37,003 nucleotides of DNA from Syntrophomonadaceae bacterium (lineage in GTDB: Bacteria; Bacillota; Dethiobacteria; DTU022), in contig SLPH01000179.1 in the NCBI GenBank assembly GCA_007132095.1, positions 1-37,003 on the forward strand, in the 5' to 3' direction. Every line of letters begins with the position of its first letter. Within the stretch, counting starts at the first letter, position 1. The notes below the pieces were generated by a model. The model did no database searches. It had not been told where the DNA came from and was given only the letters and a program-made list of their open reading frames with translations. This document shows positions 1 through 37,003 of the stretch, piece by piece. The position numbers and the translations under genes were made by a program.

Positions 1-145
1 AAAAGGGGACAATTATCGCAGATTCGTTTTGATCGTATTTCGTCCCCGACAGCGGCGCTATCTTTGCAGGGTCCAGCTTTTTTAGCTGTTCTTCTGCCTG
101 TTCAAGGGTTACATCGAGGTTATAAAAACTTCGCTTTTTCTCCAT
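1..145 (-). CDS. N-terminal fragment of a conserved protein, possibly DUF3786 family (cut by window edge)
   Basis: This is a partial gene: only the first 48 codons lie in the window and the rest runs off the left edge. It starts at an ATG (145-143) preceded by AAAGGAG with about 9 nt spacing. The visible part is an acidic helix with the pattern LEQAEEQLKKLDP, followed by SGTKYD and then IIVPF. That helix, the small KYD segment and a VPF strand resemble the start of DUF3786 proteins, a family common in anaerobes with corrinoid or Wood-Ljungdahl metabolism. The match is from memory of the family pattern and is tentative. It lies 77 bp downstream of the alpha/beta hydrolase on the same strand and may share its transcript. 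Confidence 0.5.
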   Translation of the reverse strand, partial: MEKKRSFYNLDVTLEQAEEQLKKLDPAKIAPLSGTKYDQNESAIIVPF

Positions 146-222
146 TAACTCAGTCTCCTTTCTCATCTGTTCTATTTATTATTCTATCCCTTCCCAGCCG
201 CAAATACTACTTCTCCTGGATA

Positions 223-984
223 TCAAGAACTTTGTTCACAGAAGTGAGAATCGATAGCCTGGTTTACCGCATCTGATTTTTCCAGCATGACCATATGTCC
301 TGCTCCTTCTATTTCCACCAGGGTGCCTGCGCCTATTTGATCGTGTAAAAAGCGACTGTATTTCGGCGGGGTTAACAGGTCTTTACTGCCGCAAATAATC
401 AAAGCCCTGACCCTAATCTCTCCCAACCGGCCAATGACATCGAACCGGTTGCAGGCGCTAAGATCGGAATGGAAAATCGAGGGATTGGTGCTGCTAATTT
501 CTGAGCGGGCCCGATCGAGGAGGGTCTCCCCGGTTTCAGGTCCATACATGTAATTAACAAATTCTGGCGGAACGATGCCTTTTGCAAGCTTGTCCAGTAG
601 TTCAGGCAGAACCCGCAGCCTTGCTCCGGTGCCGATTAAAACCAGCCCTTTTAAGGAGTTTGGCCAGCGCAGGGCGTAATCAAGAGCGATTGCGCCGCCC
701 ATGGAATGTCCTCCCAGGATGAATTGCCTGAGACCCAGCCGGTCGATAAAACTTTTCAGCCAGTCGCTGTAGGACTCAATGCTGCCCAGCGCTTGGCCGG
801 TTGACCTTCCATGCCCCGGCAGATCCGGAGCAATGGGATAGAGGGTGTCTGCCAGACCCCTAACCTGGTAGATCCAGTGATGGTGCCCTCCGCCTGATCC
901 ATGGATAAATACGATTGGCGTTTTAGCCCCACTCTTGCCGCAGATATAAAAAACCCGGTTTTGGCCAACACTTATTTGAGGCAT
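223..984 (-). CDS. Alpha/beta hydrolase fold protein
   Basis: A 253-residue cytoplasmic serine hydrolase of the alpha/beta fold; substrate unknown. The oxyanion-hole motif HGSGGG is at residues 28-33. The nucleophile elbow GHSMGG puts the catalytic Ser at about 94. The likely acid is Asp about 202 (GSKD) and the His about 230 (GAGHM), so the triad is complete. PDLPGHGRS at about 53-61 is typical of the family. The reading frame is open upstream to 1167, but the ATG at 984 is chosen because GGAGGG lies 8 nt before it and the family homology begins just after. The upstream extension would also overlap the guaB promoter. The gene is divergent from guaB. There is no signal peptide. Esterases, lipases and C-C hydrolases share this fold, so the reaction cannot be named. 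Confidence 0.88.
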   Translation of the reverse strand: MPQISVGQNRVFYICGKSGAKTPIVFIHGSGGGHHHWIYQVRGLADTLYPIAPDLPGHGRSTGQALGSIESYSDWLKSFIDRLGLRQFILGGHSMGGAIALDYALRWPNSLKGLVLIGTGARLRVLPELLDKLAKGIVPPEFVNYMYGPETGETLLDRARSEISSTNPSIFHSDLSACNRFDVIGRLGEIRVRALIICGSKDLLTPPKYSRFLHDQIGAGTLVEIEGAGHMVMLEKSDAVNQAIDSHFCEQSS

Positions 985-1135
985 GCTTACAACCCTCCGG
1001 CCATATAAGTTCTTTAACCTGTTGCCGGTTTCCTGCTTGATAGAAGCGGCCATTCCTCTCTCTTTCGCAGCTGCCGGACGCCCGTGCGGCTCCGGTATTT
1101 GCGGAAAAATAAGCTTTTCCGGAGATTTGGCTCTG

Positions 1136-1164
1136 TTGACACTGTCAGGGCTGTTTGTTATGAT
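1136..1164 (+). promoter_or_regulatory. Sigma-A promoter of guaB
   Basis: TTGACA (1136-1141) and TATGAT (1159-1164) are separated by exactly 17 nt, a near-consensus housekeeping promoter. Transcription should begin at about 1171, giving a leader of about 36 nt before the guaB start. No purine riboswitch fits in this leader. Confidence 0.85.
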
Positions 1165-1188
1165 CATGAAAATTAGCCGAAACGATAG

Positions 1189-2661
<1,473 letters not shown>

Positions 2662-2701
2662 TCAGGCCTGCTTAAGGAGCTGCGTTCAGGTGGAGAAAAG
2701 C

Positions 2702-3325
2702 ATGGCAACAGGGCTTCTGGTCTCCCTGGAGGGTATCGATGGCTGTGGCAAATCTACTCAAGCCGAGCTTATCAAGGAAAAACTCTCTTCAAAGGGGATT
2801 GATCATCTCTCTGTTCGTGAGCCTGGCGGGACTGTCGCAGGCGAAGAGATTCGAAGCATCCTGCTTGGGAAAGATAGGATATCGTCCCTGCAAGCCGAAC
2901 TAATGCTATATATGGCTGCCCGCTCAGAGCTGGTTCGGCAGGTTATCAGGCCTGCCTTGCAAAGGGGCGCTATTGTAATTTGCGATCGTTTTGCCGACTC
3001 TACCGTTGCCTACCAGGGTTACGGAGGAGGAATGAGCATCAAGACGATCAAATCCCTCAACAATATTGCTACAGGCGGACTGAAGCCGCAGCTGACCCTG
3101 CTGTTCGACCTTTCTGTTGAGAAAGCTGCAGCAAGGCGAGGGGGTCGGCGGGATCGCATGGAAGAAAAGGATGACTACTTTCACGCCAGGGTGCGATCGG
3201 GGTTTTTGCAAATAGCTGCCGCTGAACCGGGACGATTTAAAGTAATTGACGCCTCTGCAGGGGTAGAGATTCAGCACCAGGCAGTTTGGAGCCTGCTCGA
3301 ATCAATAGTTCTTCCCAGGTGTTGA
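2702..3325 (+). CDS. tmk: Thymidylate kinase
   Basis: Phosphorylates dTMP to dTDP with ATP for DNA synthesis. The P-loop GIDGCGKST lies at residues 11-19, the DR(F) substrate motif is in CDRFADSTVAYQGYG, and the LID-like Arg-rich segment is at ARRGGRRDR. Length is about 207 residues, as usual. I chose ATG 2702, with GGAG 6 nt upstream. A GTG at 2690, 10 nt after AAGGAG, is an in-frame alternative that adds four residues. It lies 40 bp after guaB and 12 bp before holB. The B. subtilis genes yaaQ (darA) and yaaR, normally found between tmk and holB, are absent here. Confidence 0.96.
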   Translation: MATGLLVSLEGIDGCGKSTQAELIKEKLSSKGIDHLSVREPGGTVAGEEIRSILLGKDRISSLQAELMLYMAARSELVRQVIRPALQRGAIVICDRFADSTVAYQGYGGGMSIKTIKSLNNIATGGLKPQLTLLFDLSVEKAAARRGGRRDRMEEKDDYFHARVRSGFLQIAAAEPGRFKVIDASAGVEIQHQAVWSLLESIVLPRC

Positions 3326-3337
3326 AAGGGATTATAA

Positions 3338-4324
3338 ATGAGTTTTAGCCACTTGGTTGGTCAGGATGACTTAAGATCGGCCCTGAAGGGATCTCTCGCC
3401 AGGGGGGAAACAGGTCATGCCACGCTTTTTACCGGACCTGCGGGAAGCGGGAAGAAAAGCTGGGGTACGGCCCTGGCCCGGGCCCTGCTTTGCAGCCGGA
3501 CCATAAATGGCGAGGCTTGTTTAAGCTGCTTGTCCTGCCGCAGTTTCCCGGAAGAAAAGAACCCCGCCTTTCTATTGGTACAACCAAAGGGAAAGAGCTT
3601 AAAAATTGAACAGTTCCGGGAGGCCAGACCCTTCTTTCAATTGACCGGAATGCGAAGAGTTTGCCTGATTGAGAACGCTTCATCAATGACTGCTCCTGCT
3701 GCTTCCTCGTTGCTTGTTACCCTGGAAGAACCTTCAGACGAACTATTTTTTATTCTTCTGGCAGACAGGGCGGATCTGCTGTTCAGCACCATTCACTCGC
3801 GCTGCAGGCACTACCGGCTTAAGGCGATGAAGCCTGGTGAGATTACGGCTGTTCTTCGCGGAGCAGGCCACGGAAGTCACGAACGCCTTGACGTGATCGC
3901 CAGGATCAGCGGCGGGCTGCCAGGCCGGGCGCTGAAGGCCGCAGGCGATCCTGATTTTGAATCGCGCCTGTCCATGGCAACCGAACTTGCTGAAAACCTG
4001 GCTGGAGGCAGCAAACCTTTAACTGAATACCTCGATATAGCAGAGGATTTATCTGCAAGAGATGACCTTCCCGAAGTTCTTCAGATTCTGGCTGTATTGC
4101 TTCGAGAGCTGCTTGTAAGGGCTTATGGCAGCAGTGAAGAACTCCGGCTTAGCCCCGGCTGGAACCCTGCAGGGCTTCAAAGAGTTAATCTAAGCGGCCT
4201 CGAAGAGGCTGTTATCATCATAAACAGTGCACTTAAGGATCTTGCCACCATTAATGTTAATCGACGCCTGCTGGTTTTATCCACAATTGTGCTGATTCAA
4301 AGGAGGCTGGCAGTATGCCCTTAG
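3338..4324 (+). CDS. holB: DNA polymerase III delta-prime subunit
   Basis: A clamp-loader subunit that helps load the beta clamp onto primed DNA; a AAA+ protein of 328 residues. The Walker A-like sequence GPAGSGKKS is at residues 33-41. Four cysteines at 52, 61, 64 and 67 form the zinc module typical of clamp-loader subunits. The SRC motif (IHSRCRHY) is conserved, and TLEEPSDELFFIL matches the sensor region. The gene begins at ATG 3338 shortly after tmk and overlaps the ricT start by 10 bp, which suggests translational coupling. Position between tmk and ricT matches B. subtilis. Confidence 0.93.
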   Translation: MSFSHLVGQDDLRSALKGSLARGETGHATLFTGPAGSGKKSWGTALARALLCSRTINGEACLSCLSCRSFPEEKNPAFLLVQPKGKSLKIEQFREARPFFQLTGMRRVCLIENASSMTAPAASSLLVTLEEPSDELFFILLADRADLLFSTIHSRCRHYRLKAMKPGEITAVLRGAGHGSHERLDVIARISGGLPGRALKAAGDPDFESRLSMATELAENLAGGSKPLTEYLDIAEDLSARDDLPEVLQILAVLLRELLVRAYGSSEELRLSPGWNPAGLQRVNLSGLEEAVIIINSALKDLATINVNRRLLVLSTIVLIQRRLAVCP

Positions 4325-5115
4325 TAGTTGGTGTTCGCTTCAGACCGGCGGGTAAAACTTATTACTTTAACCCCGGCTCATATACATTGAATAGAGGAAC
4401 CAGCGTGATAGTAGAAACAGCCCGCGGTCTTGAGATGGGCAATGTCGTTATTGAAGCTAAAGAAGTCCCGGAAAAAGAGCTTGTTTTACCCTTAAAAAAA
4501 GTGGCCCGCAAGGCAACTGATTCCGATCTTTCCCAGGTTGAAGAGAACCAGGAAAAAGAAAAAGTGGCCTTTATAAAATGTAAATCAAAAATTAAAGAAC
4601 ATCGCCTCGACATGAAGCTGGTTGATGCCGAGTATACATTTGACCGGAATAAAATAATATTTTACTTTACCTCGGAAGAGCGGGTTGACTTTAGAGAGCT
4701 GGTTAAAGATCTGGCTTCAATATTTAAAACCAGGATCGAACTCAGGCAGATTGGGGTGCGTGATGAGGCCAAGCTAAAAGGGGGCGTAGGTCCCTGCGGG
4801 CGACCATTTTGCTGCACCACATTCCTGGAAGAGTTTGAACCTGTATCGATACGCATGGCTAAAGGTCAAAACCTCTCACTTAATCCGACAAAGATTTCCG
4901 GCGCCTGTGGTCGTTTAATGTGCTGCCTGCGTTATGAGGCTGGCGCTTATGATGAAGCCCGAAGCTGCCTGCCCCGCTCCGGCGATCAGGTGATTACCCC
5001 GGATGGTGATGGGCAGATAAAAGAGGTCAACCGTTCCAAGAAAACTGCCATGGTTAAGTTAAATGAATCGGGAAAAAAGAAAGAATATCCCCTGGATGAT
5101 ATAGATAATCCATAA
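4315..5115 (+). CDS. ricT: PSP1-domain protein RicT (YaaT)
   Basis: RicT (YaaT) forms a complex with RicA and RicF in B. subtilis that carries iron-sulfur clusters and promotes mRNA maturation by RNase Y, as well as phosphorelay steps. The 266 residues include the characteristic PSP1 core: GVRDEAKLKGGVGPCGR, then FCCTTF, then SGACGRLMCCLRYE. The clustered Cys residues in the second half are the likely Fe-S ligands. The gene starts at ATG 4315, inside the last codons of holB, and is followed by a strong bidirectional terminator. RicA and RicF genes are not in this window. Residue roles are from the known family, not shown here. Confidence 0.94.
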   Translation: MPLVVGVRFRPAGKTYYFNPGSYTLNRGTSVIVETARGLEMGNVVIEAKEVPEKELVLPLKKVARKATDSDLSQVEENQEKEKVAFIKCKSKIKEHRLDMKLVDAEYTFDRNKIIFYFTSEERVDFRELVKDLASIFKTRIELRQIGVRDEAKLKGGVGPCGRPFCCTTFLEEFEPVSIRMAKGQNLSLNPTKISGACGRLMCCLRYEAGAYDEARSCLPRSGDQVITPDGDGQIKEVNRSKKTAMVKLNESGKKKEYPLDDIDNP

Positions 5116-5119
5116 TTAA

Positions 5120-5147
5120 AAAGAGCACGGCTTTGACCGTGCTCTTT
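5120..5147. terminator. Bidirectional terminator between ricT and abrB
   Basis: An 11-bp perfect stem (AAAGAGCACGG / CCGTGCTCTTT) with a 6-nt loop. On the minus strand it is followed by TTTTTAATT, a good termination tail for abrB; on the plus strand the stem itself ends in CTCTTT. It sits between two convergent genes. Confidence 0.88.
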
Positions 5148-5180
5148 CAGAGATTACGTAAATATATTTTTTCTTTATTA

Positions 5181-5423
5181 CTAATCTTTTGCCAGTTTGT
5201 CAATGCATTCGCGGCAGACGATCCGGTTTCCAAAATGCTTTACATCGTCAGCGTTACCACAGAAAAGACAAGCTGGTTCATATTTTTTTAGGATTATTTT
5301 TTCAGCATCGACATAAATCTCTAAAGCATCCTTTACTTCAATGCCAAGCGTCCGTCTTAGTTCTATGGGGATCACAACCCTGCCTAATTCATCAACTTTT
5401 CTAACAATACCTGTTGATTTCAA
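5181..5423 (-). CDS. abrB: AbrB-family transition-state regulator
   Basis: A DNA-binding regulator of the post-exponential transition. Residues 1-48 are an almost canonical AbrB swapped-hairpin domain (STGIVRKVDELGRVVIP, ELRRTLGI, DALEIYVD, KIILKKY). The C-terminal 30 residues differ from B. subtilis AbrB and carry C52-x2-C55 and C70-x2-C73, a possible zinc knuckle; related clostridial AbrB proteins have similar tails. TTG 5423 is preferred as start: GGAGG lies exactly 8 nt upstream, whereas the ATG at 5429 is only 2 nt from it. The gene is divergent from metG and has its own promoter. Likely targets nearby include spoVG, by analogy with Bacillus. Confidence 0.93.
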   Translation of the reverse strand: MKSTGIVRKVDELGRVVIPIELRRTLGIEVKDALEIYVDAEKIILKKYEPACLFCGNADDVKHFGNRIVCRECIDKLAKD

Positions 5424-5468
5424 CGGCATTTCCTCCTTTTGTAAGAATGGAGATTTATTGGTTCGACT

Positions 5469-5498
5469 ATTATACCAGTAATTTACATGGTAAGTCAA
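5469..5498 (-). promoter_or_regulatory. Promoter of abrB
   Basis: Reading the minus strand, TTGACT (5498-5493) is followed after 18 nt by a perfect TATAAT (5474-5469). The start point should be about 5462, giving a leader of about 39 nt to the TTG start. Confidence 0.8.
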
Positions 5499-5550
5499 TA
5501 GCTATTTGCTTGAATTAGCCAGTAATACTATAATTTGATGGGCTGTTGCC

Positions 5551-5581
5551 TTGACATGAAACTGAAAAAAGGTGGTATAAT
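5551..5581 (+). promoter_or_regulatory. Promoter of metG
   Basis: TTGACA (5551-5556) and TATAAT (5576-5581) with a 19-nt spacer. The -10 is extended by TGG (TGnTATAAT), which can compensate for the long spacer. The leader of about 30 nt is too short for a T-box or SAM riboswitch. Confidence 0.75.
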
Positions 5582-5619
5582 AACCACATATTTTTTTAAG
5601 CAAAAGGAGAGACCCGACC

Positions 5620-7569
5620 TTGGCGGATGAAAAGACTTTTTATATAACTACACCGATTTATTATCCCAGCAACAAGCTGCATGTAGGAAACTCTTATACA
5701 ACTGTGGCAGCCGATGCCATGGCTCGCTTTAAGCGAATGACCGGCTACAGGGTCTGGTTTCTAACCGGGACTGATGAACATGGCCAAAAAATCCAGCGCC
5801 AGGCTGAGGGCGCAGGTAAATCTCCCCGTGAGTTTGTGGACGAAATCGTGGCCTGGATCAAGGAGCTTTGGGAAGAGCTGGATATATCCTACGATGATTT
5901 TATTCGTACTACCGAGCCCCGCCACATGGAAAAAGTGGCTAAAAACTTTACCCGCTATTACGAACAGGGAGATATATATAAGGATAAGTACGAAGGTTGG
6001 TACTGCACGCCCTGCGAGGCTTACTGGACTGAGCGGCAGCTGGAGGAGTGTAAATGCCCTGACTGCGGCCGGGATGTTGAGCTGATCACTGAAGAAGCCT
6101 ACTTTTTCAGAATGTCCCGTTACGCGGATCGCCTGCTGGCTCATATTGAGGCCAACCCCGACTTTATTCTGCCCGTTTCCCGTAAAAACGAAATGATCAA
6201 TAATTTCCTCAAGCCGGGGCTTGAAGACCTCTGCGTTTCCAGGACATCATTTGATTGGGGCATTCCCGTTCCCTTTGATGATGAACATGTTATCTATGTA
6301 TGGCTGGATGCGCTGAGCAACTATATCACTGCCCTGGACTATGGTGAAGAAAACTCCAAATTTGATATTTTCTGGCCTGCAGATGTTCAGTTGATCGGTA
6401 AAGATATCCTTCGTTTTCACACAATTTACTGGCCAATATTTCTGATGGCTCTTGACCTGCCTTTACCCAAAACCGTTTTTGGTCATGGGTGGCTCATGCT
6501 TCAGGAAGGGAAAATGTCTAAGTCGAAGGGCAATGCTGTTGATCCCCGCGTACTGGCTGCCCGCTACAGCTCTGATGCCCTGCGATATTTCCTGTTGCGG
6601 GAAATTCCCTTTGGCCAGGACGGCATCTTTAGCCTTGAGTCTTTCATCAACAGGATCAATACCGACCTCGCCAATGACCTTGGTAATTTAGTGAGCAGAA
6701 CGCTGACTATGGCAGAGCGTTACTTTGATGGAGTGCTGCCCCAACCTGCCGGAAGCGAAGAAACATCTGACAAAGAGCTCAGGGAGATGGCCCTGCAGAC
6801 GCCGGGGTTGGTTGAGCCTTTGATGGATGAGCTGAAATTAGGCGATGCCCTTGCGGAACTCTGGCAGCTTGTTCGCCGCAGCAATAAGTATATTGATGAG
6901 AATACCCCCTGGGCCCTGGCGAAAGATGAAAGTAAGAAGGAACGCCTGGGTACAGTAATTTATAACCTGATTGAGGCAATTCGTTTTATCTCTGTCATGC
7001 TGCAGCCTTACATGCCAAGGACACCGGAGAGGATATGGCCGCAGCTGCGGATAGCGGAGCGTAAGGATCTGCAAAGCTTTGAAAGTTTGGCTTCCTGGGG
7101 AGGGATGGTGCCGGGCACCGTTGTTGAGAGAGGTGAAGACCTTTTCCCCCGCCTAAACCTTCAGGCTGAAATTAGAGAAATGCAGGGGGACCCGCCGGCT
7201 GAAATCTCGGATGATCCAGAAAAGCCGGAACAACAGGATGGCTTGATCAACCTGGATCATTTCCAGGAGGTTGATCTGAGGGTTGCCAGGATCAAAGCTG
7301 CTGAAAAGGTGCCTAAATCAGATAAACTACTCAAGGTTGCCCTGGAGCTTGGGCCCGGGGAAGAGCGCCAGGTTGTGGCAGGTATCGCCCAATATTACGA
7401 GGCAGATGAGCTTGAAGGCAAGTTGGTTCTTTTTGTTGCCAACCTGAAACCGGTTAAACTCAGGGGAGTTTTATCCCAGGGCATGCTGCTTGCTGCCACC
7501 GATGATCAAGGCAACCTGACTTTAACCACGGTTGATAGAAAGATTAAACCGGGGAGCAGGATCAGCTAA
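5620..7569 (+). CDS. metG: Methionine-tRNA ligase
   Basis: Charges tRNA-Met for initiation and elongation. Length is 649 residues. The HIGH-type signature appears as HVGN in PSNKLHVGNSY. KMSKS begins at Lys about 298. A zinc insertion carries Cys129, Cys132, Cys146 and Cys149 (YCTPC and KCPDC). A C-terminal tRNA-binding (Trbp111/EMAP-like) domain spans about 545-649 (DHFQEVDLRVARI, QGMLLAA). TTG 5620 is the start, about 9 nt after AAAGGAGA; the ATG at 5627 is out of frame. It stops 2 bp before the tatD start codon, so the two are co-transcribed. Confidence 0.97.
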   Translation: MADEKTFYITTPIYYPSNKLHVGNSYTTVAADAMARFKRMTGYRVWFLTGTDEHGQKIQRQAEGAGKSPREFVDEIVAWIKELWEELDISYDDFIRTTEPRHMEKVAKNFTRYYEQGDIYKDKYEGWYCTPCEAYWTERQLEECKCPDCGRDVELITEEAYFFRMSRYADRLLAHIEANPDFILPVSRKNEMINNFLKPGLEDLCVSRTSFDWGIPVPFDDEHVIYVWLDALSNYITALDYGEENSKFDIFWPADVQLIGKDILRFHTIYWPIFLMALDLPLPKTVFGHGWLMLQEGKMSKSKGNAVDPRVLAARYSSDALRYFLLREIPFGQDGIFSLESFINRINTDLANDLGNLVSRTLTMAERYFDGVLPQPAGSEETSDKELREMALQTPGLVEPLMDELKLGDALAELWQLVRRSNKYIDENTPWALAKDESKKERLGTVIYNLIEAIRFISVMLQPYMPRTPERIWPQLRIAERKDLQSFESLASWGGMVPGTVVERGEDLFPRLNLQAEIREMQGDPPAEISDDPEKPEQQDGLINLDHFQEVDLRVARIKAAEKVPKSDKLLKVALELGPGEERQVVAGIAQYYEADELEGKLVLFVANLKPVKLRGVLSQGMLLAATDDQGNLTLTTVDRKIKPGSRIS

Positions 7570-7571
7570 AG

Positions 7572-8354
7572 ATGGCTTTTTTAATTGATACCCATGCCCA
7601 TCTTGATTTTCCCCAGTTTAGGGGCGATCTGCCCGCGGTGCTGGAACGCGCCCGCGAAACCGGCGTGCTGGCAGTCTTAAATATCGGCACTGATGAAACC
7701 GGCTCAAGGCGTTCTATTGCCCTGAGCCGTCTCCATGAAGGGATCAGCGCTTCGGTGGGGGTTCACCCGCATGGCGCTGCCAAAGTGACAGCCAAGACAT
7801 GGAGTGAACTTGAAGTTATGGCCACAGAACCGGAAGTGCTGGCCATTGGAGAAACAGGGCTTGATTTTTATCGTGATCTGTCGCCCCGTAATATCCAGGA
7901 AGAAGTGTTTCGCGGTCACCTGCAGCTGGCCACCAGGGTCAACAAACCTGTTGTCGTCCATAGCAGAGATGCTCACGATCAGATTATTGATGTCTTAAGA
8001 GATGAATCGCTGCCATCTCCAGTTGGGGTGATGCACTGTTTCTCCGGTACGGAAAAACAGCTAAAAGCATTCCTCGATTTAGGGTTTTATATATCGATAG
8101 CCGGGCCGGTAACTTACCCTCGCTCTCATGCCCTGCGCGATCTTTTGAAAATAATACCGCAGGACAGGCTTTTAATTGAAACAGACGCCCCTTACCTTTC
8201 CCCCCAGGCTTACCGCGGCAGGCGTAACGAGCCAGCTTATATAAAGCTGACTTACGAAAGGGTAGCCCTGGCTTTAGGGCTGGATCTCCCGGATCTTACC
8301 GGGCGGGTTTACCAGAATGCTTTGGCCCTCTTTTCTGACTCCCTGTTAAAATGA
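7572..8354 (+). CDS. tatD: TatD-family metal-dependent hydrolase/deoxyribonuclease
   Basis: A TIM-barrel metal-dependent nuclease of 260 residues, implicated in DNA quality control in characterised relatives. Metal and active-site motifs are complete: THAHLDF near the start, GETGLDFYRD at about 93-102, VVVHSRDA, VMHCFSG and ETDAPYLSP. The tail RGRRNEPAYI is typical. It follows metG by 2 bp. In B. subtilis the next gene is rnmV (RNase M5), which is missing here. The operon ends at a strong hairpin. The exact physiological substrate of YabD/TatD proteins is unsettled. Confidence 0.94.
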   Translation: MAFLIDTHAHLDFPQFRGDLPAVLERARETGVLAVLNIGTDETGSRRSIALSRLHEGISASVGVHPHGAAKVTAKTWSELEVMATEPEVLAIGETGLDFYRDLSPRNIQEEVFRGHLQLATRVNKPVVVHSRDAHDQIIDVLRDESLPSPVGVMHCFSGTEKQLKAFLDLGFYISIAGPVTYPRSHALRDLLKIIPQDRLLIETDAPYLSPQAYRGRRNEPAYIKLTYERVALALGLDLPDLTGRVYQNALALFSDSLLK

Positions 8355-8356
8355 AA

Positions 8357-8394
8357 AAAAAGAGCCTCCGCGAATTATTTTTGGAGGCTCTTTT
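8357..8394. terminator. Bidirectional terminator between tatD and the SCP-2 gene
   Basis: AAAAGAGCCTCC pairs with GGAGGCTCTTTT (12 bp) around a 13-nt AT-rich loop. The A tract on one side and T tract on the other make it usable from both strands, fitting the convergent genes. Confidence 0.88.
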
Positions 8395-8448
8395 CGTAAA
8401 CAGATCGATTTAAGCAGATCTCTTAATATAATACCGTTCCGGGCAGTT

Positions 8449-8775
8449 TTAACCGAGCAGGCTTTGCAGTTTCATTGCCAGAGACATGTCGCCCTTGACT
8501 TTTAATTTGCCGGCCATAAAGGCTGAGGTTGCGTTGAGCTTGCCATCGAGCATGCTTTCAAAGTCGTCGGCTGCCATCGAAATTGTAATATTGGGGCTGT
8601 CATGAGCCTCTTCAACAACGGTTGGCGCTCCATCTTCAACGTTAACATGGAAAACACCGCCGTTGTCGCCGGAAAGCTCAAACTGGTATACTGCGCTTAC
8701 ACCTTTCATTTTGGCCGGATCGGCCGCTTCAATCTTCTTGCCAAGGTTATCCAGTAATGCTTTAAAATCTGCCAT
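8449..8775 (-). CDS. SCP-2 sterol-transfer family protein
   Basis: A single-domain, soluble 108-residue SCP-2 fold protein. Evidence is the overall pattern: an amphipathic N-terminal helix (FKALLDNLGKKI), the VYQFELSGDNGG strand pair, the ITISMAADDFESMLDGKL segment and a hydrophobic C-terminal helix (GDMSLAMKLQSLL). SCP-2 proteins bind lipids or acyl-CoA esters in a hydrophobic tunnel; the bacterial role is unknown. ATG 8775 has AAGGAGGAG about 10 nt upstream. It lies on the opposite strand between tatD and rsmA, where rnmV would normally be, and has its own strong promoter, so it is a separate transcription unit. Confidence 0.88.
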   Translation of the reverse strand: MADFKALLDNLGKKIEAADPAKMKGVSAVYQFELSGDNGGVFHVNVEDGAPTVVEEAHDSPNITISMAADDFESMLDGKLNATSAFMAGKLKVKGDMSLAMKLQSLLG

Positions 8776-8918
8776 CTTACTTGATCTCCTCCTTAAAAAT
8801 ATATAATCACCAATTAAGAACTATAACCGGATAAAAGATTAAGCGCCCCCGAAAAGGTGATCCCTCCTTTCTGAAAGGCTATTGCTTAACCAGGTGAAAT
8901 ATTACTCGTGTAAAGTAT

Positions 8919-8947
8919 ATTATAAAACATTGTCTCAGTCTTGTCAT
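8919..8947 (-). promoter_or_regulatory. Promoter of the SCP-2 gene
   Basis: On the minus strand ATGACA (8947-8942) and a perfect TATAAT (8924-8919) have a 17-nt spacer. It predicts a leader of about 135 nt before the SCP-2 start. The leader contains an isolated AAAGGAGG near 8865-8872 with no following reading frame. Confidence 0.7.
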
Positions 8948-8968
8948 TATATTTTTTATTGCCATCTT

Positions 8969-8977
8969 TGATATAAT
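8969..8977 (+). promoter_or_regulatory. Extended -10 element for rsmA
   Basis: TGATATAAT (8969-8977) is a TGn-extended -10 sequence 30 nt before the rsmA start. No good -35 lies at the right distance. The element is back to back with the SCP-2 promoter. Confidence 0.5.
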
Positions 8978-9006
8978 TAGTCTGATAACTAAGGAAAGGG
9001 ATAAAT

Positions 9007-9888
9007 ATGACTGATAACAGTGATGTAACTTCACCCCGCGAATTAACTGCTTTGTTCCGGGAACATAACCTGAGTCCTAACATCCGCTATGGACAAAACT
9101 TCTTAATCGATGCCAACATTGTCCGAAAAATTGCTGACGCGGTAGGTGTCAACCCGGGTGATCAAGTCGTTGAAATTGGCCCGGGAGCAGGAGCGCTGAC
9201 CCTGGCGCTGGCCCACCAGGGGGCGAAACTGGTTGCGCTGGAAATTGATCGGGGTTTGGCCAGGCTTCTGCATAAGCTCACCAATTCTTACGAAGGTGTT
9301 TTGATAAAACATGGTGATGCCCTGAAGATGGACTGGCAGCAGCTAATCGAGGAGCACTTCGATATCAACGCTCCGGTTAAGCTGGTCTCAAATCTGCCAT
9401 ATAATATTTCTGGCCCTTTCATGTTTGAGCTCTTTAAGTGTGGGTTTCCCTTTGAACGGGCAGTATTAATGTTTCAAAAGGAGGTTGCCCGGCGGCTTGT
9501 AGCCAGGCCGGGGGCGCCCGACTATGGCTCTCTGTCAGTTATTTGTGCCTATTACTCGACCGGTAAAGTTCTCTTTGATGTTTCCTGTAATGTTTTTTGG
9601 CCGCGCCCGAAAATAGACTCTTCCGTTGTCTTGTTGAAACCTGACCGGCGGCTGCTGCCGGTTGAAATGGAGCCTCTTTTTTGGGAGCTGGTAAAAGGTG
9701 TTTTCCGGCAGCGGCGTAAAACGATCCTTAAAAGCCTGAAATCAACCTTTGATTTTCCCCGTGAAGAACTTGCTTTGTTGCTACAGGAGGCAGGGGTGAG
9801 CCCTGCTGCCAGGCCGGAAGAGCTTGCCCCGTCGCAGTTTGCAAAGCTGGCAGGGATAGCTTATAATGTTTTTAGTCAATCCCGCTGA
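9007..9888 (+). CDS. rsmA: 16S rRNA (adenine1518/1519-N6)-dimethyltransferase
   Basis: Dimethylates two adjacent adenines in the 3'-terminal hairpin of 16S rRNA, a late small-subunit check. Length is 293 residues. The SAM-binding motif I is EIGPGAGAL (about 58-66), preceded by the family signature GQNFLID; VALEID is motif II; the catalytic NLPYNIS is at about 130-136. The C-terminal helical domain includes FRQRRKTILKSL. ATG 9007 has AAGGAAAGGG upstream. The gene sits before a YkuK-like gene and veg; in sporulating relatives yabG lies in that gap. Confidence 0.96.
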   Translation: MTDNSDVTSPRELTALFREHNLSPNIRYGQNFLIDANIVRKIADAVGVNPGDQVVEIGPGAGALTLALAHQGAKLVALEIDRGLARLLHKLTNSYEGVLIKHGDALKMDWQQLIEEHFDINAPVKLVSNLPYNISGPFMFELFKCGFPFERAVLMFQKEVARRLVARPGAPDYGSLSVICAYYSTGKVLFDVSCNVFWPRPKIDSSVVLLKPDRRLLPVEMEPLFWELVKGVFRQRRKTILKSLKSTFDFPREELALLLQEAGVSPAARPEELAPSQFAKLAGIAYNVFSQSR

Positions 9889-9902
9889 AAGGTCGCAGGC
9901 AA

Positions 9903-10379
9903 ATGGTCTTTACCAGCCCGACAAGAGGTCGACTCTCGTTCGAAGAACTCTTTCACGACCTGGTCGACTATACCAACGAGTTTCCCGACGATTCTTACAA
10001 GCTTATTATCGGCACTGACTCCCACTCTTTTCTAAATGAATGTGTAATGTTCGTAACAGCGGTGGTAGTACACCGTGTCGGCAAAGGCGGGCGCTTTTAT
10101 TACCACAAACAGAAAAAGCCCTACATGGAGAGCCTTCGCCAGCGTATTTATTATGAAACATATCTCAGCCTTGATGTCGCTACCCGCCTCACCGAACGGT
10201 TGGCTTTGAATGGGGATCACCGGTTGAATGTGGAAATCCATCTTGACGTGGGCGAGAAAGGCGAGACCAGGGACATAATAAAAGAAGTAGTAGGCATGGT
10301 TATCGGCAGCGGGTATGAGGCCCGGATTAAGCCGGATTCCTTCGGGGCAATGACTGTTGCAGATCGTTTTACCCGATAA
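9903..10379 (+). CDS. YkuK-family (DUF458) RNase H-like protein
   Basis: A 158-residue member of the DUF458/YkuK family, predicted to have an RNase H-like fold; no biochemical function is established. The family's strongest blocks are visible: IIGTDSHS near residues 39-46 (acidic active-site position), then IHLDVGEKGETRDIIKEVVGMV and ARIKPDSFGAMTVADRFT at the C-terminus. ATG 9903 follows rsmA by 14 bp with a modest AAAGGTCG site, so it is probably co-transcribed. In B. subtilis ykuK is elsewhere and is under sigma-H control. Here it occupies the slot between rsmA and veg that holds yabG in many spore formers. Confidence 0.85.
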   Translation: MVFTSPTRGRLSFEELFHDLVDYTNEFPDDSYKLIIGTDSHSFLNECVMFVTAVVVHRVGKGGRFYYHKQKKPYMESLRQRIYYETYLSLDVATRLTERLALNGDHRLNVEIHLDVGEKGETRDIIKEVVGMVIGSGYEARIKPDSFGAMTVADRFTR

Positions 10380-10451
10380 CGAACAGATTGCCCGGTTTTA
10401 ACCCTTATTTTCCCCCTTTTTGCTTAATATCGCCTCCAAGCTTCATAATTC

Positions 10452-10481
10452 TTGACATAAAGCCTATTATTGTGATAGAAT
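10452..10481 (+). promoter_or_regulatory. Promoter of veg
   Basis: TTGACA (10452-10457), an 18-nt spacer, and TAGAAT (10476-10481). The leader is about 25 nt. veg is known as a very strongly expressed vegetative gene in Bacillus, which fits. Confidence 0.8.
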
Positions 10482-10512
10482 ATGGAGAAGATAAATTATA
10501 AGGTGGTTTTGA

Positions 10513-10779
10513 ATGGTGGCCAAAGATGTCCTATTTGAAATCCGTAAGAAGCTGGAATCGCACCTCGGTGAGAAGATTAAGCTCAGGGCAAACCGGGGAC
10601 GGAGAAAAACCTACGAGAAAGAAGGAGTGCTGGAGAGCACCTACCCTTCTATTTTTATTGTTAAGGTAGAAGAATCAAATTATTACCAGAGGCTTTCGTT
10701 CAGCTACGCTGATGTATTAACCGAAACTGTAGAACTCAGCTTCCGTGAAGGTGATCTGAGACGTTCGGTGGGCATGTAG
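10513..10779 (+). CDS. veg: Veg protein
   Basis: A small 88-residue Veg-family protein, linked in B. subtilis to biofilm formation, with an SH3-like beta fold. The recognisable core is KLRANRGRRKTYEKEGVLESTYPSIFIV, followed by the YQRLSFSYADVLTETVEL block. ATG 10513 has AAGGTGG upstream. It has its own promoter and a clear terminator, so it is monocistronic. Genomic position after rsmA is conserved. The sspF gene that usually follows in spore formers is absent. Confidence 0.94.
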   Translation: MVAKDVLFEIRKKLESHLGEKIKLRANRGRRKTYEKEGVLESTYPSIFIVKVEESNYYQRLSFSYADVLTETVELSFREGDLRRSVGM

Positions 10780-10850
10780 CGATAATTTGATTAGATGTTT
10801 AAAAAGTACCATTCTCGCTTTTTGCGGGGCAGTTCGTGATGTGTTTTATA

Positions 10851-10882
10851 AGCCGGGCCTGGAGCCCGGCTATTATTTTTTT
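10851..10882 (+). terminator. Terminator after veg
   Basis: AGCCGGGC / GCCCGGCT (8 bp, 5-nt loop CTGGA) followed by ATTATTTTTTT. Confidence 0.9.
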
Positions 10883-11218
10883 AGCGCGCCCGGCTGAGAA
10901 AACTCCTAATCTGATAAAAATATTGCCCTGAACGCTATTACTTACAAAGCCTGATGGGGTTCGTGGCTGTGAGATTGCTGCAAAAGCAGGAAGAAAGCTC
11001 CTAAACCGTAAAGGCCATATATACTGAGAGATGAAATTTTCGAAGGTGTTCAATTTGAAAAGGAGCCGGCGGTCAAAGGTTCGATTAAGCGAGCCTGTTA
11101 AAACAACCGGCATAGGTCTATTAAGACCGAAGGCGGGAACAGGTTGCCTTTGTGCAGGAATAAGCGCTCTGGTGTAGAATAGCGAATGTAGCTTAAACTA
11201 AAAGGAGGGCTTTTTAAA
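10883..11218 (+). other. Non-coding leader region upstream of the NAD-salvage genes, possibly structured
   Basis: These 336 nt lie between the veg terminator and the nicotinamidase-like gene. I recognise no gene. Visible structures are CTGC-AAAA-GCAG (about 10977-10989), and a nested hairpin in which CCTGTT (about 11092-11097) pairs with AACAGG (about 11138-11143) around GGTCT-ATTA-AGACC (11115-11128). A 48-codon frame at 11031-11177 has no credible ribosome site. A possible -10 (TAGAAT, 11175-11180) has no clear -35. The region does not look like either known NAD riboswitch to me, but it could be a cis-regulatory leader or the remnant of a mobile element. Confidence 0.4.
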
Positions 11219-11734
11219 ATGAAGGCGCTCTTAGTTGTAGACATGCTTAATGATTTCATATCACCGGATGGGGCTTTATACATCGGACCTGCTGCACAGG
11301 ATGTTGTTCCTGCCGTGCAGGAAAGGCTGCGTCAGCATCGCAGCGAGGGATCACCTGTAATTTATATTTGTGACTACCACCTGGAAGATGACCGGGAATT
11401 TGAAATGTTTCCTCCCCATGGCCTCAGCGGTTCGGGTGGAGAAGAAGTTATTCCCGAACTGGCCCCTCAGACCGGCGACAGGGTAATCCGTAAGCGCCGA
11501 TACAGTGGATTTTTCGGAACGGACCTTGATCTTACCCTGAGAGAGAAGAGGATCACCGAAATTGAGCTGGCCGGAGTGGTTACAAATATCTGTATTCTTT
11601 ATACTGCCGCTTCAGCGCGAATGCTAAATTATCAAGTGACCGTGCACAAAAATGCCGTTGCCAGTTTTGATGAGGATGCGCATAAATTTGCTTTGCAGGA
11701 GTTGGAAAAAACACTGGGGGTTACCCTTGTTTAA
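11219..11734 (+). CDS. pncA: Isochorismatase-family cysteine hydrolase, probable nicotinamidase
   Basis: Predicted to deamidate nicotinamide to nicotinate for NAD salvage. The 171 residues show the family triad: Asp8 (VVDMLNDF), Lys92 (RKRRYSGFFGTDL) and Cys125 (TNICILYTA). Asp52 and His54 (CDYH) plus His67 (FPPHG) match the metal site that separates nicotinamidases from other isochorismatase-like hydrolases. The gene directly downstream is nicotinate phosphoribosyltransferase, which would use the product. ATG 11219 has AAAGGAGGG about 9 nt upstream. Substrate assignment is inference from the metal site plus neighbour. Confidence 0.82.
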   Translation: MKALLVVDMLNDFISPDGALYIGPAAQDVVPAVQERLRQHRSEGSPVIYICDYHLEDDREFEMFPPHGLSGSGGEEVIPELAPQTGDRVIRKRRYSGFFGTDLDLTLREKRITEIELAGVVTNICILYTAASARMLNYQVTVHKNAVASFDEDAHKFALQELEKTLGVTLV

Positions 11735-11749
11735 GGCCGGGAGGATCAT

Positions 11750-12790
11750 ATGGAAAAAACCGATTTTATCACTCTAAAAGAAATTGCAGCAATGGATCCG
11801 GGCAAAGAAAAACGCTTCTTTTCGGCTACATTCTCTGAAATAGAACGGGGCTTGACCAGCGATATTTACTTTGTCCGGACCAGGGACCTTTTAACTCAGA
11901 TGGATCTGGCCGCAACCCCCGTCACCGCTGAAATATTTTCCTCACGGGCTGGTGTATTGGCCGGGATTGACGAATCACTGCACCTTTTGAGAAATCGCGG
12001 CCTTGAAGTTTGGGTTATTCCGGAAGGAAGCCCTATGGAGGCCCGCGAGGTGGTCATGCGCATCAAGGGGCCTTACGGGCAGTTCTGTATCTATGAAACC
12101 CCTCTTCTTGGGATCCTGGCCAGCTCAAGCGGCTGGGCAACGGCAGCCCGCAGCTGTAAAGAGGCCGCTGCCGGACGTCGCGTGATTTGTTACGGAGCAA
12201 GGCACTTGCATCCTGCCGCCGCTCCTGTTATGGAGAGAGCGGCCGTTACCGGCGGCGCAGACGGTTGCAGCTGTATAATTGCCGCCCTGCTTATGGGCCG
12301 GCGCCCGGCAGGGACAGTTCCCCATGCCGCTTTTCTGATAGTTGGCGATACGGTTGAATTGGCCCGGGCCTACGATCGTTTTGTTCCCGAAGAAGATCCG
12401 CGGATCATCCTTGTTGACACCTTTAAAGACGAAGCCGAAGAAGCGCTGAGGGTTGCCGAAGCCCTGGGAGAGAAGCTAAACGGAATTCGCCTCGATACAC
12501 CCGGCGAAAGAGGCGGGGTGACCCCGGGACTTGTTCGGGAAACGCGGGCTCGCCTTGATCAGGCCGGCTATTCCCACGTCCAGATTATAGTTTCCGGCGG
12601 CCTTACCCCTGAACGGATAGCCCTTCTGGCAGAAGCAGGGGCTGATGCATTTGGTGTTGGCAGCTATATATCAAGGGCGGCGGCAATAGATATGACTATG
12701 GATTTGAAAGAAGTTGACGGAAAAGCTATCGCCAAGCGGGGGAGAATTCCCGGCGTCAGTAAAAATGACAGGCTGGTGAGGGTAAGCTGA
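11750..12790 (+). CDS. pncB: Nicotinate phosphoribosyltransferase
   Basis: Couples nicotinate to PRPP to form nicotinate mononucleotide. At 346 residues it is of the short class common in Firmicutes and archaea. Evidence includes TSDIYFVRTRDLL near the N-terminus, the conserved YGARHLHP at about 148-155 (catalytic His region), GRRPAGTVPHA, ILVDTFKDE and LDTPGERGGVTP, and the phosphate-binding IIVSGGLTPERI / FGVGSYI barrel end. ATG 11750 has GGGAGG upstream and lies 15 bp after the nicotinamidase-like gene. Its stop codon overlaps the likely ispE start (CTGA). Confidence 0.93.
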   Translation: MEKTDFITLKEIAAMDPGKEKRFFSATFSEIERGLTSDIYFVRTRDLLTQMDLAATPVTAEIFSSRAGVLAGIDESLHLLRNRGLEVWVIPEGSPMEAREVVMRIKGPYGQFCIYETPLLGILASSSGWATAARSCKEAAAGRRVICYGARHLHPAAAPVMERAAVTGGADGCSCIIAALLMGRRPAGTVPHAAFLIVGDTVELARAYDRFVPEEDPRIILVDTFKDEAEEALRVAEALGEKLNGIRLDTPGERGGVTPGLVRETRARLDQAGYSHVQIIVSGGLTPERIALLAEAGADAFGVGSYISRAAAIDMTMDLKEVDGKAIAKRGRIPGVSKNDRLVRVS

Positions 12791-13674
12791 CTCGGCCCGG
12801 CAGGTTTGTTCAACATGCGCTGGCCAAGATAAACCTGGGCCTTACTGTGCTCGGCCGTCGCGGGGATGGCTATCACGATCTCCAATCAATCATGCAGACA
12901 ATCACTTTACATGACACTTTGGTGATCGAGCCGGCCCCTGAACGGGGCTGGCGTTTTTTTTGCAGCGAACCGGCGCTCCAAAACCACGACAACCTGGTTT
13001 GCAGGGCTGCCCGGGCCCTGCAGGAATACTCAGGCCAGGATATGCCGGGCGCTGCAATCAGCCTCTACAAGGCCATACCTGCCGAAGCCGGCCTGGCGGG
13101 AGGAAGCAGCGACGCGGCTGCAGCGCTAAAAGGGTTAAACCTTTTCTGGGACCTGAACCTGAGTTTTCCCGAGCTCCTTAAAATCGGAGCGGCGCTTGGG
13201 TCTGACATTCCTTTTTGTCTGCACGGGGGAACAGCCCTGGTTGAGGGCCGTGGCGAAAAAGTAACGGCCCTTCCTTCCCTTCCCGGCTGCTGGGTAGTTC
13301 TTTTTATCCCGCCAGGGCTGGGCTGCTCGACTGCCGAGGTATATGGCGCTTTGAAAAAAGAATGGTTTGGCAGGCCATCGTTGGACCCTCTGATTGAAGC
13401 TGTTCAAAGCGGTGATGGGGATATGCTGGACTGCTGGTTTGAGCGGGGCGATACAAATACTCTTGAATACCCCGTGCTGAATGCGCATTGGAGCCTGGAA
13501 CAGCTGAAAGCCAGGTTAAGGAGCTCATCACTTGCCCCTGCTTTGTCGGGAAGCGGCCCCACGCTTTTTATTCTAACAAAAGAATACGGTCTGGCCCGTA
13601 GTGCGGCCACGGCCTTAACCCGCGAAGGGTATCCGGTATACCTATGCCGGACTACTTCCGGGCGAAAGGAGTGA
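12787..13674 (+). CDS. ispE: 4-diphosphocytidyl-2-C-methyl-D-erythritol kinase, apparent CTG start
   Basis: Phosphorylates CDP-ME in the MEP isoprenoid pathway; GHMP kinase family. From CTG 12787 it has 295 residues, a normal length. The first block ALAKINLGL (Lys14, Asn16) and catalytic Asp about 140 (GSDIPF), the ATP loop PAEAGLAGGSSDAAAAL at about 98 and the end motif SGSGPTLF are all present. The first usual start codon in frame, GTG 12847, would delete the conserved AKINL block, and no ATG, GTG or TTG occurs between the in-frame stop at 12766 and 12847. CTG 12787 overlaps the pncB stop as CTGA, with GGTGAGGG just upstream, so coupled initiation at CTG is the best reading. A sequencing indel is the alternative. 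Confidence 0.9.
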   Translation: MTRPGRFVQHALAKINLGLTVLGRRGDGYHDLQSIMQTITLHDTLVIEPAPERGWRFFCSEPALQNHDNLVCRAARALQEYSGQDMPGAAISLYKAIPAEAGLAGGSSDAAAALKGLNLFWDLNLSFPELLKIGAALGSDIPFCLHGGTALVEGRGEKVTALPSLPGCWVVLFIPPGLGCSTAEVYGALKKEWFGRPSLDPLIEAVQSGDGDMLDCWFERGDTNTLEYPVLNAHWSLEQLKARLRSSSLAPALSGSGPTLFILTKEYGLARSAATALTREGYPVYLCRTTSGRKE

Positions 13675-13682
13675 TCTTTTAC

Positions 13683-14441
13683 ATGTTTGATGCAGTCGTC
13701 CTGGCTGGTGGGGGTAAGCGGGAACCTCTCACCGAACAGGAAGGGGTTAACAATAAAGCATTTATCAAGATTTATGGCAGGGAGATCCTTGCTTATATTC
13801 TGGAAAGTTTGGAGAAGGCTCCCTCCATCAATCGGATTGTTGTAGTTGGTCCTGAAGATGATCTGCGGCAGTTGCAGAAGGATGGCTATCGCTTTGATCT
13901 AGCCCTGGAACAGGGCAGCATGCTTAACAACATTGCTGCCGGCCTGGAAAAGACGGAACAGGGCAAACTCAGCCTGATTGTCACCGGAGACATCCCCTTA
14001 TTAACCGACGCAGTAGTTGAGCGTTTCATAAAAAGCTGTAGTCCACACCAGTGCGATCTCTATTACCCGGTCATAAGGAAGTCCAGTTTTGAAAAGGGCC
14101 TGCCCGGTTCGGTGCGGACGTACGTCCGCCTGCTTGAAGGTCAGGTTACGGGAGGCAATATCGGCCTGGTTAGCCCTGCCTGGTTTTTTGCAAACAGGAA
14201 TCGGCTGGAAATGTTCATCGCTTATAGGAAGAAGCCCGTTAAGCTAGCCCGTATTCTTTCGCCGGTCCTCGTCCTTAAATTTTTATTTAAAAGGCTTTCT
14301 ATCTCAGATCTGGAGAGTTTTTTATCAAGACTTTTAAACCTGAAGGCCTGCGCTGTGATCAGCGAAGACATTGAAATAGGCGTCGATGTAGATAAAGTCA
14401 GCGATCTAAGCCTGATTAAAGAAGCGCTGAAGCCTGATTAG
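13683..14441 (+). CDS. MobA-like NTP transferase domain protein of unknown substrate
   Basis: A 252-residue cytoplasmic nucleotidyltransferase-like protein. The N-terminal VVLAGGGKREP loop and the following NNKAFIKIYGREILAYILESL match the nucleotide-binding and Lys-bearing segments of the NTP_transf_3/MobA/GlmU superfamily. VTGDIPLLT holds the metal-binding Asp, and EIGVDVDKVSDL near the C-terminus is the usual closing motif. ATG 13683 is 11 nt after AAAGGAG. A GTG at 13671 overlaps that site. Between ispE and spoVG, Bacillus has purR and yabJ; neither is here. IspD (next step back from IspE) is a related fold, but the signature here is not IspD-like. The true substrate is unknown. Confidence 0.82.
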   Translation: MFDAVVLAGGGKREPLTEQEGVNNKAFIKIYGREILAYILESLEKAPSINRIVVVGPEDDLRQLQKDGYRFDLALEQGSMLNNIAAGLEKTEQGKLSLIVTGDIPLLTDAVVERFIKSCSPHQCDLYYPVIRKSSFEKGLPGSVRTYVRLLEGQVTGGNIGLVSPAWFFANRNRLEMFIAYRKKPVKLARILSPVLVLKFLFKRLSISDLESFLSRLLNLKACAVISEDIEIGVDVDKVSDLSLIKEALKPD

Positions 14442-14481
14442 AGGCTGCAGGCCGCATAATATTTTATTCTATAAAACATGT

Positions 14482-14514
14482 GATTAAATTCTCATTTTTT
14501 GCAGGAATTTAATC
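14482..14514. repeat. Perfect 10-bp inverted repeat upstream of spoVG
   Basis: GATTAAATTC (14482-14491) and GAATTTAATC (14505-14514) are perfect complements with a 13-nt AT-rich spacer. It overlaps a candidate sigma-H -35. No T run follows, so it is more likely an operator than a terminator. Confidence 0.6.
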
Positions 14515-14529
14515 TGAATTGTTGAAGTA
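14503..14529 (+). promoter_or_regulatory. Candidate sigma-H-type promoter of spoVG
   Basis: AGGAATT (14503-14509) fits the sigma-H -35 and GAAGTA (14524-14529) is an imperfect match to its GAAT -10, with the 14-nt spacing seen at the B. subtilis spoVG promoter. The -10 mismatch keeps confidence low. Confidence 0.3.
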
Positions 14530-14581
14530 ATAGGACAACCGAAAGCTATATACTATAAATTTCCTGGAAGGCGGGGTTGCT

Positions 14582-14857
14582 TTGGTTGTCACCGATGTCA
14601 GAATCAGAAGGATATCACATGAGGGTAAAATGAAAGCAATTGTATCTGTAACTTTTTATGATCAGTTTGTTGTTCACGATGTGAGGATTATCGACGGCAG
14701 CAATGGCCTTTTTGTGGCTATGCCAAGCAAGCGCACTCCCAACGGCGAGTTCAGGGACATTGCCCACCCAATTTGCGCTGAATCGCGGCATAATATACAG
14801 GAAGCGGTTATTAGCGCCTACGAGAAAGAGGTGCAATCAGAGTATCTCGAAGTCTGA
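14582..14857 (+). CDS. spoVG: SpoVG RNA-binding regulator
   Basis: A small regulator of 91 residues that binds RNA or DNA and affects division, virulence and sporulation in different Firmicutes; it also occurs in non-sporulating species. The sequence is close to canonical: VTDVRIRR at the start, then [22 protein letters not shown] and [13 protein letters not shown] 14582 is the only suitable start, with GGAAGG about 10 nt upstream. In Bacillus AbrB represses and sigma-H drives it; an inverted repeat and a weak sigma-H-like site lie upstream here. glmU follows after 79 bp, as is usual. Confidence 0.96.
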
Positions 14858-14936
14858 ACTGAAAAAAGGTTAAACAAGCCCAATAAAGCTGATTAGTGTA
14901 TAATGGCAGGAGAAATTCTCCTGTGAGGTGAATCGG

Positions 14937-15938
14937 ATGAGCAATCTTTGGGCTGTTATTCTTGCAGCGGGTGAAGGTAAAAGGATGCATTCAAGCCTTC
15001 CCAAGGTGCTGCACAAGCTATGTGGCAAGCCGATGCTTCAGTATATTCTGGATAGCGCCGCTGCTTTAACCGCCAACATCATTGTTGTCGTGGGGCACGG
15101 CGCTTCTGATGTCCGTGGGGCCGTGGGAGAGCGATACCTCTTCGCTCACCAGGAGCAGCAGCTTGGCACCGGTCATGCCCTGATGCAGGCGGCAGATAAG
15201 CTTCCCGACAGCGGCCGAATCCTGGTGCTGTGCGGGGATACCCCTTTAATCGACAAGCAACTCCTTCAAAAAATGGTTGCGGAACAAGGTGAAAACGCCG
15301 CTACCGTTGCTGTTACCACTTTGGATAACCCTGAGGGCTATGGCAGAATAATTCGTAACCGCGACGGTGTTTTTAGCAGGATCGTTGAGGAACGCGATGC
15401 CGACCGGGGGGAACTGTCAGTTAAAGAAATTAATACCGGCACATATTGTTTTGATCTAAAACTGCTTAAACATTACCTCCCTCTTCTGTCTGCTCAAAAC
15501 GCTCAGCAGGAATACTACCTGCCTGATGTTTTAAAACTAATGTTAGATGACGGGCATACTGTGGGCACTTTTTCCCTGGAGGACAGCCGAATCGGACTTG
15601 GCATAAATAACCGGGCTCAAATGGCAGAAGCTGAATCTCTTCTGCGTGAGAGCATAAACAGGTTCCATATGCTTAATGGGGTAACGATCAGGGATCCCGC
15701 CTCCACCTATATAGATCACGGTGTTAAGATCGGGGTTGATACTCTCATCCTGCCGGGCTCTATCCTTGAAGGAGCAACTGCGGTTGGCTCGTCCTGCGTG
15801 ATCGGTCCGGGAACCTTTATTCGGGACGCTGTCATCGAAGACGGAGGCACCGTCGCCTATTCTATGGTCAATAATACAACTTTGCCAAAAGGCTCGCGGG
15901 TGGGTCCTTTTGCCCAGGTTGGCAGCCTGCCTTACTAG
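14937..15938 (+). CDS. glmU: UDP-N-acetylglucosamine pyrophosphorylase, GlmU lacking the acetyltransferase end
   Basis: Converts GlcNAc-1-phosphate and UTP to UDP-GlcNAc for the cell wall. The uridylyltransferase domain is complete: LAAGEGKRM (9-17) with PKVLHKL, QLGTGHAL, LCGDTPLI and NTGTYCFD. After about residue 250 only a few turns of left-handed beta-helix follow (TYIDHGVKIG, CVIGPGTFI, GPFAQVG) and the protein stops at 333. Normal GlmU has about 450-460 residues and carries the acetyltransferase active site in the missing part. No continuation is found in any frame before prs. ATG 14937 has GAGGTG 6 nt upstream. TATAAT at 14899-14904 may be its -10. Confidence 0.9.
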   Translation: MSNLWAVILAAGEGKRMHSSLPKVLHKLCGKPMLQYILDSAAALTANIIVVVGHGASDVRGAVGERYLFAHQEQQLGTGHALMQAADKLPDSGRILVLCGDTPLIDKQLLQKMVAEQGENAATVAVTTLDNPEGYGRIIRNRDGVFSRIVEERDADRGELSVKEINTGTYCFDLKLLKHYLPLLSAQNAQQEYYLPDVLKLMLDDGHTVGTFSLEDSRIGLGINNRAQMAEAESLLRESINRFHMLNGVTIRDPASTYIDHGVKIGVDTLILPGSILEGATAVGSSCVIGPGTFIRDAVIEDGGTVAYSMVNNTTLPKGSRVGPFAQVGSLPY

Positions 15939-16068
15939 CGAGAGCGAAAGAGGAGAAAAATTCTGTAAGTAGCAGGAGTGGGCCGATTGGTGGTTTCCTT
16001 GAAGGAAAAGCGCTTCTTGAGGGCGAAAAGATGGTTATCACATGCTGGTAATTGCGGGAGGGTTTTTT

Positions 16069-17022
16069 TTGGACAACGGAGAGAGCTTGAAAATATTTTG
16101 TGGCAGCGCCAACAGGGCTCTGGCTGAACAGATAGCCGATTATTTGAAAGTGCCCCTGGGTGATTGTGAGGTCAGCCGGTTTAGCGACGGCGAAATAGCA
16201 ATCAGTATCAGGGAAAGTGTGCGCGGGACCAATGCATTTTTGATCCAGCCCCTTTGCGGCCCGATCAATGAAAGCATCATGGAGCTATTAATTATTATTG
16301 ATGCTCTGCGCCGGGCATCGGCCAGATCGGTAAACGCGGTAATACCTTATTACGGCTACGCCAGGCAGGATCGAAAAACAAGGGCTCGCGATCCGATAAC
16401 GGCCAAACTGCTGGCCGACCTGATAACCGCGGCCGGGGCCAGCAGGGTAGTGGCAATGGATCTGCATGCCGGTCAGATTCAGGGTTTCTTCAACATCCCC
16501 CTGGATCACCTTACGGCGCTGCCGATCCTGGCGAACTATTTTAAACAGAAAGATATCAAGGACGGGGTTGTAGTGTCACCCGACCTGGGCGGAGTGACCA
16601 GGGCCAGGGATCTTGCCAACAGGTTGTTGATGCCTATCGCGATTATTGATAAAAAGAGGCCTGCGCCAAACCAGGCGGAGATCATGAATATAATCGGCGA
16701 TGTCAAGGGTAAGAGGGCGATATTTATCGATGACATCATTGATACTGCCGGCACCATCGCTCTTGGCGCTGAAGCCTTGATAGATGTGGGGGCTTGTGAG
16801 GTTTATGCCTGCTGCACCCATCCTGTCTTCTCCGGCCCGGCTGTTAAAAGGCTTTCTTCTGCCCCCCTGACCGAGATTGTTTGCACCAACACCATACCCG
16901 TTGACAAAAAAAATATGGACTTCATGGGAGGCAAACTGAAGGTATTGTCTGTTGCCCCCCTGATAGGCGAAGCGATAATCCGAATTCATGAAAAACGCTC
17001 GGTAAGCAAGCTTTTTGATTAA
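16069..17022 (+). CDS. prs: Ribose-phosphate pyrophosphokinase (PRPP synthetase)
   Basis: Makes PRPP from ribose-5-phosphate and ATP, feeding purine, pyrimidine and NAD synthesis, including pncB and hpt in this window. TTG 16069 gives 317 residues, the standard length, with GGGAGGG 6 nt upstream; the open frame reaches ATG 16042, but homology starts at [13 protein letters not shown]. Key segments: [18 protein letters not shown] (ATP site), [23 protein letters not shown] and the PRPP loop DDIIDTAGT. It follows glmU, as in Bacillus. Confidence 0.97.
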
Positions 17023-17023
17023 G

Positions 17024-17052
17024 TTGATTTTAACTGCTGCCTGAAGTATACT
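17024..17052 (+). promoter_or_regulatory. Promoter of rplY
   Basis: TTGATT (17024-17029), 17-nt spacer, TATACT (17047-17052), immediately after the prs stop. AAGGAGG follows within 10 nt, so the leader is short. Confidence 0.65.
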
Positions 17053-17077
17053 AAGGCAGAAGGAGGCTAAAACGTAA

Positions 17078-17758
17078 ATGGAAAGAATGGTTTTAGAAGC
17101 AGAAGCGCGGCCCTCTTTGACGAAGGGACAGCGCAAAGAGGTAAGAGTTGATGATAAAGTCTTGGCGGTTATTTACGGCCGGGGCGAAGACAACCTGCCC
17201 CTGGTAGTTGATGGCCGAACCTTAAGACAGGTGTTGTCCTCGGGCGGCAGTAACGTCCTGGTTGATCTTAAGATAAAATCCAGGGGTAAAAAAACGCGCC
17301 AGGAAACGGTTATGTTTAAAGAGATTCAGAGAGATATGCTTTACCAGGACCGGATCCTGCACGTCGATTTTATACGTATTTCCATGACCGACAAAATTGA
17401 AGTATCTGTTCCCCTTAACTTTGTCGGAGAGCCTGCCGGCGCTGATGAAGGCGGGGTCTTACAGCTGGTAACGAGGGAAGTTGAAGTCAAGTGTCTTCCC
17501 GGGGATATCCCCGAGCAGTACGAGATTGATATTTCTTCGCTGAACATTGGCGATAGCATTACTGCGGAAACCCTTGTTCTGGAAGGCGATATTGAACTGA
17601 TTACCCCTCCTGATACTCCCCTGGCCCAGGTCCTGGCACCGATGGCTGAAGAGGAACTGGAACCGGAAGAAGAAGTTGAAGAGGGCGAAGAGGCTGCAGA
17701 AGAAGCCGGCGAAGAAGCCGGAGAGCAAGCTGCGGAGCCTGAAGGCGAAGAAGACTAA
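17078..17758 (+). CDS. rplY: 50S ribosomal protein L25 / general stress protein Ctc
   Basis: Binds 5S rRNA in the large subunit; in B. subtilis the homologue Ctc is stress-induced. The 226 residues comprise the N-terminal L25 beta-barrel (LEAEARPSLTKGQRKEVR, AVIYGRG, HVDFIRI), a C-terminal TL5-like domain (VSVPLNFVGEPAGADEGGVLQLV, EYDISSLNIGDSI-like segment) and a long acidic Glu/Ala tail from about residue 190. ATG 17078 is 11 nt after AGGAGG; an in-frame ATG at 17087 is a weaker choice. It has a promoter of its own and a GC-rich hairpin after it. Confidence 0.95.
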   Translation: MERMVLEAEARPSLTKGQRKEVRVDDKVLAVIYGRGEDNLPLVVDGRTLRQVLSSGGSNVLVDLKIKSRGKKTRQETVMFKEIQRDMLYQDRILHVDFIRISMTDKIEVSVPLNFVGEPAGADEGGVLQLVTREVEVKCLPGDIPEQYEIDISSLNIGDSITAETLVLEGDIELITPPDTPLAQVLAPMAEEELEPEEEVEEGEEAAEEAGEEAGEQAAEPEGEED

Positions 17759-17783
17759 TAAAGGCAATCTTCCAACTATAATT

Positions 17784-17812
17784 CGGCGCCCTGAACATAC
17801 GGGCGCCGTTTT
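17784..17812 (+). terminator. Terminator after rplY
   Basis: CGGCGCCC / GGGCGCCG (8 bp) with a 9-nt loop, followed by only four T residues, so termination may be partial and allow read-through into pth. Confidence 0.7.
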
Positions 17813-17867
17813 GATGATCTGCCCCGACGTTTTAAAATCTGCCTGAGTTTTCAGCGGGAGTGATTAA

Positions 17868-18446
17868 ATGATTTTAATAATCGGCCTTGGCAACCCGGGT
17901 TCGCAGTACGAGTACAGCAGGCACAACCTGGGCTATAGGGTGGTAGAAGCGCTTTCACGCAGGCTGGGTCCTTTGAAGCCTGTCCGAAAGGGCGCTGCGA
18001 TTTGCGCTGAGGTAGAATACAGCGGGAAAAAGGTTATATTGGCCCAACCGCTGACCTACATGAACCGCAGTGGTCAGGCAGTTCGGGGGTTGCTTCGCGA
18101 TTATCCCGTAGAGTTCAATAATATGCTGATTGTATATGATGATCTTGACCTCCCTCCCGGCTCTATTCGCCTGAAAAGGGGCGGTGGGAGCGCCGGGCAC
18201 AGGGGGCTTCAGTCAATTGTGGACCTGCTTGGGACTGAATCGTTTCCCAGGCTCCGCATCGGTATTGGAAAGCCGCCGCCCGGCTGCGATGTCCCCGACT
18301 ACGTGCTTCAGCGCATACCTGACGCCGAGGCAGAGTTATTCGAAATGGTTCTTGGTGATGCTGTTGAAGCTGTGCTTTTGTATTTAAGCGAAGGAATTGA
18401 AGCGGCTATGAACCGTTACAATCGTGATCGGGCTTTAGAGCAGTGA
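17868..18446 (+). CDS. pth: Peptidyl-tRNA hydrolase
   Basis: Releases peptides from stalled peptidyl-tRNA. The 192-residue protein has the full signature: GLGNPGSQYEYSRHNLGY with catalytic His19 and Asn9, PLTYMNRSG, YDDLDLPPG with the conserved Asp, and GGGSAGHRGLQSI. ATG 17868 follows a GGGAGTG site. It lies between rplY and mfd, as in B. subtilis (spoVC). The fin/yabK gene that follows pth in Bacillus is not seen. Confidence 0.96.
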   Translation: MILIIGLGNPGSQYEYSRHNLGYRVVEALSRRLGPLKPVRKGAAICAEVEYSGKKVILAQPLTYMNRSGQAVRGLLRDYPVEFNNMLIVYDDLDLPPGSIRLKRGGGSAGHRGLQSIVDLLGTESFPRLRIGIGKPPPGCDVPDYVLQRIPDAEAELFEMVLGDAVEAVLLYLSEGIEAAMNRYNRDRALEQ

Positions 18447-18616
18447 TTTTCATATTGATCCGTTCGTCGGCGGAATTGTCCCGGGCGCGTCGTTCCGGGT
18501 TGAAGTTGATTGCCAGGCACAAATAAACTGATAGGGCCGTGTAGGATTTAGTTTATAATCCTGCGGCCCGGTCCCCCTGTACAAAATGGGCAACAATTGG
18601 AGCGGTGAAGCGACCT

Positions 18617-21600
18617 ATGCACCTGAACGATTTGAAAAAAACCTGGTTTGTTCACGACGGTTTCGTGAAACTGGCCGGACAGGCTCAGAACGGCGGGGAG
18701 AACCGGGTATTACATGTATCCGGTCTCGATGGAGGGGCCAGCTCTTTTTTGGCTGCAGCTTTGACCGATTATTGCTCGCTGCCGGGCCTGATTATTTGCA
18801 GCAATAATATCAGGGCGGAAAAGTACTACAGCGATCTGGTTTCTTTTCTTAATCCTGACAAAGTATCTTTGCTGCCACCGCGGGAGATTTATAGCTCCGG
18901 AGAGATTATTGCGCGCAGCAGCGAAACGAGCCGGCAGCGCCTTGAAACCCTGGCAAAAATGCACTGTGATCCCAACCGCATAACAATCGCCACAGTCCAG
19001 GCTGTCCTGGCAAAATGCATCCCTCCGGCGCAGTGGGACTCAATGACTATCAGTCTGAATATCGGAGAGAGATACGATCGGGAAGCGCTAATATCTCAAT
19101 TCAGTGATTTAGGTTATGACCGGGTTTCGCTGGTTGAGCAGGCAGGGCAATTTAGCGCCCGGGGCGATATTATCGACATATTCCCGGTAAACAGGATGTC
19201 ACCGCTGCGCCTTGAGCTCTTTGACGTTCTGGTTGAATCAATCAGAATCTTCGATCCCGAATCGCAGCGATCGCTTGACCATGCCGATAATATTCAGATA
19301 TTGCCCGCTTATGAGCTTATTTTGCCTTACGCTGTTTATGATAAAGGTGTTAAGGAAATCAAAACTGCCCTGCAAAACGCCCTCGCGGAACTTGGGCTCA
19401 GGGGAGAAAATGAAGCCGCAGCCAGACTGGAGCGCAACGTTGCCAATCACCTCGCGCTCCTGGGTCAGCCAGGGGGGCTGGAACGCCTTTACAGCTACTT
19501 CCCCTTTTTCTATGAGAAAGGCGCACCCGTTCTCGATTATCTTGGAAAGGAAGCTCTAGTATTTCTTGATGAGCCGGATATGCTGCGAGAAACGGCCCTG
19601 GTAGAAAGCGGCGAGTTGAACGATTACATTACATCGGCGGTTATTCAGGGAGATATTCTGCCTCCCCGGGAGCAGCTGTTTTGCAAATACGAGGAAATTG
19701 CCGGCAATCATGGGCTGCCGGTAATTGAATTAAGCCAGTTTGCAGGTGGGGCCGAACATCCCGGAGCGGCAGACCATTTTAGTTTCAGTCATAAGCCGGC
19801 GCCATACTACCACGGCAGGCTCGAATTGGCAGCGGCCGATCTGCAGAGCTGGGCAGCGAAGGGTTATGAAGTCTACCTGTCATCAGCTTCACAGGAACGC
19901 TCAAGCGAGCTTCTTAAATTGATCTGTGAAAACGACGGTCTTGAATCCCGGGTGAACGTCAGCGATTTTGCAGCCTATTCAGAATGTCCTGCAGCTCCGG
20001 TTGAAGGCACTTTATCCGAAGGTTTTGTTTTGCCGGATATGAACCTGGTCCTCTTAACAGAATCGAACATTTTCCCCCGCCGGAGAAAAAAGAGGCCTCT
20101 TTCCAGGAAAAGCGGATCTCCGGTTGGAGATTACCGGGAGCTGAAGCCGGGCGACTTTATTGTTCATGACACTCATGGAATCGGCAGGTACCAGGGAATT
20201 GTTACTCTGGAGGTTAATAAGGCCTCCCGCGATTATCTCTTTCTAAAGTACAGGGGTACGGATAAGCTTTATGTTCCTGCCGACCAGGCTTATATGATTC
20301 GTAAATATTCAGGAAGCGAGGCGAAAGCGCCGCGTTTGAATAGCCTGGGTGGCGGCGAGTGGCAGCGGGTTAAAGCAAAGGTAAAAAAATCGGTCGAAGA
20401 ACTTGCCGGCGAACTGCTTTCTCTTTATGCCGCCCGGAAAGCGGTCGAAGGCCATGCTTATGGTCCCGATCATCCCTGGCAGGGAGAGTTTGAGGCTAAC
20501 TTTCTTTATGAAGAAACCCCGGATCAGCTTAAAGCGATTGAAGATGTCAAGGCGGACATGGAGAAACCCTACCCCATGGACAGGTTGATCTGTGGAGATG
20601 TAGGCTATGGAAAAACTGAGGTGGCCCTGCGGGCGGCTTTCAAGGCCGCCATGGAAGGTAAGCAGACTGTTATAATGGTTCCGACTACAATCCTGGCCCG
20701 GCAGCATTACCAGACCTTTACTGAGAGGTTTGCCGAATTCCCAGTGACAGTAGCGCAACTGAGCCGCTTTGTCAGCCCTGCAGCCAGGAAGAAAACCCTG
20801 GCCGATTTAGCGGCAGGTAAAATCGATATAATAATTGGCACCCACCGGCTCCTTTCCACAGACGTCCGCTTTTTCGACCTCGGCCTGTTAATAATTGATG
20901 AAGAGCATCGGTTCGGTGTGAGGCACAAAGAGAAAATCAGGACGCTGCGCCTTGAGGTCGATACCCTGGCCATGACCGCCACCCCCATACCCCGCACCCT
21001 GCACCTGTCCCTGGCAGGGGCAAGGGATCTGAGCATCATCGATACCCCGCCTGAAAACCGTTATCCGGTCCAGACTTATGTGCTTGAATACTCGGACACG
21101 GTTATCATGGAAGCGATTAGGAGAGAGCTTGATCGAGGCGGTCAGGTTTACTATGTATACAACAGGGTTCAGTCTATTGACAGGTTTGCTGAAAACCTGC
21201 AGCGCTTTTTCCCCGAGACTTCTGTTGCTGTTGGCCACGGCAGGCTTTCAGAGGCGCCTCTGGAAAAGGTGATGATCGATTTTCAGGAAGGGCATCACAG
21301 TATCCTTGTCAGTACAACCATTATCGAGGCCGGTTTAGACATACCGAACGTAAATACTTTAATTGTTTATGATGCCGATAAATTTGGGCTTGCTCAGCTC
21401 TACCAGCTGCGCGGGCGGGTTGGCCGTTCAGATCGCCTTGCCTATGCGTACCTGACTTACCGAAAAAACAAGATTCTTTCCGAAATTGCCCGGAAAAGAT
21501 TACGGGCAATCAAGGAATTTACAGAGCTGGGTTCGGGATTTAAAATTGCCCTCAGGGACCTGGAAATAAGGGGAGCGGGTAACATCCTTGGGGCGGAGCA

Positions 21601-22174
21601 GCACGGTTTCATAACAGCCGTTGGCTTTAACCTCTACTGCCGCCTTCTGGAGCAGGCAGTTGCGGCGTTGAAAAATGAAAAAACGCCTGAGCTTACCGAT
21701 CCCAGGCTTGAGCTTCAAATCGATGCTTATATTCCGGAAACTTATATGCCCGGGCAGGACCAGAAGGTAGATTTCTACCAGCGCATATACGCCTCTTCTT
21801 CTGAAAGTGAATTGGCTGAAATTTGTGAAGAACTGCTTGACAGGTTCGGGGCTGTCCCGGAACCTGTAAAAAACCTTTTGTTTGCCGCTGAGCTGCGCAT
21901 CCTGGCCCGTGAGCTGTCAATTGACTCGATCCAGCAGCTCAACGGGATCTTAACTATTTGTTTTTCCCGCCCTGTCAACCAAGGCGCCCTCACCACCGCC
22001 TTTATGGAGAAGGCGAAGGGGCTCCGCATTATCAGGCAGGAGCCGGAGCTGCTTAAGCTGACTGTCGATAAAAGCGGGGAAGGGTATCCTGAGGCAGTTA
22101 AAAATATCCTGGCAGTATTAAAGGAAGTCCTGGAAGATACTCCGGTTCACTCACTGGGCAGGAGCCCTAAATAA
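18617..22174 (+). CDS. mfd: Transcription-repair coupling factor
   Basis: A DNA translocase that removes stalled RNA polymerase and recruits UvrA to damage. The 1185 residues show a UvrB-like N-terminal module (RQRLETLAKM, RGDIIDIFPV), the RNA-polymerase-interacting CarD-like domain from about 500 (KPGDFIVHDTHGIGRYQG, DKLYVPADQ), the helicase motor with GDVGYGKTE at about 660 and DEEHRFG at about 761, TATPIPRTL, QLRGRVGRS, and the C-terminal TRCF domain (PETYMPGQDQKVDFYQRI). ATG 18617 is chosen; GTG 18605 is in frame but only 2 nt from the nearest GGAG. In spore formers spoVT follows; here it is missing. Confidence 0.97.
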   Translation: MHLNDLKKTWFVHDGFVKLAGQAQNGGENRVLHVSGLDGGASSFLAAALTDYCSLPGLIICSNNIRAEKYYSDLVSFLNPDKVSLLPPREIYSSGEIIARSSETSRQRLETLAKMHCDPNRITIATVQAVLAKCIPPAQWDSMTISLNIGERYDREALISQFSDLGYDRVSLVEQAGQFSARGDIIDIFPVNRMSPLRLELFDVLVESIRIFDPESQRSLDHADNIQILPAYELILPYAVYDKGVKEIKTALQNALAELGLRGENEAAARLERNVANHLALLGQPGGLERLYSYFPFFYEKGAPVLDYLGKEALVFLDEPDMLRETALVESGELNDYITSAVIQGDILPPREQLFCKYEEIAGNHGLPVIELSQFAGGAEHPGAADHFSFSHKPAPYYHGRLELAAADLQSWAAKGYEVYLSSASQERSSELLKLICENDGLESRVNVSDFAAYSECPAAPVEGTLSEGFVLPDMNLVLLTESNIFPRRRKKRPLSRKSGSPVGDYRELKPGDFIVHDTHGIGRYQGIVTLEVNKASRDYLFLKYRGTDKLYVPADQAYMIRKYSGSEAKAPRLNSLGGGEWQRVKAKVKKSVEELAGELLSLYAARKAVEGHAYGPDHPWQGEFEANFLYEETPDQLKAIEDVKADMEKPYPMDRLICGDVGYGKTEVALRAAFKAAMEGKQTVIMVPTTILARQHYQTFTERFAEFPVTVAQLSRFVSPAARKKTLADLAAGKIDIIIGTHRLLSTDVRFFDLGLLIIDEEHRFGVRHKEKIRTLRLEVDTLAMTATPIPRTLHLSLAGARDLSIIDTPPENRYPVQTYVLEYSDTVIMEAIRRELDRGGQVYYVYNRVQSIDRFAENLQRFFPETSVAVGHGRLSEAPLEKVMIDFQEGHHSILVSTTIIEAGLDIPNVNTLIVYDADKFGLAQLYQLRGRVGRSDRLAYAYLTYRKNKILSEIARKRLRAIKEFTELGSGFKIALRDLEIRGAGNILGAEQHGFITAVGFNLYCRLLEQAVAALKNEKTPELTDPRLELQIDAYIPETYMPGQDQKVDFYQRIYASSSESELAEICEELLDRFGAVPEPVKNLLFAAELRILARELSIDSIQQLNGILTICFSRPVNQGALTTAFMEKAKGLRIIRQEPELLKLTVDKSGEGYPEAVKNILAVLKEVLEDTPVHSLGRSPK

Positions 22175-22338
22175 TTGCTGCCGGGTGGAACCTGGAAATG
22201 AATTACTGCTATAATACAGGCAGGTCTGAGTGGATTTATTTTGATTTCATAATACCCTTACTGTTAACAGCGGTGATTTTACGATAAAGCCTGAACAGCC
22301 CTGAACGCTGTCAAGATATAATGAAAGTAGGAGAGTTA

Positions 22339-23964
22339 TTGTCATTTAACCCGGGCAGTTTTGTTAAGGGAGCGGCTATTCTGGCGGCAGCAGGTATCGC
22401 CTCCAGGGTTATCGGCGCATTTTTCCGGATTGTTTTGGCTGCGATCCTCGGCGATGAGGGAATTGGCCTTTACCAGTACGCCTATCCGATTTACTCCACC
22501 CTGCTGGTGATTTCCACTGCCGGCATTCCTGTCGCCCTATCGAAAATAATGGCAGAAAAAATCGCTATGCAGGACTACGGCGAAGCGGTAAGAGTGTTCA
22601 GGATTGCATTTATTATCCTCAGCCTTTCCGGATTGGTCATTGCCACCGGTTTAGCACTGGGGGCTCGCTATACTGCAGTTGTCTTAATTGGTGATGCCAA
22701 GGCTTACTATCCGATCATTGCAACCGCTCCTGCCATTTTTTTTGTGACCCTGATGGCATCATTCCGCGGGTATTTCCAGGGTAGTCAAAATATGGCTCCA
22801 ACAGCAGCGTCCCAGCTTGTCGAACAGCTGGTCAGGGTTGGGTTCGCAGTTGGAATGGTCATTTTACTGATGCCGGTTGGCTTGGAATATGCGGCAGCCG
22901 GCGCAACCTCAGGTGCTGCTGCCGGAGGCCTGGCGGGGCTGGTTTTGTTGACACTGCTCTACTTCGTGAAACGTAAAGATCTTTACAAACGGGCTGTTGG
23001 CCAGGATAGCGGCAAGGGCGAATCGTTTGGTCGTATTGCCGGCCGACTTTTCAGCCTGGCTGTTCCTGTGACTATCGGGGGGTTGGTTATACCACTGATC
23101 ACGGTCATCGATCTGGCTGTAGTGCCCCGGCAGCTGCAGGCGGCCGGTTTTGACCTGGTCACTGCCAGGGCTCTATACGGTCAGCTAACAGGTATGGCTG
23201 CTTCTGTTGTATATTTTCCAAATGTTGTTGCCCTGGCCCTAAGTATCAGCCTGGTGCCGGCCATCTCTGAAGCTGCAGCTATTAAGGACAGGGACATGAT
23301 TATTAAGCGCAGCAATGCGGCAATTAAGTTGACGGCTTTTTTTGCTATTCCTGCAGCGATAGGGCTATTTATTCTGGCTGAACCAATTACCATTCTCCTC
23401 TTTAACAACGCTGAAGCGGGCTTTGCCCTCGCCTATCTCTCATGGTCTGCTATACCGCTCTGCTTATATGTAACAACGACAGGGTTGATCCAGGGTTTGG
23501 GCCGCCCTATTATTCCGGCTTTAAATATGTTTTACGGGGGGGCGGTTAAAACAGTTGCAGCCTGGTACTTAACTGCAATGCCCGAACTGAATGTTGGCGG
23601 TGCAGCTATTGCTTCAGTTGCCGGTATTGGGGTTGCTGCAGCGCTAAACCTTTACCATGTAGCCAGGCTCACCGGCTGGCGTTTTAGTTTTAAGGAACTG
23701 GCCCTTTTACCAGGAGCGGCAGCGTCAATTATGGGCGGCTTTGTCTGGTTGGTCTACCGGTTAATTACCCTTTATTTCGCCGCTTATTTCTCTTCAGGCA
23801 CCTTAAACGGATTGGCGGTTATCCTTTCTATCGGCGCCGGATTCTTCTTGTACGGCTTAATCTTATTAATTTTCGGGTCAATCAGGCAGGATGAGCTAAA
23901 GTTTATACCGCTAATCGGGGGTCGCTTAAAAGGGTTGCTCCGAAAGAATCGCAGGAGAGGTTGA
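22339..23964 (+). CDS. spoVB: SpoVB-like polysaccharide flippase (MATE/MurJ superfamily)
   Basis: An integral membrane protein of about 541 residues with roughly 14 hydrophobic helices, belonging to the MOP exporter superfamily that flips lipid-linked oligosaccharides. The first helix region (FVKGAAILAAAGIASRVIG) and the following segment LGDEGIGLYQYAYPIY, with TAGIPVALSKIMAEKIA, match SpoVB/YtgP proteins well. TTG 22339 is chosen because AGGAG lies 5 nt before it; ATG 22321 is in frame but has no ribosome site. mazG begins 6 bp after its stop. Despite the name, members serve peptidoglycan precursor transport in non-sporulating bacteria, so its presence does not prove sporulation. Confidence 0.92.
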   Translation: MSFNPGSFVKGAAILAAAGIASRVIGAFFRIVLAAILGDEGIGLYQYAYPIYSTLLVISTAGIPVALSKIMAEKIAMQDYGEAVRVFRIAFIILSLSGLVIATGLALGARYTAVVLIGDAKAYYPIIATAPAIFFVTLMASFRGYFQGSQNMAPTAASQLVEQLVRVGFAVGMVILLMPVGLEYAAAGATSGAAAGGLAGLVLLTLLYFVKRKDLYKRAVGQDSGKGESFGRIAGRLFSLAVPVTIGGLVIPLITVIDLAVVPRQLQAAGFDLVTARALYGQLTGMAASVVYFPNVVALALSISLVPAISEAAAIKDRDMIIKRSNAAIKLTAFFAIPAAIGLFILAEPITILLFNNAEAGFALAYLSWSAIPLCLYVTTTGLIQGLGRPIIPALNMFYGGAVKTVAAWYLTAMPELNVGGAAIASVAGIGVAAALNLYHVARLTGWRFSFKELALLPGAAASIMGGFVWLVYRLITLYFAAYFSSGTLNGLAVILSIGAGFFLYGLILLIFGSIRQDELKFIPLIGGRLKGLLRKNRRRG

Positions 23965-23970
23965 TTGGTG

Positions 23971-25455
23971 ATGAAACGCATTTATGTCATTGGTTCGGGG
24001 ACTGGAGAATACGGCCAGCTGTCGATCAGGGCCGGAAAAATCCTATTTAGCGGCATGCCTGTCTACTTCCGGACATCCAGGCATGCTGCGGGCAGTCTTT
24101 TGCGGAAGCTTGGCGGGAGCAGGCTGCATACTTTTGATCACCTCTACGAGCAGGGCGAAACTTTTGACCAGGTTTACAAAACAATCCTGAAAACCCTGAT
24201 CAACGGGGTGAATAGGCGAAGAAGAATCTGCTATTGCGTTCCCGGGCATCCTTCTGCCGGTGAAGAGGTTGTAAAAATGCTAAAAAAGGTCTGCCCGGGG
24301 TTTGGGATTAAGTTGATAATAGTTGGAGGGCAAAGTTTTCTGCTGCCGCTCCTTGATCTTCTGAATGTGGATCTTCTAGATGGGGTTTCTATACATGATG
24401 CTCTCGCGATAGAGCGTTTAAAAGAACCATCAAGGGATCACCTCCTTATTGCCCAGGTTTATAATCGCCAAAGAGCCTCGGCAGTTAAGTTGAAACTTTT
24501 GGAACTGTACCCGCCGGATTATCCGGTGAAAGTGGTAAGCGGGGCTGGAACAGCTCAGCAAACCCTCTGTCAGCTCTCTTTAAAAGAGCTTGACCATCAA
24601 CCGATCTATAATCACCTGACCAGCCTGTACCTGCCGCCTGCTCCCGGTTACGGCCTGGGCGGCCTCATGGAAATTATGGCCAGGTTGCGCAGCGAAAATG
24701 GCTGCCCCTGGGATATGGATCAAACCAATTCCAGCTTGCGGCAATACCTGGTCGAGGAAGCTTTTGAGGTAATTGCTGCTATTGACCAGGGCGATGATCA
24801 GGCATTGGAAGAGGAACTGGGCGATCTGCTGCTCCAGGTCGTCTTTCACAGTCAGATAGCCAGGGAGCAAAACCGGTTTGATCTTTATGGTGTCATCGAT
24901 AAGATATCTGCTAAACTCATACGCAGGCACCCGCATGTGTTTGGGCCCGAGAATGCGGAAAATGCGTCTCAGGTTCGTCAGCGCTGGGAAGAAATCAAGG
25001 CCGGGGAAAACAATAGCGGCGCCAAGGATGCCCTGGCGGTTGATTATGCTCTGCCCGCCCTCTTGCGTGCTTTTAAAGTGCAAAAAAAAGCTGCTGAGAA
25101 GGGTTTTGACTGGCCTGCCCTTGAAGGACCGCTCGACAAAATCAGGGAAGAGCTGGCTGAACTTGAAGAGGCCTGGAAAAGCGGGCATAAAGAGGCAGTG
25201 GAAGAGGAGTTTGGCGATTACCTCTTTTCTGCTGTGAATTTGGCCCGGTTTTTGAAAATTAACCCTGAGCTTGCTCTTGGCAAAACAGTCCATAAATTTT
25301 TAACCCGCTTCGACTATATTCTGGAGCAGGCTGGAAAAGAAGGTCGGCCGGTTGAAAGTTATAACCTCGATCAGTTGGACCAATGGTGGGAAGAAGCTAA
25401 AAAAATAAGGAAATTAGGCAATAAAAGCAGGAATCGCCACGGAAAAAGCGAATAG
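23971..25455 (+). CDS. mazG: MazG/YabN fusion: methylase-like domain plus NTP pyrophosphohydrolase
   Basis: Two domains of YabN type in 494 residues. Residues 1-220 resemble the tetrapyrrole (corrin/porphyrin) methylase fold (YVIGSGTGEYGQLS, CYCVPGHPSAGEE, IVGGQSFLLPLLD); this part has no proven function. Residues from about 225 form the all-alpha MazG NTP pyrophosphohydrolase (MARLRSENGCPWDMDQT, VEEAFEVIAAID, EEELGDLLLQVVFH, RRHPHVFG) with the acidic metal motif, followed by a second EExE helical repeat. ATG 23971 is used; GTG 23968 and TTG 23965 are alternatives after AGGAGAGG. Likely role is removal of abnormal nucleoside triphosphates. Order spoVB-mazG matches Bacillus. Confidence 0.94.
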   Translation: MKRIYVIGSGTGEYGQLSIRAGKILFSGMPVYFRTSRHAAGSLLRKLGGSRLHTFDHLYEQGETFDQVYKTILKTLINGVNRRRRICYCVPGHPSAGEEVVKMLKKVCPGFGIKLIIVGGQSFLLPLLDLLNVDLLDGVSIHDALAIERLKEPSRDHLLIAQVYNRQRASAVKLKLLELYPPDYPVKVVSGAGTAQQTLCQLSLKELDHQPIYNHLTSLYLPPAPGYGLGGLMEIMARLRSENGCPWDMDQTNSSLRQYLVEEAFEVIAAIDQGDDQALEEELGDLLLQVVFHSQIAREQNRFDLYGVIDKISAKLIRRHPHVFGPENAENASQVRQRWEEIKAGENNSGAKDALAVDYALPALLRAFKVQKKAAEKGFDWPALEGPLDKIREELAELEEAWKSGHKEAVEEEFGDYLFSAVNLARFLKINPELALGKTVHKFLTRFDYILEQAGKEGRPVESYNLDQLDQWWEEAKKIRKLGNKSRNRHGKSE

Positions 25456-25504
25456 CTGATTAATATTGCAGGAATTTTATCATTATTGAGGAGGGCTTTT
25501 TAAC

Positions 25505-25777
25505 GTGAATAAGTCTGAACTGGTAGATCTGGTTGCAGAGAAAGCGGAAATGTCGAAAAAAGACAGCGAGAAGGCGGTAAAGGCCGTATTCGAAAGTATC
25601 ACTGATGGTCTGGTTCGCGGAGAAAAGGTTCAACTTGTTGGCTTCGGCACTTTTGAAGTACGCCAGCGCAAAGAGCGTGAAGGTCGTAATCCGGCAACAG
25701 GAGAAACAATCAAGATCCAGGCGCTCAAAGTACCGGCATTCAAACCAGGAAAAGCATTAAAAGAAAAAGTGAAGTAA
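25505..25777 (+). CDS. hup: HU-family DNA-binding protein
   Basis: A 90-residue nucleoid protein that bends and compacts DNA as a dimer. The helical N-terminus ([24 protein letters not shown]) and the beta-arm signature ([22 protein letters not shown]) with the closing [11 protein letters not shown] are canonical. GTG 25505 is 8-9 nt after GAGGAGGG. It follows mazG by 49 bp, as in many Clostridia, and is followed at once by a strong terminator. The yabO (rqcP), yabP and yabQ genes that usually come next are missing. Confidence 0.97.
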
Positions 25778-25809
25778 TTCAATTCCGCTCGCGAACAGTA
25801 GATTGTTTT

Positions 25810-25839
25810 AAATCCCCCCTGCAAGGGGGATTTTATTTT
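25810..25839 (+). terminator. Terminator after hup
   Basis: AAATCCCCC / GGGGGATTT (9 bp, 6-nt loop) followed by TATTTTG; a strong intrinsic terminator. Confidence 0.9.
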
Positions 25840-25960
25840 GGGTTAAACCCGTCATGGGCGTAGACTTGGCGGTGAAAACCGCTACGGTTTTATCGGCAGA
25901 AACCACCAGCCGGCGGCCAGGGTGTCCGCCCCAAGGCTGAATCTGAATCGCAAACCGGTT
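25840..25960 (+). ncRNA. Candidate structured RNA element, copy B (homologous to 34346-34480)
   Basis: This intergenic stretch has no gene but shares ordered blocks with another gap 8.5 kb away. It starts with a GGGTT-A-AACCC palindrome (25840-25850). Then come a GCGG/CCGC hairpin in GGCGGTGAAAACCGCT (25868-25883), GAAACCAC (25899-25906), AGGGTGTCC (25919-25927) and AGGCTGAATCTGAA (25934-25947). Order, spacing and 13 of 14 positions of the last block match copy A. The pattern reminds me of HEARO RNAs (the omega RNA of IscB elements), but no IscB gene is present, and I cannot confirm this without a covariance search. Confidence 0.5.
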
Positions 25961-26050
25961 ATTTATTCTCATGGTAGCAGGATTTACCAAGTATGTGTAG
26001 AATAAAGCTATTACTGTGCTCTAAAAAAGGTTGCATTGGAGGGAAGCCGG

Positions 26051-26389
26051 ATGAAACCTGCAAAGAGGCCCAAGGGCAAACCTGCTGTTTCGTCTTTTCC
26101 GGTGCAGCGGCGAGAAAACCGTTTTACTTTTTACCGGTTACTCAGCATGGTAGGTTTGCTGGTCATTCTTGGCCTTGTCCTGCTTGTCGGGGCGCAGTCG
26201 CTTCAGCAGTACCGGCTTCAGCAAGAGCTGGCCGACTATGAAGAAACTATCAAACTGTTTGATAACCGCAATGAAGAGCTTTCGCTGGAGATTGAACGCC
26301 TTCAAGACCCCGGTTACCTGGAGGTTTTGGCCAGAAGCAGGTTAGGCCTGGTTAAGCCTGGAGAAATTATCTTTCAGCTTGAAGAATGA
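26051..26389 (+). CDS. divIC: DivIC/FtsB-like septum formation initiator
   Basis: A small bitopic division protein of 112 residues. A basic cytoplasmic N-terminus (about 1-33) is followed by one membrane span at about 36-54 (MVGLLVILGLVLLVGA). A coiled coil of about 40 residues (QQELADYEETIKLFDNR) follows, ending in the family's closing motif LARSRLGLVKPGEIIF. It would act with FtsL and DivIB in the septal complex. ATG 26051 is 7 nt after GGAGGG; the open frame also allows TTG 26036. It lies before yabR, as in Bacillus. Confidence 0.9.
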   Translation: MKPAKRPKGKPAVSSFPVQRRENRFTFYRLLSMVGLLVILGLVLLVGAQSLQQYRLQQELADYEETIKLFDNRNEELSLEIERLQDPGYLEVLARSRLGLVKPGEIIFQLEE

Positions 26390-26413
26390 CCATGGGACTG
26401 ATATAGTTATAAT
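26386..26413 (+). promoter_or_regulatory. Possible promoter of the S1-domain gene
   Basis: ATGACC (26386-26391), 16-nt spacer, TATAAT (26408-26413), lying across and just after the divIC stop. The leader would be about 34 nt. Confidence 0.4.
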
Positions 26414-26453
26414 GTAAATGTTTTAAGCATTTATCAGCAAGGAGGAGTTTTAG

Positions 26454-26864
26454 ATTAAGAAGGATTTAGCAGTAGGGACCATCGTGGAAGGAGAGATTAC
26501 CGGTATAACCAAGTTTGGCGCTTTCGTGGAACTTCCCGGAGGCACTACCGGGCTCGTTCATATCTCAGAAGTAGCCGATGTCTACGTCAAAGATATTAAC
26601 GATTTTTTCAAGAAAGAGGATAAAGTAAAAGTCAAAATCCTCTCTGTGGAAAGCAATGGTAAAGTCGCCCTCTCAATCAGACAGGCTATTGCAGGAGCGT
26701 CCCCATCTAGAAAAGGAGGACGAAAGCGTCCTGTAAACCAGCCTTCGTTTGAAGACAAAATGAATCGCTATCTCAAAGAAAGCGATGAGCGGCTATCAGA
26801 CTTAAAGCGCCACACGGAGTCCAAGCGCGGCGGCGGTCGCGGATCATTCCGGGAAGCTTTTTAA
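26454..26864 (+). CDS. S1 RNA-binding domain protein (YabR-like), apparent ATT start
   Basis: A 136-residue general stress/ribosome-associated type S1 protein. The single S1 domain fills residues 7-80 (VGTIVEGEITGITKFGAFVEL, GLVHISEVADVYVKDI, VKVKILSVESNGKVALSI), and the rest is a basic, disordered tail with Gly/Arg residues (KRGGGRGSF). The first usual start codon, GTG 26484, would remove strand 1 of the S1 fold. Upstream the frame is open to a stop at 26451, and the first codon after it, ATT 26454, lies exactly 8 nt after a perfect GGAGG. ATT is a known rare start (infC). YabR of Bacillus begins at the same place. RNA binding is expected; the target is unknown. Confidence 0.88.
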   Translation: MKKDLAVGTIVEGEITGITKFGAFVELPGGTTGLVHISEVADVYVKDINDFFKKEDKVKVKILSVESNGKVALSIRQAIAGASPSRKGGRKRPVNQPSFEDKMNRYLKESDERLSDLKRHTESKRGGGRGSFREAF

Positions 26865-26914
26865 CTGAAGAACTTCCGGCATTCCTGGATACCTGGTTTT
26901 TCTCAGCATTGTTT

Positions 26915-26935
26915 ATTACGTAATATTACGCGTAA
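26915..26935. repeat. Two adjacent 10-bp perfect palindromes
   Basis: ATTACGTAAT (26915-26924) and TTACGCGTAA (26926-26935) are separated by one base. They lie in the 255-bp gap between the S1-domain gene and tilS. Just downstream GCGCT/AGCGC (26936-26940 and 26972-26976) encloses CTGTTTTTAAAAAACAG. They could be an operator pair or stacked hairpins. Confidence 0.55.
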
Positions 26936-27011
26936 GCGCTGCCCTGTTTTTAAAAAACAGCAGTAGTGTGGAGCGCCCATTTTACATAACGCCTTTAACT
27001 TCCCTAAAACG

Positions 27012-27035
27012 CACTCTCTCCGGGAGTGTTTTTTT
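27012..27035 (+). terminator. Terminator before tilS
   Basis: CACTC / GAGTG around a 7-nt GC-rich loop, followed by seven T residues. It ends the S1-domain transcript about 150 nt after the stop. The stem is short, so strength is moderate. Confidence 0.75.
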
Positions 27036-27119
27036 CTTCATATCAAGTTGTTGATAAAGGCTTAGACATTATAAAGGTATTACTCCTTGACGAGGGCACC
27101 CTACCCGACAGGTTGTGGA

Positions 27120-28550
27120 ATGATAATGTTATATCATAGAGTATTCAATTATATTGAAGCTGAAAAGATGCTTGAGCCGGGCGATACCGTGGTGGTTGCC
27201 GTTTCAGGTGGTCCAGATTCGCTCTGCCTGCTGCACCTCCTGCACAGGATGGCACCTGTCCTTAAATTAAAACTGGTAGTAGCTCATCTGAACCACTGCC
27301 TGCGCCCCGAGGCAATGCTGGAAGAAGAAGCTGTGCGCCGGGCGGCTGAGGGCTGGGGGCACATATTCGAAAGCAGGTCTGCCGACATCAAGGCATATCG
27401 CAGCAGGAGCAAGATCTGTGAAGAAGAAGCCGGCCGTATCGAACGTTACCGCTTTCTAAAAGATACTGCCCAAAGCTACAAGGCTTCAAAAATTGCCCTT
27501 GGCCATCAGCTGGATGACCAGGCTGAAACCGTTCTTTTTAACTTCTTGAGAGGGACAGGCATTGACGGCCTGGCCGGTATACTGCCAAAAAGAGAGTTCG
27601 GCCCGTTTCACTTAATACGCCCACTGCTCAAAGTGACCAGGCAAGAAGTTGAAGATTATTGCGCTGCCCACGATCTCAGCCCCTCTACAGATAGCAGCAA
27701 CCTGCAAACTGTTTATACCAGAAACCGACTCAGGCTTGAGCTTATCCCACATCTTGAACAAGCACATAATCCGCAGTTGAAAAAAACGCTGGCCGGGTTG
27801 GCTTCCCTGGCAGCGACCGATCGGGCCTACCTGCAGCGGAAAGCGTATAAACTATATCAATTAGCATCCCGCAAAACCGAAAACCGCATTATTATCAATA
27901 AAATGCTCCTAATGAAAAATCACCCGGCCCTGCGAGGAAGGGCCTTGAAAATTGCCTTGGAGCAGATGATTCCGGCAGGCAGGCTGGGCCGGATCCATAT
28001 TGAAAAACTGGAGTCTATCTGCTCAATTTCCGGAAAAAGCGGGCCAATTGCCCTGCCTCTCGGTGTAAGGGCTTACGGCTATGGCCGCTTTATAATGCTG
28101 ACTCACAAGCAGCCTGACGACCAGCAGGTGCTGGCCGGTAAAATGTTAAAAACTGATGGAGTAACTCTTGCCGGCAAGGGTATATACCTGCACACATCGG
28201 TTCATAAGCCGGAAGATCTAACCTGGCCGCCCAAATCAAGTAGAGCCTATCTCGATTACGATCAATTATTGGCATCCGGGTCACTGCAAATCTGTTCTCG
28301 CTGGCCGGGGGCCAGGTTTCATCCCCAGGGCGCCCCGGGAAGTAAAAAGCTGAAGGATTTTTTCATCGACCAGAAAATAAATCCCTATAAGCGTAACACC
28401 TGGCCCCTTGTTACCGCGGGAGAAGAGATTGCCTGGGTTGTTGGCATCAGGATCGGGCACAAATTCAGGGTAACCGATAAAACTGAACGGGTTCTGGTTA
28501 TTGATAAACAAAACAGTTACTCAAGAGGTGAAAACAGAAATGGAAATTGA
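27120..28550 (+). CDS. tilS: tRNA(Ile)-lysidine synthase
   Basis: Modifies C34 of the CAU-anticodon tRNA-Ile to lysidine, so that it reads AUA. The 476 residues contain the PP-loop SGGPDS (29-34), the adjacent VAHLNHCLR, the GHQLDDQAETVLFNFLRGTGIDGLAG block and ending RPLLKVTR, then the TilS substrate-binding and C-terminal domains (RWPGARFHP, KKLKDFFIDQKI, WVVGIRI). ATG 27120 is chosen (homology begins just after); ATG 27126 is equally possible and TTG 27087 only lengthens it with unlikely sequence. It overlaps hpt by 11 bp. In Bacillus, spoIIE lies directly upstream; here it is missing. Confidence 0.95.
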   Translation: MIMLYHRVFNYIEAEKMLEPGDTVVVAVSGGPDSLCLLHLLHRMAPVLKLKLVVAHLNHCLRPEAMLEEEAVRRAAEGWGHIFESRSADIKAYRSRSKICEEEAGRIERYRFLKDTAQSYKASKIALGHQLDDQAETVLFNFLRGTGIDGLAGILPKREFGPFHLIRPLLKVTRQEVEDYCAAHDLSPSTDSSNLQTVYTRNRLRLELIPHLEQAHNPQLKKTLAGLASLAATDRAYLQRKAYKLYQLASRKTENRIIINKMLLMKNHPALRGRALKIALEQMIPAGRLGRIHIEKLESICSISGKSGPIALPLGVRAYGYGRFIMLTHKQPDDQQVLAGKMLKTDGVTLAGKGIYLHTSVHKPEDLTWPPKSSRAYLDYDQLLASGSLQICSRWPGARFHPQGAPGSKKLKDFFIDQKINPYKRNTWPLVTAGEEIAWVVGIRIGHKFRVTDKTERVLVIDKQNSYSRGENRNGN

Positions 28551-29064
28551 AAACAAGGAAGTCCTGTTATCAGCGGAAGAAATCGAAGAAAGGGTTGAAG
28601 TGCTGGCTGCTCAGATTACTGAAGATTACCGGGGTAAAAAACCTCTCCTGATCGGGGTTTTAAAGGGAGCGGTCATCTTTTTAAGCGACCTGATCAGGCA
28701 TATCAAAATTCCGGTTGAGATAGATTTTATGGCTGTTTCCAGCTATGGGGCAGATACGGCATCATCCGGAGTAGTCAGGATTCTTAAAGACCTCGAGCAG
28801 AGCATTCAGGGCAAAGATGTATTGATTGTTGAAGACATTGTTGATACCGGCCTTACCTTGAACTACCTGAGGGAAAACCTGATCAGTCGCGGCCCTTCAT
28901 CCCTGAAAGTGGTTACCTTACTTGATAAACCTGATCGGCGCAAAGTGGTTTTTGAGCCCGATTACTGCGGGTTTATGATTCCTGACAAATTTGTAGTCGG
29001 CTACGGGCTTGATTTCGATGAAAATTATCGTCAGCTGGCCGATCTATGTATATTGACTGATTGA
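28540..29064 (+). CDS. hpt: Hypoxanthine phosphoribosyltransferase
   Basis: Salvages hypoxanthine and guanine with PRPP to IMP and GMP. The 174-residue length is typical. The PRPP loop VEDIVDTGLT starts at about residue 97; IGVLKGAVIFLSDL and DFMAVSSYG are conserved, and the C-terminal FVVGYGLDFDENYRQL is the family ending. ATG 28540 has AGAGGTG 9 nt upstream and lies inside the tilS end. tilS-hpt-ftsH is a strongly conserved Firmicutes trio. The gene ends before an intrinsic terminator. Confidence 0.96.
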   Translation: MEIENKEVLLSAEEIEERVEVLAAQITEDYRGKKPLLIGVLKGAVIFLSDLIRHIKIPVEIDFMAVSSYGADTASSGVVRILKDLEQSIQGKDVLIVEDIVDTGLTLNYLRENLISRGPSSLKVVTLLDKPDRRKVVFEPDYCGFMIPDKFVVGYGLDFDENYRQLADLCILTD

Positions 29065-29102
29065 GAGGTGGGGCGGCCCAATGGGCATTAAGGGTACTTT
29101 TA

Positions 29103-29131
29103 TTGCTTCGATGGTTCCGGTGTGTTACAAT
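29103..29131 (+). promoter_or_regulatory. Possible promoter of ftsH
   Basis: TTGCTT (29103-29108), 17-nt spacer, TACAAT (29126-29131). It lies just upstream of the terminator hairpin at 29150, so transcripts from it would have to pass that hairpin. Confidence 0.35.
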
Positions 29132-29149
29132 TAAGCTTGGCCTAAAATA

Positions 29150-29171
29150 GCTCCCGTTGGGAGCATTTTTT
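29150..29171 (+). terminator. Terminator/attenuator between hpt and ftsH
   Basis: GCTCCC / GGGAGC (6 bp, 3-nt loop) followed by A and six T residues. It lies 70 bp upstream of the ftsH ribosome site. Confidence 0.8.
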
Positions 29172-29241
29172 GCCGCCTGGTTCACTGAACCGGGCTATTA
29201 TTCGGCATTTAGCCGGGCTTTAATTGAAAGGAGGAAACTTC

Positions 29242-31251
29242 TTGAGCCCGTTTTTACGACAACTAACATTCTATATTGTAATTGCCCTGGTGGTTGTGTC
29301 GCTGCTTACAATGTTCAATTCGACAACCCCTCCGGAGGAGATACCCTACAATGCTTTTATTCAGAGGCTAGAAGCAGGTCAGGTCAGCAGCGTTGATTTA
29401 TATGGAAACGCGATCGAGGCTACTTTAAATGATGGGTCGGTAGTGAAAACAATTCGCCCGGAAGACCATAATCTGACCAGTATCCTGCTGGACAAAGGGG
29501 TCGTTTTGCAAACACATCCACCCCGCAGCTTACCCTGGTGGCAGAGCGCGCTAACCTACATGATTCCCTTCCTGTTGCTGATTGGGATATTCTTTTTCTT
29601 CATGCAGCAGTCGCAGGGCGGTGGCAACAGGGTTATGAATTTTGGCAAAAGCAGGGCCAGGCTGCAGGAGGGCGACAAAAAGAAGGTTACATTCGAGGAT
29701 GTTGCCGGAGCTGACGAGGAAAGAGCCGAGCTGTCTGAAGTGGTTGACTTTCTGAAAGATCCGCGCAAATACATTGAGATAGGGGCCAGGATACCCAAGG
29801 GAATCCTGCTGGTCGGCCCTCCGGGCACCGGGAAAACCCTTCTTGCCCGGGCCGTGGCCGGTGAGGCGGGTGTGCCCTTTTTCAGTATCAGCGGCTCTGA
29901 TTTTGTTGAAATGTTCGTCGGTGTCGGTGCTTCCCGTGTCCGGGACATGTTCGAAAACGCTAAAAAGAATTCGCCCTGCATCGTTTTTATTGATGAAATT
30001 GATGCCGTCGGCCGTCAGCGTGGAGCCGGGCTTGGTGGAGGTCATGATGAAAGAGAACAAACCCTGAACCAGCTGCTTGTTGAAATGGACGGCTTTGATG
30101 TTAACGAGGGCATTATTATTATTGCCGCCACAAACAGGCCCGATATCCTGGATCCTGCTCTTCTGCGGCCCGGGCGTTTTGATCGTGAAATTACAGTCGG
30201 CTTCCCCGATGTAAACGGCCGGGAAGAAATACTAAAAGTTCATTCCAAAAACAAACCGCTTTCAGAAAAAGTAAACCTGAAAACCGTGGCCCGGGGCACT
30301 CCCGGTTTTACCGGCGCTGACCTGGAAAACGTTGTGAACGAAGCAGCGCTGCTAACGGCGCGCGCCTCGAGGAAAAGAATCGGCATGCAGGAACTGGAAG
30401 AAGCGGTAGAGCGTGTTGTTGCCGGTACGCAGAAAAAAAGCAGGGTTATCAGCGCGTTTGAAAAGAAGATCGTTGCATACCATGAAGCGGGGCATGCCCT
30501 GGTAGGCTATCTGCTTCCTCATACTGATCCGGTCCATAAGGTTTCGATTATTCCGCGGGGCAGGGCGGGTGGTTACACACTCATGTTCCCCGAAGAGGAC
30601 CGCTATTACATGACTAAGACCGAACTGCTTGATCGGGTCAGCACTTTACTGGGCGGGCGGGTTGCTGAAAAACTTGTCTTGAACGATATCAGTACAGGGG
30701 CACAGAATGACCTTGAGAGGGCAACAGCGATAGTAAGGCAGATGATTATGGAATACGGAATGAGTGACACACTTGGCCCGATAACACTGGGCAAGAAGCA
30801 TGACCAGGTATTCCTGGGGCGTGATCTGGCCCGCGACCGCGACTACAGTGAAGAGATTGCCAAGGCAATTGACCAGGAGATTCGCAAAACGATAGATAAC
30901 TGTTACCAGAATGCCCAGGATATCCTGGAGAGAGAGCGCGAGAAGCTCGAACTGATAGCCCAGGCCCTGATGGAAAAAGAAACTCTTGATGCAGAAGAAA
31001 TCAAAGCCCTGGCCGAGGGACGCGAGCTTCCGGTTAAAGAGGAATATGACGAAGATGAAGGCGATGAAGCTGATAAATCCGATCATGATCAGGTTCCGGG
31101 CGAGAGCCCCGAAAAAGACGGCCAGGCTTTAGGAACAGAGCATATTGAGCCCGATTCGGAAAAGATTGAAGTAGCGAAAAAAGACACCGGTCGCAGGGCA
31201 TCTTTTCAGCGCAAGCCGGATTTAAAAGATAAGCCAAAAGAAGAACTCTAA
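29242..31251 (+). CDS. ftsH: ATP-dependent zinc metalloprotease FtsH
   Basis: A membrane-anchored AAA+ protease that degrades damaged and short-lived proteins. In 669 residues: a membrane span at about 6-25, a small extracytoplasmic domain ([16 protein letters not shown]), a second span near 100-120 ([18 protein letters not shown]), the AAA module with GPPGTGKT (192-199), the [10 protein letters not shown] Walker B, and the SRH, then the zinc motif HEAGH (414-418). The C-terminal tail is unusually long and charged (Asp/Glu/Lys, about 80 residues after the protease domain). TTG 29242 lies 7 nt after AAAGGAGG; TTG 29224 in frame precedes that site. It is last in the tilS-hpt-ftsH group. Confidence 0.96.
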
Positions 31252-31274
31252 GGGCCTGCGGGCTCTTTTTTTTT
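31250..31274 (+). terminator. Terminator overlapping the ftsH stop codon
   Basis: AAGGGCC / GGCTCTT, 7 bp with one G-T pair and a TGCG tetraloop, followed by a run of T. The stem begins inside the TAA stop. Confidence 0.8.
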
Positions 31275-31364
31275 GCAGCTCAGAGCTGTTGCCGGTTACC
31301 TTTCAGCTCCGGCCTGTTTATAATTGATAAGCGCGGTATCGGTTTTTCGTAAGGGGGGATAGGC

Positions 31365-32321
31365 ATGCCGACTGGTTTAACTGATATACATGGCATTAAG
31401 GTTGGCGTATCCGAGAACCTGAAAGCAGCTACAGGGATTACGGTAGTGCTGATAGAAGATGGTGCAAGGGCTGCCGTTGAAGTAAGGGGTTCGGCGCCCG
31501 GGACAAGAGAAACAGACCTTCTGCGGCCCGGAAACCTGGTCAAGGAGATCCAGGGCCTGGTTTTAGCCGGGGGAAGCGCCTTTGGCCTGGAAGCCGCCAA
31601 CGGGGTTGTGCGCTACCTCGAAGAAAAAAAGCGCGGTTTTGAAGTTGGAAATTTTGTTGTTCCCATCGTGCCGGCTGCTGTTTTATTCGACCTTTTTATC
31701 GGCGACGGAACAGTAAGGCCTGATGCGACCATGGGCTATCAAGCCTGCCGGGAATCTTCGGCGGGACCGGTTCCGGAAGGTTCGGTTGGCGCGGGTGCGG
31801 GAGCTACAGTTGGCAAATTATTCGGCACCGCTCAATCAGTTAAATCCGGGCAGGGCTCTTATGCCATAAAGAGCGGAGATCTTATAGTAGCAGCCCTGGT
31901 TGTGGTTAATGCATTTGGCGACATTTACGCGGCAGATGGGCGGCTGATAGCGGGTCCTGTTGATCCGCAAAGCGGCAGGATGGTCAAGACTATCGATCAT
32001 CTTCTGGGTACAAGTAGAGGCGGTTTTCCCGGAAATACAACCCTTGGCGTTGTAGCTACCAATGCCGCTTTTGATGCCGCAGAGCTGAAAAAAGTATGCT
32101 CCCTTGCTCACGATGGATTGGCACGTGCTATCTGGCCTGTTCATACCATGTGGGACGGGGATACAATATTTGCCCTGTCCAGGGGCAGTTTAGAAGCAGA
32201 TCTAAACCAGGTTGCCCTTATGGCTGCTGAAGCAGTTTCTGCCGCGGTGGAAAGGGCTGCTTTAAAAGCAACATCACTGTGCGGCGTTCCTTCCTGCGGA
32301 AACCTTCATCCCCCGCTTTAG
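31365..32321 (+). CDS. P1-family (DmpA-like) N-terminal nucleophile peptidase
   Basis: A self-processing aminopeptidase/amidase-type protein of 318 residues. The family block VLAGGSAFGLEAANGVVRYLEE near 65-86 and GSVGAGAGATVGKLFG near 140-155 are present. The processing region GNTTLGVVATNA lies near 222-233, where a Thr after Asn-Thr probably becomes the N-terminal nucleophile, and DGDTIFALS follows. The physiological substrate is unknown; D- or L-aminopeptidase and beta-peptide activity occur in the family. ATG 31365 follows GGGGGG. It is preceded by a weak TATAAT (31319-31324). It is not part of the Bacillus-type gene order. Confidence 0.85.
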   Translation: MPTGLTDIHGIKVGVSENLKAATGITVVLIEDGARAAVEVRGSAPGTRETDLLRPGNLVKEIQGLVLAGGSAFGLEAANGVVRYLEEKKRGFEVGNFVVPIVPAAVLFDLFIGDGTVRPDATMGYQACRESSAGPVPEGSVGAGAGATVGKLFGTAQSVKSGQGSYAIKSGDLIVAALVVVNAFGDIYAADGRLIAGPVDPQSGRMVKTIDHLLGTSRGGFPGNTTLGVVATNAAFDAAELKKVCSLAHDGLARAIWPVHTMWDGDTIFALSRGSLEADLNQVALMAAEAVSAAVERAALKATSLCGVPSCGNLHPPL

Positions 32322-32477
32322 CGACATTTTATAATAATATTAGCAGGAATCCGGGTCGAAAATATTTGTGAAACGTGGAACAAAAATGCAGGATTTATGA
32401 CGGTTTTGTTGAAATATAGCCCTTATCTGCGAAAAATCGCGGTAAGAAATCTATATAAATACAAGGAGGTAGTTTGT

Positions 32478-34241
32478 ATGCCATTGGATCCAACCAAACA
32501 TGCTGACTGGGAAATTGCAGAAGCCGCAGAATCGAGCATGAAGCAGGTTTACCAGTTAGCAGAGGAGCTGGCCCTCGAAAAGGAAGAGCTCCTGCCGCAT
32601 GGCCATTACGTGGCCAAAGTTGACTACAAGAAAGTACTGGAACGACTGAAAGACAAGCCTGACGGAAAATATATTGATGTCACGGCTATTACCCCGACCC
32701 CCCTGGGAGAAGGTAAATCGACTTCAACCATGGGCCTGACCGAGGGTATGGGTAAGCGGGGTAAAAATGTTATCGCTACCATTAGGCAGCCATCCGGCGG
32801 GCCGACCATGAACGTTAAAGGTTCAGCAGCCGGCGGCGGCTTAGCCCAGTGTATTCCCTTGACTCCATTTTCACTCGGTTTAACCGGGGATATTAATGCA
32901 ATCATGAATGCTCATAACCTGGCCATGGTTGCCCTTACTTCCCGAATCCAGCACGAATTTAATTCCACAGATGCTTTCCTTGAGCGCAGCGGTTTGAAAC
33001 GGCTGAATATCGATCCGCGCAATGTTGAAATGAAATGGATTATCGACTTCTGCGCCCAGGCTCTGCGCAATATAATTATCGGGCTCGGCGGCAGAAGAGA
33101 TGGGTTCATGATGAATTCAAACTTTGCGATCGCTGTTTCCTCTGAAGTAATGGCTATTCTTGCTGTTGCAAAAGACCTGAAGGATATGCGCGAGCGGATG
33201 GCTAAAATTGTGGTTGCCTATGATAAAAGGGGCAAGCCTGTTACAACCGGAGACCTTGATGTTGCCGGCGCGATGACGGCCTGGATGGTTGATGCCATCA
33301 ACCCGAACCTGCTGCAAACCCTGGAAGGACAGCCTGTATTTGTCCATGCCGGTCCCTTTGCCAATATTGCTATCGGACAGTCATCCATTATTGCAGACCG
33401 TGTAGCCCTGAAACTTGGCGACTATGTAGTTACCGAATCCGGTTTTGCTGCCGACATCGGTTTTGAAAAATTCTGGAACCTGAAATGCCGCATGTCAGGA
33501 CTGACTCCGCATTGCGCGGTTATTGTTGCAACCATCAGGGCCCTGAAGTGCCACGGCGGAGCTCCCATCCCCATGCCGGGTCAGCCCCTTGATCCTGCTT
33601 ACGGCAAGGAGAATGTCGAGTGGGTTGAAAAGGGCTGTGAAAACCTGATTCACCACATTAAAACTGTTAAAAAAGCCGGCATTAACCCCGTTGTCTGCAT
33701 CAATCATTTCTACTCTGACACGGACAATGAAGTTAAGGCTGTTCGCCGCCTGGCCGAGGAAGCAGGAGCAAGGGTTGCTCTTTCCAAGCACTGGCAGTAC
33801 GGTGGCGACGGCGCAACGGAATTTGCCGATGCAGTTATCGAAGCCTGCAACGAGCCCAACGATTTCAAATACCTCTATGAACTGGAAACGCCGCTTCGCC
33901 AGCGCATTGAGCTTATTGCCAAAGAAGTTTACGGCGCTGATGGCGTTGAGTACACCGCGGAAGCGCTGGAAAAAGCAAAGCGCATGGAAGCAGATCCGGA
34001 AATTCAGAAAATGGGTACCTGTATGGTTAAAACCCATCTCAGCCTGACAGATAATCCGGCGCTGAAAGGCGTACCCAAAGGCTGGAAGCTGAACATCCGT
34101 GACATCCTCACCTACGGCGGCGCAGGGTTTGTCGTACCTGTAGCCGGCGCTATTTCCCTGATGCCTGGCACAGCCGCCAACCCGGCCTACCGCAGGGTTG
34201 ATGTTGATGTTGAAACAGGTAAAGTGCAGGGCCTCTTCTAG
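32478..34241 (+). CDS. fhs: Formate-tetrahydrofolate ligase
   Basis: Makes 10-formyl-THF from formate, THF and ATP; the entry step of the methyl branch of the Wood-Ljungdahl pathway and a source of one-carbon units. Length is 587 residues (about 555-590 in the family). The P-loop TPLGEGKST is at about 74-82. Conserved blocks include [52 protein letters not shown] and [21 protein letters not shown] 32478 has AAGGAGGT 7 nt upstream; the open frame extends to 32397 but that part shows no homology. The following stem is a strong terminator. The folate genes on the other side make its cofactor, though they are convergent. Confidence 0.97.
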
Positions 34242-34298
34242 AGGTTGCATTTATAAAGCCTTTACGGGGATTTAGAATAAATAGTTTAAGAGACTGCG

Positions 34299-34329
34299 GC
34301 TGCCTGGATCAAGATCCAGGCAGCTTTTT
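34299..34329 (+). terminator. Terminator after fhs
   Basis: GCTGCCTGGATC / GATCCAGGCAGC (12-base arms, only AA between them, so the actual loop includes the last pair) followed by TTTTT. Very strong. Confidence 0.92.
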
Positions 34330-34345
34330 CATGTGAGCCCGGCAT

Positions 34346-34480
34346 GGTTGTTAACCCGGCGGTTAAAGTCCGCTGTGGGCTGGCAGCGGGAACCACTGGC
34401 AGATAGCAAGGGTTGTTCATCGCGAGGCGGAATCTGAAGGAAGGTTAAAGCAAAATCCCGGCCCGACAGACAAAAACCGT
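34346..34480 (+). ncRNA. Candidate structured RNA element, copy A (homologous to 25840-25960)
   Basis: The gap between fhs and folK (about 300 bp) holds no gene. After the fhs terminator come GGTT-GTT-AACC (34346-34356), GGCGGTTAAAGTCCGCT with a GCGG/CCGC hairpin (34358-34374), GAACCAC (34390-34396), AGGGTTGTTC (34409-34418) and AGGCGGAATCTGAA (34425-34438). CCGCTG can also pair with CAGCGG (about 34370-34389). The same blocks in the same order occur at 25840-25947. I read this as a structured RNA, perhaps an IscB omega RNA (HEARO) without its protein. The 3' end is uncertain. Confidence 0.5.
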
Positions 34481-34543
34481 GCCGTTTTGAAGTCACAGGT
34501 GATTTTTCGTTATAACAGGAAGTGCAGGAAGTGATCTTAATTG

Positions 34544-35074
34544 CTACCGGAGGGAGCCGGGAAGGTTTGTTTTGAAGTAAGAATGAAAGCTTATATCTGG
34601 CGTTGAGACAAATGGCGCAGCCATTTCTGCGATAGTCGGCCCTCCAGGGAAAAGAATCAGCCCCGGCGCTATCTCAGCGAGGGGGATAAGGACAAAACCC
34701 CTTTCATGTACGCGCGGGTGGGGAATTTGCAAGCGGGGTGTATTCATCCGGATTCCTTCGTAGTAGAGCAGGTCAAGATCGATAGTTCTCGGCCCCCAGT
34801 GTTCTTTACGGACCCTTTTCAACCTTTTCTCCAGGGCCAGAAGCTTGTCCAGCAGGCTGATTGGCCCAAGCGTAGTGGATATGCCTGCGCAGGCGTTAAG
34901 GTAGGCGCCCTGCTTCGGGCCCCCAACCGGAGCGGTTTCGTAGACAGCCGAGAGTAAATCTACAGTAATGCCAGCAGAATCACAAAGAAGTTTTACAACC
35001 GTGTTCAGGTTTTCCAGGCGATTACCCAGGTTTGAACCGAGGCCTATATAAGCGGTTTTGCTCAGGATTTTCAT
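34544..35074 (-). CDS. folK: 2-amino-4-hydroxy-6-hydroxymethyldihydropteridine pyrophosphokinase (HPPK)
   Basis: Transfers pyrophosphate from ATP to the pterin, the step before dihydropteroate synthase. In 176 residues: YIGLGSNLGNR near the start, SAVYETAPVGG, the metal motif RTIDLDLLYY and IPHPRVHERGFVLIPLAEI. ATG 35074 overlaps the folB stop as ATGA, so translation is probably coupled. It is the last gene of the minus-strand operon, convergent with fhs. It ends with no obvious terminator of its own on the minus strand. Confidence 0.96.
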   Translation of the reverse strand: MKILSKTAYIGLGSNLGNRLENLNTVVKLLCDSAGITVDLLSAVYETAPVGGPKQGAYLNACAGISTTLGPISLLDKLLALEKRLKRVRKEHWGPRTIDLDLLYYEGIRMNTPRLQIPHPRVHERGFVLIPLAEIAPGLILFPGGPTIAEMAAPFVSTPDISFHSYFKTNLPGSLR

Positions 35075-35424
35075 CGCCGCCGATTAACCAGGACTCCCAC
35101 TCCGCCCTGAATACCCGGGATTGGCGGGTTCGGTTTGCGTACCTCAACCGCCGCTTCAATGATGCCGGGCACATTTAATAGCTTGTCGGCGATCCGGCAG
35201 GCCAATGTTTCCAGGAGCTGGCACGATTCGCCATACATAACCTCTTCGATAATCATAACCGCTTTTCGGTAATCTGGCACAGCTTCAATTACATCATCAT
35301 GGTGAGAGGAAAGGTCGACTCCCAATTCAATACTGACATGGAATTCCTGTCCCAGGCTGATCTCTTCCGGCAATACCCCATGGTGGGCGTAGCATACAAA
35401 TCCTTCAACAATTATCCGATCCAT
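35071..35424 (-). CDS. folB: Dihydroneopterin aldolase
   Basis: Cleaves 7,8-dihydroneopterin to the hydroxymethyl pterin used by FolK. The 117 residues show the tunnel-fold pattern: IIVEGFVCYAHHGVLPEE, with GQEFHVSIEL, the conserved DYRKAV and LLETLACRIAD, and the closing VEVRKPNPPIPG. ATG 35424 lies 3 bp after the folP stop with GGAGGAGA upstream. Sandwiched between folP and folK in one operon. Confidence 0.96.
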   Translation of the reverse strand: MDRIIVEGFVCYAHHGVLPEEISLGQEFHVSIELGVDLSSHHDDVIEAVPDYRKAVMIIEEVMYGESCQLLETLACRIADKLLNVPGIIEAAVEVRKPNPPIPGIQGGVGVLVNRRR

Positions 35425-35427
35425 TAT

Positions 35428-36624
35428 TCATCTCCTCCGGCACATAGCGTCTGTCATAGCGGCAACTCTTCTCATTTCCCTTACCTCGTGCACCCTTACA
35501 ATGTCAACACCTGCGCTAATGCCGATCGCGGTGGTGGCAGCGGTGCCTTCCATACGTTCTTCGACCGGCAGGTTTAAAGTTTTTCCGATCATCGATTTTC
35601 GCGAAGCGCCCAGTAAAAGCGGGTAACCGAGGCTGCAGAACATATTTAGGTTTAGCATAACATCTAAATTTTGCTGCAGATCTTTGCCGAAACCTATTCC
35701 GGGGTCGATTATGATCATTTCTTCGCTTATACCAGCCATGCGGGCTTTCTCCACCGAGGTTAGAAGTTCGCAGAGAATATCGGGGATTAAGTTGTCGTAG
35801 TCGGTGCTGCTGCGGTTATGCATCAGGCAGATGGGTACGTTTTTTTCTGCAGCAACCATTCCGACAGTACTCTTGTCTTTCATGCCCCAAACGTCATTGA
35901 TCATTTCTGCTCCGCGATCAACAGCTTGCTCGGCTACTTCAGCTTTATATGTATCAATAGAAAGGGGCAGCTTGAACAAGCGATCGCCTTTAAGCGCCTC
36001 GATGACAGGTATAACCCTCTGAAGTTCATCTTCAATCGGGACAGGCTTATGCCCCGGCCTGGTTGACTCTCCGCCGATATCAATTATATCTGCACCTTCC
36101 TCGGCCATCCTGTATGCCTGTTCAAGGGCAGCATCAATATGATCGAAACGACCGCCATCGGAGAATGAATCCGGTGTGACGTTTAGAATGCCCATGATCA
36201 AGGTCCTGCTGCCAAGGGGCAGGCTGTGTTCGCCCAGCACCAACCGGTCAGGTTTTGATTTATGTTTACGCTCTAACGCTTCGGCCAGGGCGACACCCAA
36301 CTTTGCCGCGCTTTTATTCAGAAGCTGAAGCTGAGCGCTGATCGCCGTAAGCTGATTTTCTGTGGCAATGATAATAACATCAAACAAACCGGGTAAGGCA
36401 GCGCCGGAGCCGGAAAAAACTATTTCGGCTCCGTGGGTGAGGGCCGCTTTTTCCAGCAAAGGTTTTGCCTGAACCGGAATACGGTAAAGCCTGAGGGCAA
36501 GCGTTACCAGGCGACCCCGGCAGTTTTTGACTTCTTCTTCGGCAAGGCCAAAGGCATTTAGCTCATCTTCAATCTGGTCCGGGTTAATCAGGAAAGCCCG
36601 GATTGGAGGGGCGCCTCTTTTCAA
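35428..36624 (-). CDS. folP: Dihydropteroate synthase with N-terminal extension
   Basis: Condenses the pterin pyrophosphate with p-aminobenzoate. The catalytic barrel occupies about residues 140-398: ILNVTPDSFSDGG, DIIDIGGESTRPG, SIDTYKAEV, MINDVWG and IIDPGIGFGK, then LLGASRKSMIG and VRVHEV. About 135 extra residues precede it (PPIRAFLINPDQIEDELNAFG and GLFDVIIIATENQL), seen in some clostridial DHPS proteins and of unknown role. The start is TTG 36624, overlapping the stop of the HD-domain gene as TTGA, with AAGGAGAG about 10 nt upstream. It leads the folP-folB-folK set. Confidence 0.95.
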   Translation of the reverse strand: MKRGAPPIRAFLINPDQIEDELNAFGLAEEEVKNCRGRLVTLALRLYRIPVQAKPLLEKAALTHGAEIVFSGSGAALPGLFDVIIIATENQLTAISAQLQLLNKSAAKLGVALAEALERKHKSKPDRLVLGEHSLPLGSRTLIMGILNVTPDSFSDGGRFDHIDAALEQAYRMAEEGADIIDIGGESTRPGHKPVPIEDELQRVIPVIEALKGDRLFKLPLSIDTYKAEVAEQAVDRGAEMINDVWGMKDKSTVGMVAAEKNVPICLMHNRSSTDYDNLIPDILCELLTSVEKARMAGISEEMIIIDPGIGFGKDLQQNLDVMLNLNMFCSLGYPLLLGASRKSMIGKTLNLPVEERMEGTAATTAIGISAGVDIVRVHEVREMRRVAAMTDAMCRRR

Positions 36625-37003
36625 TATTCAAGTCTCTCCTTATGGGGCTGTCTAATAATGGTCCGGCAGTTTGTCTTGGCTGAACAGGCGAAACAAGCTC
36701 TGGATAATTGATCTGCTTTGGACAGGGCAGCGCTTAGCGGAGAGCGGTTTGGCGGCGAAATGTCTTTCACCCTGTGTTGAGCGATAGCCTGCCCGATAAA
36801 ATCTCTTTCTTCAACGGAAAACCCTGCTCTCAATAGAAGCGGGCCGGCAAGCTCTGCGCTCTTCAAGGCGTGATCCACGCCGGTAGAGTACTCTTCGTGC
36901 CTGCCGATGTCGTGAAGAAGAGCTGCCGCATAGGCTAATTCTTTGTCAACCAGCGTCTCCCCATTTTCCAGGAGCAGCAGATAAGTAAGCCTGGCTACCG
37001 CTA
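36621..37003 (-). CDS. HD-domain protein, C-terminal part (cut by window edge)
   Basis: The gene enters from the right edge; only its last 127 codons are visible. AAALLHDIGRHEEY gives the HD metal-binding pair at about 33-34 of the visible part, followed by DHALKSAELAGPLL and QAIAQHRVKDI, as in HD-family phosphohydrolases. The tail contains ACFACSAKTNCR, a C-x2-C-x5-C group that might bind metal. Its stop overlaps the folP start, so the two are coupled. The reading frame stays open to the window edge. Substrate unknown; nucleotide phosphohydrolase activity is common in the family. Confidence 0.85.
   Translation of the reverse strand, partial: AVARLTYLLLLENGETLVDKELAYAAALLHDIGRHEEYSTGVDHALKSAELAGPLLLRAGFSVEERDFIGQAIAQHRVKDISPPNRSPLSAALSKADQLSRACFACSAKTNCRTIIRQPHKERLEY

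Follow-up and report, generated by a model that had tools for sequence, protein, structure and literature searches.

Where does translation of a small S1-domain gene begin in a member of the Syntrophomonadaceae, and is its start codon part of a control of protein amount? To our knowledge, documented examples of conserved non-usual start codons are very few in bacteria. The locus lies in a contig stretch of 37,003 nucleotides (hereafter the window), which had been interpreted beforehand from its letters alone. This sequence-only reading proposed a start at ATT, as in infC, and comparison with related genomes strongly supports ATT 26454 as the translation start. The gene and its immediate surroundings comprise the following features.

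26454–26864, forward strand: yabR-like S1-domain gene, 136 codons plus stop (open frame, Pfam, NCBIfam)
26469–26681, forward strand: S1 RNA-binding domain, residues 6–76 (Pfam PF00575)
27011–27039, forward strand: terminator-like hairpin with T tail, 3' of the gene (two such hairpins in the stretch versus 1.0 expected from shuffles)

Counted from ATT, the S1 domain matches profile positions 3–74 with an E value of 4.7e-20 and 72.2 bits, compared with a gathering cut-off of 22 for PF00575. The best NCBIfam matches are PRK08582 and PRK05807 (S1 domain-containing RNA-binding protein), which we take to represent the YabR type; as the score of 149.6 bits stays below their cut-offs of 171 and 178, the gene is named “yabR-like” only. 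Its position is that of a YabR locus, between divIC and tilS-hpt-ftsH. A DivIC match (26036–26386, Pfam) precedes it, and the translations of the ORFs that follow look TilS-, HPRT-, and FtsH-like as judged by eye, the tilS-hpt-ftsH order being presumably that of other Firmicutes YabR loci. The predicted structure of the protein is of modest quality (mean pLDDT 64, pTM 0.40) and supports no more than a strand 1 at residues 10–18; in 37 aligned relatives, G8 is invariant and V7 nearly so. A PADLOC search gave no match.

The start region is composed of five elements.

26439–26445, forward strand: Shine-Dalgarno (SD) sequence AAGGAGG, 8 nt upstream of ATT (sequence)
26451–26453, forward strand: in-frame TAG adjoining ATT, closing the frame upstream
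26454–26456, forward strand: proposed start codon ATT (clade comparison: ATC in 18/27, ATT in 9/27 genomes)
26457–26459, forward strand: second codon AAG, invariant in 27/27 clade genomes
26484–26486, forward strand: GTG, first usual start codon, within strand 1 of the S1 fold, rejected as main start (Pfam match, coding constraint, structure prediction)

The GGAGG noted earlier at exactly 8 nt before ATT is indeed there (26441–26445) and belongs to the longer AAGGAGG; in the clade described below, the spacing from GGAGG to the start codon is 8 nt in 25 genomes and 9 nt in two. Since TAG directly adjoins ATT, no farther-upstream start is possible in the yabR-like frame of the window, and this candidate was ruled out. 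The stop-to-stop frame is identical with 26454–26864 (136 codons), and its first ATG, GTG, or TTG is GTG 26484, which is codon 11. Read in this way, the gene begins with an AUH codon (AUU, AUC, or AUA) and has no usual start upstream. Codon 2 is always AAG, yet only 171 of the 486 lysine codons elsewhere in the gene are AAG and 315 are AAA. As an observation in its own right, codons 11–15 of the clade read NTG GAR GGR GTG ATW with nearly constant third bases (window 26484–26498).

Among the 43 genomes of the family to which the window belongs, the start could be read in 39 (27 AUH and 12 ATG), two of the others having no match (G013, G033) and two no pattern match (G062, G064). The 27 AUH genomes form a clade of 10 genera carrying ATC (18) or ATT (9), and in no case ATG, at the homologous codon behind a nearly invariant leader; the conservation check suggested by the sequence-only reading thus came out in its favor. 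The other 12 readable genomes, from seven other genera, have ATG two codons downstream, and all 15 sister-family genomes read (of 24 matched) use ATG as well. Across the rest of the family and the sister families, this ATG sits one or two codons after the AUH position, an AUH start being present in 27/27, 0/12, and 0/15 genomes of the clade, the rest of the family, and the sister families, respectively. Wider sampling gave the same distribution: in a set of 80 loci, the 16 that fall into the AUH clade (L036–L051) have ATC or ATT and the other 64 have ATG (62) or TTG (2) as read by eye, and a scripted assignment of 92 non-clade loci yielded 87 ATG, 3 TTG, and 2 unassigned. When 398 genomes from across the phylum were scanned with a pattern, all three clade genomes in the set (G000, G002, and G007) were recovered; the remaining yabR-like matches all contain ATG (by eye). 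Within the clade, the frame is closed directly before the AUH codon in G000 and G028, one locus (L169) has an extra codon after the AUH start, and 22 of the 27 genomes lack any usual in-frame start upstream; an in-frame upstream ATG, GTG, or TTG is present in the other five members (L008, L009, L017, L020, and L025).

The 27 clade genomes share one origin and do not represent 27 independent events. A tree was calculated from 54 proteins after removal of their first ten residues; it unites the 27 AUH genes in a single branch, which has a support of 100 and sits on a long stem (0.65 changes per column). Within this branch, the start codon has undergone at least six C/T switches at its third base and none to A or G; ATA accounts for 103 of the 235 isoleucine codons elsewhere in the gene, yet it is absent at the clade start. 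In a survey covering 61,358 ancestral AUG starts, only one switch to AUU is recorded (PMC5622118); given this rarity, a fixed change kept across ten genera is unusual. Furthermore, the codons behind ATT evolve as coding sequence. The ratio pN/pS amounts to 0.18 for codons 2–10 and 0.07 for codons 12–41, compared with 1.01 for the stretch from −42 to −16 read in frame (26 genomes), and the stretch between ATT and GTG 26484 is therefore most likely translated. The S1 fold also begins upstream of GTG, as had been claimed: the Pfam match starts at residue 6, and counted from GTG it sets in only at position 8 of the profile, with a score lower by 7 bits. At the level of sequence, these comparisons establish the position, conservation, single origin, and coding constraint of the start.

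A different arrangement is seen in relatives with a usual start. GGAGG is found nearby in 86 of 90 of them, at a distance of at least 11 nt in 84 of the 86 and of 12–13 nt in 72 (35 at 12 nt, 37 at 13 nt). In samples from these genomes, only 13–19% of first ATGs with an upstream GGAGG show a spacing of at least 11 nt. With a stretched SD-ATG distance in the relatives and a weak codon in the clade, the gene seems built for weak initiation widely. This suggests that weak initiation of yabR-like genes is old, being achieved by distance in the relatives and, as we infer, by the codon in the clade.

A promoter-like site lies farther upstream.

26386–26413, forward strand: sigma-A type promoter-like site ATGACC-N16-TATAAT (comparison with the clade)

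At the equivalent place, 25 of the 27 clade genomes have a perfect TTGACA-N16-TATAAT; the window copy has ATGACC at −35. A perfect 12/12 site occurred in 0 of 5,400 shuffled clade upstream regions. Full-consensus sigma-A promoters before yabR-like genes (spacer 16–18) also extend far outside the clade, to 10/11 loci in the rest of the family, 12/15 in sister families, and 10/18 outgroup loci tested. The consensus energy of the leader RNA calculated by RNAalifold is near zero with no conserved structure, so that a riboswitch-like leader is unsupported.

Taken together, we propose that the usual ATG, located two codons on in the nearest relatives and 12–13 nt from the SD in most, would have been lost in an ancestor of the clade, where codon 3 is now AAG, AAA, AAC, or GAA, and that initiation would have shifted to the AUC/AUU codon at the normal spacing of 8–9 nt. 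A poor start codon would then follow a strong ribosome-binding site and, in the majority of clade genomes, a promoter of full consensus, for which reason the mRNA should be plentiful and its initiation throttled. We hold this explanation as a whole (start at ATT 26454, loss of ATG in the clade ancestor, and throttled initiation) with good confidence, and by analogy the odd start is probably a brake on protein amount. In vitro experiments show that reading of AUU by the CAU anticodon becomes disfavored as IF3 rises (PMC10158994). Whether the throttle would depend on IF3 is, by the same kind of analogy, evenly balanced; that the codon has been kept for low translation sensitive to IF3 discrimination, in parallel to infC, is a reading that we favor by a narrow margin only.

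The comparison with infC itself is well founded: infC starts with ATT in the genome of the window, and among 30 loci positioned by alignment, 29 show ATT at the start; in the remaining one (L157), positioned one codon in, ATT stands immediately before. Two further genes showed AUH starts of limited taxonomic spread. For larB, all 30 family loci (L257–L286) have an AUH start (ATT 20, ATC 8, ATA 2), eight of them without a usual start upstream or within the first 19 codons; L286 (G022) is ambiguous, with ATA followed by GTG. In a sister family, larB has ATG in 4/4 strings (G058, G045, G046, and G056). For glpK (L328:16279–17796), the pattern matched in 8 of 43 genomes, with ATC or ATT in 6/6 clade genomes and ATG in 2/2 outside; in G063, the spacing from GGAGG to ATT is just 2 nt. 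The AUH starts are hence nested on the taxonomy, from infC over larB (family-wide) to yabR and glpK (one clade). It is conceivable, in our view rather unlikely, that this set was built stepwise with infC as its oldest member, that the IF3 level acts on all genes together, and that start-codon identity serves as a shared regulatory code, which would connect metabolism and a ribosome-type S1 protein with the machinery of initiation. The nested spread in any case provides a natural series for distinguishing weak starts selected for control from those merely tolerated.

Extension of the search to 754 coding ORFs of two clade genomes revealed ATT, ATC, or ATA after a good SD upstream of usual starts in 17/205 cases versus 89/2,708 for other codons (Fisher p = 9e-4). 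The same screen gave no excess in family f5 (4/88 versus 54/1,346) and no significant one in clade B (5/63 versus 47/1,180). Sixteen ORFs of the clade sample had strict AUH matches, and for eight of them a family profile extends at least as far upstream as the first usual start: yabR, glpK (ATC), an ABC permease (ATC), a GT4 glycosyltransferase (ATA), and an L-2-hydroxyglutarate-oxidase-like gene (ATA), the last four in G007, as well as an EVE protein (ATT), an S58 peptidase (ATT), and recX (ATC/ATT) in G000. The other eight are unresolved or false-looking. Outside the clade sample, the profile-backed fraction was 1/4 in clade B (pth) and 0/4 in f5. In this pth gene (L368:18808–19401), the Pfam domain begins before any usual start, and an ATC behind GGGGGAGG is the likely start codon. 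Regarding the EVE-domain protein (L193:15530–15931), ATG occupies the same or an adjacent codon in four of the five relatives read, and the fifth has GTG, which indicates that such AUH starts can come and go. In the window itself, ispE lacks ATG, GTG, or TTG ahead of its conserved N-terminus, and initiation at the usual codon GTG 12847 would truncate the fold; a CTG at 12787 shares bases with the TGA that ends the ORF before it (CTGA, 12787–12790) and is likely a coupled CTG start. An ATT behind AAGGAGG at tmk of the window was rejected as AUH start because a GTG with its own SD lies just before the conserved N-terminus.

These findings have to be weighed with respect to a possible, if doubtful, reading in which the AUU/AUC start is real and serves no specific control, start-codon selection being relaxed in the lineage, for instance by changes in IF3, so that AUH starts persist in many genes. 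The further profile-backed starts in G007 and G000 and the ATG found in most relatives of the EVE gene are consistent with it. So is the clade IF3 (L222:12243–12749), whose five clade-specific residues all fall within the C-terminal domain (D95, D/E100, R105, K108, and Q156; 8 clade versus 22 other sequences). The E. coli counterparts of R105 and K108 in the alignment are S113 and R116, a patch that we take to bind the 30S subunit; clade-specific changes of IF3 are, however, to be expected anyway on a long branch. The initiator tRNA has its usual three G-C pairs, which argues against relaxation and led us to reject an altered initiator tRNA. Moreover, most genes keep usual starts (first good starts in the screen: ATG 440, GTG 133, TTG 172), and in the respective groups yabR, larB, and glpK show no ATG in place of the AUH codon, though a single substitution would produce it.

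Far less probable is the formation of two products, a long form initiated at the AUH codon and a shorter one initiated at the NTG of codon 11. The conservation of this NTG and the low third-position variation of codons 11–15 would fit such a dual start. Codon 11 is, however, also conserved where a normal ATG start exists, the window has no SD at a usable distance from it, and strand 1 would be incomplete in the short form. Translation from GTG 26484 alone, with codons 1–10 as leader, appears more improbable still. No usual start precedes this GTG in the frame, and codon 11 reads GTG, ATG, TTG, or CTG in 27/27 clade genomes, yet NTG (dominantly GTG) is usual there also in relatives with a clear upstream ATG. 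The coding constraint on codons 2–10 speaks against initiation at GTG, as do the loss of the invariant G8 and of the beginning of strand 1 and an SD that is 38 nt away with none preceding GTG. A sequencing or assembly error of ATG, conceivable in an assembly of 220 contigs, is practically refuted by the agreement of 26 further genomes. Slippage of the polymerase or a frameshift at the T run was rejected as well, since this run is just four T long in the window and ATG arises in none of the shifted readings.

In practical terms, gene callers restricted to ATG, GTG, and TTG miss such starts and would deprive the yabR-like product of ten residues of its RNA-binding fold. Within a literature search of partial coverage, no report on the yabR start or on AUU starts of larB was found. 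The nested AUH set (infC, larB, yabR, and glpK) is a newer part of this work than the single yabR-like start, which joins a known class of starts that are weak and, by analogy, probably IF3-sensitive. This class is broader than previously assumed for ATT, said to be known mainly from infC: precedents for non-usual starts include infC, pcnB, sigR (GTC) of Streptomyces, and staphylococcal ccpN (AUA) and cvfC1 (AUU) (PMC5472188, PMC13009471).

Compared with YabR of Bacillus subtilis and relatives, the gene shares the S1 domain and, with B. subtilis, the position after divIC, where yabR comes next to divIC within the yabMNOPQ-divIC-yabR operon (PMC1925097). It differs from these relatives in that they use ATG, mostly 12–13 nt from GGAGG, and in scoring below the NCBIfam equivalog cut-offs. 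With infC, known for AUU, AUC, or AUA starts and itself ATT here, it has in common a long-conserved AUH start behind a strong SD. However, AUC is commoner than AUU in the yabR-like genes, their AUH start is limited to one clade, and their product is an S1-domain protein, so that any feedback would be indirect, in contrast to the IF3 feedback of infC. The sigR gene of Streptomyces resembles it by a conserved non-usual start (GTC in 32/34, GTT in 2) with a strong SD, where IF3 represses the GTC start (PMC5472188); it differs in its codon, GTC rather than AUH, and in an IF3 dependence demonstrated in Streptomyces, the yabR-like case being argued from sequence. Conserved AUH starts in Firmicutes are also found in ccpN (AUA) and cvfC1 (AUU) of Staphylococcus aureus, with extended, strong SDs; these are different genes, have starts mapped by profiling, and reach an output of about 10% of that of AUG in S. 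aureus (PMC13009471).
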